A DNA stretch of 53,434 bases. Source: Empedobacter stercoris. GTDB lineage: Bacteria; Bacteroidota; Bacteroidia; Flavobacteriales; Weeksellaceae. The position numbers and the translations under genes are program-made. Positions within the stretch are counted from its first letter, which is position 1, and each line of letters begins with the position of its first letter. Under the pieces are notes generated by a model. The model was not told the DNA's origin and did no database searches. It saw only the letters and a list, made by a program, of their open reading frames with translations. Location: contig NZ_JACXZC010000023.1 in NCBI RefSeq assembly GCF_020281205.1, forward strand, positions 1 to 53,434. Direction: 5' to 3'. Of the stretch, positions 1-53,434 are shown one piece after another.

Positions 1-17
1 TATGGTTATAACTTAAA

Positions 18-178
18 ACCCGCGTTAGGGATAGTAGTGGAAATCCTTTTGTTTGACGAAGGATTTTGTTTTTAGGTACCTATGATACTCCAAACAAAAG
101 ATTGCAGCGGATAGCCCGACCGAGCGTAGGAATTTTTTACTATTTAATTATAATTTTGTTAGCGAGGGAACGCCCAGA
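18..178 (+). repeat. Dispersed intergenic repeat, copy 1
   Basis: A non-coding stretch sharing ordered blocks with 9360-9442 on the other strand: CGCGTTAGGGAT, AGTGGAAATCCTTT, AAAGATTG, AGCCCG-CCGA and GGGAACGCCC. This copy is longer because AT-rich sequence separates the blocks, so it looks like a more diverged or expanded copy. The blocks keep the same order and orientation. GC content is clearly higher than in the flanks. It lies between the window edge and the B12 promoter. The 60-codon open frame over it (66-248) has no family features. Function unknown; a non-autonomous mobile repeat or a structured RNA are both possible. Confidence 0.65.
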
Positions 179-231
179 AAGAAATTTTATAGAATATATG
201 CAATTGATTTATATTTTGAATAAAAATTTAA

Positions 232-262
232 TTGTTTATTCAAAATAATAACTTTATTTTTG
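232..262 (+). promoter_or_regulatory. Promoter of the cobalamin operon
   Basis: TTG at 232-234 and TATTTTTG at 255-262 are separated by 20 bases, a full match to the Bacteroidota housekeeping pattern TTG-N(17-23)-TAnnTTTG. Transcription would start near 268, placing the whole riboswitch at the very 5' end of the leader. Seen in sequence; the consensus is established for this phylum; use in vivo is inferred. Confidence 0.65.
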
Positions 263-267
263 GTTAA

Positions 268-460
268 CATTTGGTGCGAGCGTAATAGTTCGGTAACAGG
301 GAATCAGGTGAAAATCCTGAACAGACCCGCTGCTGTAAGCTCCATATTTTTTAGAATATAAATTATCCACTGTTCTTTGTGAATGGGAAGGATTTTCTAA
401 AAAAGGAGTAAGTCAGAAGACCTACCAAAATGATATGTTAATGCTTTCGGGGACTGAAGC
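268..460 (+). promoter_or_regulatory. Cobalamin (B12) riboswitch
   Basis: The leader contains the conserved B12-box elements in order: GGTGCGAG near 273, AACAGGGAA near 295, GGTGAAAATCC near 307, ACAGACCCGCTGCTGTAA near 321, CCACTG then GGGAAGG near 368-391, and AGTCAGAAGACCTACC at 411-426. A 3' hairpin (443-447 with 456-460, loop CGGGGAC) follows and could be the kissing-loop stem. This layout matches the class I adenosylcobalamin riboswitch family (Rfam Cobalamin). It ends about 80 bases before the BtuB-like gene, so high intracellular cobalamin should repress the locus. No separate rho-independent terminator is visible before the start codon, which suggests control of translation rather than termination. 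Confidence 0.92.
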
Positions 461-540
461 GTGAAGAACAATTTTGGGATAGGTAAATACCTATGTACTT
501 ACTTCATACACTCTCGTTAGCAACAATTAATTATTGCTAA

Positions 541-2538
541 ATGAGAAATCTAAAAACTATAATTTATTGTTGCAGCTTGATTTTACTTTCATGTAATATT
601 GCCTATGCGCAAATTTTTCGTGATAGTATTTTAGAGCTTCAACAGGTTGATATTTCAACGACAAATACTAAAACTGTAGTTCCTGTTCAAGAATTAAAGG
701 GAGAGCAATTACAGGCTTTGAATAGCCATTCTGTTGCCGACGCTGTTCGTTTCTTTTCTGGTGTACAAATCAAAGATTACGGTGGGGTAGGTGGATTGAA
801 AACAATTGATGTTCGTGGAATGGGCTCTCAGCATGTTGGGGTGTTTTATGATGGTATTCAATTGGGAAATGCGCAAAACGGAATTGTAGATTTAGGAAAA
901 TTTTCGTTGGACGATATGGAAGTTATTTCTTTATACAATGGTCAAAAAAGTAATATTTTTCAATCAGCAAAAGATTATGCGTCAGCTACTGCAATTTATT
1001 TAGAAACTAAGAAGCCTATTTTTAGAGACAACAAAAGTACTAATATTACACTTCGATATAAATTAGGCTCTATTCAATTAATTAACCCTTCAACACGAAT
1101 TGAACAAAAGATTTCTGATCGTTTATCAGCAGTTTTAAGCGCTGAATATATCAAAACGAATGGAGTGTATAAATTTCGTTATCAACGAAAAAATATGGAT
1201 GGTTCTACAGCGTATGATACTGTTTTGAGACGTCGAGATGGGCAAGTTGACGCGAAACGTGTTGAATTGGGATTATTCGGAAAAGGAAATCAATCCAATT
1301 GGAATGTAAAAGGTTATTTGTTTGATTCGGATAGGGGAATACCAGCAGCAATTGTAAGAGGTCGATTTGATGGGCGCGGACAAACATTAGTTGATAAAAA
1401 TTATTTTGTTCAGGGAAAATTCGAAAAACGTTTCAAAAATTTTCAGTCCAAGATTAATGCAAAGTTTGCATACGATTTTACACATTTTACAGATACCGTT
1501 TCTACCGTAAAAAACGAAAACAAATACATTCAACGGGAGTTTTATTTTTCGTGGGCAAATCTATATTCTATTAGCGATAAGTGGGATGTGAACGTTGCAA
1601 TTGACTATCAGTTTAACAATTTAGATGCTGATTTAAAAGAATTTTCATATCCAACTCGTCACACAAATTTGATTGCTTTTGCTTCAACTTATCGTATGAA
1701 TCGTTTGAGTTTACAAGGAAGTTTATTGGGAACTTTTGTGAAAGAATCGGTCGAAAAAAATACAAGCGCACAAGATAAAACTATTTGGACACCAACGATT
1801 ATTGCAAATTACCAACCATTCAAATCACACGATTTTAACATTAGAGCATTTTATAAGCGAATTTTTAGAATGCCAACGTTCAACGATTTATATTACACGA
1901 GTATTGGTTATGCTAATCTTCGACCAGAATTTTCTACACAATATAATGTGGGATTTACCTATTCTAAATCATTTCATCGTTTCTTCAAAAATATTTCCAT
2001 TCAAGCTGATGCTTACTACAACGAAGTTACCGATAAAATTGTAGCTGTTCCTTCGGGCAGTTTGTTTCGATTTACAATGATGAATCTTGGTCAAACAAGG
2101 ATGAAAGGATTGGATATTAAACTGCGATCAACATTTAGTTTTGGTGAGATAGAGTTTTCGCCAATGTTGAACTATGGTTTTTTAGAAGCGTTAGATTATT
2201 CAAGTCCTACAAAAAGTTACTACAAAAATCAAATTCCATATACAGCCAAGCATAGCGGATCCTTTGTTTTAGGCGCTTCATACAAAACGTGGAATTTCAA
2301 TTACAGTTTTATTTATGTGGGCGAACGATACAATGTGCATCAAGATAATAATAAATATAATCGACTTAATCCTTGGTTTACAAATGATTTGGGCGTGCAT
2401 AAAGAATTTAAATTAAATCAAAATTCGTTCAAAATTTCTTTTGAATTAAACAATGTCTTGAATCAACAATACGATGTGATTTACAATTATCCAATGCCAG
2501 GGAGGCAATTCAAATTTATATTAAGCGCAAATTTATGA
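541..2538 (+). CDS. btuB: TonB-dependent cobalamin receptor, BtuB-like
   Basis: A 665-residue outer-membrane receptor. An N-terminal signal peptide ends around Ala-Tyr-Ala-Gln (residue 24). A plug domain of about residues 45-160 follows, with the typical VRGMGSQHVGVFYDGIQLGN stretch, and then a long aromatic-rich beta-barrel to the C-terminus. The length is short for SusC-type receptors and fits BtuB. There is no carboxypeptidase-like N-terminal extension. It is the first gene behind a B12 riboswitch and overlaps the next lipoprotein gene by four bases (ATGA), so it should be translationally coupled. Expected role: energy-dependent uptake of cobalamin or corrinoids across the outer membrane with the BtuG-like lidding lipoprotein. 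A cobinamide preference cannot be excluded. Confidence 0.88.
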   Translation: MRNLKTIIYCCSLILLSCNIAYAQIFRDSILELQQVDISTTNTKTVVPVQELKGEQLQALNSHSVADAVRFFSGVQIKDYGGVGGLKTIDVRGMGSQHVGVFYDGIQLGNAQNGIVDLGKFSLDDMEVISLYNGQKSNIFQSAKDYASATAIYLETKKPIFRDNKSTNITLRYKLGSIQLINPSTRIEQKISDRLSAVLSAEYIKTNGVYKFRYQRKNMDGSTAYDTVLRRRDGQVDAKRVELGLFGKGNQSNWNVKGYLFDSDRGIPAAIVRGRFDGRGQTLVDKNYFVQGKFEKRFKNFQSKINAKFAYDFTHFTDTVSTVKNENKYIQREFYFSWANLYSISDKWDVNVAIDYQFNNLDADLKEFSYPTRHTNLIAFASTYRMNRLSLQGSLLGTFVKESVEKNTSAQDKTIWTPTIIANYQPFKSHDFNIRAFYKRIFRMPTFNDLYYTSIGYANLRPEFSTQYNVGFTYSKSFHRFFKNISIQADAYYNEVTDKIVAVPSGSLFRFTMMNLGQTRMKGLDIKLRSTFSFGEIEFSPMLNYGFLEALDYSSPTKSYYKNQIPYTAKHSGSFVLGASYKTWNFNYSFIYVGERYNVHQDNNKYNRLNPWFTNDLGVHKEFKLNQNSFKISFELNNVLNQQYDVIYNYPMPGRQFKFILSANL

Positions 2539-3671
2539 GATATTTTAAACAATTATTCGTCTGTTTATTAACAGCAACCACTTTTTATGCATGTCAGCAA
2601 GATACGTATTTAATCGAAAGTGAAGTAGATGGTGTAACAACTCCAGAAGAAACAGATGTGGCTGGATTTTATTTACTGAACGAAGGAAATATGGGAAGCA
2701 ATATGGCGACAATAGATTATATGGATTTTAAAACAGGTGTGTATAATCGAAACATTTATGCTTCAGCAAACCCTGAAGTAGTAAAAGAATTGGGCGATGT
2801 TGGAAATGATATTAAGATTTATGGTAACAAGCTATATGCGGTAATCAATGTGTCCAATTTTATCGAAGTAATGGATGTTAAAACTGCGAAGCATTTAGGA
2901 ACAATTCCTTTAGAGAATGGTCGATACATCACATTTGCAAATGGAAAGGCGTATGCTACTTCGTATGCAGGTCCTGTCACGCTTGACCCGAAAGCACCTT
3001 TAGGAAAAGTAGTAGAGATTGATACGATTAATTTGTCTGTGACAAGAGAGGCCGTTGTTGGGTATCAACCAGATGAATTGGAAGTGGTTGGAAATAATTT
3101 ATATGTTGCAAATTCTGGTGGGTATAGAGTTCCAGATTATGATAAAACAATTTCGGTGATTGACTTATCAACATTTAAAGAAACAAAAAAAATAGATGTT
3201 GAAGTAAATCTTCATCGAATAAAGAAAGATTCTGAAGGAGATTTGTATGTTACTTCTCGTGGGAATTATAAAGATATTTCATCTAATCTTTTTGTGATTG
3301 ATAGTAAGACACATCAAATCAAAAAGAAATTTGATATTCCAGTTTCTAACTTTACGATTGATGATGACAAGCTGTATTATTATTCGAATGAATTTAGCTA
3401 CACCACTTTCGAATACACCAAATCTTATGGTGTAATTGATACCAAAACAGAACAAGTTATCAACAATACATTGGTGAATGATCCTGTGATTAACACTATC
3501 GAAACACCTTATGGAATCGCCATAAATCCAAAGACAAAAGACATTTTTATTACCGATGTTGGAAACTATGTTTCGATGGGTTATGTGTATTGTTTTGATA
3601 AAAATGGAGTCTTTAAATGGAAAACTGGAGCCGGAAATATTCCCGCTCATTTTGCTTTTGTTTACAAATAA
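2535..3671 (+). CDS. BtuG-like cobalamin-binding surface lipoprotein (YncE/DUF5074 beta-propeller)
   Basis: A 378-residue lipoprotein: hydrophobic N-terminus then Cys20 (FYACQQD). The mature part has repeated blade-like segments, for example GFYLLNEGNMGSN, NKLYAVINVSNFIEVMD, NNLYVANSGGY and EGDLYVTSRGN, typical of seven-bladed YncE/DUF5074 propellers. In Bacteroides, BtuG proteins of this type bind B12 tightly on the cell surface and form a stable complex with BtuB. The gene overlaps the receptor gene by four bases and lies in the same riboswitch-controlled unit, supporting the same role. The acidic residues after the lipid Cys are Gln-Gln-Asp, compatible with surface export. Binding itself is inferred. 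Confidence 0.82.
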   Translation: MRYFKQLFVCLLTATTFYACQQDTYLIESEVDGVTTPEETDVAGFYLLNEGNMGSNMATIDYMDFKTGVYNRNIYASANPEVVKELGDVGNDIKIYGNKLYAVINVSNFIEVMDVKTAKHLGTIPLENGRYITFANGKAYATSYAGPVTLDPKAPLGKVVEIDTINLSVTREAVVGYQPDELEVVGNNLYVANSGGYRVPDYDKTISVIDLSTFKETKKIDVEVNLHRIKKDSEGDLYVTSRGNYKDISSNLFVIDSKTHQIKKKFDIPVSNFTIDDDKLYYYSNEFSYTTFEYTKSYGVIDTKTEQVINNTLVNDPVINTIETPYGIAINPKTKDIFITDVGNYVSMGYVYCFDKNGVFKWKTGAGNIPAHFAFVYK

Positions 3672-3680
3672 AATTTACAT

Positions 3681-4820
3681 ATGAATTATTCAAAAATCTT
3701 ATTAACTGCACTTAGTTTTGCTTTAATACAAAGCTGTAGTGATGATGAAAATATTATCTCGGTTAATCCTGATAACGCTACTTTACAATCTTCTTATGAA
3801 GCAACTCGATTAAAAATCATTCCAATTGAACCAACAATTTCTGGTTTAGCAAATGCAACCTATACATGGAAATTAGGGAATGAAATTATCGGAAATGAAA
3901 AAACATTAGGTTTTGTTTCGGATAAAGTAGGTGCTTATGATTTGACATTAGAAATAAAATCGTTAACCGATATTAAAACGTTACAAACTAAAATTAATGT
4001 CCAACAAGAAACAACGACATACACTAAATATATCGCACAAGTTTTTGATTATTTGCCATCAATTGGACAGTTTGTAAACAAACTTCCAACTTTTGTAGAT
4101 GGAGATAAGCAAGCTGAAATGACAGCTAAAGCAGGAAAAGAGTTGATAGGAAAAGAAGGCGGAATGATTACTTTAGGTGGATTTGGTGGCTATGTTGTTT
4201 TTGGTTTTGATCATACAATTATGAATCACGCGAATAAACGCGATTTCAAAGTTTTAGGAAATGGTTTTGCAGGATCTTCTGAACCAGGAATTATCATGGT
4301 TGCTTATGATAAAAACAAAAATGGAAAACCAGATGAAGATGAATGGTACGAAATTGCAGGAAGCGAGTATAAAAATCCGAACACGATCAAAAATTATTCG
4401 ATTGTTTTCCAAAAACCAACTGTTGAAGATGTAGTTCCAAATCCTGAATATATAAAATGGACCGATAATCAAGGAAATTCAGGGTTTAAAACCAAAAATA
4501 TTTATCATAAACAATCCTATTATCCATTATGGTATAAGCAAAATGAACTGAAATTTTCGGGAACACTTTTACCTAATAATTATACCGAAAACAATGGAAT
4601 TTGGACAGGAAAACAATATGCATATGGTTATGCAGATAATGCTCAAAATGATTCGGAGGATTCAAACATTGACATTGATTGGGCTGTCGATAAAAATGGA
4701 AACCCTGTCAAATTAATGGGAATAGATTTTATCAAAATTTACACAGGAACTAATCAGGAAGCGGGGTGGTTAGGCGAAATCTCGACTGAAGTAACTGGAG
4801 CTTACGATTTACATTTATAA
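3681..4820 (+). CDS. Surface lipoprotein with PKD-like domain in the B12 locus
   Basis: A 379-residue lipoprotein with signal sequence and Cys19 (QSCSDDEN, a surface-export-like acidic stretch). Residues of about 30-110 look like a PKD/Ig-like domain (TYTWKLGNEIIGNEKTLGF, ending in a short beta-rich segment). The C-terminal 250 residues form a second domain with a calcium-loop-like DKNKNGKPDEDE near residue 210. Proteins of this architecture often sit beside BtuB/BtuG pairs in Bacteroidota. It may be the functional analogue of BtuH-type accessory binders, but I cannot assign that family from sequence alone. It starts nine bases after the propeller gene, so it is almost certainly in the same operon. 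Confidence 0.7.
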   Translation: MNYSKILLTALSFALIQSCSDDENIISVNPDNATLQSSYEATRLKIIPIEPTISGLANATYTWKLGNEIIGNEKTLGFVSDKVGAYDLTLEIKSLTDIKTLQTKINVQQETTTYTKYIAQVFDYLPSIGQFVNKLPTFVDGDKQAEMTAKAGKELIGKEGGMITLGGFGGYVVFGFDHTIMNHANKRDFKVLGNGFAGSSEPGIIMVAYDKNKNGKPDEDEWYEIAGSEYKNPNTIKNYSIVFQKPTVEDVVPNPEYIKWTDNQGNSGFKTKNIYHKQSYYPLWYKQNELKFSGTLLPNNYTENNGIWTGKQYAYGYADNAQNDSEDSNIDIDWAVDKNGNPVKLMGIDFIKIYTGTNQEAGWLGEISTEVTGAYDLHL

Positions 4821-4843
4821 CATAACATTTTTAAATATTTTTC

Positions 4844-4880
4844 ATCCGAAGCCATGAATCAATTGATAATGGTTTCGGAT
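4844..4880 (+). other. Strong hairpin between B12-locus genes
   Basis: A 12-base-pair stem, ATCCGAAGCCAT at 4844-4855 with ATGGTTTCGGAT at 4869-4880 (one G-U pair), and a 13-base loop. No T-tract follows, so it is not a normal terminator. It lies 16 bases before the next start codon. It may act as an mRNA-processing or stability element setting the level of the last gene relative to the first three. Confidence 0.55.
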
Positions 4881-4896
4881 ATCTTATAAACAACAC

Positions 4897-6471
4897 ATGA
4901 AAAAACTTTTACTTTCAATTATTTCGATCGTAGCAATACAAACAAGTTTTGCACAAACAAAGGAATACACAAACGGTGTTTTTATCTTGAACGAAGATTG
5001 GTTTGGTCATTCAAATGGAACAATCAATTTTTTGAATCAAGATCATACAGTTGATTATAACATTTACAAAACGGCTAATCCAAACGAAGAATTAGGTGTC
5101 ACGCCTCCTTTTGCAACAATTTATGGTGACAATTTTTATATTGTTTCAAAACAAGGAAAGCGTTTGGTTGTCGCAGATGCTAAAAATTTAGAACAAAAAG
5201 CGAGCTTTACTAACATTGGTGGAGATGGAAGAAGTTTTGTGGGTGTAGATACTAAAACAGGATATATTGGAACTACGAGCGGACTATATTTATTTGATAT
5301 AGAAAACATGGTGCAAGGAGCATTAATCGAAGGTACTGATAAAGTTGGTGCGTTGGCGAATATGATTCGTACATCGACTTATGTTTTTGCTGTTACTCAA
5401 AAAGGTGGAATCTTAGTTATCGATCCTAAAACGCATACAATAAAGCAAACGATAGCAGGAAATTTTATTTCTGTTGTGCAAACAAAAGATGGGAATGTTT
5501 GGGGAGCTTTGGCGAATAAGTTAGTTAAAATAGACCCTGTTAGTTTAGCAACATCCGAAGTTGCGATTCCTACGAAAACCATCCCAAACACATGGGGAGC
5601 GTGGAACGCAGGTAGTTTTAGTGCTTCATCCCAAGAGAATGCAATTTACTTTTTCCCTGGTGCTGGTTGGTCTATTAGTCCAACAATGGTGAAATATGAT
5701 GTGGATAAAAACGAGTTTAACGAAAATTTTGCTACGATTCCTGGTCAAGATGAACAATATAAACAAGCTATTTATGGAGCAGGTTTACGTGTTGATCCTG
5801 TTACAGATGAGTTAATTGTAACAACAACAGAAAGTGGTTTTGGAAGTCATTATCAAAAAAACTGGATTCACAAATTTGACAACAAAGGAAATTTAACTAA
5901 TACAATTCAATTAGAAGATTATTATTGGTTTCAATCATTGCCCGTTTTTCCAGATAACGCTGCACCGAAGATAAATGAGTTAGAAACAACATATCACATC
6001 AATTCTCCAACAGTAATTGACTTAAAGGATAAAGTTTCCGATGAAGATAATTTGGCAATTGCAATTGTTAAAGATTTAGAAATTCTCGAAAATGATAATG
6101 TGGCGGAAATTTCTATCAATGAAAAAGATGAGTTAGTCATCAATCCTTTAAAAAACGGAACAGCTAAAATTAAACTTTCTTTTAATTCGAATGGAAAAGT
6201 AGTCGCACAAACGATTTCAATTTCAACAGCTGTTTTAGGAACAAATGATTTGACGAAATCATTGATAAATGTTTACCCAAATCCTGTGAATAATATCTTG
6301 TTCATCGAAACAAAAGAAGAATCTAAGGCAGAAATCTTTGCACTTACAGGAACTAAAATTACGAAGAAAACACTTCAAAAAGGGAAGAATCAATTGGATG
6401 TTTCTTCTTTATTGAAAGGTGTTTATATCATAAAAGTTAACAACTCTACTTTCAAAGTAATCAAAAAGTAG
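4897..6471 (+). CDS. Secreted DUF5074/YncE-like beta-propeller with type IX secretion sorting tail
   Basis: A 524-residue protein with a cleavable signal peptide (ending SFAQ, about residue 20) and no lipobox. Residues of about 25-350 repeat the propeller pattern of the BtuG-like lipoprotein upstream (compare GVFILNEDWFGHSNGTINF with GFYLLNEGNMGSN). Residues of about 360-440 are a linker or Ig-like region. The last 75 residues are a type A type IX sorting domain (VYPNPVNN..., ending GVYIIKVNNSTFKVIKK). It closes the B12 operon, before a terminator at 6494. Likely a second cobalamin-binding propeller exported by the Por/type IX route. Ligand is inferred from context only. Confidence 0.78.
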   Translation: MKKLLLSIISIVAIQTSFAQTKEYTNGVFILNEDWFGHSNGTINFLNQDHTVDYNIYKTANPNEELGVTPPFATIYGDNFYIVSKQGKRLVVADAKNLEQKASFTNIGGDGRSFVGVDTKTGYIGTTSGLYLFDIENMVQGALIEGTDKVGALANMIRTSTYVFAVTQKGGILVIDPKTHTIKQTIAGNFISVVQTKDGNVWGALANKLVKIDPVSLATSEVAIPTKTIPNTWGAWNAGSFSASSQENAIYFFPGAGWSISPTMVKYDVDKNEFNENFATIPGQDEQYKQAIYGAGLRVDPVTDELIVTTTESGFGSHYQKNWIHKFDNKGNLTNTIQLEDYYWFQSLPVFPDNAAPKINELETTYHINSPTVIDLKDKVSDEDNLAIAIVKDLEILENDNVAEISINEKDELVINPLKNGTAKIKLSFNSNGKVVAQTISISTAVLGTNDLTKSLINVYPNPVNNILFIETKEESKAEIFALTGTKITKKTLQKGKNQLDVSSLLKGVYIIKVNNSTFKVIKK

Positions 6472-6493
6472 TGTGTTATTTATTTGTGGAAAG

Positions 6494-6520
6494 AAGGTTG
6501 AGCAAGGCTCAACCTTTTTT
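6494..6520 (+). terminator. Rho-independent terminator of the B12 operon
   Basis: AGGTTGAGC-AA-GGCTCAACCT stem followed directly by a T-run. It lies between convergent genes ending at 6471 and 6523. Confidence 0.85.
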
Positions 6521-6522
6521 GT

Positions 6523-7464
6523 TTAATAATAATTAATTGTGCGTTTTACATTATATTTTAATTCACCATCTGTTGAAATAGAAGCTTTTATCCAATTATT
6601 TTTCGAATCATATTCATACGAAACTTGATACGATGTTAAGAAGTTTTGTCCATTTCGAAATGATTGTTTCTTGAAGTTGACAATCTCATTTTTCGAATCA
6701 AAATCAGCCTGATAAACCAACATTTTATTGTGATCAAATGATTGTAGTTTTGAAATATTTCCATGATCAAAAAACATTATTTTGCTTGAGTTTCCAGCAA
6801 CTTCTTCCTGAAAAACAGCTGTGTCTTTGTCGTAGATATAGTATATTTTTCGCCCTTTTTTTCCATCAAAAGAAGTCATCTCCTCCAACACCAGTTGCCC
6901 TTTTTTATTATAAGTCAAATTGTTTTCAGAAATCGTAGCACCTTCTACTTTTGTTGTGATTTTATCTAACCTATTCGAATAATTAAAAACTGTTTCATAA
7001 CTTGATTTAGATGTTTTTCCTTCATTTTTTTCAATCAAATTTATCAAGCGATTTTTATGGTCATAAACAAATGTTTTGTCTGCTGCAATTCGTTTTGGAT
7101 CTTCATTATTGTTAATAACTGTATTCGTTTGTTTATCAATTAAATTCGAGTTATTGTAGTCGTTATTAACATAGTTATAAACAGCTAATTTCCCTCGATA
7201 ATCCAAATAATTGGTCCGTTTTTTTAACAAACCTTTCGAATTAAATTCTAACGAAATCTGATTATAAAATTCATTTTCCAAAAATGGTAAAGTAGTCGAA
7301 TTTCCGTTCGCATCTGTAGCTGTTGAAACAACTTTTTCAACCTTTCCTTTTAGATTAAAATCAGCTAAAGTCGTTTTAACTTCATAGTCATTCGTCGAAA
7401 TTTTTTGAGCAAAATTGACTTGTGATAAAACTAAACAAAGAGTTGTTAAAATTAATTTTTTCAT
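6523..7464 (-). CDS. Secreted hypothetical protein with YD/RHS-like strand repeats
   Basis: A 313-residue protein with a signal peptide (MKKLILTTLCLVLSQVNFAQ). I do not recognise a named family. The body carries several loosely repeated strand units such as YDHKNRLINLIEK, YNKKGQLVLEEM, DSKNEIVNFKK and YDSKNNWIKASI, which resemble the YD-like repeats of small periplasmic or secreted Bacteroidota proteins. There is no lipobox and no sorting tail, so a periplasmic location is likely. It is transcribed alone, converging on the B12 operon. Confidence 0.6.
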   Translation of the reverse strand: MKKLILTTLCLVLSQVNFAQKISTNDYEVKTTLADFNLKGKVEKVVSTATDANGNSTTLPFLENEFYNQISLEFNSKGLLKKRTNYLDYRGKLAVYNYVNNDYNNSNLIDKQTNTVINNNEDPKRIAADKTFVYDHKNRLINLIEKNEGKTSKSSYETVFNYSNRLDKITTKVEGATISENNLTYNKKGQLVLEEMTSFDGKKGRKIYYIYDKDTAVFQEEVAGNSSKIMFFDHGNISKLQSFDHNKMLVYQADFDSKNEIVNFKKQSFRNGQNFLTSYQVSYEYDSKNNWIKASISTDGELKYNVKRTINYY

Positions 7465-7631
7465 ATAAAATGGTTTGCCAAGGAAGTTTGTTAATACCCA
7501 ACATTTATCTTTAATAAAGATACATATTTTTGAAAATGTTATTTTTTTTGTTAAAGTGTTGGTTATTAATTGTTGTTGAGAAATTTATAGATATCTTAAT
7601 AGAATAATAAACATTTATAAAAATAATATTT

Positions 7632-8708
7632 ATGAGTATTAAAGAACAACTTTTAACGCTAGCAACAGAAAAAAACTCTCCTTGTATTACGATTGCATTC
7701 AATACACATCGTACGAGCCCAGACAACCAACAAGACGCAATCAAACTAAAAAATTTAGCGAAAGAAGCGGAAGATAGATTATTGGAAATTCACTCCAAAC
7801 GAGAAATTCCAGATATATTAGAAAAATTAGAAAATATAGCTGAAGAATTAGAAGTACATAAGAATTTAGAAAGTTTACACATTTATATTTCAAAGGACAC
7901 GTTCGAATTTATACGTACTGATATTCCAATAACTCATGAAGGTGTTTGGATTGATGAAACGTTTCATATCAGACCTCTTATTAAAGTTATGAATCGTGTT
8001 ACTGAATATTTGGTGCTGTACCTAACAAAAAAAGGGGTACACTTGTATCAAGCCATCAATGATTCGATTGTTCAAGAAATTGAAAATGATGATTTTCCAT
8101 TTACAGAAAATAACTATAACCTAAGTAGTTTATTTAGCAAAACAGACGAGCAGAAAAACAAAATCAAAGACTTCTTTAATCAGATAGATAAATCAGTTCA
8201 GCGTGTAAACCCGGAAGGTAATTTACGTTGCTTGGTCATTTCTACGGATGATAATTATGGTGAATTTATTGCCGAAGCAGATACGCCTAGTATATACTTA
8301 GGAAATATTTCTACCGATTTTAATTCACCAACGCAACAAAACGACTACATGGAAATTGCAGGTGAATTTATTAAAAATTATCAACACCAAAATCGAAAAA
8401 AATCGATCGAAGAAATGAGTGAAGCCGTAAGTAAAGGGCAAGTCTTAACAGATTTACAAGAAATTTATCAAGCTGCTATTGATGGTCGAGGAGATTTGTT
8501 AATTGTGCACCAAGATTACCAACAGCCAGTTCGTATGAAGGACGATCGTACATTTGAAATTGTTTCCGACGCTACAGAACCAGGTGTTTTGGACGATGTC
8601 GTAAGTACTATTGCATGGGAAGTGATTGCAAAAAAAGGGAATACAATTTTTACTAGTCAAGAGGAAATAAAAGAACTAGGTAATATTGTTTTGAAAACGA
8701 GGTATTAA
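7632..8708 (+). CDS. baeRF3-like protein (bacterial archaeo-eukaryotic release factor family)
   Basis: A 358-residue cytosolic protein with no signal peptide. The overall pattern resembles the bacterial homologues of archaeal/eukaryotic release factor 1. The N-terminal half has alternating strands and helices (CITIAFNTHRTSPDN near residue 19, then LHIYISKDTFEFIRT). A later ribosomal L7Ae/eRF1-domain-3-like portion contains LQEIYQAAIDGRGDLLIVHQDY around residue 280. The GGQ tripeptide of true release factors is absent. Families of this kind are proposed to act in ribosome rescue or stress, but their role is unproven. The gene is a monocistron ending in a perfect terminator hairpin. Confidence 0.6.
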   Translation: MSIKEQLLTLATEKNSPCITIAFNTHRTSPDNQQDAIKLKNLAKEAEDRLLEIHSKREIPDILEKLENIAEELEVHKNLESLHIYISKDTFEFIRTDIPITHEGVWIDETFHIRPLIKVMNRVTEYLVLYLTKKGVHLYQAINDSIVQEIENDDFPFTENNYNLSSLFSKTDEQKNKIKDFFNQIDKSVQRVNPEGNLRCLVISTDDNYGEFIAEADTPSIYLGNISTDFNSPTQQNDYMEIAGEFIKNYQHQNRKKSIEEMSEAVSKGQVLTDLQEIYQAAIDGRGDLLIVHQDYQQPVRMKDDRTFEIVSDATEPGVLDDVVSTIAWEVIAKKGNTIFTSQEEIKELGNIVLKTRY

Positions 8709-8730
8709 TTCTTTGCGCTAAAATTTATTC

Positions 8731-8779
8731 TCCATCTTAATTGTTATTTTTTGTTAAATAACAATTAAGATGGAATTTT
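8731..8779 (+). terminator. Terminator after the baeRF3-like gene
   Basis: A perfect 19-bp inverted repeat (8731-8749 with 8756-8774; TCCATCTTAATTGTTATTT arm) with a 6-base loop, then ATTTTT. It separates convergent genes. Confidence 0.8.
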
Positions 8780-9321
8780 TACTCACCTTGTTTCAACTCA
8801 TACCAGTAACAATCCAACTCCCAAATATCAAAATGAAAAGTTTCGGTTACTTCAAAACCAATTTTTTCTAATACCTTTCGTGAACCTTCGTTGTCAACAT
8901 GTGTTATCGCGTTTAGTTGAATATGCGACATATTTTTTTTGTAATAATCCATACAAGCCTCCGCAGCTTCGGTTGCATAACCTTTTCCCCATGCTTCTTT
9001 TCGGTAACGATATCCGATATCAATAAAGTCAAAGCGATTGTTCATAGCCTCTTCTTCAATAATATATTTAAAACCAGTCCAACCAATCATTTTACCAGTT
9101 TCTTTCACCACAACTGCCAATCGTCCATGTCCCAACTCATCGTATTGACGCTGTAAATCTTCAATAATTTGGCGAGTTTGCTCAATAGTCTTTACAGGTT
9201 CAGCCTTTAGGTAAACGTGCACTTCGGGTTGAGAATCCATTTCATAAAAATCGTGCAAATCATCCATCGTAATTGGGCGTATAATCAATCGCTCCGTCTC
9301 TAACGTTGGTAAATATTTCAT
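8779..9321 (-). CDS. GNAT family N-acetyltransferase, RimJ/RimL type
   Basis: A 180-residue cytosolic protein. It begins ETERLIIRPITMDDLHDFY, the standard start of the Acetyltransf_3 (RimJ/RimL-like) branch. The acetyl-CoA loop is seen as YRYRKEAWGKGYATEAA near residue 106, followed by NEGSRKVLEKIGFE near residue 144. The substrate may be a protein N-terminus, an amino acid or a small molecule, and this cannot be read from the sequence. It is a single gene, convergent with the baeRF3-like gene. Confidence 0.85.
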   Translation of the reverse strand: MKYLPTLETERLIIRPITMDDLHDFYEMDSQPEVHVYLKAEPVKTIEQTRQIIEDLQRQYDELGHGRLAVVVKETGKMIGWTGFKYIIEEEAMNNRFDFIDIGYRYRKEAWGKGYATEAAEACMDYYKKNMSHIQLNAITHVDNEGSRKVLEKIGFEVTETFHFDIWELDCYWYELKQGE

Positions 9322-9359
9322 GTTGCGTATTTATTTGTACTAAGATATTAATTTTTTTT

Positions 9360-9442
9360 GGGCGTTCCCTTCGGGCGGGCTTTTTGTTCCAATCTTTGCT
9401 ATTCAGCAAAGGATTTCCACTGCAATCCCTAACGCGGTTTTT
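9360..9442 (-). repeat. Dispersed intergenic repeat, copy 2
   Basis: Read on the minus strand it gives CCGCGTTAGGGATTGCAG, TGGAAATCC, a TTTGCT-GAAT-AGCAAA hairpin, AAAGATTGG, AGCCCGCCCGA and AGGGAACGCCC, in the same block order as 18-178. It is compact (about 83 bases) and GC-rich compared with the flanks. It sits between a GNAT gene start and the leuS terminator, where it interrupts nothing. Confidence 0.7.
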
Positions 9443-9495
9443 AATTTTATTCTAAGTCTTGTCTTTCTGAGTTTGTCGAAAAATCTTTCCAATAT

Positions 9496-9521
9496 AAAAG
9501 CCTCGCATTTGCGAGGCTTTT
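9496..9521 (-). terminator. Terminator of leuS
   Basis: An 11-bp stem, AAAAGCCTCGC paired with GCGAGGCTTTT, loop ATTT. The flanking A- and T-runs make it usable from both strands; on the minus strand it follows leuS. Confidence 0.8.
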
Positions 9522-9563
9522 ATCTATATTCTCAATACTAAAATCTAGTATCTAAAATTTTTT

Positions 9564-12419
9564 TTATCCAACGATGTTGATAATTTTTCCAGGAACAATA
9601 ATAATGTTCTTTGGAGTACGATCTCCCAATTGTTTGATGGTACGTTCGTCTTTCATGACAATTTCCTGAATTTCATCTTTTGATAAGGTTAAAGGCAATT
9701 CTAACAAGAATTTCATTTTACCATTAAATGAAACTGGATATTCTTTTGCATCTGCAATCAACCATTTTTCTTCAAAAATAGGGAAGTCAGCTTTTGCGAC
9801 AGAAGTTTCGTGACCTAATTTAGACCATAATTCTTCTGCAAAATGTGGTGCATAAGGCGAAATAATAATTGCTAAAGGCTCTAAAATTGCGCGTTTATTT
9901 GATTTTAATTTTCCTAATTCGTTCACTGCAATCATAAAGGTAGAAACCGATGTATTGAACGAGAAATTATTCACATCTTCGTCTACTTTTTTGATTGATT
10001 GATGAAGAACTTTCATTTCTTCTTTTGTTGGTTCGTCATCAGAAACGAAGAAACTCTCGTTTTCGCCATTATGGTACAATTTCCATAATTTTTTAAGGAA
10101 TGAAGAAACACCAGAGATACCTTGTGTATTCCATGGTTTAGTTTGTTCTAACGGACCTAAAAACATTTCATACAAACGTAGCGCATCAGCACCATATTCG
10201 TCACAAATAGTATCTGGAGAAATTACATTAAACTTAGATTTTGACATTTTTTCAACTTCACGACCTGTGATGTATTTTTCGTCTTCTAAAATAAATTCAG
10301 CGTTTGCAAAATCTTCTCGCCACGCTTTGAATTTTTCTGTATCTAATTCATCCCCTCCATCTTTCAACATATTTACGTCAACATGGATTGGAGTGGTTTC
10401 GTGTTGATCTTTTAAACCTTTCGAAACAAATGTATTTGTTCCATTGATACGGTAAGCAAAAGCACTCATTCCCAAAATCATTCCTTGGTTGATTAATTTC
10501 GCTGCATATTCTTCCGTTGGAGCAAAACCTTTGTCAAATAAGAATTTTTGCCAAAAACGAGAATACAATAAGTGTCCAGTTGCGTGTTCAGAACCTCCCA
10601 TGTACAAATCTACATTTTGCCAATAATCAACGGCTTGTTTTGATACAAATTCGTTATCATTCTTAGCATCCATGTAACGTAACCAATACCAAGAAGAACC
10701 TGCCCAACCAGGCATTGTATTCAATTCGATAGGGAAAATAGTTTCGTTGTTGATTAAACTATTGTCCACTACTTCGTTTGTAGTTGTGTTAAATGCCCAT
10801 TTTGTTGCACGTCCTAATGGTGGTTCACCTTCTGCAGTTGGCAAATATTCGTCCACTTCTGGTAAAATTATTGGTAAGGCTTCTGTAGGAATCGTGTAAG
10901 GCATTCCGTCTTTGAAATAAACAGGAACTGGTTCTCCCCAATAGCGTTGGCGAGAGAAAACAGCTTCACGTAAACGGAAGTTTGTTTTTCCTTTTCCAAA
11001 TCCTTTTTTTTCTAAGGCTTCAATTGCTTTTTCAACAGCTTGTTGATAACCTAATCCATTTAAGAAATCAGAATCTTGTAATTCGAATCCACCTTTTTCT
11101 GTAAAAGCAGCTTCAGAAATATCTTGTCCTTTGAAAATATTAATAATAGGTAAATTGAAATGATTTGCAAAAGCAAAATCTCGTTCATCACCAGAAGGAA
11201 CTGCCATTACAGCACCTGTTCCATACGATGCTAATACATAATCACCAATCCAGATAGGAATTTGTTTTCCTGTAAATGGATGTATAGCAAAAGCTCCCGT
11301 AAATTCACCTGTAATATTTTTAGCATCAGCTAATCGATCACGCTCCGAACGTTTAGACGTATAATCTACATAAGCGTCAACTTTCGCTTTGTATTCAGCA
11401 GTTGTTATCTGAGAAACCAAAGGATGTTCTGGTGCTAATGTAACATAAGAAACCCCAAAAACAGTGTCAGGACGAGTTGTGAAAACTTCAATTTTATCAT
11501 CATGACCTTCAATTCCGAAGAAAATCGACGCTCCTTTAGATTTACCAATCCAATTGCGTTGAGAATCTTTGATTGGTTCTGGCCAATCAATTTTATCTAA
11601 ATCCGTTAATAAACGATCTGCATAAGCCGTGATACGCATCATCCATTGTGTCATTTTTTTGCGCACAACAGGAAATCCACCACGTTCTGATAAACCATTT
11701 ATTACTTCATCGTTCGCTAAAACAGTTCCTAAATCTGGACACCAGTTTACCTCGGCTTCTGCTAAGAATGTTAAACGATATTTTAATAAAATAGCTTGTT
11801 GTTCTTTTTCAGAAAATGCATTCCATTGTTCTGCTGTAAAGCGTTCTGTATCTTCATCACTTACAGCATTCACCGTTGTGTTTCCTTTAGTTTTGAATGT
11901 TTCAATTAACGATGAAATGGGTTCTGCTTTATTTGTTGAAAGATCATAATATGAATCAAATAATTGATTAAAAATCCATTGTGTCCATTTATAATATTCA
12001 GGTTCTGAAGTTCTAATTTCACGATCCCAATCGTATCCTAAACCAATTTTTTTCATTTGGTTTTCGTATCCTGCAATTACATTTCCTTGTTTATCAACAC
12101 CACCTTCGATATTCATTTTTGTTGTAACAGCTGGATGTTGACCTGTTTGTATCGCATATTGTTCTGCAGGCAAACCGAAAGAATCGTAACCCATAGGGTG
12201 TAAAACGTTGAATCCTTTTAATTTTTTGTATCGGGAATAAATATCAGATGCAATGTATCCAAGTGGATGACCAACGTGTAAGCCAGCACCAGACGGATAA
12301 GGAAACATGTCTAATACATAAAATTTAGGTTTTTCTGATTGATTATCAGATTTGAACGTCTTGTCTTCAATCCAAAACTTTTGCCATTTTGGTTCGATTT
12401 CATTCGGATTATATTGCAT
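9564..12419 (-). CDS. leuS: Leucyl-tRNA synthetase
   Basis: A 951-residue class I aminoacyl-tRNA synthetase charging tRNA-Leu. Visible motifs: HIGH-type signature SGAGLHVGHPLGY near residue 45; the CP1 editing domain from about 230 to 470, with a TTRPDTVFGVSYV stretch and the threonine-rich hydrolytic pocket; the WSWY-type segment PGWAGSSWYW near 570; KMSKS near 725; and an anticodon-binding domain after it. The length is above the roughly 860-880 of most bacterial LeuRS. The extra residues include a region around 160-200 (EPISSLIETFKTKGN onward) and another near 665-710, both also common in Bacteroidota enzymes. A TAAATTTG -7 box lies upstream at 12451-12458. Confidence 0.97.
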   Translation of the reverse strand: MQYNPNEIEPKWQKFWIEDKTFKSDNQSEKPKFYVLDMFPYPSGAGLHVGHPLGYIASDIYSRYKKLKGFNVLHPMGYDSFGLPAEQYAIQTGQHPAVTTKMNIEGGVDKQGNVIAGYENQMKKIGLGYDWDREIRTSEPEYYKWTQWIFNQLFDSYYDLSTNKAEPISSLIETFKTKGNTTVNAVSDEDTERFTAEQWNAFSEKEQQAILLKYRLTFLAEAEVNWCPDLGTVLANDEVINGLSERGGFPVVRKKMTQWMMRITAYADRLLTDLDKIDWPEPIKDSQRNWIGKSKGASIFFGIEGHDDKIEVFTTRPDTVFGVSYVTLAPEHPLVSQITTAEYKAKVDAYVDYTSKRSERDRLADAKNITGEFTGAFAIHPFTGKQIPIWIGDYVLASYGTGAVMAVPSGDERDFAFANHFNLPIINIFKGQDISEAAFTEKGGFELQDSDFLNGLGYQQAVEKAIEALEKKGFGKGKTNFRLREAVFSRQRYWGEPVPVYFKDGMPYTIPTEALPIILPEVDEYLPTAEGEPPLGRATKWAFNTTTNEVVDNSLINNETIFPIELNTMPGWAGSSWYWLRYMDAKNDNEFVSKQAVDYWQNVDLYMGGSEHATGHLLYSRFWQKFLFDKGFAPTEEYAAKLINQGMILGMSAFAYRINGTNTFVSKGLKDQHETTPIHVDVNMLKDGGDELDTEKFKAWREDFANAEFILEDEKYITGREVEKMSKSKFNVISPDTICDEYGADALRLYEMFLGPLEQTKPWNTQGISGVSSFLKKLWKLYHNGENESFFVSDDEPTKEEMKVLHQSIKKVDEDVNNFSFNTSVSTFMIAVNELGKLKSNKRAILEPLAIIISPYAPHFAEELWSKLGHETSVAKADFPIFEEKWLIADAKEYPVSFNGKMKFLLELPLTLSKDEIQEIVMKDERTIKQLGDRTPKNIIIVPGKIINIVG

Positions 12420-12450
12420 TATTGGAAGTTATATTAAAATTAAATTAGTG

Positions 12451-12458
12451 CAAATTTA
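12451..12458 (-). promoter_or_regulatory. Putative -7 box of leuS
   Basis: TAAATTTG on the minus strand, 32 bases before the leuS start codon, matches TAnnTTTG. No clear TTG element is seen at the usual upstream distance. Confidence 0.45.
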
Positions 12459-12529
12459 CATTTTTTATGTATCTTTTGAGATAGAAAGACGATATTTGTA
12501 ACTTAATAATCAACACCTAAACCAAACCA

Positions 12530-12940
12530 ATGAAAAAAGAATTGATATTTTACTATATCGGTATACTTGTATTTTTTTCTATTCTAATTTTTTCTATTCG
12601 ACATATTGTAAATACGACACGTGTTTTTGTGGGCTATGAAGATGGTTTTAATCCAATTCATATTAAATGGAACTTAGATCCAAGAGATTCTACTTTGCGT
12701 GTAAAAGATCCTATGTATTTGAGAAACGAATATTATTTGGTTAAAAATCAAGATAAATTGTTCTTATCAAAAGATACAATTTTATATGCCGAAATGTTCG
12801 ATGATTCGTTGGCAACAAAAGGAAATGTGTTGAATATTCATCCTCCTTATTTTTTATGGAAAGAAGCTAAAAATGATACGCTGAAAGTCTTTAAGAATAA
12901 TGTCACTTTAAAATTTACGAAGAAAAAAGAAACGTATTAA
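12530..12940 (+). CDS. Small membrane-anchored hypothetical protein
   Basis: A 136-residue protein not recognised as a named family. Residues of about 5-26 form one hydrophobic segment (LIFYYIGILVFFSILIFSI) with no cleavage site or lipobox, suggesting an N-in anchored protein with a periplasmic tail of about 110 residues. The tail is rich in strands and aromatic residues. It is divergent from leuS. Its stop codon overlaps the end of the convergent histidine-kinase gene by four bases. Confidence 0.65.
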   Translation: MKKELIFYYIGILVFFSILIFSIRHIVNTTRVFVGYEDGFNPIHIKWNLDPRDSTLRVKDPMYLRNEYYLVKNQDKLFLSKDTILYAEMFDDSLATKGNVLNIHPPYFLWKEAKNDTLKVFKNNVTLKFTKKKETY

Positions 12941-13965
12941 GCTTTTTGCAAATAGAACGAAAATGTAGATCCTTTTCCTGTTTTACTTGTCACATAAATT
13001 TTTTGATGATGGGCTTCTAAGATATGTTTTACAATAGCAAGCCCCAATCCAGATCCTCCATTATTACGGTTTCTAGATTTATCAACACGATAAAAACGCT
13101 CAAAAATTCGATCAATGTCTTCTTGCTTTATTCCAACACCTTGATCTTTTATTGAAATTTGAATTTTATCATCATATTCCTCAAAATCAATTGAAACTTC
13201 TGTATTTGGATTCGAATAATTAATGGCATTTACAATCAAATTAATCAACACTTGTTGTATTTTCTGAATATCACCTACCACTTTTATCGGCTGATGAATA
13301 GGGTAATTAAGCGAAATTTTGATGTTATTTTTTTCTGCTTTAATTTCTAATAAATCAATCACATCTTGTACAAGTGCAGTCAAATTAAACACCGAAAACT
13401 CGATGTTGATTCGTCCACGTTCCAATTCAGCAATCATATCTAAATCTTTGACCAAATAAATTAATCGATCAACTGATTTATTGATTCGGTTTAAATATTT
13501 ATCTCGAATCGATTCGTCCTCAACTCCACCTTCAATCAAGGTTAATAAATATCCCTGAACTGAAAAAAGGGGCGTTTTTAATTCATGCGAAATATTTCCA
13601 AGAAAATCTCTTCGGTAATTTTCGCGCTCATTCAACACGTCAATTTCTTTCGATTGATCTTCTGTTATTGTTGAAATTTTATGAGAAAGTTCTTCAAAAT
13701 CAACATGATTAGATTGAAATTGAGGAATGTTTTTAGAGATTTCGGTAAAATCTTTTTTGCGTTGATTTTTTAAAGAAAACCAATAAAATATTGATAATCC
13801 AATCAACAAAAGCATCATCAAACTGATGAAAAATAATTTTTCTTGGAGAATAAATTGAATATTTCCAAACCATAAAAATGAGAACAAAACAAATCCTAAA
13901 GCCAAAAATAATGTACTGATAAAGGCATATAAAAGGATGTTTTGAACTTTGAAAGTTGAAGCCAT
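12937..13965 (-). CDS. Sensor histidine kinase, PhoR-like
   Basis: A 342-residue membrane kinase. Two transmembrane helices lie at about 10-32 and 43-64, with only about ten residues outside. A linker is followed by a HisKA dimerisation domain with phospho-acceptor His127 (NISHELKTP). The HATPase domain has its N box (INLIVNAINYSNP), G1 (IKDQGVGI), F box (FERFYRVD) and G2 (GGSGLGLAIV). The near-absent periplasmic sensor and lack of a PAS domain suggest sensing through a partner or the membrane, as PhoR does with the phosphate transporter. It lies nine bases downstream of the response-regulator gene, so the pair is co-transcribed. Confidence 0.88.
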   Translation of the reverse strand: MASTFKVQNILLYAFISTLFLALGFVLFSFLWFGNIQFILQEKLFFISLMMLLLIGLSIFYWFSLKNQRKKDFTEISKNIPQFQSNHVDFEELSHKISTITEDQSKEIDVLNERENYRRDFLGNISHELKTPLFSVQGYLLTLIEGGVEDESIRDKYLNRINKSVDRLIYLVKDLDMIAELERGRINIEFSVFNLTALVQDVIDLLEIKAEKNNIKISLNYPIHQPIKVVGDIQKIQQVLINLIVNAINYSNPNTEVSIDFEEYDDKIQISIKDQGVGIKQEDIDRIFERFYRVDKSRNRNNGGSGLGLAIVKHILEAHHQKIYVTSKTGKGSTFSFYLQKA

Positions 13966-13974
13966 TACGAGCTT

Positions 13975-14655
13975 TTAGTCATTTATTTTGTATCCAATTC
14001 CTTTGATTGTAGAGAAGCGATCGTTCCCAAATTTTTCGCGTAATTTTCGCATATGCACGTCAATTGTGCGTCCACCAACCACAACTTCGTTCCCCCAAAC
14101 TTTTTCTAAAATTTCTTCGCGTTTAAAAACACGTTCGGGGTTTGAGGCTAATAAAGCAATCAATTCGAATTCTTTTCTTGGTAATAAAAAATCTACTCCT
14201 TGAAAGTTTACTTTGTAGGTTTCGCGATTAATCTCGAAGTTATTTAATTTGATGTATTCATCTTTAGGGGCTTCATTAGGTTGTTTTAGCTTTAATAAAG
14301 CGTTTAATTTACTGACTAAAACTTTTGGTTTGATTGGTTTCAGAATGTAGTCATTTGCACCAGCATCATAACCTGCTAATTGAGAAAAATCTTCGGCGCG
14401 AGCAGAAAGAAATACAACTAGAGTATCCTTAAAAGAGTCAAGTTTTCTTAATTCGGCACACATTTCCATTCCATCCATTTGTGGCATCATGACATCAAGT
14501 AGAATTAAATCTGGACGAAAAATTTTGGCTTGTTTAAGGCCTTCAATTCCATTTTGAGCAGTTTCTACTTCAAATCCTTCTTTTTTTAAGTTGTAACCAA
14601 TAAATTCTAAGATATCTGGTTCGTCGTCAACTAATAAAATTTTAATGTTCTTCAT
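13975..14655 (-). CDS. Response regulator, OmpR/PhoB family
   Basis: A 226-residue DNA-binding regulator. The receiver domain (about 1-118) has the acidic pair Asp10-Asp11, phospho-acceptor Asp54 (LLDVMMP) and the conserved Lys near 106 (ILKPIKP). The C-terminal winged helix (about 130-226) ends in the typical VVGGRTIDVHMRKLREKFG recognition helix and GIGYKIND. OmpR/PhoB-family regulators bind direct repeats spaced 11 bases apart. Exactly such repeats lie in the divergent intergenic region at 14767-14799, so the adjacent TonB receptor gene is a likely target. Confidence 0.9.
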   Translation of the reverse strand: MKNIKILLVDDEPDILEFIGYNLKKEGFEVETAQNGIEGLKQAKIFRPDLILLDVMMPQMDGMEMCAELRKLDSFKDTLVVFLSARAEDFSQLAGYDAGANDYILKPIKPKVLVSKLNALLKLKQPNEAPKDEYIKLNNFEINRETYKVNFQGVDFLLPRKEFELIALLASNPERVFKREEILEKVWGNEVVVGGRTIDVHMRKLREKFGNDRFSTIKGIGYKIND

Positions 14656-14766
14656 AATTGTTTGTAATAACTAAATAAAATTAGTCGATGTAAAATTAAG
14701 CTTAAATTTTAGGAGAAATCACTTAAAAATATTTCTTAACATTCATTTAAAATTACAATAATTTGA

Positions 14767-14799
14767 TAACAATTACCTAACAAAAGCTTTACAATTTGT
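14767..14799 (+). promoter_or_regulatory. Pho-box-like operator: three 11-bp direct repeats
   Basis: TAACAAT at 14767, TAACAAA at 14778 and TTACAAT at 14789: seven conserved bases plus a four-base spacer, repeated three times at exactly 11 bp. This is the geometry bound by PhoB/OmpR dimers. The block occupies the place where the -33 element should be, upstream of a -7-like CAACTTTG at 14825-14832. That fits an activator-dependent promoter for the TonB receptor gene. Confidence 0.55.
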
Positions 14800-14861
14800 A
14801 AAAATGTTTTTCATTGAAAACCAACAACTTTGCAATCAACAAACACGAATTATCAATCGCA

Positions 14862-17600
14862 ATGAAACGCAATTTAACTTTACTTTTATTATTAGGGTCA
14901 GCCGCATTATTTGCACAGACCAGTATTAAATTAGAAGGAACTCTATTTGATCAAAGAACCAATCAACCGCTTTCTGGAAAATCATTTACAGTAGAAGGCT
15001 TGGATATTCAAGCTAAAACAGATGAAAACGGTCGTTACGAAATTTCTGTTCCAGATGATACGTATCAATTGGAAATGAAAGTCGATGGTTATCAAACGAT
15101 CACTCAGAATTTAACAGATTCGAATACATTAAATATGTATTTGCAACCAGAAGATTTCAAAGATAGTAAAATTGATTTATCAACGGCTGTTATTACAGGT
15201 GTAAGAAGTAAAGCTGCAGAGGCAAATCTTTTGAACTTGCAAAAAAGATCTGTAAATATAGTAACGAATATTGGTTCTGCGGAGCTAGAGCGAAAAGGAG
15301 TAAGTGATGCAGCAACAGCTATGACTAAAATAGCTGGAATTTCTAAGCTTGAAGGTACAAATTCTATTTTTGTAAGAGGATTAGGTGATCGTTATATATC
15401 TACAACATTAAATAATTTACCATTACCATCTAACGATCCAGAATATAAAAATATTGATTTAAGTCTTTTTAATACTGACATTATAGAATATATCTCAGTT
15501 GATAAAGTTTATTCTCCTAAACTGTTGGGGGATTTTTCTGGGGCAGCTGTAGATATAGTATCAAAGGATTTCCAAGATAAAGGACTATTTCAGATTTCTG
15601 TAGGAACTTCTGTTAATACAAATGCTATAGGTGAGAGTAACTTTATGTTACAAGATGGACCAAGTAAGACAGGTTTTTCTAAAATAAATGTTCCTAATAA
15701 CCCTTTGAATTCATACCAATTTAAGACGAAGTTAAATCCAACAACGTCGAGTACAATTGCGCCAAATTTTGGATTGAAAGCTGGTAAAACTTTTAGAATT
15801 GGAGATGAAGGAAAACTAGGAGTGTTTGCTAGTGCGAGTTTTAATAGCAACTATGATTATCGTGAAGGTATAAATCAAACAGTTAATGCTTTAGGAGGAT
15901 TAGGAGGAAGATTAAGATCTTTTGTACCTCATCAAAAATATTCTTATGAAACAAATTCTACAGGAATGTTTAATGCGAATTATAAAATAAATAAAAATCA
16001 TAGTATCAAATATAATTTCTTATTTATTAATTCTTCTGAGCAATCAAGAGATTTATACTATGGTTTTATTCGTGATATTGCTGAGGATGATAATGGATTA
16101 ATCCAGCGTAATACTTATATACAAAACCAATTAATGGTAAACCAACTTTTGGGAGATCATAAGTTGACAGATAAATTGGATCTGAATTGGGGATTAGCTT
16201 TTAATAAAATAGAAAGTGATGTGCCAGATCGTACACAAAACACATTACGACTTAATAAAACGACAAATGAATACCAGCTTGCTCAAAACTCTACAACCGA
16301 TAATCATCGTTATTTTCATAATTTAATAGAAAAGAGTTATGCTGCAAATGTAGGATTAAGCTATCGTTTGAATGAATCTGCAAATGGATTAGCTAGAGGT
16401 TTTGTAAAAGTGGGATATAACGGTCGTTCTGTGAATCGTGATTTTGAAGCAAGACAATTTAATTTCAGATTAAACAACTCACAAGTCGTAGACCCGAATA
16501 ATTTGGATGCTTTTTTTAATGAAACGAACTATAATAACGGATATTTTAGTACAACGACATATAGCGGTACTTTAGCTCCTCAGGTTTATAATGGAGATCA
16601 AACTATACATGCCGGATATGCAAATTTGGAATATAACTTAACAGATAAATTAAGTGCAGTTCTTGGTTTACGTTACGAAAATATATTGCAAGAAATATCG
16701 TGGAGAACACAGTTAAGTTCTGACTTAAATTCTAACATGTTAGACGAAAACTACTTCTTACCGAGTCTTATTGTAAAATATGCTATCAACAATAAACAAA
16801 ACTTACGTTTCGGAGCATCGAAAACCTATACACTTCCTCAATTTAAAGAAAAAGCATTGTTTTTATATGAAGATGTAAATGAAACAAAATATGGAAATCC
16901 TTTTCTTTATGCATCAGATAACTATAATGTAGATTTAAAATGGGAGATTTTTCCATCTCATGGAGAATTAATTTCTATTGCAGGTTTCGGAAAATATATT
17001 CAGAATCCAATTAATGAGGTTGTCATTGCTTCATCTACAAATGATATTTCTTGGGTTAATGGAGATTATGGTTATGTCGTTGGAGCAGAGTTAGAAATCA
17101 GAAAAAATATATTCAATTTTGGACAAGAAGGCAAAAATACATTGTCAGCAGGTTTAAATGCCAGTTACATGAAAACTGACCAAGAAATAGATGCTGAAAA
17201 GGTACGAAAAGAAACAAAAGGGATGTATAATTTAAATTTAACTACACCTAAAGCTGCTTTGACAGGAGCATCTGATTTTTTACTTAATGCGGATGTATCT
17301 TATGTAAAATCTTGGAAGAGAGGAGCTGAAGTTATGGCTACACTTTCTTATGCTTATTACTCGGATCGAATTTATGCATTGAACAATGAGAATAGAGGAA
17401 ACTTAATTGATAAAGGGATAGGATCTTTAGACTTTATATTACGAACTAAGTTAAATAAAAACATAGGAATAAACATTGCTGCAAGAAATATTCTTAATCC
17501 AGAATTTAAACGTGTACAAGAAAACGCAACAGGTAACGTAACAGCTGTTTCATATAAAAGAGGGGCAAACTTTGGTCTTTCTGTAAATTATAATTTTTAA
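14862..17600 (+). CDS. TonB-dependent receptor with carboxypeptidase-like N-terminal domain
   Basis: A 912-residue outer-membrane receptor. I start it at ATG 14862, where a signal peptide begins (MKRNLTLLLLLGSAALFAQ). A TTG-started frame from 14814 would place the -7-like box inside the gene. The mature protein opens with a carboxypeptidase-regulatory-like beta-sandwich (IKLEGTLFDQRTNQPLSGKS, about 22-105). Then come a plug domain (about 115-240; SIFVRGLGDRYIST) and a beta-barrel ending in NFGLSVNYNF with the C-terminal Phe. The substrate is unknown. Its position opposite a PhoB-like regulator, with 11-bp repeats in its promoter, makes phosphate or a phosphorylated compound a reasonable guess. 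Confidence 0.85.
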   Translation: MKRNLTLLLLLGSAALFAQTSIKLEGTLFDQRTNQPLSGKSFTVEGLDIQAKTDENGRYEISVPDDTYQLEMKVDGYQTITQNLTDSNTLNMYLQPEDFKDSKIDLSTAVITGVRSKAAEANLLNLQKRSVNIVTNIGSAELERKGVSDAATAMTKIAGISKLEGTNSIFVRGLGDRYISTTLNNLPLPSNDPEYKNIDLSLFNTDIIEYISVDKVYSPKLLGDFSGAAVDIVSKDFQDKGLFQISVGTSVNTNAIGESNFMLQDGPSKTGFSKINVPNNPLNSYQFKTKLNPTTSSTIAPNFGLKAGKTFRIGDEGKLGVFASASFNSNYDYREGINQTVNALGGLGGRLRSFVPHQKYSYETNSTGMFNANYKINKNHSIKYNFLFINSSEQSRDLYYGFIRDIAEDDNGLIQRNTYIQNQLMVNQLLGDHKLTDKLDLNWGLAFNKIESDVPDRTQNTLRLNKTTNEYQLAQNSTTDNHRYFHNLIEKSYAANVGLSYRLNESANGLARGFVKVGYNGRSVNRDFEARQFNFRLNNSQVVDPNNLDAFFNETNYNNGYFSTTTYSGTLAPQVYNGDQTIHAGYANLEYNLTDKLSAVLGLRYENILQEISWRTQLSSDLNSNMLDENYFLPSLIVKYAINNKQNLRFGASKTYTLPQFKEKALFLYEDVNETKYGNPFLYASDNYNVDLKWEIFPSHGELISIAGFGKYIQNPINEVVIASSTNDISWVNGDYGYVVGAELEIRKNIFNFGQEGKNTLSAGLNASYMKTDQEIDAEKVRKETKGMYNLNLTTPKAALTGASDFLLNADVSYVKSWKRGAEVMATLSYAYYSDRIYALNNENRGNLIDKGIGSLDFILRTKLNKNIGINIAARNILNPEFKRVQENATGNVTAVSYKRGANFGLSVNYNF

Positions 17601-17631
17601 AACAAAACAAAACAAAACAAAAACAAATAAC

Positions 17632-18831
17632 ATGAAAAAATCTTTTTTTAAACTTTTAACATTAGCATTATTTGTAGGAACAGTTTCAACAACATTTATA
17701 TCTTGTTCTAGCGATGATGATTCTTCTTCTGAAATAACTGATCCATCTACTTTCGTTGTAGATAGAAATAACTTAAAAGGAGAAATAACAAAAGGAGAGG
17801 TCGTATTGGAGTCAGGAACTTACAAATTAACAGGACGTTTAATTGTAAGAGAAGGAGCAATTTTAAGAATCAAACCAGGAGTTGTTATAGAAGCTACAAA
17901 TCCTAGTTCTGCTACAGCATACGAAGAAGTAAGATTTATTTCTATTGCTCAAGGAGCAAAAATATTTGTAGAAGGAACAGAAAGCAATCCAGTTATTATG
18001 ACGGCTACAAACAAAGCTCCTGGTAAATGGGGAGGACTAGTATTAGCTGGTAAAGCTCCTATAAACAAAGGAACAACAGCGACAACAGAAGTAGGTGGGG
18101 AATTGGCTTATGGAGGAAGTGATGTCAACGATAATTCTGGATCAATTCAATATTTAAGAATAGAGTATTCTGGTTTTGCTTACAATGCAGATAAAGAGTT
18201 TAATGGCTTATCTTTATTTGGAGTTGGAAAAGGAACAGTTATAAAAAATGTACAAGCATACGAAAGTTCAGATGATGGATTTGAGTGGTTTGGTGGAACA
18301 GTAGACGCGAGTAATTTAGTCGTTGTTAATACCCATAAAGATGTTGGGGATGACATGTTTGATTGGACTGAAGGATGGAATGGAACGGGACAAAATTGGT
18401 ATGGTAAAAAGACAAATGCAGGAAATAGAGGTATAGAAGCTGATAACAACTCTAATAATCCATTAGCAACTCCAATCTCTAGTCCTACTATAAAAAATAT
18501 GACATTAATCGGTGCAGGAAAAGAAGGAGCAGAACCTCAAGGGATAAAGCTACGAGTAGGTTCTCAAGGTACATTTGATAACATAGTTTTAAGTAACTGG
18601 AATGTAGGTTTTGATATTCAACAAGATGAGTCAATTGCAGCAATTACTACAGGAAAATTAAAAGCTACTAATGTTAAATTTGATAATGTAACTACAAAAT
18701 CTGTTGGAAAAAATACTAAGAATGAAACAGTAGATGTTTCTGCTGTTTATACAGAAAGTTCTACCGCTAATGGTGCTGGAAATGGAACAGCTACACCAGA
18801 TTGGGCAAAAGGCTGGACTTTAGGTTTATAA
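17632..18831 (+). CDS. Lipoprotein with parallel beta-helix-like domain, partner of the TonB receptor
   Basis: A 399-residue lipoprotein: signal peptide then Cys25 (FISCSSDDDSSS, acidic/serine surface-export signal). The body has right-handed beta-helix character, with repeated turns such as GRLIVREGAILRIKPGVVIEA, GAKIFVEGTESNPVIMTA and KNVQAYESSDDGFEWFGG. Proteins of this kind commonly follow this class of TonB receptor in Flavobacteriia and are presumably surface-exposed. The gene begins 31 bases after the receptor gene, separated by an AAAAC pentamer repeat, and is followed by a nested terminator. No catalytic residues of pectate lyases could be assigned, so binding or capture rather than hydrolysis is more likely. 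Confidence 0.72.
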   Translation: MKKSFFKLLTLALFVGTVSTTFISCSSDDDSSSEITDPSTFVVDRNNLKGEITKGEVVLESGTYKLTGRLIVREGAILRIKPGVVIEATNPSSATAYEEVRFISIAQGAKIFVEGTESNPVIMTATNKAPGKWGGLVLAGKAPINKGTTATTEVGGELAYGGSDVNDNSGSIQYLRIEYSGFAYNADKEFNGLSLFGVGKGTVIKNVQAYESSDDGFEWFGGTVDASNLVVVNTHKDVGDDMFDWTEGWNGTGQNWYGKKTNAGNRGIEADNNSNNPLATPISSPTIKNMTLIGAGKEGAEPQGIKLRVGSQGTFDNIVLSNWNVGFDIQQDESIAAITTGKLKATNVKFDNVTTKSVGKNTKNETVDVSAVYTESSTANGAGNGTATPDWAKGWTLGL

Positions 18832-18843
18832 TAATCAATCCAT

Positions 18844-18932
18844 ATAATGATAAAACTTTTTATCTAAAAAAGTTCTTCGTGTTTGTAAATCGCTTTTTTG
18901 GGTTCTCCAAAGAAGCGATTTTCTATCATTAT
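18844..18932 (+). terminator. Nested hairpin terminator region
   Basis: Outer arms ATAATGATA (18844-18852) and TATCATTAT (18924-18932) enclose an inner stem AATCGCTT (18888-18895) with AAGCGATT (18913-18920) followed by TTCTAT. It probably ends the receptor-lipoprotein operon; the T-tract is weak. Confidence 0.5.
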
Positions 18933-18998
18933 AAAGATTTTATTTTAACTCATTAAAAATAGTTATTTAGAAAAATTCCACGTAACCTAAACTATTCG

Positions 18999-19006
18999 TA
19001 CATTTG
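18999..19006 (+). promoter_or_regulatory. Putative -7 box of the sufT-like gene
   Basis: TACATTTG, a full TAnnTTTG match, 23 bases before ATG 19030. No clear TTG upstream element. Confidence 0.5.
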
Positions 19007-19029
19007 CAGAACAATAACAATTGATAACA

Positions 19030-19356
19030 ATGGCATTAACAGAACAACAATTAGATTCGATTGGAGAAAAATTGGTTGAAAAATTCAAAACAGTTTTCGA
19101 TCCAGAGATTCCCGTTGATATATACGAATTGGGATTGGTTTATGATGCACAGGTGAATGCAGATGGTGAAGTAAAAGTTACCATGACCCTTACATCTCCA
19201 AACTGTCCAGTAGCTGAAAGTTTGCCTTTAGAGGTAGAGCAGCGCGTAGAAGAAATAGAATACGTATCAAAATGTTACGTAGAAATTACCTTCGAACCAC
19301 CTTGGGATAGAGATATGATGAGCGAAGAAGCAAAATTCGAATTAGGAATGTTATAA
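19030..19356 (+). CDS. SufT/MIP18-family iron-sulfur assembly protein (DUF59)
   Basis: A 108-residue cytosolic protein starting at ATG 19030 (MALTEQQLDSIGE). An upstream in-frame TTG at 19021 is less likely. It carries the DUF59 fold: FDPEIPVDIYELGLVYDAQV, then TLTSPNCPVAESLP with the single conserved Cys, then EPPWDRDMMSEEAKFELGML, the family's usual C-terminus. Members help mature Fe-S proteins, as SufT and the eukaryotic MIP18 do. There is no SUF operon next to it here; it is a single gene. Confidence 0.85.
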   Translation: MALTEQQLDSIGEKLVEKFKTVFDPEIPVDIYELGLVYDAQVNADGEVKVTMTLTSPNCPVAESLPLEVEQRVEEIEYVSKCYVEITFEPPWDRDMMSEEAKFELGML

Positions 19357-19468
19357 GTTAACATTCCTAATTTTTTTTGGTCTAAAAATCAATTATCAAT
19401 TCATTCTGAATATTTTCTGAAAATAAATACTTATCTTAATTCCATTATTATTTTTAAGCACTAAAACT

Positions 19469-20443
19469 ATGGGACCTACATTAGGAATTATATTATTTGC
19501 AGGTATAATTGTATTCTTTTTATTCTTTTTTACCGTAAAACAGCAAACTGCAGTTATCATAGAACGATTCGGAAAATTTAACAGTATTCGTAACCCTGGA
19601 TTACAATTCAAAATTCCAGTTGTTGATAAAATCGCAGGAAAAATGTCACTCAAAATTCAACAATTAGATGTTGTCGTTGAAACAAAAACAAAAGATGATG
19701 TATTCGTACGATTAAAAGTTTCGGTTCAATATCAAGTCATCAAAACACAAGTTTATGATGCATTTTACAAATTAGATAATCCATATACGCAAATTACATC
19801 TTTCGTATTTGACGTTGTTCGTGCTGAAGTTCCTAAACTTCGTTTGGATGATGTTTTCGAGAAGAAAGATGATATAGCAGTTGCTGTAAAGGGAGAGTTA
19901 CAAGAAGCAATGAACTCGTATGGTTACGAAATTGTCAAAACCTTGGTAACCGATATCGATCCTGATGAACAAGTAAAACATGCGATGAATCGTATCAATG
20001 CTGCCGAACGCGAAAAATTGGCTGCGCAATACGAAGGTGATGCGGCACGTATTTTAATTGTTGAAAAAGCAAGAGCCGAAGCCGAGTCAAAACGTTTGCA
20101 AGGACAAGGTATAGCCGATCAACGACGCGAAATTGCAAAAGGTTTATTAGAATCTGTAGATGTATTAAATGGGGCAGGAATTACGTCTCAAGAAGCTTCT
20201 GCTTTAATTGTAGTTACACAACATTATGATACCTTGCAAGCAATTGGAGAAAAATCTGGAAGCAAGTTAGTGCTATTACCTAATTCGCCAACAGCAGCAT
20301 CGGAAATGTTGAATACAATGGTGACTTCTTTTACAGCGGCACATCAGTTAAATGAAGATCAAATCATAAAAGACGAGCCATCAACTCACCGAAAAAATAA
20401 ACCGAATCAAGACGATTCGTTTACTTTACCAGAGCAAGCATAA
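19469..20443 (+). CDS. SPFH/Band 7 (stomatin-like) membrane protein
   Basis: A 324-residue protein with one N-terminal membrane helix (about 3-24) followed by the SPFH domain (about 25-200: QQTAVIIERFGKFNSIRNPG, then VRLKVSVQYQV). A coiled-coil region rich in Ala/Glu/Arg covers about 180-235 (AEREKLAAQYEGDAARILI), and a hydrophilic tail ends the protein. It belongs to the stomatin/paraslipin branch, which forms membrane-associated oligomers and often regulates proteases or organises microdomains. No NfeD partner lies beside it. It is followed by a strong terminator. Confidence 0.9.
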   Translation: MGPTLGIILFAGIIVFFLFFFTVKQQTAVIIERFGKFNSIRNPGLQFKIPVVDKIAGKMSLKIQQLDVVVETKTKDDVFVRLKVSVQYQVIKTQVYDAFYKLDNPYTQITSFVFDVVRAEVPKLRLDDVFEKKDDIAVAVKGELQEAMNSYGYEIVKTLVTDIDPDEQVKHAMNRINAAEREKLAAQYEGDAARILIVEKARAEAESKRLQGQGIADQRREIAKGLLESVDVLNGAGITSQEASALIVVTQHYDTLQAIGEKSGSKLVLLPNSPTAASEMLNTMVTSFTAAHQLNEDQIIKDEPSTHRKNKPNQDDSFTLPEQA

Positions 20444-20457
20444 AATTATTATCAACC

Positions 20458-20488
20458 AAAAACCACTTCATAAAAAGAAGTGGTTTTT
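20458..20488 (+). terminator. Terminator after the SPFH gene
   Basis: 12-bp stem AAAAACCACTTC (20458-20469) with GAAGTGGTTTTT (20477-20488), short loop, T-rich 3' arm. Confidence 0.85.
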
Positions 20489-20543
20489 CTATTGAATCAA
20501 AAATCATCATCACAACATCTTTATTTATTTTCTAATTTGTCCG

Positions 20544-20551
20544 TATCTTTG
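20544..20551 (+). promoter_or_regulatory. Putative -7 box of folD
   Basis: TATCTTTG matches TAnnTTTG, 18 bases before ATG 20570. Its position also supports that start rather than the open frame extending upstream to 20480. Confidence 0.5.
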
Positions 20552-20569
20552 CGCAAACACAACAAAACA

Positions 20570-21445
20570 ATGCAAATTTTAGACGGTATTAAACTGGCAA
20601 AAGAGATCAAACAAGAGATCAAGGAGCTGGTACAGAATTACAAGGACCAAGGAGTTCGTGTACCACATTTGGGGGCAATTTTAGTAGGAAGTAATGGCGC
20701 TTCGCAAACGTATGTTGACAATAAAATAAAGGATTGTCATTTCGTAGGTTTCGAATCGTCTGAATTACGTTTGCCAGATACAATTTCACAAGAAGATTTA
20801 ATTACAGAGATTGAAAAATGGAACAATGATGATACATTGGACGGATTTATCGTTCAATTACCATTGCCAAAACATATCGATCAAGAAGCAGTAATTAATG
20901 CGATTGATCCAAAGAAAGATGTAGATGGATTTCATCCAATGAATTTCGGAAAAATGGCATTAGAAATGGAAACATTTTTACCAGCAACTCCTTATGGAAT
21001 TATGGAAATGTTAGAGCGTTATAACATTGATACAACAGGTAAACACACTGTTGTAATCGGACGTTCTCGCATCGTTGGTCGCCCAATGAGTATTTTGATG
21101 AGTAAAAATGGGAACCCTGGAAACAGTACGGTAACCTTAACTCACTCCAAAACTCAAAATTTAGAACAATTTACAAAAGAAGCTGATATTGTGATCACTG
21201 CTTTGGGTGTTCCTGATTTCTTAAAAGCTGATATGGTAAAAGAGGGAGCGGTCATAGTTGACGTTGGAATTACACGTGTTGACGACGAAACTAATCCTCG
21301 AGGATTTAGATTGGCTGGTGATGTAGATTTTGATAATGTAAAAGAAAAAGCATCGTGGATTACACCTGTTCCTGGTGGAGTAGGGCCAATGACACGTGCA
21401 ATGTTATTAAAAAACACATTGTTGGCTTACAACAACAAAAAATAA
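20570..21445 (+). CDS. folD: Methylenetetrahydrofolate dehydrogenase / methenyltetrahydrofolate cyclohydrolase
   Basis: A 291-residue bifunctional enzyme interconverting 5,10-methylene- and 10-formyl-THF with NADP. Start chosen at MQILDGIKLAKEIKQEI, the normal FolD N-terminus; the frame open from 20480 would add residues lying over the promoter and terminator. Signatures: GSNGASQTYVDNKIKDC with the catalytic Lys near 56, DGFIVQLPLPKHI near 98, VIGRSRIVGRPMSILM near 160, and ITPVPGGVGPMTRAML near 265. The queE gene starts four bases after its stop, so the two are co-transcribed. Confidence 0.96.
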   Translation: MQILDGIKLAKEIKQEIKELVQNYKDQGVRVPHLGAILVGSNGASQTYVDNKIKDCHFVGFESSELRLPDTISQEDLITEIEKWNNDDTLDGFIVQLPLPKHIDQEAVINAIDPKKDVDGFHPMNFGKMALEMETFLPATPYGIMEMLERYNIDTTGKHTVVIGRSRIVGRPMSILMSKNGNPGNSTVTLTHSKTQNLEQFTKEADIVITALGVPDFLKADMVKEGAVIVDVGITRVDDETNPRGFRLAGDVDFDNVKEKASWITPVPGGVGPMTRAMLLKNTLLAYNNKK

Positions 21446-21449
21446 AATT

Positions 21450-22097
21450 ATGATACATATTGCATCAACAACTGCAGAAGAACAACTATTGATAGAAGAA
21501 GGTAAATTATTGCCTGTTATGGAGCATTTCTACACAATTCAAGGGGAAGGAATGTATACTGGAGTGGCATCCTATTTTATTCGATTAGGAGGTTGTGATG
21601 TAGGTTGTCATTGGTGCGATGTTAAAGATAGTTGGGATGCTGAAAAGCATCCCTTAACTAATGTTGATGAATTGGTAGACTTGGCAACTTCACAAGCCAA
21701 AACTATCATCATTACAGGAGGAGAACCTTTGATGTGGGATTTGACTTATTTGACAAAAAAACTACATGAAAAAGGTGCCCGTATTCATATCGAAACTTCG
21801 GGTGCTTATCCGTTAAGTGGAGAAATTGATTGGATTTGTCTTTCTCCCAAAAAATTAATGCTGCCATTGGATGAGGTTTGCGAAGCTGCAAATGAATTAA
21901 AATGTATTGTTTTTAATAATCATGATTTTAAATTTGCGGAAGAACAAGCAGCACGAGTTGGAAAGGATTGTACACTCTTTTTACAAACCGAATGGAGCAA
22001 ACGCGACAAAAACCTTCCTTTAATTATTGATTATGTAAAAGAGAATCCAAAATGGAGATATTCTTTACAGACACACAAGTATTTAGATATTCCTTAA
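21450..22097 (+). CDS. queE: 7-carboxy-7-deazaguanine synthase (radical SAM)
   Basis: A 215-residue radical SAM enzyme of queuosine/7-deazaguanine biosynthesis, converting 6-carboxytetrahydropterin to 7-carboxy-7-deazaguanine. The cluster motif is C49-x3-C53-x2-C56 (GGCDVGCHWCD), preceded by YTIQGEGMYTG, which binds substrate. An ITGGEPLMW glycine motif for SAM lies near residue 90. Length and motif match the QueE family. It is coupled to folD by a four-base gap. No queC, queD or queF is in this window. Confidence 0.93.
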   Translation: MIHIASTTAEEQLLIEEGKLLPVMEHFYTIQGEGMYTGVASYFIRLGGCDVGCHWCDVKDSWDAEKHPLTNVDELVDLATSQAKTIIITGGEPLMWDLTYLTKKLHEKGARIHIETSGAYPLSGEIDWICLSPKKLMLPLDEVCEAANELKCIVFNNHDFKFAEEQAARVGKDCTLFLQTEWSKRDKNLPLIIDYVKENPKWRYSLQTHKYLDIP

Positions 22098-22192
22098 CAA
22101 GTCTCTGCTTTAAATCAGATTATTTATTAATCAATAAACTTTTTTAAGTAACTGAATTTCACTATTTTTATATCAAACAAAAATATTGAATC

Positions 22193-22717
22193 ATGAAAAA
22201 AATAGTTTTAATGAGTTTCGCAGCAGTCTTTATGATGAGCTGCGGTGGTTCTAAAAATGAAGAATCTGCTCAACCAGAAATAGACTACAGCACTGCTCCG
22301 CAAGAGGATTCAGAAACTACAGTAGCTTCAACACCAGCAACAAATAATCATATTGTTTTAAAGGCGAGTGATGACATGCGCTTTGATAAAACAGAGTTTA
22401 CAGTAAAGGCAGGAGAAGAGGTTACGTTAATTTTGATGAATACAGGTGAAATGTCTAAAGAAGCGATGGGACATAATTTTATTTTATTAAAACCAGGTTC
22501 TGATGCTTCTGCATTTGCAAATAAAGCAGCTTCTGCCAAAGCGACAGATTATATTCCAACTGATTTACAATCAGAAATCATTGCACACACAAAATTATTA
22601 GGAGGCAGAGAAAATGATCAAATCAAATTTACGGTAGACGAAGGCACGTATGATTTCTTATGTTCTTTCCCTGGACACTTTGCTACAATGAACGGAAAAA
22701 TTAAAGCCGTTAAATAA
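22193..22717 (+). CDS. Azurin-type blue copper lipoprotein
   Basis: A 174-residue protein with a lipoprotein signal and Cys17 (MMSCGGSKNEE). A linker of about 35 residues rich in Ser/Thr/Glu leads to a cupredoxin domain (about 52-174). Type 1 copper ligands are visible as His94 (MGHNFILL), Cys157, His162 and Met166 (CSFPGHFATM), the azurin spacing. It probably carries electrons in the periplasm, tethered to a membrane, for example to a cytochrome oxidase or nitrite reductase. No such partner is adjacent. It is a single gene with a terminator at 22816. Confidence 0.92.
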   Translation: MKKIVLMSFAAVFMMSCGGSKNEESAQPEIDYSTAPQEDSETTVASTPATNNHIVLKASDDMRFDKTEFTVKAGEEVTLILMNTGEMSKEAMGHNFILLKPGSDASAFANKAASAKATDYIPTDLQSEIIAHTKLLGGRENDQIKFTVDEGTYDFLCSFPGHFATMNGKIKAVK

Positions 22718-22815
22718 TAATTGATTATGTCAAATTTACTTTTGGCACAAATATTGAAATAAGCATGGGTGTATAAGATTTAGTAGAGTAAATTTTGTCC
22801 TCATGTGTTAATTTT

Positions 22816-22843
22816 AAGCCTGTTTTTCAACAGGCTTTTTTTA
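22816..22843 (+). terminator. Terminator between the azurin gene and pgi
   Basis: AAGCCTGTT stem with AACAGGCTT, then a T-run. It lies about 100 bases after the azurin stop and just before the convergent pgi stop. Confidence 0.8.
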
Positions 22844-22859
22844 TTTAAAATAGCTGAAT

Positions 22860-24638
<1,779 letters not shown>

Positions 24639-24692
24639 TTATTTTTCAATCAACTAATTTTCTCCATATCTTTACCCAACTAAACTAACTCA

Positions 24693-25448
24693 ATGAAATA
24701 CATTACAGGTTTTTTTGTTCTTATTTGGCGCATTTGGATGATTTTGTTAGCCACAGTTTATATTTTAACAATAGGGGTATTTATCGTTTTACCATTAGCA
24801 AGTTTTGACAGAACCTTTCCTTATATTTATCCACTGATTAGGTATTGGGGGAAATTTGTTTTGTATGGAACAGGATTTAGAATCGATTATAAAAAACGTG
24901 TTCCACTTGATCCGGACGAAAATTATATTTTTATAGCTAATCATACTTCGGTAATGGATATTATGCTGATGTTAACCATACTAAAACATCATCCAATCGT
25001 ATTTGTTGGTAAGGCAGAATTACTTAAAATCCCTATCTTTGGGCGAATATTCGAACGAATTTGTATTCCAGTTAATCGAAAAAGTGTGCGAAGTAAAGCA
25101 AACGTTTATCCGGAAGCAAAAAAGAAATTAGATAAAAATTTGAGTATTTTTATTTTCCCAGAAGGAGGAGTAACAAACGATAAGGAATTTAAGATTTATT
25201 TGGATCCTTTCAAAGATGGTGCATTTAATATTGCCATTGAAACTAAAACTCCGTTGGCTGTTTTTTCTATACATGGATTGAATAAGATGTTTCCATTCAA
25301 TTGGTTTAGAGGCTATCCAGGAAAAATAAAAGTTCGATTATTGGCTACTTTCGATACCGAAAATTTAGACGTTAAAAATGACAAAGCAGCTTTAAAAGCA
25401 GCGGCTTTCAACACAATATTAAAAGATTTAGAAGAATGCAAAAATTAG
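24693..25448 (+). CDS. plsC: 1-acyl-sn-glycerol-3-phosphate acyltransferase
   Basis: A 251-residue membrane enzyme acylating lysophosphatidate in phospholipid synthesis. An N-terminal hydrophobic segment (about 5-35) precedes the acyltransferase motifs: H84-x4-D89 (ANHTSVMD), a VGKAELLKIPIFG stretch, a basic VNRKSVRSK loop and FPEGG near 155. Start ATG 24693. Its 3' end overlaps the start of the aminopeptidase gene by 13 bases in another frame, so the two genes are likely co-transcribed. Confidence 0.93.
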   Translation: MKYITGFFVLIWRIWMILLATVYILTIGVFIVLPLASFDRTFPYIYPLIRYWGKFVLYGTGFRIDYKKRVPLDPDENYIFIANHTSVMDIMLMLTILKHHPIVFVGKAELLKIPIFGRIFERICIPVNRKSVRSKANVYPEAKKKLDKNLSIFIFPEGGVTNDKEFKIYLDPFKDGAFNIAIETKTPLAVFSIHGLNKMFPFNWFRGYPGKIKVRLLATFDTENLDVKNDKAALKAAAFNTILKDLEECKN

Positions 25449-27286
25449 TTTATATCGCACTTGGTACAACCTTAATTGCGACAGCTTGTAGCAAACAAAT
25501 TACATCAACAAAAGGCATTGAAGCTAAAGACAATCAGACTTTTGCAGATTTAGATCAAGCGCGAATTAAACATTTGAGTTTAGATATCGAAACTGATTTT
25601 AATACCCATCAAATAAAAGGTTCGGCTGCATATACGTTTGTAAATAATAAAGCTAAACAATTGATTTTGGATACTGAAAAGTTGACAATTGATTCTGTTT
25701 TATTAGCAAATGGACAAAAAACAACGTATAAATTAGGCGAAAAAGATTCGATCAAAGGTCAAGCATTACTTATTGATGTCTCACCAAATGATACGATTGT
25801 ACAAGTTTTTTATAAAACATCACCTGATGCAAATGCATTACAATGGTTAAGTCCGCAACAAACACACGATAAAAAACATCCTTTTTTATTGTCGCAAGGT
25901 CAAGCCATTTTAACACGTTCTTGGATTCCTATTCAAGATACGCCAAGTGTTCGTCTTACCTATGATGCAAAGGTAAAAACGCCAAAAGATTTATTGCCTT
26001 TAATGAGTGCAATTAATCCAAAAGAAAAAAATGCGGAAGGAGTTTATACCTTCAAAATGCCACAGCCAATTGCACCTTATTTGATTGCTTTAGCTGTTGG
26101 AGATGTGCAATATCAACCAATTGATAACAGAACAGGTGTTTATGCAGAACCAGGATTATTGAAAGCGGCTGCTTGGGAATTTGCTGAAATGGGAAATATG
26201 GTTACGGCTGCCGAAAAATTGTACGGAAAATATCCGTGGGAACAGTTTGACGTATTGGTTTTACCACCATCGTTTCCTTTTGGAGGAATGGAAAATCCAC
26301 GTTTAACGTTTGCAACGCCAACTGCAATTGTAGGAGATCGCTCGATGACGAATTTAATTGCACACGAATTGGCACATTCTTGGTCAGGAAATTTGGTAAC
26401 AAATTCTACTTGGGATGATTTCTGGGTAAATGAAGGATTTACGGTTTATTTTGAACGTCGAATTATGGAAGAATTAGAAGGAAAAGATTATGCAGATATG
26501 ATTTCGGTAATCGGGTTTCAAGATTTAGAAACTTCTATGAAAAATATCCCAGAAAAATATACTTCTTTAAAAGTGAACATGACGGGAGCAAACCCTGATG
26601 ATGCTTTTTCTGATGTTCCGTACGATAAAGGTTATTTGTTCTTAAAAATGTTAGAAGATAAATATGGACGCGAAAAATTTGATCAATTCTTGAATCAATA
26701 TTTTTCTTCGCATGCTTTCCAAACCATGACAACAGAAAAATTTGTCGATTATTTGAAAGCTAATTTAACAAATGGCGAAGATTCTTTTGTTCAAGAATGG
26801 ATTTACAATACAGGTTGGCCGAAAGATTTGAAAAAACCGACTTCAAAACTATTTGATTTAGCTGAAGCACAATTACAACAAGATATCACTAACGGAAGAA
26901 ATAAAGTAGCACCTAAAAAAGTTGAGATTTCTACAAAATCAACAAACGAATGGGTACATTTTATTCGTCAAATCGATACAGCTAAAAATACAAAAGAAGA
27001 TTTAGCTTATTTGGATGAGATATATAATTTTACAGCTTCTAAAAATCCTGAAATTCAAACCGCTTGGTATGAAAAAGCGTTTTTGTTGCATTACGATAAA
27101 GTGAATGCCAATGCGAAAGATTTCTTGGTAAATGTGGGAAGACGTAAATTCTTAGAACCTTTGTATTTAGCTCTTAAAGAATCTAATCAAACAGATTTTG
27201 CGAAAAATATTTACAAAGATGCACGTACTAATTACCATTTCGTTGCGCGTCAAACGATTGATACAATGTTAAACTACAAACCATAA
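25436..27286 (+). CDS. M1-family aminopeptidase lipoprotein (leukotriene A4 hydrolase-like)
   Basis: A 616-residue zinc aminopeptidase with a lipobox at Cys18 (ATACSKQ), so membrane-anchored in the periplasm or at the outer membrane. The N-terminal beta domain (about 40-220) is followed by the exopeptidase motif FGGMENPRLTF. The zinc site is H310-E311-x2-H314-x18-E333 (HELAHSW ... VNEGF), then an alpha-helical C-terminal domain of the LTA4H kind (about 450-616). Removes N-terminal residues from peptides, likely for nutrient use. It overlaps plsC by 13 bases and is four bases before rnhA. Confidence 0.94.
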   Translation: MQKLVYIALGTTLIATACSKQITSTKGIEAKDNQTFADLDQARIKHLSLDIETDFNTHQIKGSAAYTFVNNKAKQLILDTEKLTIDSVLLANGQKTTYKLGEKDSIKGQALLIDVSPNDTIVQVFYKTSPDANALQWLSPQQTHDKKHPFLLSQGQAILTRSWIPIQDTPSVRLTYDAKVKTPKDLLPLMSAINPKEKNAEGVYTFKMPQPIAPYLIALAVGDVQYQPIDNRTGVYAEPGLLKAAAWEFAEMGNMVTAAEKLYGKYPWEQFDVLVLPPSFPFGGMENPRLTFATPTAIVGDRSMTNLIAHELAHSWSGNLVTNSTWDDFWVNEGFTVYFERRIMEELEGKDYADMISVIGFQDLETSMKNIPEKYTSLKVNMTGANPDDAFSDVPYDKGYLFLKMLEDKYGREKFDQFLNQYFSSHAFQTMTTEKFVDYLKANLTNGEDSFVQEWIYNTGWPKDLKKPTSKLFDLAEAQLQQDITNGRNKVAPKKVEISTKSTNEWVHFIRQIDTAKNTKEDLAYLDEIYNFTASKNPEIQTAWYEKAFLLHYDKVNANAKDFLVNVGRRKFLEPLYLALKESNQTDFAKNIYKDARTNYHFVARQTIDTMLNYKP

Positions 27287-27289
27287 ACT

Positions 27290-27763
27290 ATGGCAATTGT
27301 AGCATATACAGATGGTTCTTCGTTGGGAAATCCAGGCCCAGGAGGATTTGGTTGTATTTTATTAGAAACTGAGAAAAAAGTTAAAAAAGAAATTTCTCAA
27401 GGTTTTCGATTAACGACAAATAATCGAATGGAATTATTAGCTGTGATTACGGCTTTAGAAACTTTAAAATTTACCAATACGGAGATTACGATTATAACCG
27501 ATTCTAAATATGTCGTTGATGCAGTAGAAAAACGTTGGGTTTTTGGTTGGGTACAAAAGAATTTTAAAGGAAAAAAGAATTCAGATTTGTGGCTACGTTT
27601 TTTGGATGTGTACAAAATTCATCGTGTCAAATTTCAATGGATAAAAGGTCATGCTGGACATCATTGGAACGAGGAAGCAGATAAATTGGCTGTTGCTGCG
27701 GCAAATGATTCAGCCAATTTTAAGGTAGATTCTTTCTTTGAAATTCATCAAAACGAAGAATAA
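27290..27763 (+). CDS. rnhA: Ribonuclease HI
   Basis: A 157-residue enzyme cutting RNA in RNA-DNA hybrids. The DEDD metal site is complete: Asp8 (AYTDGSSLGNPGPGG), Glu48 (NNRMELLA), Asp71 (IITDSKYV) and Asp131 (NEEADKLA), with the catalytic His124 loop (KGHAGHHWNE). Length matches bacterial RNase HI. It begins three bases after the aminopeptidase gene. Confidence 0.96.
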   Translation: MAIVAYTDGSSLGNPGPGGFGCILLETEKKVKKEISQGFRLTTNNRMELLAVITALETLKFTNTEITIITDSKYVVDAVEKRWVFGWVQKNFKGKKNSDLWLRFLDVYKIHRVKFQWIKGHAGHHWNEEADKLAVAAANDSANFKVDSFFEIHQNEE

Positions 27764-27768
27764 TTTTC

Positions 27769-27776
27769 TACTTTTG
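27769..27776 (+). promoter_or_regulatory. Putative -7 box of the lipoprotein gene at 27793
   Basis: TACTTTTG matches TAnnTTTG, 17 bases before the ATG. No convincing upstream TTG at 17-23 bases. Confidence 0.4.
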
Positions 27777-27792
27777 TAAGACAGAGAGAAAG

Positions 27793-28707
27793 ATGAAAAT
27801 GAAGATGTTGTGGAGATTTTTTCTGCTACTTTTAATAACAGTTTATAGTTGTTCACCTCAAAAAGAAAATGGTGAAATGATCCACTTTAGTGGGCGAATT
27901 GCCAATGCACAAACGGATAGTATTTACCTTTTATTGAATAATCGCGAAAAAGCATTTGCATTAGATTATGATGGAAATTTTTCGGATACACTTCAATTGG
28001 TAGATGAAGGCTATAAAATACTTTCAATTGATCGAGAAGAGTTTACAATTTACTTAGTTCCGGGAGATAGTCTGATTTTAGATGCAGATTTGAATCAAAT
28101 TGAGAATCACTTTAAATTCTCAGGAAAAGGAAAAAATCGAAACAATTATTTAATTGAAAAAAGTTTTAAAACGGATAAGTTTTTGACTGATAATATAGAA
28201 TTGTTTCAATTAACCCCTCCATATTTTAAAAATCAAATCAAAAATTTTCATCAAAAAGTGTTTGAAGATTTAGAAAAATTGAAGGTGAACTCGTCATTTA
28301 TTAGAACTGAGAAAACAAATCTGAATTACGATTTTATCAATTTATTGTATATGTACAAGGATTCTTATACGTACTACAATCCAGCATCGGAGCAATTACC
28401 CGTTAATTTTTTGTCCGAATTAGAGAAGATTGATTTGGATAATGACGAAGATTATAAAACTTATCAGAGTTATCGCAACATTGTTTTGACGAGTTTACAA
28501 GAAAAACTGTATCAAGGATTTTCTGCAGATAGTTTGTTAGAAAACATAAAAAGTCCATCCATCAAAAAAGGATTTATTAATTCATTAATCTACGAACTTG
28601 ACCCAAATGATCCGAATAGCGAAGCAATTTATCAGGCAATAAAAAAACATTGTAACTATCAACCTTGGTTAGATGAAGCTTCAAAACGTATGAAAAAAAT
28701 TAGTTAA
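27793..28707 (+). CDS. Lipoprotein with DUF4369-like N-terminal domain, no thioredoxin domain
   Basis: A 304-residue lipoprotein (signal peptide, Cys20 in VYSCSPQ). Residues of about 30-115 resemble the DUF4369 beta-domain that precedes thioredoxin domains in Bacteroidota TlpA-like proteins (MIHFSGRIANAQTDSIYLLL, IYLVPGDSLILDADL, then FKFSGKGKNRNNYL). The remaining 190 residues are helical. No CxxC thioredoxin active site follows, and the protein ends at a normal stop. It is therefore either a family variant without the redox domain or one that lost it. The periplasmic role is unknown. Confidence 0.6.
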   Translation: MKMKMLWRFFLLLLITVYSCSPQKENGEMIHFSGRIANAQTDSIYLLLNNREKAFALDYDGNFSDTLQLVDEGYKILSIDREEFTIYLVPGDSLILDADLNQIENHFKFSGKGKNRNNYLIEKSFKTDKFLTDNIELFQLTPPYFKNQIKNFHQKVFEDLEKLKVNSSFIRTEKTNLNYDFINLLYMYKDSYTYYNPASEQLPVNFLSELEKIDLDNDEDYKTYQSYRNIVLTSLQEKLYQGFSADSLLENIKSPSIKKGFINSLIYELDPNDPNSEAIYQAIKKHCNYQPWLDEASKRMKKIS

Positions 28708-28849
28708 AAAGTTTTAATAATTGCTTTCAAAAAAAAAAATAAACGTATTTTATTGTTTTGATATATAGTGCTTTACAATTGATTTACGGTTTCCCTCATT
28801 TTATAAAGCAACCTTTTCTACATATTTTATATAACAAATCTAACAAATA

Positions 28850-28981
28850 ATGTCAAAGCCTAAGAGGATTCATAAGACTTACAAAAAGTCAGTGTTTAGC
28901 AAAATGAAAATAAAACCTATTAATTTATTGCTTTTTATAGCAATTGTATGTTTTAGTATTGTTTTAGTATTTTTTAAATAG
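28850..28981 (+). CDS. Small basic single-pass membrane protein (43 aa)
   Basis: An ATG-started frame of 43 codons. The first 23 residues are strongly basic (MSKPKRIHKTYKKSVFSKMK). Residues of about 24-42 are a clean hydrophobic helix (INLLLFIAIVCFSIVLVFF) ending in Lys-stop. The AACAAATA upstream of the start resembles the AT-rich leaders of neighbouring genes. A hairpin with a T-run begins at its stop codon (28980-29011), giving it its own terminator. I do not know the family. The composition is far from random AT-rich sequence, supporting a real gene. Possible roles are a regulator or subunit of a membrane complex. Confidence 0.55.
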   Translation: MSKPKRIHKTYKKSVFSKMKIKPINLLLFIAIVCFSIVLVFFK

Positions 28982-29011
28982 TTGAAACTTTTTAAAACTC
29001 TCAACTTTTTT
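28980..29011 (+). terminator. Terminator of the 43-aa membrane protein gene
   Basis: AGTTGA (28980-28985) pairs with TCAACT (29001-29006), with partial inner pairing, and TTTTTAA follows directly. Confidence 0.5.
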
Positions 29012-29055
29012 AACCTATCAATTATTTCTTAACTTCGTCTGAAATAGGCCTAAAA

Positions 29056-29613
29056 ATGACAAAAGCTGAAGCAAGAAAACACTATCGATCGTTGAGAAAA
29101 TCTTTCTCAAAAGAAGAAGTAAATAAGTTGAGCGAACAAATTTTTGAGTATATCAAAACCTTCGATTTTTCTGGATCTAAGTCGTTTCATCTTTTTTTAC
29201 CCATCGAAAAAAACAACGAAATCAATACTTATCCAATTATTGATTGGTTATTTCAGCAGGATAAAGATGTAATTTTACCTTTGGTTGTTGGTGATGATAT
29301 GTTGAATTGTAAGGTTGAAAAAGATGTTGAAACTAAATTAAACTCACTTCAAATTCCAGAACCAGTTCAATATACAGAAGTCGATGCTTTTACGATTGAT
29401 GTCGTTTTTATTCCAATGTTTGTTGCAGATAAAAATGGGAATCGAGTTGGATATGGAGGAGGATATTACGATAAGTTCTTAGCAAGATGTAGACCTGATT
29501 CCAAAAAAATAGGCCTAACTTATTTTAGACCTATTGAAATTATTGAAGACGCTTATTCTGGAGATTTTCCACTTGATTTTTGTATTACTCCCGAAGGAAT
29601 TGAATCTTTCTGA
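29056..29613 (+). CDS. 5-formyltetrahydrofolate cyclo-ligase
   Basis: A 185-residue enzyme recycling 5-formyl-THF to 5,10-methenyl-THF with ATP. It has the N-terminal basic ARKHYRSLRKSFSKEEV helix and the C-terminal nucleotide loop NRVGYGGGYYDKFLARC, both family signatures. Length is typical. Its last 61 bases overlap the 3' end of the convergent lipoprotein gene at 29553. Confidence 0.93.
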   Translation: MTKAEARKHYRSLRKSFSKEEVNKLSEQIFEYIKTFDFSGSKSFHLFLPIEKNNEINTYPIIDWLFQQDKDVILPLVVGDDMLNCKVEKDVETKLNSLQIPEPVQYTEVDAFTIDVVFIPMFVADKNGNRVGYGGGYYDKFLARCRPDSKKIGLTYFRPIEIIEDAYSGDFPLDFCITPEGIESF

Positions 29614-30182
29614 ATCGAGTCTTTTTTATCATTTAAAGTTCTAAAATAGAATTTAAATTCTCGTTTAAATTGGATAGGCTTCTGTTTTATCACAAAAATT
29701 CCTGTACGATTATTGGTTTCGATTAATTTTTTGTTCGAGTTAAAATAATTCACAGAATAAGCAATTCTTTTCACAGAATCTGGCGTAACAGAGTCTTGAG
29801 GTAGAATTGCAAACTTAGAAACAGAAGTTATCGTTACTTTTTTATCGGCTAAATCTCTTAGTAATGCATAAATTTCTGTTGTATCTTTTTTTGGGAAATA
29901 AGACAATAATTGATCTCTTAACAAACTGTCAACAACGGTGTCGCTTGTATTAGATGCTAGTGCCGAAAGTTCGTAAAACTCACGTAATTTCTGTTTTGCA
30001 ATAAAATTTACAGCTTCAACAGAATCCATTTTACTACTCACAGTAGAAGCTTCGTTTTTGTAACCTTTTATCGCTTCTGGGTTGTAATCACCTTTATATT
30101 TATCGTCTTTACACGAAAATATAATCCAAACACTCATTAGCAAAATAATGCTAAAATGAACTACTTTACTTATCGTTCTCAT
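29553..30182 (-). CDS. Hypothetical lipoprotein, paired with the upstream membrane protein
   Basis: A 209-residue lipoprotein with a signal sequence and Cys24 (WIIFSCKDD). The mature protein is Lys/Asp/Ser-rich, with heptad-like stretches and no recognised domain. Its start overlaps the end of the 30166 gene by 17 bases, so translation is coupled. Its last 20 codons run antisense through the end of the formyl-THF cyclo-ligase gene. Role unknown; it is likely an extracytoplasmic partner of the membrane protein encoded upstream. Confidence 0.6.
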   Translation of the reverse strand: MRTISKVVHFSIILLMSVWIIFSCKDDKYKGDYNPEAIKGYKNEASTVSSKMDSVEAVNFIAKQKLREFYELSALASNTSDTVVDSLLRDQLLSYFPKKDTTEIYALLRDLADKKVTITSVSKFAILPQDSVTPDSVKRIAYSVNYFNSNKKLIETNNRTGIFVIKQKPIQFKREFKFYFRTLNDKKDSIQKDSIPSGVIQKSSGKSPE

Positions 30183-31242
30183 CTTGCTGGATTTTAAATT
30201 TTAATTTAACAATTTTACCTTTTTTACTTTCTGATTCGATTAAAGAAAAGTTCTTTAACGAAGTCGTAGGCATTGTAACCAAATTGATATACTGTTGTTT
30301 CGAAAGAATTTCTACACCGAAAAAATCATTATCATATACTTGATAAATCAACGCATCATCTGAAATCATCTGGTTTAATTTAGAAATTCGCTGTTTTAAA
30401 TCTTTTGCTGAATTCGAATAATAATACAGCATAATTTTATAATCATCAGGTTCTAATAATAACTTTTCGGGTTGATTATATTGATGTAAATTAACCTTAA
30501 ACGTATCTTGTTTATAATAAGGTGAAGTCACAAACATTTTGATTGTATTTTTTTGAGATTCGAATTTAATACAACCTGTTTTTGTTGATAGATACAAGGG
30601 CGTAAATCCTTCTCTTATAATTGTCACTTCGACAGAGTTATTAATGGTTGTTTGCCTATCCGAATCAACAAAACAAAATTCATATTCGCGTTGTCCAAAA
30701 AATGAATAATAAACAGCCACACCAATACCACATAACAAAAGAATTACAGAAGCTATAATTGAAATCAGTTTTAGTTTTGGTTTCTTCTCAATAGCTTGTA
30801 TTGGACTTAATTCTTTTTCAGTTTGTTGTTTAACCTGTTGTTGTGTATCTTTTTCTACTTCGTCCGAAGGAATATTTTCTTGGGATAAATTTTCGATTTC
30901 TTCTGTATCAATCAGTATTTCCTCTGTTTTATGAGTTCCAAAATGTTCGTTCTTTTGAATTTGAACAAAATGCGCCCAATTCTTGAATCCACAATATTGC
31001 GCCAAAAGATTGAGCATATCAATACGTGGAAGCTTCTTGAAATCTGACTTAAAATAAGTATAAAACCACTTTTCACTTACAGTTGATCGGGTTTTATTGA
31101 ATAAGTCATCTTGGAAAGTCGTAATTTCTTGTCCTTTCCAATCAGAGATATTTTCGGATTGAGCAGAATTATCTTCTAAAAATCGAGTTGCAATCGTTTT
31201 TTTTAGAATTTCGAAAATTTCTATATCTGTAAATTTGCTCAA
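30166..31242 (-). CDS. Single-pass membrane protein with cytosolic helical N-domain
   Basis: A 358-residue protein I cannot assign to a family. Residues 1-100 are a cytosolic helical domain (IEIFEILKKTIATRFL ... GFKNWAHFVQIQ). A Glu/Gln-rich linker (about 101-155) leads to one transmembrane helix (about 158-181, ISIIASVILLLCGIGVAVYY), then a 175-residue periplasmic beta-rich domain. This one-pass layout with a cytosolic domain suggests signal transduction or scaffolding across the inner membrane. It is co-transcribed with the overlapping lipoprotein gene downstream. Confidence 0.6.
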   Translation of the reverse strand: MSKFTDIEIFEILKKTIATRFLEDNSAQSENISDWKGQEITTFQDDLFNKTRSTVSEKWFYTYFKSDFKKLPRIDMLNLLAQYCGFKNWAHFVQIQKNEHFGTHKTEEILIDTEEIENLSQENIPSDEVEKDTQQQVKQQTEKELSPIQAIEKKPKLKLISIIASVILLLCGIGVAVYYSFFGQREYEFCFVDSDRQTTINNSVEVTIIREGFTPLYLSTKTGCIKFESQKNTIKMFVTSPYYKQDTFKVNLHQYNQPEKLLLEPDDYKIMLYYYSNSAKDLKQRISKLNQMISDDALIYQVYDNDFFGVEILSKQQYINLVTMPTTSLKNFSLIESESKKGKIVKLKFKIQQDENDK

Positions 31243-31551
31243 AAATTAAAATTTAAAAGATTGTTTTTTAGCAACTTGTAAAATAAAATATATTTTACAA
31301 ATCTTGTTTTAATACAAGTACAAATAAAATAATTTTTTTGATATGATTCGTCGAATTTCTTTATTAATGACTTGTTAAATAATTTTTTCTATTGTAAAAC
31401 ATTTGTTGAATTTTCATTTGATCGATTACAATTGTCTTACAAGCATCTTGCATGAAAAAAACGTTGATGTGAGATTAACTTTGGTTCAACAAAATGATAC
31501 AACATATCATTTCAATCTAAAATCAATTAAAACATTTAAAAAATTAAAGTT
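31243..31551. other. 309-bp divergent intergenic region
   Basis: Very AT-rich. It holds one perfect palindrome TTGTAAAATA-N5-TATTTTACAA (31276-31300) and a small CTTGT/ACAAG inverted repeat (about 31303-31318). Both could be operators or weak hairpins for the divergent genes. No open frame or RNA gene recognised. Confidence 0.4.
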
Positions 31552-31788
31552 ATGAAAAAATTAGCATTAAACGTAATTGTATTAGGAGTATTCGGGACTG
31601 CGGTGGGTTTATCTTCTTGTCATTTGTTTGGATCGAAAGAAATAAAAACAGAAACTGATGTGAAAAATGATACCATTACAACATTAGAAGATTCAATTAA
31701 AGTTGATACAATTGGAAAAGATTCAGTTGTGATTAATGATTCTATAAAAGTTGAAACAACTACAACTACAACAACTGAGAAAAAATAA
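31552..31788 (+). CDS. Small Thr/Lys/Asp-rich lipoprotein
   Basis: A 78-residue lipoprotein: MKKLALNVIVLGVFGTAVG, then Cys23 (LSSCHLFG). The mature 55 residues are low-complexity, built of IKV(D/E)T and DS-type units and ending in a Thr run before KK. No fold is expected. The next gene encodes a similar small lipoprotein beginning with the same MKKLAL, so the two look like a tandem duplicate. Confidence 0.6.
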   Translation: MKKLALNVIVLGVFGTAVGLSSCHLFGSKEIKTETDVKNDTITTLEDSIKVDTIGKDSVVINDSIKVETTTTTTTEKK

Positions 31789-31816
31789 TTTGCAGAATAA
31801 ATTAAATAAAAATCAA

Positions 31817-32029
31817 ATGAAAAAATTAGCGTTATTTGCGTTTGCAGCATTCACTTTTACTGCAATTTCTTGTAAAAAAGAAGCTTTTCAGCCAGAAGTT
31901 ACTACACCAGAAAATGTAGATTCATCAATAATCGAAGTTCCGTCTGCCGATTCTGTAGAAGGAGTTACTGTAGATTCTTCAAAAACTGTGAATAAAACAG
32001 AAGTTTCTAAAGATTCTGTCTTGAAGTGA
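31817..32029 (+). CDS. Small lipoprotein, tandem relative of the gene at 31552
   Basis: A 70-residue lipoprotein starting at ATG 31817 (MKKLALFAFAAFTFTAIS, Cys19). The frame extends upstream to 31751, but the signal peptide starts here. The mature part is short and disordered, with the same VDSS/VDSSKTV/SKDSV style as its neighbour. It lies 28 bases downstream of the first lipoprotein gene and is followed by a strong terminator. Confidence 0.6.
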   Translation: MKKLALFAFAAFTFTAISCKKEAFQPEVTTPENVDSSIIEVPSADSVEGVTVDSSKTVNKTEVSKDSVLK

Positions 32030-32045
32030 AACTCGTAGACTTAAT

Positions 32046-32081
32046 AAAAAAAAATCCGCTACATTGAGCGGATTTTTTTTA
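32046..32081 (+). terminator. Bidirectional terminator
   Basis: AAAAATCCGCT stem with AGCGGATTTTT, loop ACATTG, long A and T runs on both sides. It serves the small lipoprotein pair and the convergent dehydrogenase gene. Confidence 0.85.
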
Positions 32082-32094
32082 TAACGTTAGAATT

Positions 32095-33144
32095 CTAAGA
32101 GTTTTTTAATGATTTAATGTCAATCACAAAGCGATATTTGACATCAGACTTCATCATACGTTCGTAAGCGGTATTAATATTTTGAATATCGATCATTTCT
32201 ACATCCGAAACAATGTTATGTTCACCGCAAAAATCTAACATTTCTTGTGTTTCTTTGATTCCGCCAATTAATGAACCCGTTAAATTACGACGTTTCAAAA
32301 TCAATAATCCACCATGAATTGCATCCAAAGGTTCTATCGCACCTACCATACACATTGTTTTGTCAAGCTTAAGTAAAGCTAAATATGGATTGACATCATG
32401 TTTCACCGGTATTGTATTCAATAAGAAATCAAAGGTATTTCGTTGTGCTTTCATTTGGTCAGCATCTTTTGAAATAAGAACTTCATCTGCGCCTAATTTT
32501 TTTGCATCTTCCCCTTTTGATTCAGAAGTGGTAATCATCACTACATGAGCACCCATTGCTTTAGCAAATTTAACCCCCATGTGGCCTAAACCTCCAAGTC
32601 CAACTACACCAACTTTATCGCCAGCTTTTACATTCCAATGACGCAAAGGCGACCAAGTTGTAATACCAGCACACAATAATGGTGCAGCAGCTTTTACATC
32701 AATATTTTCTGGGACATGAAGAACAAAGTTTTCTTCTACCACAATGTTTTCTGAATAACCTCCGTAGGTAATTCCACCATGTTTAGAATTTTTAGAATTG
32801 TATGTACCTGTTGATCCACTTTCACAATATTGTTCTAAACCTTCGTCACAAGGATGACAATGTTGACAAGATTCAACCATACAACCAACTCCAACTAAAT
32901 CTCCAACTTTGAATTTGGTTACTTCAGAACCGATTTCTTTGACACGACCAATAATTTCGTGACCAGGAACAACGGGATAATTTGGTTTTCCCCAATCCCC
33001 TTTTACCGTATGAATATCGCTGTGACAAACACCACAATAATCAATATCTATAAAAACATCTTTTGGAGATAATGTGCGACGTTCTATTGTGTGTGGTCCT
33101 AATGCATCTGTTTCGTTAAATGCTGCGTATGCTTTTGTGTTCAT
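32095..33144 (-). CDS. Zinc-dependent NAD(P) alcohol dehydrogenase, cinnamyl-alcohol/YahK type
   Basis: A 349-residue medium-chain dehydrogenase reducing aldehydes or oxidising alcohols. Catalytic zinc ligands: Cys37 (DYCGVCHSD) and His62-Glu63 (PGHEIIG). The structural zinc site is Cys93, Cys96, Cys99 and Cys107 (ESCQHCHPCDEGLEQYC). The cofactor loop is GVVGLGGLGHMGVKFAKAMG near 180. The family (YahK/AdhA/CAD) usually prefers NADPH. It stands ten bases upstream of nothing recognisable in the same operon; the next gene on the strand ends at 33155 and may be co-transcribed. Confidence 0.92.
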   Translation of the reverse strand: MNTKAYAAFNETDALGPHTIERRTLSPKDVFIDIDYCGVCHSDIHTVKGDWGKPNYPVVPGHEIIGRVKEIGSEVTKFKVGDLVGVGCMVESCQHCHPCDEGLEQYCESGSTGTYNSKNSKHGGITYGGYSENIVVEENFVLHVPENIDVKAAAPLLCAGITTWSPLRHWNVKAGDKVGVVGLGGLGHMGVKFAKAMGAHVVMITTSESKGEDAKKLGADEVLISKDADQMKAQRNTFDFLLNTIPVKHDVNPYLALLKLDKTMCMVGAIEPLDAIHGGLLILKRRNLTGSLIGGIKETQEMLDFCGEHNIVSDVEMIDIQNINTAYERMMKSDVKYRFVIDIKSLKNS

Positions 33145-33154
33145 TTTGTACTTA

Positions 33155-34078
33155 TTAAAGGTTATTTAATATTTCTCTTTGTTCATCTATAGAATAATGT
33201 GATTTACAATCTAAATTAAGCATTGAATTATTATATCGAGTTGAATAATTACTCAAATCAGAACAATTCGATAGTATTTCAAATTCTTTATTTTTAGTAT
33301 TGAATATAATTCCTTTATAATCGTTAGGATTAAGGGTGATAATTCCTTCCTTTACAAGATTTATATAATTTTCGGAATATTCTTCTTTAGAATCAGTTGT
33401 ATTAATGATGGTCGAAGCAATTGCTCCTGCCATTCCAAACATCATTAAATAACCATTATTCTGTTGAGATCTTGGTAATTCCATATATAAATGATGATCT
33501 GAACCTGCTTTTACTCTTACATAAGCAAAATTAGGAATTTCTTTTGCCAACAAAATCTTTTTCTCCTTAGCTATCTTTTTAATTTCTTTTACGTTAAAAT
33601 AAATATCCCCATTTTTAACAATTGCGAAATAATCTCGTTGTTGATATTCAGGAAATTTCCCGTTTTTATCATAAAAGTTTACTAAATCTGCTGACTGTTC
33701 AAATAAATCAGCATAAAGATTAGGTTTCATCTCAAATAATCTATCTTCTGTCTTTTTCGAAATAAAATCATCCTTTGTTAAATATAAACCATCGGGATAA
33801 GAGAATTCTTTTTGGTTAAAAACGCCTTTAATTTGCGGAATATTCTTTGAGTAATCTTCATTATCAAAGATTAATTTAAAATCTTTTAGTCGAACAATTG
33901 CGAACGTATTTTTAGATAAATCTGTTTTAAATTGAATTCCTTTTCCATCATTAATATAGCTTACGTCCCTAATTTCAAAAGTATTATTCGTTTGATTTGA
34001 AATTATTTTCGCTTTAGAAATATATTGTCCAAAAGAAAAGGTTGAACATAAGATAAGTAGAGTAAATAATTTTTTCAT
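33155..34078 (-). CDS. Secreted hypothetical protein
   Basis: A 307-residue protein with a signal peptide (MKKLFTLLILCSTFSFG, no lipobox). No recognised domain. A hydrophobic Gly/Ala-rich segment near 225-242 (NGYLMMFGMAGAIASTII) could be a membrane insertion or a buried helix. The rest is strand-rich with many Asp/Asn/Lys residues. It ends ten bases before the dehydrogenase gene on the same strand. Probably periplasmic. Confidence 0.55.
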   Translation of the reverse strand: MKKLFTLLILCSTFSFGQYISKAKIISNQTNNTFEIRDVSYINDGKGIQFKTDLSKNTFAIVRLKDFKLIFDNEDYSKNIPQIKGVFNQKEFSYPDGLYLTKDDFISKKTEDRLFEMKPNLYADLFEQSADLVNFYDKNGKFPEYQQRDYFAIVKNGDIYFNVKEIKKIAKEKKILLAKEIPNFAYVRVKAGSDHHLYMELPRSQQNNGYLMMFGMAGAIASTIINTTDSKEEYSENYINLVKEGIITLNPNDYKGIIFNTKNKEFEILSNCSDLSNYSTRYNNSMLNLDCKSHYSIDEQREILNNL

Positions 34079-34100
34079 TCGATTATATTTTGGATAAAAT

Positions 34101-34134
34101 TAAAAAATCCACCTGAATAATCAGATGGATTTTT
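34101..34134 (-). terminator. Terminator of the prolyl oligopeptidase gene
   Basis: AAAAATCCACCTGA with TCAGATGGATTTTT, one mismatch, loop ATAA; usable on either strand. On the minus strand it follows the gene ending at 34155. Confidence 0.75.
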
Positions 34135-34154
34135 GAGTTATTAAATTGATTTTA

Positions 34155-36269
34155 TTACTTCAATTTTTTGATTCCCATGTTCCACAATGTGAATGCATAT
34201 TTATCAGCTGTTTCGTTAATTACAACTTCTGTCGAACGACCTGCTCCGTGACCAGCTTTAGTTTCAATTCTGATTAATACAGGATTATCACAAGCTTGTT
34301 TCTTTTGTAATTCTGCTGCAAATTTATATGAATGCGCAGGAACTACACGGTCATCGTGATCTCCAGTCGTAACCAGAGTTGCGGGATAACATGTTCCTTC
34401 TTTAACATTGTGAACAGGTGAATATGCTTTCAGATAATCAAACATCTCTTTGCTATCATCAGCAGTTCCGTAATCATATCCCCAACCTGCTCCAGCAGTA
34501 AATGTGTGGTAACGCAACATGTCTAAAACTCCAACAGCAGGCAAAGCAACTTTAGCAATTTTAGGATTTATGGTTTCTGTAGCTCCAACCAATAAACCTC
34601 CGTTAGATCCCCCTGATAATGCAGTGTAATCTGGCGACGTATAATTGTTTGTTTGTAAATATTCGGCAGCAGCGATAAAATCGTTAAAAACATTCAATTT
34701 ATTGAACTGACGTCCACCATCGTGCCATTTTTTACCATATTCTCCACCTCCGCGTAAATTTGGAACAGCATAAATACCGCCATTTTCAATCCAAGCAGCA
34801 GTTGCAGGACTAAAACCAGGTGTTAAACTAATATTGAAGCCACCATATCCATAAACGATTGTTGGGTTTTTACCATTTTTCTTTAATCCTTTCTTGTATG
34901 TAATAATCATCGGAACTTTTGTGCCATCTTTTGACGCATAGAATACTTGTTCAGAAATATAATCATCCGAATTAAATTTTACATTTGGTTTGATGTAAAC
35001 ATCAGAAGAACCTGTTTCTACATTAAATTTATAACTTGTTGATGGTGTGATATAATTTGAGAAACCGAAATAAATTTCTTTCTCTGATTTTTTTCCTCCA
35101 AATCCTGATGCAGTACCAACTCCAGGTAATGTAATTTGACGAACTTTGGTTCCATCATATTTATATTGTTCAACAACAGAAATAGCATCTTTTAAGTATT
35201 TCGCAAATAAATACCCTCCTCCTGTAGAAACGGATAATACATTTTCTGTTTCGGGAATAACCGTTTGCCAAGCAGGCTCACTCAAATCTGAGATTGTAGC
35301 TTTTACAACCTTGTTGTTAGGTGCTTTATTATTTGTAAATAAATAGAACGTTTCTCCATCATTGTCGATTACAGAAGTATTTGTCTCAAAATTATTTACA
35401 ATGTTTACAATTGGAGAATTGGTTGTTGATAAATCTTGATAGTACAACTCATTTCCTGTTGTCGAGTTTGCAGCTGTAATGATTAAGTAGCGTTCATCAT
35501 CAGTCAAATAAGCACCAACGTAACGACGAGGCATTTCTGCTCCTCCAAAAATTAATTGATCTTTTTTCTGAGCTGTTCCTAATTTGTGGTAATATAATTT
35601 ATGCTGATCTGTTTTTTCTGATAATTCAGATCCTTTTGGTTTATCATAAGAAGAATAATAGAAACCTTCGTTTCCTTTCCAAGCTGTACCAGAGAATTTA
35701 ACATCAATCAAAGTTTCTCCAACTTGTGTTTTATCTTTCGCATTTAAAACAATCACTTTTCTCCAATCCGATCCACCTTCTGAAATAGAATAGGCAACTA
35801 AGCTTCCGTCTTTCGAAAAACTTACATCTGCTAAAGAAACAGAACCATCTTTTGAGAATTTATTTGGATCTAAGAAAACTTCTTCTGCTCCATTTTCTCC
35901 TAATTTACGGTACAAAACAGAATGCTGTTGCAAACCATCATTTTTATAATAGTAGGTATAATCACCTTCTTTGAAAGGCGTAGATATTTTTTCGTAATTC
36001 CAGATATCTGTCAACGATTTTTTCAATTGCGTGCGTAACGGAATCTCATTCAAATAAGCATAAGTCGCTTTATTTTGTTCAATCACCCATTTTTTTGTGT
36101 CATCAGACAAATCATCTTCTAACCAACGATATGGATCTTGTACTTCTTCTCCAAAATACGTGTCAACATGATTAATTTTTTTCGTGTCTGGGTATTTTTT
36201 TTTGTAACTCTGTGCATTCACTCCTACCATAAGGGCAACATTAAATAAAATAAAAGCAGTTTTTTTCAT
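34155..36269 (-). CDS. Prolyl oligopeptidase (S9A), secreted
   Basis: A 704-residue serine peptidase cutting after proline in short peptides. The start is ATG 36269, where a signal peptide begins (MKKTAFILFNVALMVGVNAQ); a longer frame to 36311 adds a non-conserved leader. The N-terminal segment and seven-bladed propeller (about 25-420) carry RYPDT-like and DPYRWLEDD motifs. The C-terminal alpha/beta hydrolase has Ser555 (GGSNGGLL), Asp in HDDRVVPAHS near 640 and His in KAGHGAGRS near 675. It acts in the periplasm or outside the cell. Confidence 0.95.
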   Translation of the reverse strand: MKKTAFILFNVALMVGVNAQSYKKKYPDTKKINHVDTYFGEEVQDPYRWLEDDLSDDTKKWVIEQNKATYAYLNEIPLRTQLKKSLTDIWNYEKISTPFKEGDYTYYYKNDGLQQHSVLYRKLGENGAEEVFLDPNKFSKDGSVSLADVSFSKDGSLVAYSISEGGSDWRKVIVLNAKDKTQVGETLIDVKFSGTAWKGNEGFYYSSYDKPKGSELSEKTDQHKLYYHKLGTAQKKDQLIFGGAEMPRRYVGAYLTDDERYLIITAANSTTGNELYYQDLSTTNSPIVNIVNNFETNTSVIDNDGETFYLFTNNKAPNNKVVKATISDLSEPAWQTVIPETENVLSVSTGGGYLFAKYLKDAISVVEQYKYDGTKVRQITLPGVGTASGFGGKKSEKEIYFGFSNYITPSTSYKFNVETGSSDVYIKPNVKFNSDDYISEQVFYASKDGTKVPMIITYKKGLKKNGKNPTIVYGYGGFNISLTPGFSPATAAWIENGGIYAVPNLRGGGEYGKKWHDGGRQFNKLNVFNDFIAAAEYLQTNNYTSPDYTALSGGSNGGLLVGATETINPKIAKVALPAVGVLDMLRYHTFTAGAGWGYDYGTADDSKEMFDYLKAYSPVHNVKEGTCYPATLVTTGDHDDRVVPAHSYKFAAELQKKQACDNPVLIRIETKAGHGAGRSTEVVINETADKYAFTLWNMGIKKLK

Positions 36270-36468
36270 TTCTCTATATAATAGCTGTTTTGGTAAAGAT
36301 AATAAAACCAAAAAGATAAATTGGTATTGAAAAAAATGATTTAAATTTGTGCAAAATCCTTACCAATTTTAAATTTAAATGGATACTTAACTCTTCGCGG
36401 CAACTTTACATTAAATTCATTTTGATTTAATTTTTTATCAATTATTTTTCATTCATAAAACCTAAAAA

Positions 36469-37893
36469 ATGACTTTAGAAAAGTCTTTAACAGCTAAAAT
36501 TAGGTCCGTTTTCTTGTTGATTAAGCAATCTTTTTCAAGCGAAAATTTAGATTTAACTGCAATTCCAATTCGTAGATCTGTATTCTTATTGGCTATTCCG
36601 ATGATGTTCGAAATGGTGATGGAATCTGTTTTTGCCTTGGTTGATTTATATTTTGTAGGTCATTTAAAAGAAAGCGCTTTTGCGATACAAACAGTAGGAC
36701 TAACCGAATCTTTATTAACAATAGTTTATTCGATTTCGATTGGAATAAGCATGGCTGCAACCGCTATTATTGCACGGAGAATTGGCGAGAAAAATCCTAC
36801 AAAAGCATCTGAAAGTGCTTCGCAAGCAATTTTATTATCCATATTGATTACCATTTTATTAAGTGTTTTCGGATTTATTTATTCTAAAGATTTATTGATT
36901 TGGATGGGCTCTTCTGAAGAAGCAGCCGAATATGGTAAAAACTTTACCAAGATTATGATGGTGAGTTGTTTAAGTATTGTCCTTCTATTCTTAATAAATG
37001 GAATTTTTCGTGGTGCAGGAAATGCCGCAATTGCCATGAAAAGTTTATGGTTAGCAAACGGGATCAATATTATTTTGTGTCCAATTCTTGTTCGTGGTTG
37101 GTTCTTTTTTCCAGAAATGGGATTAGAAGGAGCAGCATTATCAACAGCAATCGGTAGAAGTTGTGGGGTTGTCTATCAACTGTATTATTTAAAGAAAAAA
37201 GACTCATTAATTCAAATCAAATGGTCTTATTTTGTGCCAAAATCTAATTTAATTCTCAATATTTTACGAATTGCTATTCCTGCAATTGTTCAATATGTTA
37301 TAGCAAGTTGTAGTTGGATAATTTTAGCACGGATTGTTGCACAAACAGGAGGAGAAATAGCTTCGTCAGGTTATCAAACTGCATTGCGATTAATGATGTT
37401 TTTTATGTTGCCTGCTTGGGGATTAAGTAATGCAGCAGCAACGTTGGTAGGACAAAATTTAGGAAATAGAGACCCCGAAAAAGCAGAAAAATCGGTTTTA
37501 ATGACTATGAAATTTAATATTATTTATATGCTAATAATAAGCATAGTTTTTTATGGTTTGAGCAATTATTTAGTTTCAATATTTACAACAGAAGAGTCTA
37601 TTAAACTTGTTGCAAAGGAAGGAATGTATATTTTGGCAAGTGGTTTTCTTTTGTATGGAATTGGAATGGTGATGATGAATGCGTTTAACGGTGCTGGTGA
37701 TACGATGACGCCAACCATTATTAATTTTGTTGGATTTTGGTTGTTTCAAATTCCATTAGCGTATATATTGTCTTACCATTTCGAATTGAGAGAAGAAGGT
37801 GTTTTTATAGCAATTCCTGTTGCTGAAACATTTATTGCAATTTTAGCATTTATACTTTTTAAACGAGGGAAATGGAAATTGAAAATAGTATAA
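36469..37893 (+). CDS. MATE family efflux transporter
   Basis: A 474-residue inner-membrane protein with about twelve hydrophobic segments and two homologous halves. The first half includes MMFEMVMESVFALVDLYFVGHL and TAIIARRIGEKNP, the second LSNAAATLVGQNLGNRDPEKAEK. These are NorM/DinF-type signatures for Na+- or H+-coupled export of cationic drugs or metabolites. The first 40 residues are cytosolic. It is a single gene with a strong terminator. Confidence 0.92.
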   Translation: MTLEKSLTAKIRSVFLLIKQSFSSENLDLTAIPIRRSVFLLAIPMMFEMVMESVFALVDLYFVGHLKESAFAIQTVGLTESLLTIVYSISIGISMAATAIIARRIGEKNPTKASESASQAILLSILITILLSVFGFIYSKDLLIWMGSSEEAAEYGKNFTKIMMVSCLSIVLLFLINGIFRGAGNAAIAMKSLWLANGINIILCPILVRGWFFFPEMGLEGAALSTAIGRSCGVVYQLYYLKKKDSLIQIKWSYFVPKSNLILNILRIAIPAIVQYVIASCSWIILARIVAQTGGEIASSGYQTALRLMMFFMLPAWGLSNAAATLVGQNLGNRDPEKAEKSVLMTMKFNIIYMLIISIVFYGLSNYLVSIFTTEESIKLVAKEGMYILASGFLLYGIGMVMMNAFNGAGDTMTPTIINFVGFWLFQIPLAYILSYHFELREEGVFIAIPVAETFIAILAFILFKRGKWKLKIV

Positions 37894-37923
37894 AAAAAAA
37901 TCGCTCATATGAGCGATTTTTTT
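37892..37923 (+). terminator. Bidirectional terminator after the MATE gene
   Basis: AAAAATCGCTCATATGAGCGATTTTT-type palindrome in long A and T tracts, serving both the MATE gene and convergent mvaS. Confidence 0.88.
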
Positions 37924-37930
37924 ATATGTT

Positions 37931-39256
37931 TTATCCTTTAAAAGTATAATATCTAGCACCTTTCAAATCTGGATTTTCAGTTTCAATGCGATCTAAGGCA
38001 AAACCTTTCGAATCATTAATAGATGTTTTCAGATTTTTATTGTGTAAATCTTGGTATTGTTCAAAAGAAATTGCTTCTCTTTGATTCAAATAATTGAACA
38101 AATCCATTTTATTCATCACATTCTTCCAACCTTCACCAATTTGTCCTTGAAAAACTTTCGATTTAGATCCAGAACCATACGCAATAAAACCAACTGTTTT
38201 TCCATTTAATTCTTCATTGCTATCTGCACTTACTTGTAAAGCCGATAAAAATGCAGTGAAAATTGAAGCAGTATACATATTTCCGATCTCAGAAGAAGCA
38301 CGTTGAGTTGGTTCTACTTTTTCTTTGATTAACGCTTTATATTCATCCGATTTCGCAACAACTTTCAAGTTATCATTCGAATTATCTTGACCATTTTCTA
38401 ACGCAAAAACATCCGAAAACATTCTTTTTCCTTGAAATGCATAAGGTAAGTGAAAAGCAATATATCGCCAATTTTCGTACAATTTTCCTTCAACACCTGC
38501 TTTTTCTTTAAAATTAAAATAAGCTTCTCTTACTCTATTCTTATAACATTCGTTAGAATATTGCCCTTCGAAAACTGGTTCATCTGAAAAAATTTCGATT
38601 TCAGATTTTGTTGTTCCTAAAGCATTCAAAATCGCTTCATCAGAAGTTGATTGATGTGGTTTAAAGAAATCAAAAACAGATTCCATTCCAATTCCCCAAT
38701 TATTATCAAACGCAATCAAATCTGGTTGATTCGAGATTAACATCGCTACTGCACCAGCTCCTTGCGTATATTCTCCCGTCGATTCTAAACCATATTTTGC
38801 ATAATCTGCTGCAATTACAATCGCCTTTTTAGCTGGATTTACACGAACATAATCAATAGAATTGTGCATCGCATCTACTCCACCCACACACGCAAACGTC
38901 ATATCCACAACATCTGTGTGTTTAAAAGGTCGTTCTCCAAATTGATTTGCCAAAACAGATTCCACTAACTGAACCGCGTAAGTTGCCGTTGGTTTTGCGC
39001 CATCTAAAGCGCTTTCTGTTCCTAAATAAATTCGTCCGATTTCAGTTGGATTTATATCAAAATCTGTGATTAATTTCAACAAAGCATTCGCAGCGATAGT
39101 TGCTGTATCTTCATGAACATCTAAAACAGACATTTTTTTTAATCCTAATCCTATTTCAAGTTTATCAGGATCAATATTGCGTTGAATTGCTAAATCTTTT
39201 ATTGGTAAATATATATGCGGAACGTAGATAGAAGCCGCCTCTATTCCATACTTCAT
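37931..39256 (-). CDS. mvaS: Hydroxymethylglutaryl-CoA synthase
   Basis: A 441-residue thiolase-fold enzyme condensing acetyl-CoA with acetoacetyl-CoA in the mevalonate pathway. Catalytic Cys123 lies in VVDMTFACVGGVDAMHN. A general-base Glu81 follows YLGTES, and His sits in the PHQSTSDE segment near 205. Length and sequence match the HMGS/initiation-type family of Bacteroidota, which make isoprenoids through mevalonate in many Flavobacteriia. It has no operon partner here; a strong terminator follows. Confidence 0.93.
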   Translation of the reverse strand: MKYGIEAASIYVPHIYLPIKDLAIQRNIDPDKLEIGLGLKKMSVLDVHEDTATIAANALLKLITDFDINPTEIGRIYLGTESALDGAKPTATYAVQLVESVLANQFGERPFKHTDVVDMTFACVGGVDAMHNSIDYVRVNPAKKAIVIAADYAKYGLESTGEYTQGAGAVAMLISNQPDLIAFDNNWGIGMESVFDFFKPHQSTSDEAILNALGTTKSEIEIFSDEPVFEGQYSNECYKNRVREAYFNFKEKAGVEGKLYENWRYIAFHLPYAFQGKRMFSDVFALENGQDNSNDNLKVVAKSDEYKALIKEKVEPTQRASSEIGNMYTASIFTAFLSALQVSADSNEELNGKTVGFIAYGSGSKSKVFQGQIGEGWKNVMNKMDLFNYLNQREAISFEQYQDLHNKNLKTSINDSKGFALDRIETENPDLKGARYYTFKG

Positions 39257-39429
39257 TTTCGTTGATTTTTAAGCGAACTTCAAAGTTAAGAGTATTTAAT
39301 TTTTAGTAAGCATGAAATAAATCCTGAATTTTAAGAAATCAATAATCATTATAAAAAAACAAAAAAATAGAGGTTTAATTAGAATATTTCTTAATTTTAA
39401 GTCTATAATTTTAAATATTTTTTTTCAAA

Positions 39430-40068
39430 ATGGCTCGTACTTTTTACAAATCAATCAAAAATTCTGTCAAATATTGGTGGATTTTATTAATCATAGGATT
39501 ATTATTTGTTGGATTAGGAATTTACACTTTTGTCTCTCCTGTAGCTTCTTATGTTGCACTTTCAGTGTTTTTTGCTGTATCATTTTTATTCTCTGGAATT
39601 TCTGAAATTGTTTTTTCACTTTCTAATAAGGATGAAATAGATAGTTGGGGTTGGACATTAGCTTTTGGAATTATCACTGCTATTATAGGATTTATGTTAG
39701 TGATTAATCCTATTCTAAGTTTAGAAGTTTTTGCATTTTATGTTGGATTCTTAGTGCTATTCCGTTCAATTTCGGGAATTAGTTATGCTTTTGAACTTAA
39801 AAACTATGGTGTTAAAGATTGGGGATTCTCTTTATTTTTCGCAATTATTGGATTAATTATTTCGATTATATTAATTTCAAATCCACAATTAGCAGGATTA
39901 ACAGCTGTTATGTGGCTTGGTTTAGCTATCATTTCATCAGGTATATTTGCAATTTTTATTTCATTTCAATTGAAAAGAGTTAAAAATTTACCAAATACAA
40001 TTTCAGATGATTTGAGAAGACGATATGAAGATATCAGAAAGGAAATCGAAGATTTCAGAAATCATTAA
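39430..40068 (+). CDS. HdeD/DUF308-family membrane protein
   Basis: A 212-residue protein with six predicted membrane helices in three hairpins: about 15-35, 39-61, 72-90, 94-112, 127-147 and 152-173. Then comes a charged, coiled cytosolic tail (RRRYEDIRKEIEDFRNH). This is the DUF308 arrangement of HdeD-like proteins, some of which aid acid resistance. Role here is unknown. Single gene with its own terminator. Confidence 0.85.
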   Translation: MARTFYKSIKNSVKYWWILLIIGLLFVGLGIYTFVSPVASYVALSVFFAVSFLFSGISEIVFSLSNKDEIDSWGWTLAFGIITAIIGFMLVINPILSLEVFAFYVGFLVLFRSISGISYAFELKNYGVKDWGFSLFFAIIGLIISIILISNPQLAGLTAVMWLGLAIISSGIFAIFISFQLKRVKNLPNTISDDLRRRYEDIRKEIEDFRNH

Positions 40069-40089
40069 AATCGAAACTTACGAAAATAA

Positions 40090-40122
40090 AAAAACTCCAC
40101 TTTTTTAAGTGGAGTTTTTTTA
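40090..40122 (+). terminator. Terminator after the DUF308 gene
   Basis: AACTCCACTT (40093-40102) with AAGTGGAGTT (40107-40116), loop TTTT, followed by a long T-run. Confidence 0.88.
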
Positions 40123-40308
40123 TTTTCCTCTGAATCCTTCTATAAATCCTGTTTTGAACGATTCTATTATCAGATCAGAATGATCAAAAAGATTAATCAA
40201 AATAGAGGATAAAATAAATCCTAAAGCAATTTTTCCTATTGATAGCAAAGCATTTTTTTTCTTATTAAAGTAAATATAATAAACGATTACAATATCGGTG
40301 CTAATAAC
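40120..40308 (-). pseudogene. ATG-less open frame resembling a small membrane protein tail
   Basis: A 62-codon frame downstream of the cardiolipin synthase gene on the same strand. It is open from a stop at 40309-40311 to TAA at 40120-40122. It reads as a plausible protein: IVIVYYIYFNKKKNALLSIG, a hydrophobic IALGFILSSILINLF segment, then DHSDLIIESFKTGFIEGFRGK. It has no ATG or GTG; the only usable start is TTG at 40246-40248, inside the frame. Its 5' part overlaps the last codons of the synthase gene. Either a small protein with an unusual start or the decayed end of one. The AT-rich DNA could also give such a frame by chance. Confidence 0.35.
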
Positions 40309-41783
40309 CTACAAACCGAAGCAAATGCACGATTATACCATGGTTTGTTTTCCCATTTTTCGATGTTTAATAATTCTGAATTATTTCGATCTATTTCAAA
40401 ATTCGTATTCATTTCATTCAATAAAATATCGTTCTCAATAACTGAAGTAATTTCAAAGTTGATCATAAAACTTCTAAAATCTAAATTTACAGTTCCAATA
40501 AAAGCCAATTTATCATCAACAGTAATCGTTTTTGAGTGAATAAACCCTTTTTCATAAAGATAAACTTTTACACCTCTCTTCATTAGAGGTTTTAGGAACG
40601 ACAATGAAGCTTGTTGTACGATGATAGAATCGCCTTTTTTAGGAATAATCAATTCGACTTCTACACCAGCAGAAACCGCAATCATCAAGGCTGTTTTAAA
40701 TTCATCGCTTGGAATAAAATAAGGCGTGCACAATTGTACTTTCTTTTGTGCTAAGGTAATCGCCAAAATCATGGCTTCCATTGCCGAATGTACATCACTA
40801 CCTGGCGAAGAAAGACCATAACTTACGGTCGCCATATTGTTAAAATTCGTGTTTTTTGAATCGAAAAAATAATTGGGGTCAGAAATATTAAATTTATTTC
40901 CTTCTGTCATCATCCAATTTAAGTAAAAATGCAATTGCAAATTATTAATCGCTTCACCTTCTATCATAACGGATGTGTCACGCCAATAAACTTCGTTATT
41001 CGGACTTTTTTCTCCATCCTGATTGATGTATTTATCACTAATATTAATGCCTCCAACAAACGCTTTTTGACCATCTACAATCAAAATTTTTCTATGATTA
41101 CGATAGTTTGAATTGGCTAAAGACGAAAAACGAACAGGAAGAAACGTTTGATATTCAATTCCAGTTCCTTCAAATCTTTTTTGATGTTTATTTAATTTTG
41201 GAGAACCAAAATCATCTGTCGTTAGACGTATTTCAACACCTTCTTTTGCTTTTTTTTCTAAAATGGAGATAATTTCATTACCAATTTTATCTTCATCAAA
41301 AATATAATATTCGAGATGAATATGATGCTTTGCAGATTTTAGTGCTTCAATAAATAAAGGAAATTTTTCTTCTCCGTTTATCAATAATTTCACTTTATTT
41401 TTGGTTGATGGAGGAGCAACTCGCGCATTGTTTAGATAACGATAAACCTGAGAAAGAGAACCTATTTTGTCTTTAACTCGTATCAAATCTTCTTGGATAA
41501 TTTTATCCATTTCTTGCCATTTTTCCCCAATAATTTTTTGATGACTTTTATCTATACGTTTAAAATATAAATCTTTTTTAAATTTTTGACCAAAGAAAAA
41601 GTAAATGATGAATCCAATTACGGGAAGAAAAACAATCACTAATATCCAAGCAATTGTTTTTGTTGGATTTCTGTTTTCAATTAAAATGGTAATAATAACT
41701 ATGACATATAAAAAAGATAATGGAATCCAATACCAATCTTTGATAAAGCTCCAAACTTGAAAAAGAGTTGTTGACCAATCCAT
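40287..41783 (-). CDS. cls: Cardiolipin synthase
   Basis: A 498-residue membrane enzyme of the phospholipase D family making cardiolipin from phosphatidylglycerol. I prefer ATG 41783 (MDWSTTLFQVWSFIKDW) to 41822, since MDW-type starts precede the first helix. Two N-terminal membrane helices (about 12-30 and 40-60) carry the PLDc_N signature (NPTKTIAWILVIVFLPVIGF). Two HKD motifs follow, HRKILIVDG...GGINISD near residue 227 and HSKTITVDD...GTVNLDFRS near 410. It is complete and alone. Confidence 0.94.
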   Translation of the reverse strand: MDWSTTLFQVWSFIKDWYWIPLSFLYVIVIITILIENRNPTKTIAWILVIVFLPVIGFIIYFFFGQKFKKDLYFKRIDKSHQKIIGEKWQEMDKIIQEDLIRVKDKIGSLSQVYRYLNNARVAPPSTKNKVKLLINGEEKFPLFIEALKSAKHHIHLEYYIFDEDKIGNEIISILEKKAKEGVEIRLTTDDFGSPKLNKHQKRFEGTGIEYQTFLPVRFSSLANSNYRNHRKILIVDGQKAFVGGINISDKYINQDGEKSPNNEVYWRDTSVMIEGEAINNLQLHFYLNWMMTEGNKFNISDPNYFFDSKNTNFNNMATVSYGLSSPGSDVHSAMEAMILAITLAQKKVQLCTPYFIPSDEFKTALMIAVSAGVEVELIIPKKGDSIIVQQASLSFLKPLMKRGVKVYLYEKGFIHSKTITVDDKLAFIGTVNLDFRSFMINFEITSVIENDILLNEMNTNFEIDRNNSELLNIEKWENKPWYNRAFASVCRLLAPIL

Positions 41784-41870
41784 TTTATTAGCAGTTAGAA
41801 ATTTTTTATAAAAATAACTCAATAAAAATCAATTGTTTTGAATAAATTTAAAAAAATAAATAAATTTATT

Positions 41871-41902
41871 TTGGAAATAAGAAATAAACCTTCTTATATT
41901 TG
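41871..41902 (+). promoter_or_regulatory. Promoter of tRNA-Phe
   Basis: TTG at 41871-41873 and TATATTTG at 41895-41902 are separated by 21 bases, a textbook Bacteroidota promoter, with the tRNA beginning 16 bases further on. Confidence 0.7.
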
Positions 41903-41917
41903 CATTCCAAAATGAGC

Positions 41918-41990
41918 GGTGCCTTAGCTCAGTTGGTAGAGCAAAGGACTGAAAATCCTTGTGTCCCTGGTTCGATTCCTGGAGGCACCA
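41918..41990 (+). tRNA. tRNA-Phe (GAA)
   Basis: A 73-base cloverleaf: acceptor GGTGCCT paired with AGGCACC, discriminator A. D arm AGCTC-AGTTGGTA-GAGC. Anticodon arm AAGGA-CTGAAAA-TCCTT with anticodon GAA. T arm CCTGG-TTCGATT-CCTGG. CCA is not encoded. A terminator follows at 41997. Confidence 0.97.
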
Positions 41991-41996
41991 CATTTT

Positions 41997-42030
41997 AAAA
42001 CCTCAAGCGTATGTTTGGGGTTTTTTTTTT
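41997..42030 (+). terminator. Terminator of tRNA-Phe
   Basis: AAAACCTCAA pairs with TTGGGGTTTT (one G-U) around GCGTATG, then a run of ten T. Confidence 0.8.
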
Positions 42031-42102
42031 GACAAAGGAAACAATTTATTAATGGAATATTTTGAATATGTATATCGAAATATTCAGTAAATTGCATAAA
42101 AG

Positions 42103-42453
42103 ATGGAAATAGGAAAAAGACCTTGGGGTACTTACTATGTATTAGAAGATACCGAGATATATAAATTAAAACGCATAGAAGTAAATGTTGGTGGACGTTT
42201 GTCTTACCAATACCATAATCATCGTGCCGAAGTTTGGACAATTGTTCAAGGAAAAGCTTTGGTGACACTTGATGATAAAGAATATGAATATAATGCTGGC
42301 GAAGTGGTGGTTATTCCATTGAAAGCAAAGCATCGTATTCAAAACATCGGAAATGAGGTCTTGATTTTCATCGAAGTACAACATGGTACATATTTTGGTG
42401 AAGAGGACATAATTCGAATTGAAGATGATTATAATCGTTCCAGCGAAGACTAA
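42103..42453 (+). CDS. Single-domain cupin, mannose-6-phosphate isomerase type II-like
   Basis: A 116-residue protein equal to the C-terminal cupin domain of bifunctional ManC/ManA-type enzymes. It starts RPWGTYYVLEDTEIYKLKRI and carries the metal-binding YQYHNHRAEVWTIVQG cluster, the turn NAGEVVVIPLKAKHRIQN and the C-terminal IEVQHGTYFGEEDIIRIEDDY. Expected activity is interconversion of fructose-6-phosphate and mannose-6-phosphate, or a related sugar-phosphate role, for surface polysaccharide precursors. The neighbouring nucleotidyltransferase gene, 35 bases downstream, fits that context. Confidence 0.85.
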   Translation: MEIGKRPWGTYYVLEDTEIYKLKRIEVNVGGRLSYQYHNHRAEVWTIVQGKALVTLDDKEYEYNAGEVVVIPLKAKHRIQNIGNEVLIFIEVQHGTYFGEEDIIRIEDDYNRSSED

Positions 42454-42487
42454 ACAATAACTTAAGAAACTAAACTAAAAACATACT

Positions 42488-42916
42488 ATGAAAATAGGAA
42501 TTACATTTAGCGCATTTGATTTGCTCCATGCTGGGCATATCAAAATGTTAGAAGATGCAAAACAACATTGTGATTATTTGATTGTAGGTTTACAGACGGA
42601 TCCGACATTGGATCGTCCTGAAAAAAACAAACCAACACAAACTGTTGTAGAACGCTACATTCAATTAAAAGGATGCAAATTCGTAGATGAAATTGTGCCT
42701 TATGCGACAGAACAAGATTTGGAAGATGTTTTACGTTCTTTCAAGATTGATGTTCGTATTTTGGGAGTAGAGTATCAAGATAAAAACTTCACAGGAAGAA
42801 AATATTGTGAAGAAAAAGGAATTGAATTGTATTATAACTCAAGAGATCACCGTTTCTCAAGTTCTGGATTAAGAAAAGTAGTGGCGGAAAAAGAGCTTTT
42901 AAAAGTTGTAAAGTAA
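42488..42916 (+). CDS. Cytidylyltransferase-like nucleotidyltransferase
   Basis: A 142-residue nucleotidyltransferase of the glycerol-3-phosphate cytidylyltransferase/TagD kind. The HxGH motif is HAGH within SAFDLLHAGHIKMLEDAK near residue 17; substrate-binding and nucleotide loops are LIVGLQTDPTLDRPEKNKPT and HRFSSSGLRKVVAE (RxxSS-type). Substrate could be glycerol-3-phosphate or a heptose or sugar phosphate; the sequence does not decide. It follows the cupin gene closely and ends in a terminator. Confidence 0.85.
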   Translation: MKIGITFSAFDLLHAGHIKMLEDAKQHCDYLIVGLQTDPTLDRPEKNKPTQTVVERYIQLKGCKFVDEIVPYATEQDLEDVLRSFKIDVRILGVEYQDKNFTGRKYCEEKGIELYYNSRDHRFSSSGLRKVVAEKELLKVVK

Positions 42917-42927
42917 GAAAATTAGTA

Positions 42928-42956
42928 GGGTTAGAGTTTATCTAACCTTTTTTTTG
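42928..42956 (+). terminator. Terminator after the nucleotidyltransferase gene
   Basis: GGTTAGA with TCTAACC around GTTTA, followed by a run of eight T. Confidence 0.8.
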
Positions 42957-43008
42957 TACAAAACTTTATCAATCAAAAAATTAATACAAAAAATAAAATG
43001 AAAAATTA

Positions 43009-43016
43009 TACCTTTG
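43009..43016 (+). promoter_or_regulatory. Putative -7 box of der
   Basis: TACCTTTG matches TAnnTTTG. It ends only four bases before the ATG at 43021, so the der transcript would be almost leaderless. No clear TTG element upstream. Confidence 0.5.
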
Positions 43017-43020
43017 CAGA

Positions 43021-44328
43021 ATGTCAAATATAGTTGCAATTGTAGGAAGACCAAACGTTGGTAAATCTACATTCTTCAATCGATTGATCCAAAAAAGACA
43101 AGCTATCGTGGATGACACTTCTGGTGTTACTCGTGATCGTCATTATGGAAAATCGGATTGGAATGGGAAAGAGTTTACCGTAATCGATACCGGAGGGTAT
43201 GTCGTTGGTTCGGATGATACCTTTGAAGAAGAGATCCGCAAGCAAGTTGAATTAGCTATTGATGAAGCAAATGTAATTTTGTTCATGGTAGACAATCAAG
43301 TTGGATTAACGGATATGGATAAGGAAGTTGGCAACCTTTTAAGACGCACTAAGAAGCCTACATTCTTAGTTGTGAATAAGGTCGATACCAACAAAAATTT
43401 AGACGATTCTTATGAGTTTTATAACTTAGGATTCGAAAAAATGTACACAATCGCTGCCATGACTGGTAGTGGAACAGGTGAATTGTTAGATGATGTAGTG
43501 GATACTTTTAAAGAAGAAGTACACGTAGATCCATTTGAAGGTTTACCTAAAATTACAATCGTAGGTCGTCCAAATGCTGGGAAATCTACATTAATCAATG
43601 CATTATTAGGTGAAGAACGTAATATTGTAACTGATATCGCAGGAACAACACGTGATTCTATCGAAACATTGTACAATAAATTTGGACATGAATTTGTTTT
43701 GGTGGATACTGCAGGGATGCGTAAAAAAGGAAAAGTTAGCGAAGATTTAGAATTTTATTCTGTGATGCGTTCGGTTCGTGCAATCGAAGAATGTGATGTT
43801 TGTGTATTAGTAATTGATGCAGAACGTGGGATTGAAGCACAAGATTTAAATATTCTTTATTTAGCAGAACGTAATAGAAAAGGTGTCGTTATTTTGATTA
43901 ACAAATGGGATTTGTTAGAAAAAGAAACCAATACCATGAAAGAATACAAAGAAGCTATTCTAAGACGTATTGCACCATTTACAGATGTTCCTGTATTGTT
44001 TATCTCAGCTTTAACAAAGCAACGTGTTTTAAAAGCTGTAGATACATTTGTCGAAGTTTATGAGAACCGTAGTCGCCGTATTAAAACAAGTAAGTTAAAC
44101 GAAACATTGTTACCGATTATCGAGATTACACCTCCACCTGCAGTAAAAGGAAAATACATCAAAATTAAATATGTAACGCAATTGCCTACAAAAACGCCTC
44201 AATTTGCGTTTTTCTGTAACTTGCCACAATATATTAGAGATCCTTACAAACGATTTATCGAAAATCAATTGAGAAGAGAATTTAATTTTGAAGGTGTTCC
44301 GATCGAAGTTTACTTCAGAAAGAAATAA
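43021..44328 (+). CDS. der: Ribosome-assembly GTPase Der (EngA)
   Basis: A 435-residue double GTPase needed for 50S subunit assembly. First G domain: [14 protein letters not shown] (residue 8 on), DTGG, NKVD. Second: [16 protein letters not shown] (from about 181), DTAGM, NKWD. A KH-like C-terminal domain covers about 350-435. All G1, G3 and G4 motifs are intact. Single gene with a palindromic terminator. Confidence 0.97.
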
Positions 44329-44338
44329 TAAAAATCCA

Positions 44339-44372
44339 AAAAGTCCATTTACAATTTGTAAATGGACTTTCT
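44339..44372 (+). terminator. Terminator of der
   Basis: A near-perfect palindrome, AAAGTCCATTTACAA with TTGTAAATGGACTTT, ending in a short T-rich tail. Confidence 0.8.
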
Positions 44373-44404
44373 TATTGATAACAATAGAATTTAACATTCA
44401 TAAA

Positions 44405-44436
44405 AAAAGCTCAACGTTTGCCGCTGAGCATTTTTG
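44405..44436 (-). terminator. Terminator of tRNA-Arg
   Basis: On the minus strand, GCTCA and TGAGC arms (44409-44413 with 44425-44429) are followed by seven T, directly downstream of the tRNA. Confidence 0.7.
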
Positions 44437-44510
44437 TGACCGAGACAGGATTCAAACCTGTAACCTCTTGAGCCGTAATCAAGTGCGCTATTCAGTTGCG
44501 CCACTCGGCC
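44437..44510 (-). tRNA. tRNA-Arg (ACG)
   Basis: A 74-base cloverleaf on the minus strand: acceptor GGCCGAG with CTCGGTC (one G-U), discriminator A. Anticodon arm CTTGA-TTACGGC-TCAAG gives ACG, read as ICG after editing. T arm ACAGG-TTTGAAT-CCTGT. CCA is not encoded. Confidence 0.95.
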
Positions 44511-44550
44511 ATTTGAAATATTGAAAACTAATTTCCCTTATTTTCGATTG

Positions 44551-44558
44551 CAAATATA
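44551..44558 (-). promoter_or_regulatory. Putative -7 box of tRNA-Arg
   Basis: TATATTTG on the minus strand, identical to the tRNA-Phe box, 40 bases before the mature tRNA 5' end. The upstream TTG element is not clear. Confidence 0.5.
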
Positions 44559-44699
44559 CAGCACTTTTATTAGAAAAACCTAAGGTTTTAGACAAAAAAT
44601 TTTAACTATAATTTAATCTGCAACGAATCAATTGCTTACAAAAATATTTTTTATGATTTTGTCATATTTCTTAACTTGCTCCTTCAATTTTGAAAAGAA

Positions 44700-45767
44700 A
44701 TGCTAAAAAAAATAATTCTAAGTTCATTCATACTTCTTGCCATTAGCAGTTGTAAACAACCAAAAGAAGTAGTTCAATCTCATCAAAACCAACAGAAATT
44801 TCAGTTTGCAAAAAATATTTCAATAGAAGAAAGTGATGAAACAATCACAATTAAGTCTTCGGGTAATTTCGTCTCCTTTGATAAAAAAGAGTTACCAATC
44901 AAATCTGTAATGGTCGAAACATCGGCTGCAGTTACATTTTTAGATGAATTAGGAAGTATTGATATAATAAAAGGTGTTTGCGATGCCGATTTTATCTTTA
45001 ATCCGAAAATTGGTGAAGGAATATCAAATAAGACGATCTTGAAAGTCGGTAACACCAATGAATTGTTCACAGAAATTATTCTCAAAAATAAACCTCAATT
45101 AATTATTGCTAGTTCTAATCCTGTTTTGGCAAAATTTCATCAACAATTGGAACAAAATGGAATAAAAATCTTGTATTTAGATGAATATAAAGAACAAAAT
45201 CCATTAGGACAGGTTGAATATTTGAAGATTTTCGGAAAGCTTGTAGGAAAAGAAATAGATGCCGAAAAACGTATAGAAACAGTTAAAAATAATTACGATT
45301 CGATTAAAAATATCATTCAAACCAAAGCAAATGGAAATATTTCGACAATTGTAAATACGATGTATGGTGATGTTTGGTATTTGCCAACGAGAGATTTGTT
45401 GCAAGCAAAATTGATTGATGATGCAAAAGGTAATTATATTTTTGATGATAAAATTGGAGAAAATAGTTTGAGTTTAACCTTTGAAGAAGTCTATACCAAA
45501 GGTAAATCGGCAACTTATTGGATTAATGTGACAAATGTTAATTCCTTGGCAGAAATGAAAGCATCTTATCCGAATTATACTTGGTTTGATGCATTTAATA
45601 AAGGAAATGTATATGCTTACAATAAACGTATGAACGAAAAAGGTTCAAACGATTATTTTGAACAAGGAATTGTTCGTCCCGATATAATTCTAAATGACTT
45701 GGGTAAAATTTTCTATCCAAATTTATTTCCTACCTATGATTTATACTTTTATCAACAATTAAAATAG
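44700..45767 (+). CDS. Fe3+/cobalamin-type ABC substrate-binding lipoprotein
   Basis: A 355-residue lipoprotein with Cys18 (AISSCKQ). The mature part has the two-lobe TroA/BtuF-like fold. The start of lobe 1 is IKSVMVETSAAVTFLDELGS; a KPQLIIASSNPVLAKFHQQL loop follows; then a long connecting helix near 175-205; and lobe 2 ends VRPDIILNDLGKIFYPNLFP. The family binds ferric siderophores, haem or B12. No permease or ATPase genes adjoin it, so it works with a transporter encoded elsewhere. B12 is possible given the first locus of the window, but no riboswitch precedes it, so iron-siderophore is equally likely. Confidence 0.85.
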   Translation: MLKKIILSSFILLAISSCKQPKEVVQSHQNQQKFQFAKNISIEESDETITIKSSGNFVSFDKKELPIKSVMVETSAAVTFLDELGSIDIIKGVCDADFIFNPKIGEGISNKTILKVGNTNELFTEIILKNKPQLIIASSNPVLAKFHQQLEQNGIKILYLDEYKEQNPLGQVEYLKIFGKLVGKEIDAEKRIETVKNNYDSIKNIIQTKANGNISTIVNTMYGDVWYLPTRDLLQAKLIDDAKGNYIFDDKIGENSLSLTFEEVYTKGKSATYWINVTNVNSLAEMKASYPNYTWFDAFNKGNVYAYNKRMNEKGSNDYFEQGIVRPDIILNDLGKIFYPNLFPTYDLYFYQQLK

Positions 45768-45785
45768 ACGTTATATATTCAATCA

Positions 45786-45822
45786 AAAAAAGGAAGAAAT
45801 ACTAATTTCTTCCTTTTTTTAT
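45786..45822 (+). terminator. Terminator after the substrate-binding protein gene
   Basis: AAAGGAAGAAAT with ATTTCTTCCTTT around ACTA, then TTTTATG. It marks the end of the conserved gene block before the accessory region. Confidence 0.85.
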
Positions 45823-45986
45823 GTGTTCTTTGAGCTTAACGTTAACCTAATTCAAGTAGATTAGGCGTTTATTTGTCGAAATGTAAAGTGTATTGTTATA
45901 AATTTGATATAGATTGAAATTTTAGAATTTAAATAATGAATTATTAATTAGTTATCTGTTTAATAATTGTATTTAAAATTAGCATT

Positions 45987-46380
45987 TTGCAATTTGTCCT
46001 CAACTTGTCCCCCTTTATTGAGTGTCTTATTGATTTGGGGTTTTATATTTTAACTTATCAATTAAAAAATATAAATAAAGATTGGGTTTTGGATTTTAAT
46101 ACTAAAATTAATTCTACAGATTATGCTTTGGTAATTTTATCGGCATGGTTTGATCAAAATTTATTAGGAAATAATCGAGCACCACCAGTGGCCAGAACGA
46201 AAGAAATGGAACTTGGCATTTAGAAGCAGATTATTCTGCAGTGCTTCTGAAAACAACGGTACTTGGCATATAACATGTGTTGTGTATCCTAAAAATTATG
46301 CTAAAATATTTCCTTTACAAGATATAAAGATGAACAACAAATCTACCTCTTCTGCAACTGCTGCTGTAATTAATTATTAA
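45987..46380 (+). pseudogene. Remnant of a secreted/surface protein gene with two frameshifts
   Basis: Three adjacent reading frames together read like one protein. Frame 1 is open to 46223 and carries WVLDFNTKINSTDYALVILS and WFDQNLLGNNRAPPVARTK. Near 46205 a second frame continues as NGTWHLEADYSA (to about 46240). From 46243 a third gives SENNGTWHITCVVYPKNYAK ... ATAAVINY and a stop at 46378-46380. GTWH occurs in both downstream parts, suggesting a short internal repeat. No proper start or signal peptide is found, so the 5' part is also lost. It lies just upstream of a second damaged secreted-protein gene on the same strand. Confidence 0.6.
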
Positions 46381-46397
46381 CCAACCTAAACTTTTCT

Positions 46398-46694
46398 ATG
46401 AAATACAATCTATCATTTATACTGTTGTTATTAACAGTTTATAGCACCGTATATGCTCAAATGGGTATTGGTGTTCCTAATCCTGTTCAAATGCTTGAAG
46501 TAAATAAAGGTGATGTCTACGTGAAAGAAAAATTTTATATTAATAATCTGCCTGCCTATAATGGGATAGCGCTTGGTCCTGACAAATTTCGAATAGTAGC
46601 TATAGATATTCCTAATGATACTAATAGTTCCTTGATAAACGGTAGGTTGATGGAATTTTCAGGAACAGCGACTATTACTTTTTTTATTCCTTGA
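46398..46694 (+). pseudogene. 5' fragment of a secreted Bacteroidota surface protein
   Basis: The start is intact: ATG, signal peptide (MKYNLSFILLLLTVYSTVYAQ), then a mature start of the common QMGIGVPNPVQMLEVNKGDV type. After about residue 85 (NGRLMEF) the frame runs into DNA that is the reverse complement of a helicase gene and stops 98 codons from the start. The natural C-terminal part is missing. The junction lies near 46650-46662. It should not make a functional product. Confidence 0.65.
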
Positions 46695-46915
46695 TTAATT
46701 AATTTGTCTAAGGCTAAAAACATTAAAGCTCTTGATTTTCCCGAAGCTGGAGGAGCTTTTAATAATAAATATTGTGCAGAACGCGCTTCAAATGCTTTTT
46801 CTTGCATTTCACGTATTCCATATTCATTTGTAGATTTACTTTGTCCAGTCTGTTTATAATTTACATTAACCAGATTAATTGGTTGTTTATAGTCGTTTGT
46901 TGTATTGGTTTTCAT
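46556..46915 (-). pseudogene. 5' fragment of a DEAD/DEAH-type helicase gene downstream of fic
   Basis: The ATG at 46915 and the N-terminus look natural: EYGIREMQEKAFEARSAQYL, then Walker A as APPASGKSRALMFLALDKL near residue 78 and KKVIVAVPE. After that the frame enters the antisense of the 46398 gene and stops at residue 119. Members of this helicase family are several hundred residues long, so most of the protein, including the DEAD box and second RecA domain, is gone. It starts 28 bases after the Fic gene on the same strand, so the two once formed an operon. Confidence 0.7.
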
Positions 46916-46943
46916 GTTTATTGAATAGAGTTATTATTTTGTT

Positions 46944-48059
46944 TTACACGCGTACTAATTGCATTAAAGGTTCGAAAGAATAAAGGGCTGCTCTTCTACC
47001 AGCTGCTTTTTCTCTTAAAACCAAATATCCATTTTCTTCTAATTTTTTAATAATCAGAACAGCAGTAGCATTTGGGATTTTCGTTGTATTCACAAACTTA
47101 TTATTTCTAAATACAGGATAAGTAAAAATAAAATCTAAAATTTCCATATTCCATTTGGAAGACAATATATCTGAAAATTCTGTTTTTGTTGTTTCGTATA
47201 AGTTTTTGATATTTTCTGCAATTTCTAAATTACGTATTGCTTGACTTTCTACTGCTTTCAAGAAAAATTTTATCCATTGGTTCCAATCATTAGAACGTGA
47301 AACCTCTCTCATTTGCTCGATGTATTCGTCTTTATTTTCTTCGAAATATCCACTGATATAAAAATGAGGTTGAGAAAGAATTTTTTCTTGCCATAAATTA
47401 AGTGTTATTAACATACGACCAATTCGACCATTTCCATCTTTAAATGGATGTAATGCCTCAAACTCTAAATGCATGATTGCTGTTTTAATTAAAGGCGGTA
47501 AATCGCAAGATTTGATATAATCAAAAAGATTTTCTAAACCTTGATCTAAGTTTTCTGGATTAATTGGTATAAACTGAATTTCTTTTTTACGGGTATCAGC
47601 TAAATAATTTTGCTCTTTTTTAAATTCACCAGGTGATTTGTTTGCTCCTCTTCCTAAGTACAGAAGTTGTTGATGCATTTGTTTAATAAAACTTATTGAA
47701 AAGCCATAACCGCTTTCTAAAGCATTTTGCGCATTCTTTAAAGCACGTTGATATAAAATAGTCTCTATAACATCAGCTTTAGCATTAGGATTATCTTGAC
47801 CTTCATTATCAGCTTCATATAACATAATCTCGTCCATTGTACTAATAGTTCCCTCTATACGAGATGAAATTACGGCTTCTTGATTTCTTAATGGAGCTAA
47901 AAGAATTTCTGTGTTATGTAAATTTTTTAGCATTTGATCAAATCGTGCAAGAGCGTCCGTTGCTTTCACAAGTTCCTGAATAAAATCTGCGTAGTTAATA
48001 TTTTGAGGAGGAAAATTATTGTAGTGATATTTTACAGCATTATCTATATTAAAATCCAT
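46944..48059 (-). CDS. Fic-domain protein (AMPylator) with C-terminal winged helix
   Basis: A 371-residue protein with a Fic_N domain (about 20-110), Fic catalytic core and a C-terminal winged-helix-like domain (about 290-371; KWNMEILDFIFTYPVFRNNK, then PNATAVLIIKKLEENGYL). The motif is complete, HPFKDGNGRIGR starting at His204. The autoinhibitory S/T-x3-E-G/N helix is also present (SSRIEG, 65-70), which marks a class II, self-inhibited Fic. Such enzymes transfer AMP to proteins. The winged helix suggests it also binds DNA, and three similar palindromes lie just upstream of its start (48096-48228). Downstream lies a broken helicase gene. Confidence 0.9.
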   Translation of the reverse strand: MDFNIDNAVKYHYNNFPPQNINYADFIQELVKATDALARFDQMLKNLHNTEILLAPLRNQEAVISSRIEGTISTMDEIMLYEADNEGQDNPNAKADVIETILYQRALKNAQNALESGYGFSISFIKQMHQQLLYLGRGANKSPGEFKKEQNYLADTRKKEIQFIPINPENLDQGLENLFDYIKSCDLPPLIKTAIMHLEFEALHPFKDGNGRIGRMLITLNLWQEKILSQPHFYISGYFEENKDEYIEQMREVSRSNDWNQWIKFFLKAVESQAIRNLEIAENIKNLYETTKTEFSDILSSKWNMEILDFIFTYPVFRNNKFVNTTKIPNATAVLIIKKLEENGYLVLREKAAGRRAALYSFEPLMQLVRV

Positions 48060-48095
48060 TTCACATTATATTGTATCCAAATATAAATAAAATTA

Positions 48096-48228
48096 TGTAA
48101 ACAAGTGTGTTTGATTACAAAAAACAGCAAAAAACAACAATCAAATAGATTTGATTACAAAAGTTGTAAACAAAAAAGTTTGCTTACAACTTTTGCTTAG
48201 AAAATGTAAACAACAAATTTAGCTTACA
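48096..48228 (-). promoter_or_regulatory. Array of 24-bp palindromic operator-like sites upstream of fic
   Basis: Three 24-bp sites read TGTAAACAA-N5/6-TTTGnTTACA or close: 48096-48119, 48165-48188 and 48205-48228. The second is extended by AAAAGT/ACTTTT flanks into a 36-bp imperfect palindrome. A fourth partial site keeps only the right half, TTTGATTACA, at 48150-48159. Centre spacings are 40, 29 and 40 bp. They sit 37-169 bases upstream of the Fic ATG. The natural reading is an operator array, perhaps bound by the Fic winged helix itself. Confidence 0.6.
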
Positions 48229-48241
48229 ATTTCTGTTATCA

Positions 48242-48285
48242 AAATATTTTATTTACAAAAATGCGACTCATTTTGTAAATAAAAT
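48242..48285. repeat. 14-bp inverted repeat upstream of the operator array
   Basis: TTTTATTTACAAAA and TTTTGTAAATAAAA surround ATGCGACTCA, forming a strong AT-rich hairpin. It may terminate transcripts reading in from the radC side, or be a distant variant of the operator motif. It lies next to the stop codon of the fragment ending at 48289. Confidence 0.5.
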
Positions 48286-48288
48286 AAA

Positions 48289-48444
48289 TTATTTCTTCTT
48301 CCCTTTTTTCTCTTTCGCAAACAACGTTTCTTTTGTTGTCATTTCGTCATAGAGTTTGAACAGATATTCTAATCGCTCTTCGTCTGAATGGAAAGGTGCT
48401 AAACGATAAAGCTGATATATGAGGGGATGAAATCGGGGATGATT
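48289..48444 (-). pseudogene. C-terminal fragment of an unknown gene
   Basis: An open frame of about 51 codons, bounded by an upstream stop near 48447, with no start codon. It reads as a typical protein C-terminus: LYRLAPFHSDEERLEYLFKL, then YDEMTTKETLFAKEKKGKKK and stop. The family is not recognised. It stands alone between radC and the fic operators, so it is probably what remains of a gene deleted during island rearrangement. Confidence 0.4.
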
Positions 48445-48488
48445 CTTTCAAATCTAATCTCTAATTCTACTCGTATATTTTCTCTAAA

Positions 48489-48923
48489 TCAAAGAATTCC
48501 TTCGTCTGCAAAACTAAGGTAAGAATTTTTAGCCATAATAATATGGTCTAATAATCTAACATCAAATAACTCGCAACATTCTTTTATTTTAGAGGTTATG
48601 CGTTTGTCACTTTCGCTTGCTTTTAGATTACCACTTGGATGGTTGTGGGATATAATAAGTCCAGAAGCATTCGTTTTAAGCACCAAACTCATAATTAATA
48701 TAACATCAACACTACAATTAATTACCCCTCCTTTGAATAGGCTTTTTATACCCAATACTTGATTTGCTTGATTTAAAAGCAACAACTTGAATTCTTCTTG
48801 TAGCTCTATTGTATCCATATCCCAATTCGATTTTAAGACTTGGTAAACTTCACTACTTCCCAATACTTTGATTACCTCATCAACTTCATTAGTATATGAG
48901 ATTTTAATTTCTGATACCTTCAT
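48489..48923 (-). CDS. RadC-like JAB-domain protein
   Basis: A 144-residue protein with the JAB/MPN metalloprotease-like domain of RadC family members. The zinc motif is ISHNHPSGNLKASESD (His93, His95, Asp106), with a conserved Glu in the FKLLLLNQANQVLG strand region. The N-terminal helix-hairpin-helix of chromosomal RadC is missing. This short form is typical of integrative elements and genomic islands in Bacteroidota. A repair role is doubtful; its presence marks the region as mobile-element-derived. Confidence 0.88.
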   Translation of the reverse strand: MKVSEIKISYTNEVDEVIKVLGSSEVYQVLKSNWDMDTIELQEEFKLLLLNQANQVLGIKSLFKGGVINCSVDVILIMSLVLKTNASGLIISHNHPSGNLKASESDKRITSKIKECCELFDVRLLDHIIMAKNSYLSFADEGIL

Positions 48924-49018
48924 TTTTGGCTATATTATTTTAGTGTAGAGATAAAATTGTGTACTGATTTCGTGCTCAAAACAAGCTTTTTCGTTTACCT
49001 CTACGTTGTTAAACATTA

Positions 49019-49094
49019 ATTTAGAATCACAGGAGGATGAATAATTCCACCAGAAAAAACCGTATTTCAATAAAGAGGTACGGGGGATTCTAAA
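49019..49094. other. Structured intergenic element upstream of radC
   Basis: Outer arms TTTAGAATC (49020-49028) and GATTCTAAA (49086-49094) enclose an inner CCGTA...TACGG stem (about 49060-49083). It also has more G/C than the flanks, including GGAGGATG and TACGGGGG. The nesting suggests an RNA structure or a site for element-encoded proteins. No open frame. Confidence 0.4.
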
Positions 49095-49344
49095 TTCTCC
49101 AAAAATAGACGGGGGTTATTTGAAGGTAGTTTACGTATTCGAAAATTTTATAAATTTTTTTTTGTAAGAATTGTAAGGTTTGTAATAATTGAGGGAATAC
49201 TATTTACATTTTTTTCCTTTGAAGTTTTCAACTTTCAGAAAGATACAAAAGAGATATTTTATACCATGTTTTACAAATATTTATAATGATGTAAACATTC
49301 ATGTCGAAATTGCTATATTGCGTATTTAAATTAACTAATTCAAT

Positions 49345-49990
49345 ATGAAATATAAAAATATATTTTTTATTTTAATGTATAGGTGTAGTATACTTTACAA
49401 AAGTAACTTCTAAAGTTGACAACGAAAAAGAACTAGGTGTTACTATTAATGGAGTAACATGGGCTATTTCCAATGTGGGTTATAATGGTACATTTACTAA
49501 GAGTCCAGAAGATATTGGTATGTTATACCAGTGGAATAGTATAGAGGGGTTTGAAGTTTTGAATTTAAATAATAACGATTCAATAAAAGATTGGGATTCA
49601 ATAAAGAATGGTAAGTGGATAGGCTCATCACCTTTTATTTCTTTGAATTTTTGGAGTAATAACGTATGTCCTGTTGGATGGCATGTTCCAAGTACTGATG
49701 AATTTGAATCATTAATATCTTCTAAAAGCACATACGGTAAATTGAATGGTAAATCAGGTTATTATTTTGGAAAAAAAGGTAACCAAATATTTTTGCCTAC
49801 TACAGGTATGATTTCATCTAATGGAGTTTATTATTTTAAAGATAAAATTGGTGCTTATTGGAGCAGTGAATCGCATTTTCAAGATTTAAAAGACGCTCGC
49901 TATATGATTGTTGAAGAAAGAGGTGTTATACGTTTAAGTGGTTTACGTTCTTTTGGTCATTGTATAAGATGCGTAAAAGATAAAAATTAA
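49345..49990 (+). pseudogene. FISUMP-domain secreted protein with frameshift in the signal peptide
   Basis: From about 49382 to the stop at 49988-49990 the frame encodes a complete Fibrobacter-succinogenes-major-paralogous-type (FISUMP) domain: VTINGVTWAISNVGYNG, MLYQWNS, then NVCPVGWHVPSTDEFESLIS, LPTTG, GAYWSS and the C-terminal HCIRCVKD. The only good start with a hydrophobic signal (ATG 49345, MKYKNIFFILMY) is one frame off. The two join if one base is removed between about 49376 and 49410. GTG at 49475 is the first start codon in the domain frame, but it would lose the signal and the domain start. Confidence 0.65.
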
Positions 49991-50351
49991 TAGTAATTTT
50001 GTATTTAAATTCAGATTAGTATAATTATTAAATAAAACAAAAATATATTTAATATAATTTGGTTATAGTGGGCTTGTCCGCGATAGCCCGTAGGCGACTA
50101 TAATGCCACGTTATGTAACTTAGCTAGGCTTCGAGTTGTGGGTTTTGAGTGATGAGTTTTGAGTGATTTTGCTTTTGTTGGCGATTGGAATAAGCGAAAT
50201 GTGCCCCTGAAATGAATTCAGGGTGACTGGAGCGGTGAATATATTGACTTTTCGTTAATAGTTTTTATAAATAGGATATAACAAATATGCGAGAATCTGG
50301 TGGAATCTCGCATTTATTATTTTTATCTATTTAAATAACTACATTATTAAA
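49991..50351. other. 361-bp intergenic region with a short tandem repeat and terminator
   Basis: GTTTTGAGTGAT occurs twice at 50142-50153 and 50156-50167 (period 14). The stretch 50066-50140 is more GC-rich and faintly resembles the dispersed repeat (CCGCGATAGCCCG). A hairpin ATGCGAGA/TCTCGCAT at 50287-50313 can end the PIN operon on the minus strand. No gene seen. Confidence 0.5.
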
Positions 50352-50957
50352 TTATTTAGGAATATTTAGTTGTAAGAATCTATTAAACAATGTATCGCTT
50401 TCTGTCATAACCTCTACATCCTCTACCCAAAAATCTTTATCATCTGTAACTAATATATAATTATTTGCTTTACAGATCTGGTAATAGTAATGATCATTAA
50501 AATCTAAATGAATCGGTAAATCTTTAAGAATATGTTTTAATTTAAATTTTTCTCCTAATTCATCTGATACTAAGTGTAAAGTATCATGCATGTCTCTGAT
50601 TTCATCGCATAGTAATGTATATGCAATTTTAAAATCATTTGATTTTCTAAAAACAGCTTTATAAAAATCTTTAGGAGGTGTGTAATTAGGATCTTGTTTT
50701 TGCATTTTTAATAAAAACTTTTCCATGTGTACATCTCTAAGAATACGATTAATTACTTCTGATAAAACTAATGCAGTAACAACAATTTTACATTTACTAT
50801 TATCTTGAATTTTCTCTACAAATGTGATGTAATTTTTGTCCTTGAAAGAAGGTTTAGATTTAGGAGCTAGAATTTTAATCCAAATGTTAGCATCTAAAAA
50901 ATAAAATGCACCATCTTTTGGACGTGCATTTTGCGTTTTTGAATATTTATAAGGCAT
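50352..50957 (-). CDS. PIN-domain nuclease
   Basis: A 201-residue protein with the PIN fold: FYFLDANIWIKIL near residue 18 (first Asp22), a central acidic helix VVTALVLSEVINRILRD near 60, and the C-terminal YILVTDDKDFWVEDVEV near 170 (acidic pair). PIN proteins are Mg2+/Mn2+-dependent RNases and are the toxins of VapBC systems. This one has no antitoxin-like neighbour. Instead it follows an ATPase and a STAS-like gene by 18 bases, so it is likely their effector or partner. Family is clear; target is unknown. Confidence 0.85.
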   Translation of the reverse strand: MPYKYSKTQNARPKDGAFYFLDANIWIKILAPKSKPSFKDKNYITFVEKIQDNSKCKIVVTALVLSEVINRILRDVHMEKFLLKMQKQDPNYTPPKDFYKAVFRKSNDFKIAYTLLCDEIRDMHDTLHLVSDELGEKFKLKHILKDLPIHLDFNDHYYYQICKANNYILVTDDKDFWVEDVEVMTESDTLFNRFLQLNIPK

Positions 50958-50975
50958 AATTAACCTTTTCTTTTT

Positions 50976-51296
50976 TTATAAAGAAACAATCATATTATCT
51001 ACTAATTCATCGTATTGGTCTCCTAAAAGAGCGTTTTCAATGATGTCTTCAACTTTGAATTTAAACATTGGTTTATCTTCTGGAAATACAAAGTTATTAG
51101 TATTCACATTGTTATAAATTAAAGCATATTGCCCTATTGATTCATTTAAAAAAGCTGTAGAAATACGCTTAATCCCTTCAAATGAAAGAATTAAAGAATC
51201 AGGATTAATCTCTTTAATTGCATTAAAAACATTAATACCATCTTCAATATTTGTAGCTAAATTAGAATTTATAATATCTAAAATATTGATTTTCAT
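50976..51296 (-). CDS. STAS-like protein (DUF4325)
   Basis: A 106-residue protein starting at ATG 51296 (MKINILDIINS). A longer frame to 51338 would overlap its own promoter. It shows the DUF4325 STAS-like pattern: a strand and helix region, then SLILSFEGIKRISTAFLNES, and a short acidic end. STAS-like domains mediate partner switching with GHKL ATPases in anti-sigma systems. The preceding gene encodes exactly such an ATPase. It sits between the ATPase and the PIN gene, all on one strand. Confidence 0.75.
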   Translation of the reverse strand: MKINILDIINSNLATNIEDGINVFNAIKEINPDSLILSFEGIKRISTAFLNESIGQYALIYNNVNTNNFVFPEDKPMFKFKVEDIIENALLGDQYDELVDNMIVSL

Positions 51297-51324
51297 AATT
51301 TTGCTTTTAAACGGTTTGTGTTTG

Positions 51325-51356
51325 CAAAGGTACAACACTAAATTTCAAATACCAAA
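51325..51356 (-). promoter_or_regulatory. Internal promoter of the STAS/PIN genes
   Basis: On the minus strand, TTTG (51356-51353) and TACCTTTG (51332-51325) are 20 bases apart, a full Bacteroidota promoter match overlapping the 3' end of the ATPase gene. Transcription would begin near 51318, 22 bases before ATG 51296, so the STAS and PIN genes can be expressed without the ATPase. Confidence 0.6.
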
Positions 51357-52177
51357 TTTACTATTGTACCTATGAATGGTTTATTAAAAATCTGTTTTTT
51401 CAAAGGAGAATTTTCAAGATTTTTACTCCAAAATGTATCACCTGTTATAATTTGAAAATCTCCATTACTTGAACTAAAATAATTATTTAAATCATATAAA
51501 CCAAGCCCACCTGGTGTATTTTTTTTAGTTGTATTTCTTTTTTCTAATGCCCACTTGATTGCTTGATAGTTTGACTGTACTTCATTCTTTGTTTTTTCAG
51601 CGATTGCAGGAAGAAAACCTATCCCTAAATCTACCATCGTAAAAATAAGTTTAGATTGTCTAGGGTAATATTGACCACATACAAAGAAATCGTTTTCGGT
51701 TTGAGCATGAAGTTGGATATTACAAAAAATTTCATTTAATGCATCTAGTATACAATCACTCTGTTCATCAGATAAATTCGGCATACCTCTATGTTGCATC
51801 AAATTATTTTCTATATAATGATTGAAACCCTCTTTATCTTTCTGATCAAAATTTTGGAAAGCGATTGTAGAATTTCTTTCGTCCGATTTATAATTCTCTG
51901 AATTTAAAAATCCATTACGAAAGAGTACATCAAATCTATTTTCTAAAAATGCTAAATCTGTAGTAAACTTTAGATTATTATTATCTATTAATAATTGAAT
52001 CATCGCTCCAAATATGGCGCTTAAATTCGCATCAAACCATCTTAGATGATAGAAATCGATAGATATTATACAATCAAAATAATCTTTCGCTTCATTATAA
52101 AATTTAAATAATTCATTGATACCTACAAAATTTGTAGTTAGATCACCTCCAATTTTAACAACTATCGTATTCTCCAT
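51338..52177 (-). CDS. STAS-like/GHKL ATPase protein
   Basis: A 279-residue cytosolic protein from ATG 52177; an upstream TTG at 52186 overlaps the promoter. The first 105 residues have a STAS-like pattern (IVVKIGGDLTTNF, then CIISIDFYHLRWFDANLSAI). Residues of about 140-260 are a GHKL ATPase: N box ILDALNEIFCNIQLHAQTEN, G1 MVDLGIGF, and G2 TPGGLGLYDL. It lacks the His phospho-acceptor and dimerisation region of histidine kinases, so it resembles anti-sigma-type kinases. It leads the STAS-PIN cassette. Confidence 0.75.
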   Translation of the reverse strand: MENTIVVKIGGDLTTNFVGINELFKFYNEAKDYFDCIISIDFYHLRWFDANLSAIFGAMIQLLIDNNNLKFTTDLAFLENRFDVLFRNGFLNSENYKSDERNSTIAFQNFDQKDKEGFNHYIENNLMQHRGMPNLSDEQSDCILDALNEIFCNIQLHAQTENDFFVCGQYYPRQSKLIFTMVDLGIGFLPAIAEKTKNEVQSNYQAIKWALEKRNTTKKNTPGGLGLYDLNNYFSSSNGDFQIITGDTFWSKNLENSPLKKQIFNKPFIGTIVNLVFEI

Positions 52178-52183
52178 ATTTTG

Positions 52184-52191
52184 CAAATCTA
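52184..52191 (-). promoter_or_regulatory. Putative -7 box of the ATPase gene
   Basis: TAGATTTG on the minus strand ends six bases before ATG 52177. Transcription would then start within a few bases of the start codon, giving a leaderless or nearly leaderless mRNA. No clear TTG element upstream. Confidence 0.4.
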
Positions 52192-52356
52192 TGTTTTCCC
52201 CTATTTCTGCTATAATTTTGTTTGGTAATTTATAAAAAGGTTATTAACAGGTTGTTAATTAACACAAATTAAATATGTTATCTCTGCCTATTTATGAAAA
52301 TAATTCCCAACTAAATAGAGGGGATAATAGTATATTAAAGTAAATTATAAGAATAT

Positions 52357-53376
52357 TTAAGATAAGATCCAATTAATACAGTTTTGAATTTCTTCATAAT
52401 CATCAGGCAATAAAGTTTCTAAATCACTGCTATCTAAACTAGCACAAAATGATGCCCATATTTGGTTACTCTTCCCATTTAAATGCAAATGATCTTCAAT
52501 AGTCCCTTTTTTCCATACCCAAATATTATGTTCTTTCATTTTCTCACATATATTTACAATATTATCTTTAACAGATTCATATTTTGCAAGTATAGCGAAT
52601 CCTTCTGCTGCTGTTTTAGAATTTCCCTTTTGTGGCCAACCATCTGGAGCTAATGATATATTTTCAGTATCAGCAATATTTGTTAAACAATTTAAACAAG
52701 CCTGAATATCTAAATCACCTTCAACTAGATAGCCATTCTTTATACCATATTTTAAAGCATAATCTAAGTCTACAATAGCTTTAGTAGGTAAATCCATAAC
52801 ATCTAATACTTGCATTGCTTTTTTTGTACTCCCAGAACCATCTAATTTTACTAAAGCAGCTTTATGATGTAATATAGCTTTATTGGTAATGTTTTCAATA
52901 AGAAATGGAATTAAAACATTTTCTGTTTTACCTTCAGTTAGTATTACTCTTTCCGAAAATAAAATATTACTTGAATTACTTAAAGAATATAATATAGTAA
53001 GTTGAGATTCTGCTTCTGTTTCAATTGTAGGTACGGCACTTCTTAAAGTTACTCTTTTAAAAGTTCCTTGTATATTATTTTTTCTAACAAGTACTGCATT
53101 ACCTACATCTTTATGAGTTATCATAAATGGTGAATGAGTAGTGAAAATAACTTGATAACCTTGTTCAGCAAGAATATTTAATGACTTTCTTAATATTTCT
53201 ATTGCTTGAGGATGTAAATACAATTCTGGTTCATCAATTAATAACAATGTTGTAGTAGCATTTTCTTGTTGATTTAGTTTTAAATCAGCTAAATGACGAA
53301 TTAATGTCATTTGGATAGATCTTTGAGCTCCGTGACCTAGTGAACTTACATCCTTGGCATTGTAAATCGTCAGCAA
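52357..53376 (-). pseudogene. 5'-truncated OLD-family ATPase/TOPRIM nuclease
   Basis: A 339-residue frame covering the C-terminal half of an overcoming-lysogenization-defect type protein. It begins with an ABC-like signature (SSLGHGAQRSIQM, residues 11-23), then Walker B LLLIDEPE (Asp48-Glu49) and H-loop THSPF (His81). A TOPRIM domain follows, with ILTEGKTENVLI near 145 and the VDLDYA acidic motif near 202. The N-terminal ATPase part with Walker A is absent. The frame meets a stop at 53395-53397, and the only start is TTG 53376. The DNA beyond 53376 looks unrelated, so the gene was cut by an insertion or rearrangement. Confidence 0.7.
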
Positions 53377-53434
53377 AAAGTGGACATCTAAGACCTAAAA
53401 TTTAAGGTAGTGTTTTAAAAATCATTAACTTTAA

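Follow-up and report, generated by a model that had tools for sequence, protein, structure and literature searches.

A probable vapKSC kinase-gated toxin–antitoxin module in Empedobacter stercoris and the genomic neighbourhoods of its relatives

Introduction

The closest described system to the locus examined here is vapKSC, which was named by Chambers et al. from Escherichia sp. E4736 (EMBO J, June 2026; PMC13373217). In that system the PIN protein VapC is toxic and is neutralised by the STAS protein VapS, the structure of the VapS2VapC2 complex has been solved (PDB 9Z7O), and a VapS S48E substitution abolishes both neutralisation and co-purification with VapC, in a pull-down done once (PMC13373217). 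The operon gives E. coli about 2 logs of protection against phage Bas42, and this protection is lost with VapC D28A, VapS S48A or VapK F54A (PMC13373217). It has been proposed that VapK phosphorylates VapS and that VapC is thereby released; activation by ssDNA was demonstrated for the related kinase CapK and is predicted for VapK, which was insoluble (PMC13373217). The same survey lists 289 vapKSC instances from diverse bacterial groups, of which 103 (36%) have another immune gene no more than 10 kb away (PMC13373217).

Of the systems characterised so far, CapK and CapS come closest to the kinase–STAS pair. In CapS the residue S54 is located on the second STAS helix, and 88 of 443 capKS loci sit immediately downstream of a predicted restriction–modification (R-M) system (PMC13373217). 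PIN RNases also appear in a survey of BREX loci, where they are among the less common backup effectors, and the terms 'STAS', 'HATPase' and 'GHKL' are absent from its main text (PMC12839542). Among the literature matches listed, a scope with preprints and most subscription journals outside it, only PMC13373217 treats VapKSC; PMC7159879 and PMC13092281 describe other PIN systems.

Results

The Empedobacter stercoris locus

The stretch of DNA that was analysed (the window) comprises positions 1–53,434 of Empedobacter stercoris contig NZ_JACXZC010000023.1 (GCF_020281205.1). The initial annotation had recognised three co-oriented genes for a STAS/GHKL ATPase, a STAS-like DUF4325 protein and a PIN nuclease, and these are indeed found, co-directed on the minus strand from 52186 to 50352. 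The first gene (vapK, 51338–52186, ATG start at 52177) encodes a STAS + GHKL (SpoIIAB-like) kinase of 282 aa with predicted catalytic residues E152, N156 and H160 and a tryptophan, W50, in a column occupied by W or F. It is followed by vapS (50976–51296), encoding a STAS-like (DUF4325) putative antitoxin of 106 aa counted from its ATG, with T47 (codon 51156–51158) as the predicted phospho-acceptor, and by vapC (50352–50957), encoding a PIN nuclease of 201 aa that carries the acidic residues D22, E67, D152, D155, D173 and D175. Directly 3' of vapC on the same strand lies an inverted repeat (50287–50313) with an 8-bp outer stem, a possible transcript end; a terminator scan reported no site there, although the hairpin is strong.

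The PIN gene matches Pfam PIN at 2.3e-7 and NCBIfam VapC at 0.019, the latter with 15 bits and far under the cut-off of 80, and NCBIfam has no match for the kinase or VapS. PADLOC returned nothing for VapS or VapC; for the kinase it gave DrmA at 9.1e-8 over residues 146–231, the GHKL part, with weak matches to C3a124 (0.0098) and AbiZ (0.019).

To the left of the module, on the same strand, are a Fic-domain gene (46944–48059) and a RadC-like gene (48489–48923). On the other side lies an OLD-type gene (52357–53434) that matches PADLOC Old at 1.4e-124 over profile positions 250–578 of 578 only and is without its N-terminal part. The contig closes with 74–77 nt that recur exactly at five other places in the genome, of which three are at the start of a contig, and this repeat is therefore probably the end of an insertion sequence. 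The earlier description of a decayed island beside an OLD-type gene is only loosely supported, by a single OLD-type gene that is truncated and lies where the contig ends.

Homology to Escherichia VapS and VapC

Family profiles match Escherichia VapS (9z7o_A) at 1.8e-31 and Escherichia VapC (9z7o_C) at 9.4e-33. To avoid reliance on Escherichia-like members, each profile was rebuilt from 12 Bacteroidota sequences, the window included, and these still reach 9z7o_A at 8.7e-14 and 9z7o_C at 2.1e-10, with nothing else below 0.1 in either search. Window VapS as a single sequence finds 9z7o_A at 0.0038; phmmer with window VapC alone does not find 9z7o_C, a match that only profiles detect.

The VapK fold is STAS followed by a SpoIIAB-like domain, the STAS domain beginning at about residue 4 with no N-terminal HTH. 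In the VapS model (mean pLDDT 90.5) a helix spanning residues 47–60 begins at T47, and a STAS core is joined to two predicted C-terminal helices, the last of low confidence. A Foldseek search of this model against the PDB gave no significant match (best E 2.4), with weak STAS entries in the list, and the STAS assignment of VapS accordingly rests on sequence. VapS here also has the C-terminal region by which the Escherichia protein blocks VapC, 58–70 residues following the Ser/Thr position in 61 loci. The genes run vapK–vapS–vapC, adjacent and co-directed, which is the arrangement that marks a vapKSC operon.

Conserved residues and correlated divergence

An alignment of 61 loci was made after five of 66 had been dropped as truncated or fused (L081, L114, L118, L124 and L127). 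The predicted phospho-acceptor position of VapS is Ser or Thr in every one (41 Ser, 20 Thr), and invariance is likewise complete for VapK E152, N156 and H160 and for the six acidic residues of VapC. VapK position 50 is W or F in 57 of the 61 and neither in the other four; it is a candidate equivalent of the proposed ssDNA-contact residue, F54 in Escherichia VapK (WP_135559716.1) and W68 in CapK. Pairwise distances among the three proteins are strongly correlated across the 61 loci (r = 0.94 for K–S, 0.95 for K–C and 0.90 for S–C), values that none of 999 permutations reached.

Recurrence of the trio

PHROGs 3364 was searched over 296 genomes of the phylum and the best 38 places outside the window were fetched; the exact trio occurred in 14 of them. 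Together with the window these make 15 trio loci, which are the top 15 of 39 by a kinase profile built from them. The K, S and C HMMs were likewise derived from trio loci, and the scores that they give to these same loci are inflated for that reason. A kinase-only scan with alignment A2, over 84,980 species represented by a single genome each, returned 60 loci, 56 of which hold all three genes in order; of the other four, L085, L087 and L128 are interrupted by the end of their contig, and L126 is a remnant of the kinase. These 60 are a subset and not a census, since the filter was a single degenerate kinase peptide pattern. The initial annotation had asked for co-occurrence of the three families in other genomes, and had named as grounds for abandoning the idea either a trio confined to close relatives or a PIN gene regularly paired with an unrelated antitoxin; the result was the opposite of both.

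Gene order and strand are constant in all 66 distinct trio loci, and the two gaps between the genes reach at most 127 and 203 nt; six trio loci had been removed beforehand as second copies of the same contig, and two pairs that are near-duplicates by VapK identity were kept (L107/L108, 100%; L097/L098, 96.6%). By record title the loci fall in Bacteroidota, Chlorobiota, Planctomycetota, Poribacteria, beta- and gammaproteobacteria, Desulfobacterota-type genera, Cloacimonadota, one actinobacterium and archaea; 'Bacteroidota relatives' is likewise a grouping by record title and identity, as no tree was built. The five archaeal records (L089 Methanothrix, L097 Euryarchaeota, L098 Methanosarcinaceae, L115 Thermoplasmata and L125 Methanosarcinales) are all metagenome-assembled, and some of these contigs could be misbinned. 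An RsgA GTPase gene neighbours the module in L097; the RsgA family is mainly bacterial, which makes it slightly less likely that this contig is archaeal.

Window VapK used as a tblastn query found two of 50,697 phage records and one of 72,556 plasmid records, and the L038 kinase found the same three; with only three records, the module appears to be rare on sequenced phages and plasmids at tblastn sensitivity. A search of IMG/VR with the window kinase as sole query gave no relative; alignment A2 found 14 loci there, of which one is a trio (L129), 11 are kinase + STAS only and two are kinase only.

Kinase–STAS pairs with no PIN match were seen as a separate matter in L035, L036, L037, L040, L054, L059 and L066 and in the IMG/VR loci L130–L135 and L137–L141. 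Most of their STAS partners are only about 94–138 aa long, and they are neither VapKSC nor CapKS as described; a check for a swapped effector found no common third gene in L035, L036, L037, L040, L054 and L059. In L046 (7860–8303) and L047 (147 aa) a RadC-like gene, recognised by eye, follows the pair, and these two loci are alike in gene order and have an identical 100-aa STAS protein. Kinase and STAS protein are fused in L050 (6538–7824, 428 aa) and L051 (6696–7943, 415 aa), which would fit a direct interaction between the two partners.

Restriction–modification and BREX neighbours

A same-strand R-M or BREX gene lies within 200 nt of the module in 20 of the 66 loci, neighbours having been assigned by Pfam for representatives and by phmmer or clustering for remaining members. 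Seven have Type I R-M neighbours (L038, L043, L044, L045, L069, L071, L073); one adjoins McrBC (L070), one an Eco57I-type methylase (L049) and three a methylase and a ResIII helicase (L074, L082, L084), and in L092 a ResIII gene is directly downstream. The remaining seven are BREX type-3-like or related (L103, L109, L110 by a fragment, L111, L116, L117, L118), a designation for which the names were taken from PMC12839542. L109, L111, L116 and L117 each have DUF6079 (BrxC), PglZ, an N6/N4 methylase and an SNF2 helicase; the module lies between the last two, and in L109 and L117 it is immediately next to both. Type ISP genes lie somewhat further upstream, at 540 nt in L099 and 574 nt in L113. 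The link is frequent and not constant, as other copies adjoin housekeeping or metabolic genes, including those for enolase (L121), ribonucleotide reductase (L076), DNA polymerase I (L094) and glycosyl hydrolases (L096); the window module has no R-M or BREX gene abutting it.

Probes for such neighbours were drawn from L043, L069, L082, L109, L116 and the window, and since these are themselves trio loci, six of the 23 loci (of 66) with a non-Fic match are self-hits; non-self, non-Fic matches were found in 17 of 60 loci. When 20 control regions, each of 19 kb and drawn from a set of 14 genomes, were searched with the same 12 probes, one SNF2-helicase match and one Fic match were obtained; the control regions total 380 kb as against 945 kb for the trio loci excluding the window; the control positions were hand-picked and 8 of the 14 control genomes carry the trio.

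A module shared with a second species

Among 60 near relatives the PIN profile was matched at E <= 1e-8 in three, the window's own genome included. The other two, both with the whole trio, are another species of the genus (G301, the single other carrier among 12 same-genus genomes) and one of 24 others in the family (G316). The G301 module is 95.7% identical to window positions 50304–52274 over 1,973 columns, and the rest of the 19.9 kb fetched from G301 has no match to the window. In a comparison of window positions 32.0–50.3 kb with G301 the five best matches are 70–81% identical and the other 17, of at most 440 nt, 67–88%. Within the window's genome, the 5.8-kb left flank of the G301 module has only a 39-nt match, and its 5.2-kb right flank only scattered matches on other contigs. 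Modules of this similarity in differing flanks fit a recent transfer of the bare module between genomes. No repeats of at least 30 nt were found in window positions 44.0–53.4 kb. The module in G301 lies between direct repeats spaced 11.6 kb apart (L166 136–435 and 11717–12016, with further repeats), which are possibly the borders of a larger island.

Discussion

The trio is very probably a vapKSC operon, a kinase-gated toxin–antitoxin module, as judged by its protein sequences and gene arrangement. It has in common with the Escherichia operon the order kinase–STAS–PIN, the STAS + GHKL kinase, the same acidic PIN site, and a small STAS antitoxin with an invariant Ser/Thr and a C-terminal helix; it differs in that the window proteins are distant in sequence from their Escherichia counterparts and in that the predicted acceptor is Thr. 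The window copy adds to an already known family, and looks horizontally acquired. The earlier proposal, in which a trigger sensed by the ATPase and STAS proteins leads to release or activation of the PIN nuclease, essentially coincides with the model published for vapKSC (PMC13373217), whose gene order and kinase, STAS and PIN features the trio has. The statement that it lacks a classical antitoxin needs amending, as the STAS protein VapS would, by membership in vapKSC, be the antitoxin. No sigma factor gene is present in the trio, as had been observed, and the module departs in this from SpoIIAB/SpoIIAA and RsbW/RsbV, the partner to be freed being a nuclease.

At rest VapC, a PIN RNase, would be held inactive by bound VapS. 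By analogy with CapK, ssDNA arising from phage attack or DNA damage would activate VapK, which would phosphorylate VapS on T47; phospho-VapS would let VapC go, and free VapC would cut RNA and bring growth to a stop. What was obtained here is the gene order, the conserved active-site and phospho-acceptor residues, the VapS and VapC homology and the correlated divergence, and we infer by analogy that the window copy works like its Escherichia homologue. Phosphorylation of VapS by VapK and the role of ssDNA as trigger are proposals for the Escherichia system also, and RNA is the presumed target of window VapC.

There is some reason to ask whether the same kinase–STAS–PIN switch responds to something other than free ssDNA, such as the inhibition or activity of a neighbouring R-M or BREX system or another phage product. 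R-M or BREX genes directly abut almost a third of the trio loci (20/66), and ssDNA activation was demonstrated for CapK and not for VapK (PMC13373217), which would both suit such a trigger; against it, 46 of the 66 loci, the window among them, have no abutting R-M or BREX gene, though some flanks are short (at least 1 kb is available upstream in 57 of 66 loci and downstream in 60 of 66), and the W or F found at VapK position 50 in most loci would fit the proposed DNA-stacking residue. On balance we consider a trigger of this kind unlikely, if still deserving of attention.

Much less probable is a transcriptional switch of the CapKS type, in which the kinase releases a STAS repressor that merely controls the adjacent PIN gene. 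CapK is indeed a STAS + GHKL kinase acting on a STAS partner, and the pair is the nearest characterised one (PMC13373217); however, CapK has an extra N-terminal HTH and CapS a C-terminal wHTH, and the window trio has neither. CapK and CapS control transcription. VapS at 106 aa is too short for a wHTH, the VapK STAS domain begins almost at the N-terminus, and profile A6 scores Escherichia VapS at 8.7e-14 as against only 0.14 for the CapS entry 9z72. It is scarcely credible that the two genes upstream are bystanders to a conventional VapBC-type toxin whose antitoxin is an unrelated DNA-binding protein, for although the PIN domain resembles VapC toxins, the toxin class common to both, the putative inhibitor here is a kinase-controlled STAS protein and not VapB, VapS lies directly upstream, a scan for ORFs of at least 50 aa found none within 360 nt downstream of vapC, and of the 60 loci found through the kinase, 56 have the PIN gene together with both of the others.

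Returning to the kinase-gated release of VapC, the neighbourhoods allow a broader proposal, which we put forward tentatively and would not expect to hold at even odds: that VapKSC is a built-in, damage-triggered backup arm of many R-M and BREX type-3 operons, that this arm is also present in archaea, and that it travels as a bare three-gene unit. DNA breakage by the first-line enzyme, or its failure, would generate the signal that frees the PIN RNase, and the cell would die or stop growing when restriction proved insufficient. The coupling of vapKSC to R-M and BREX genes may already be contained in Dataset EV3 of the published study (PMC13373217). Beyond the known kind of system, the present analysis adds a bare module common to a second species, the R-M or BREX adjacency in 20 of 66 loci and five archaeal metagenome-assembled copies.

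With this assignment a Bacteroidota locus can now be identified, with high probability, as a kinase-gated toxin module, and the trio extends the picture of one kinase–STAS switch that is reused with different outputs. The vapKSC operon might also account for some of the PIN backup effectors reported in BREX loci (PMC12839542), and its tight coupling to R-M and BREX genes in part of the loci offers a testable idea of how first-line DNA defence might be handed over to growth arrest.
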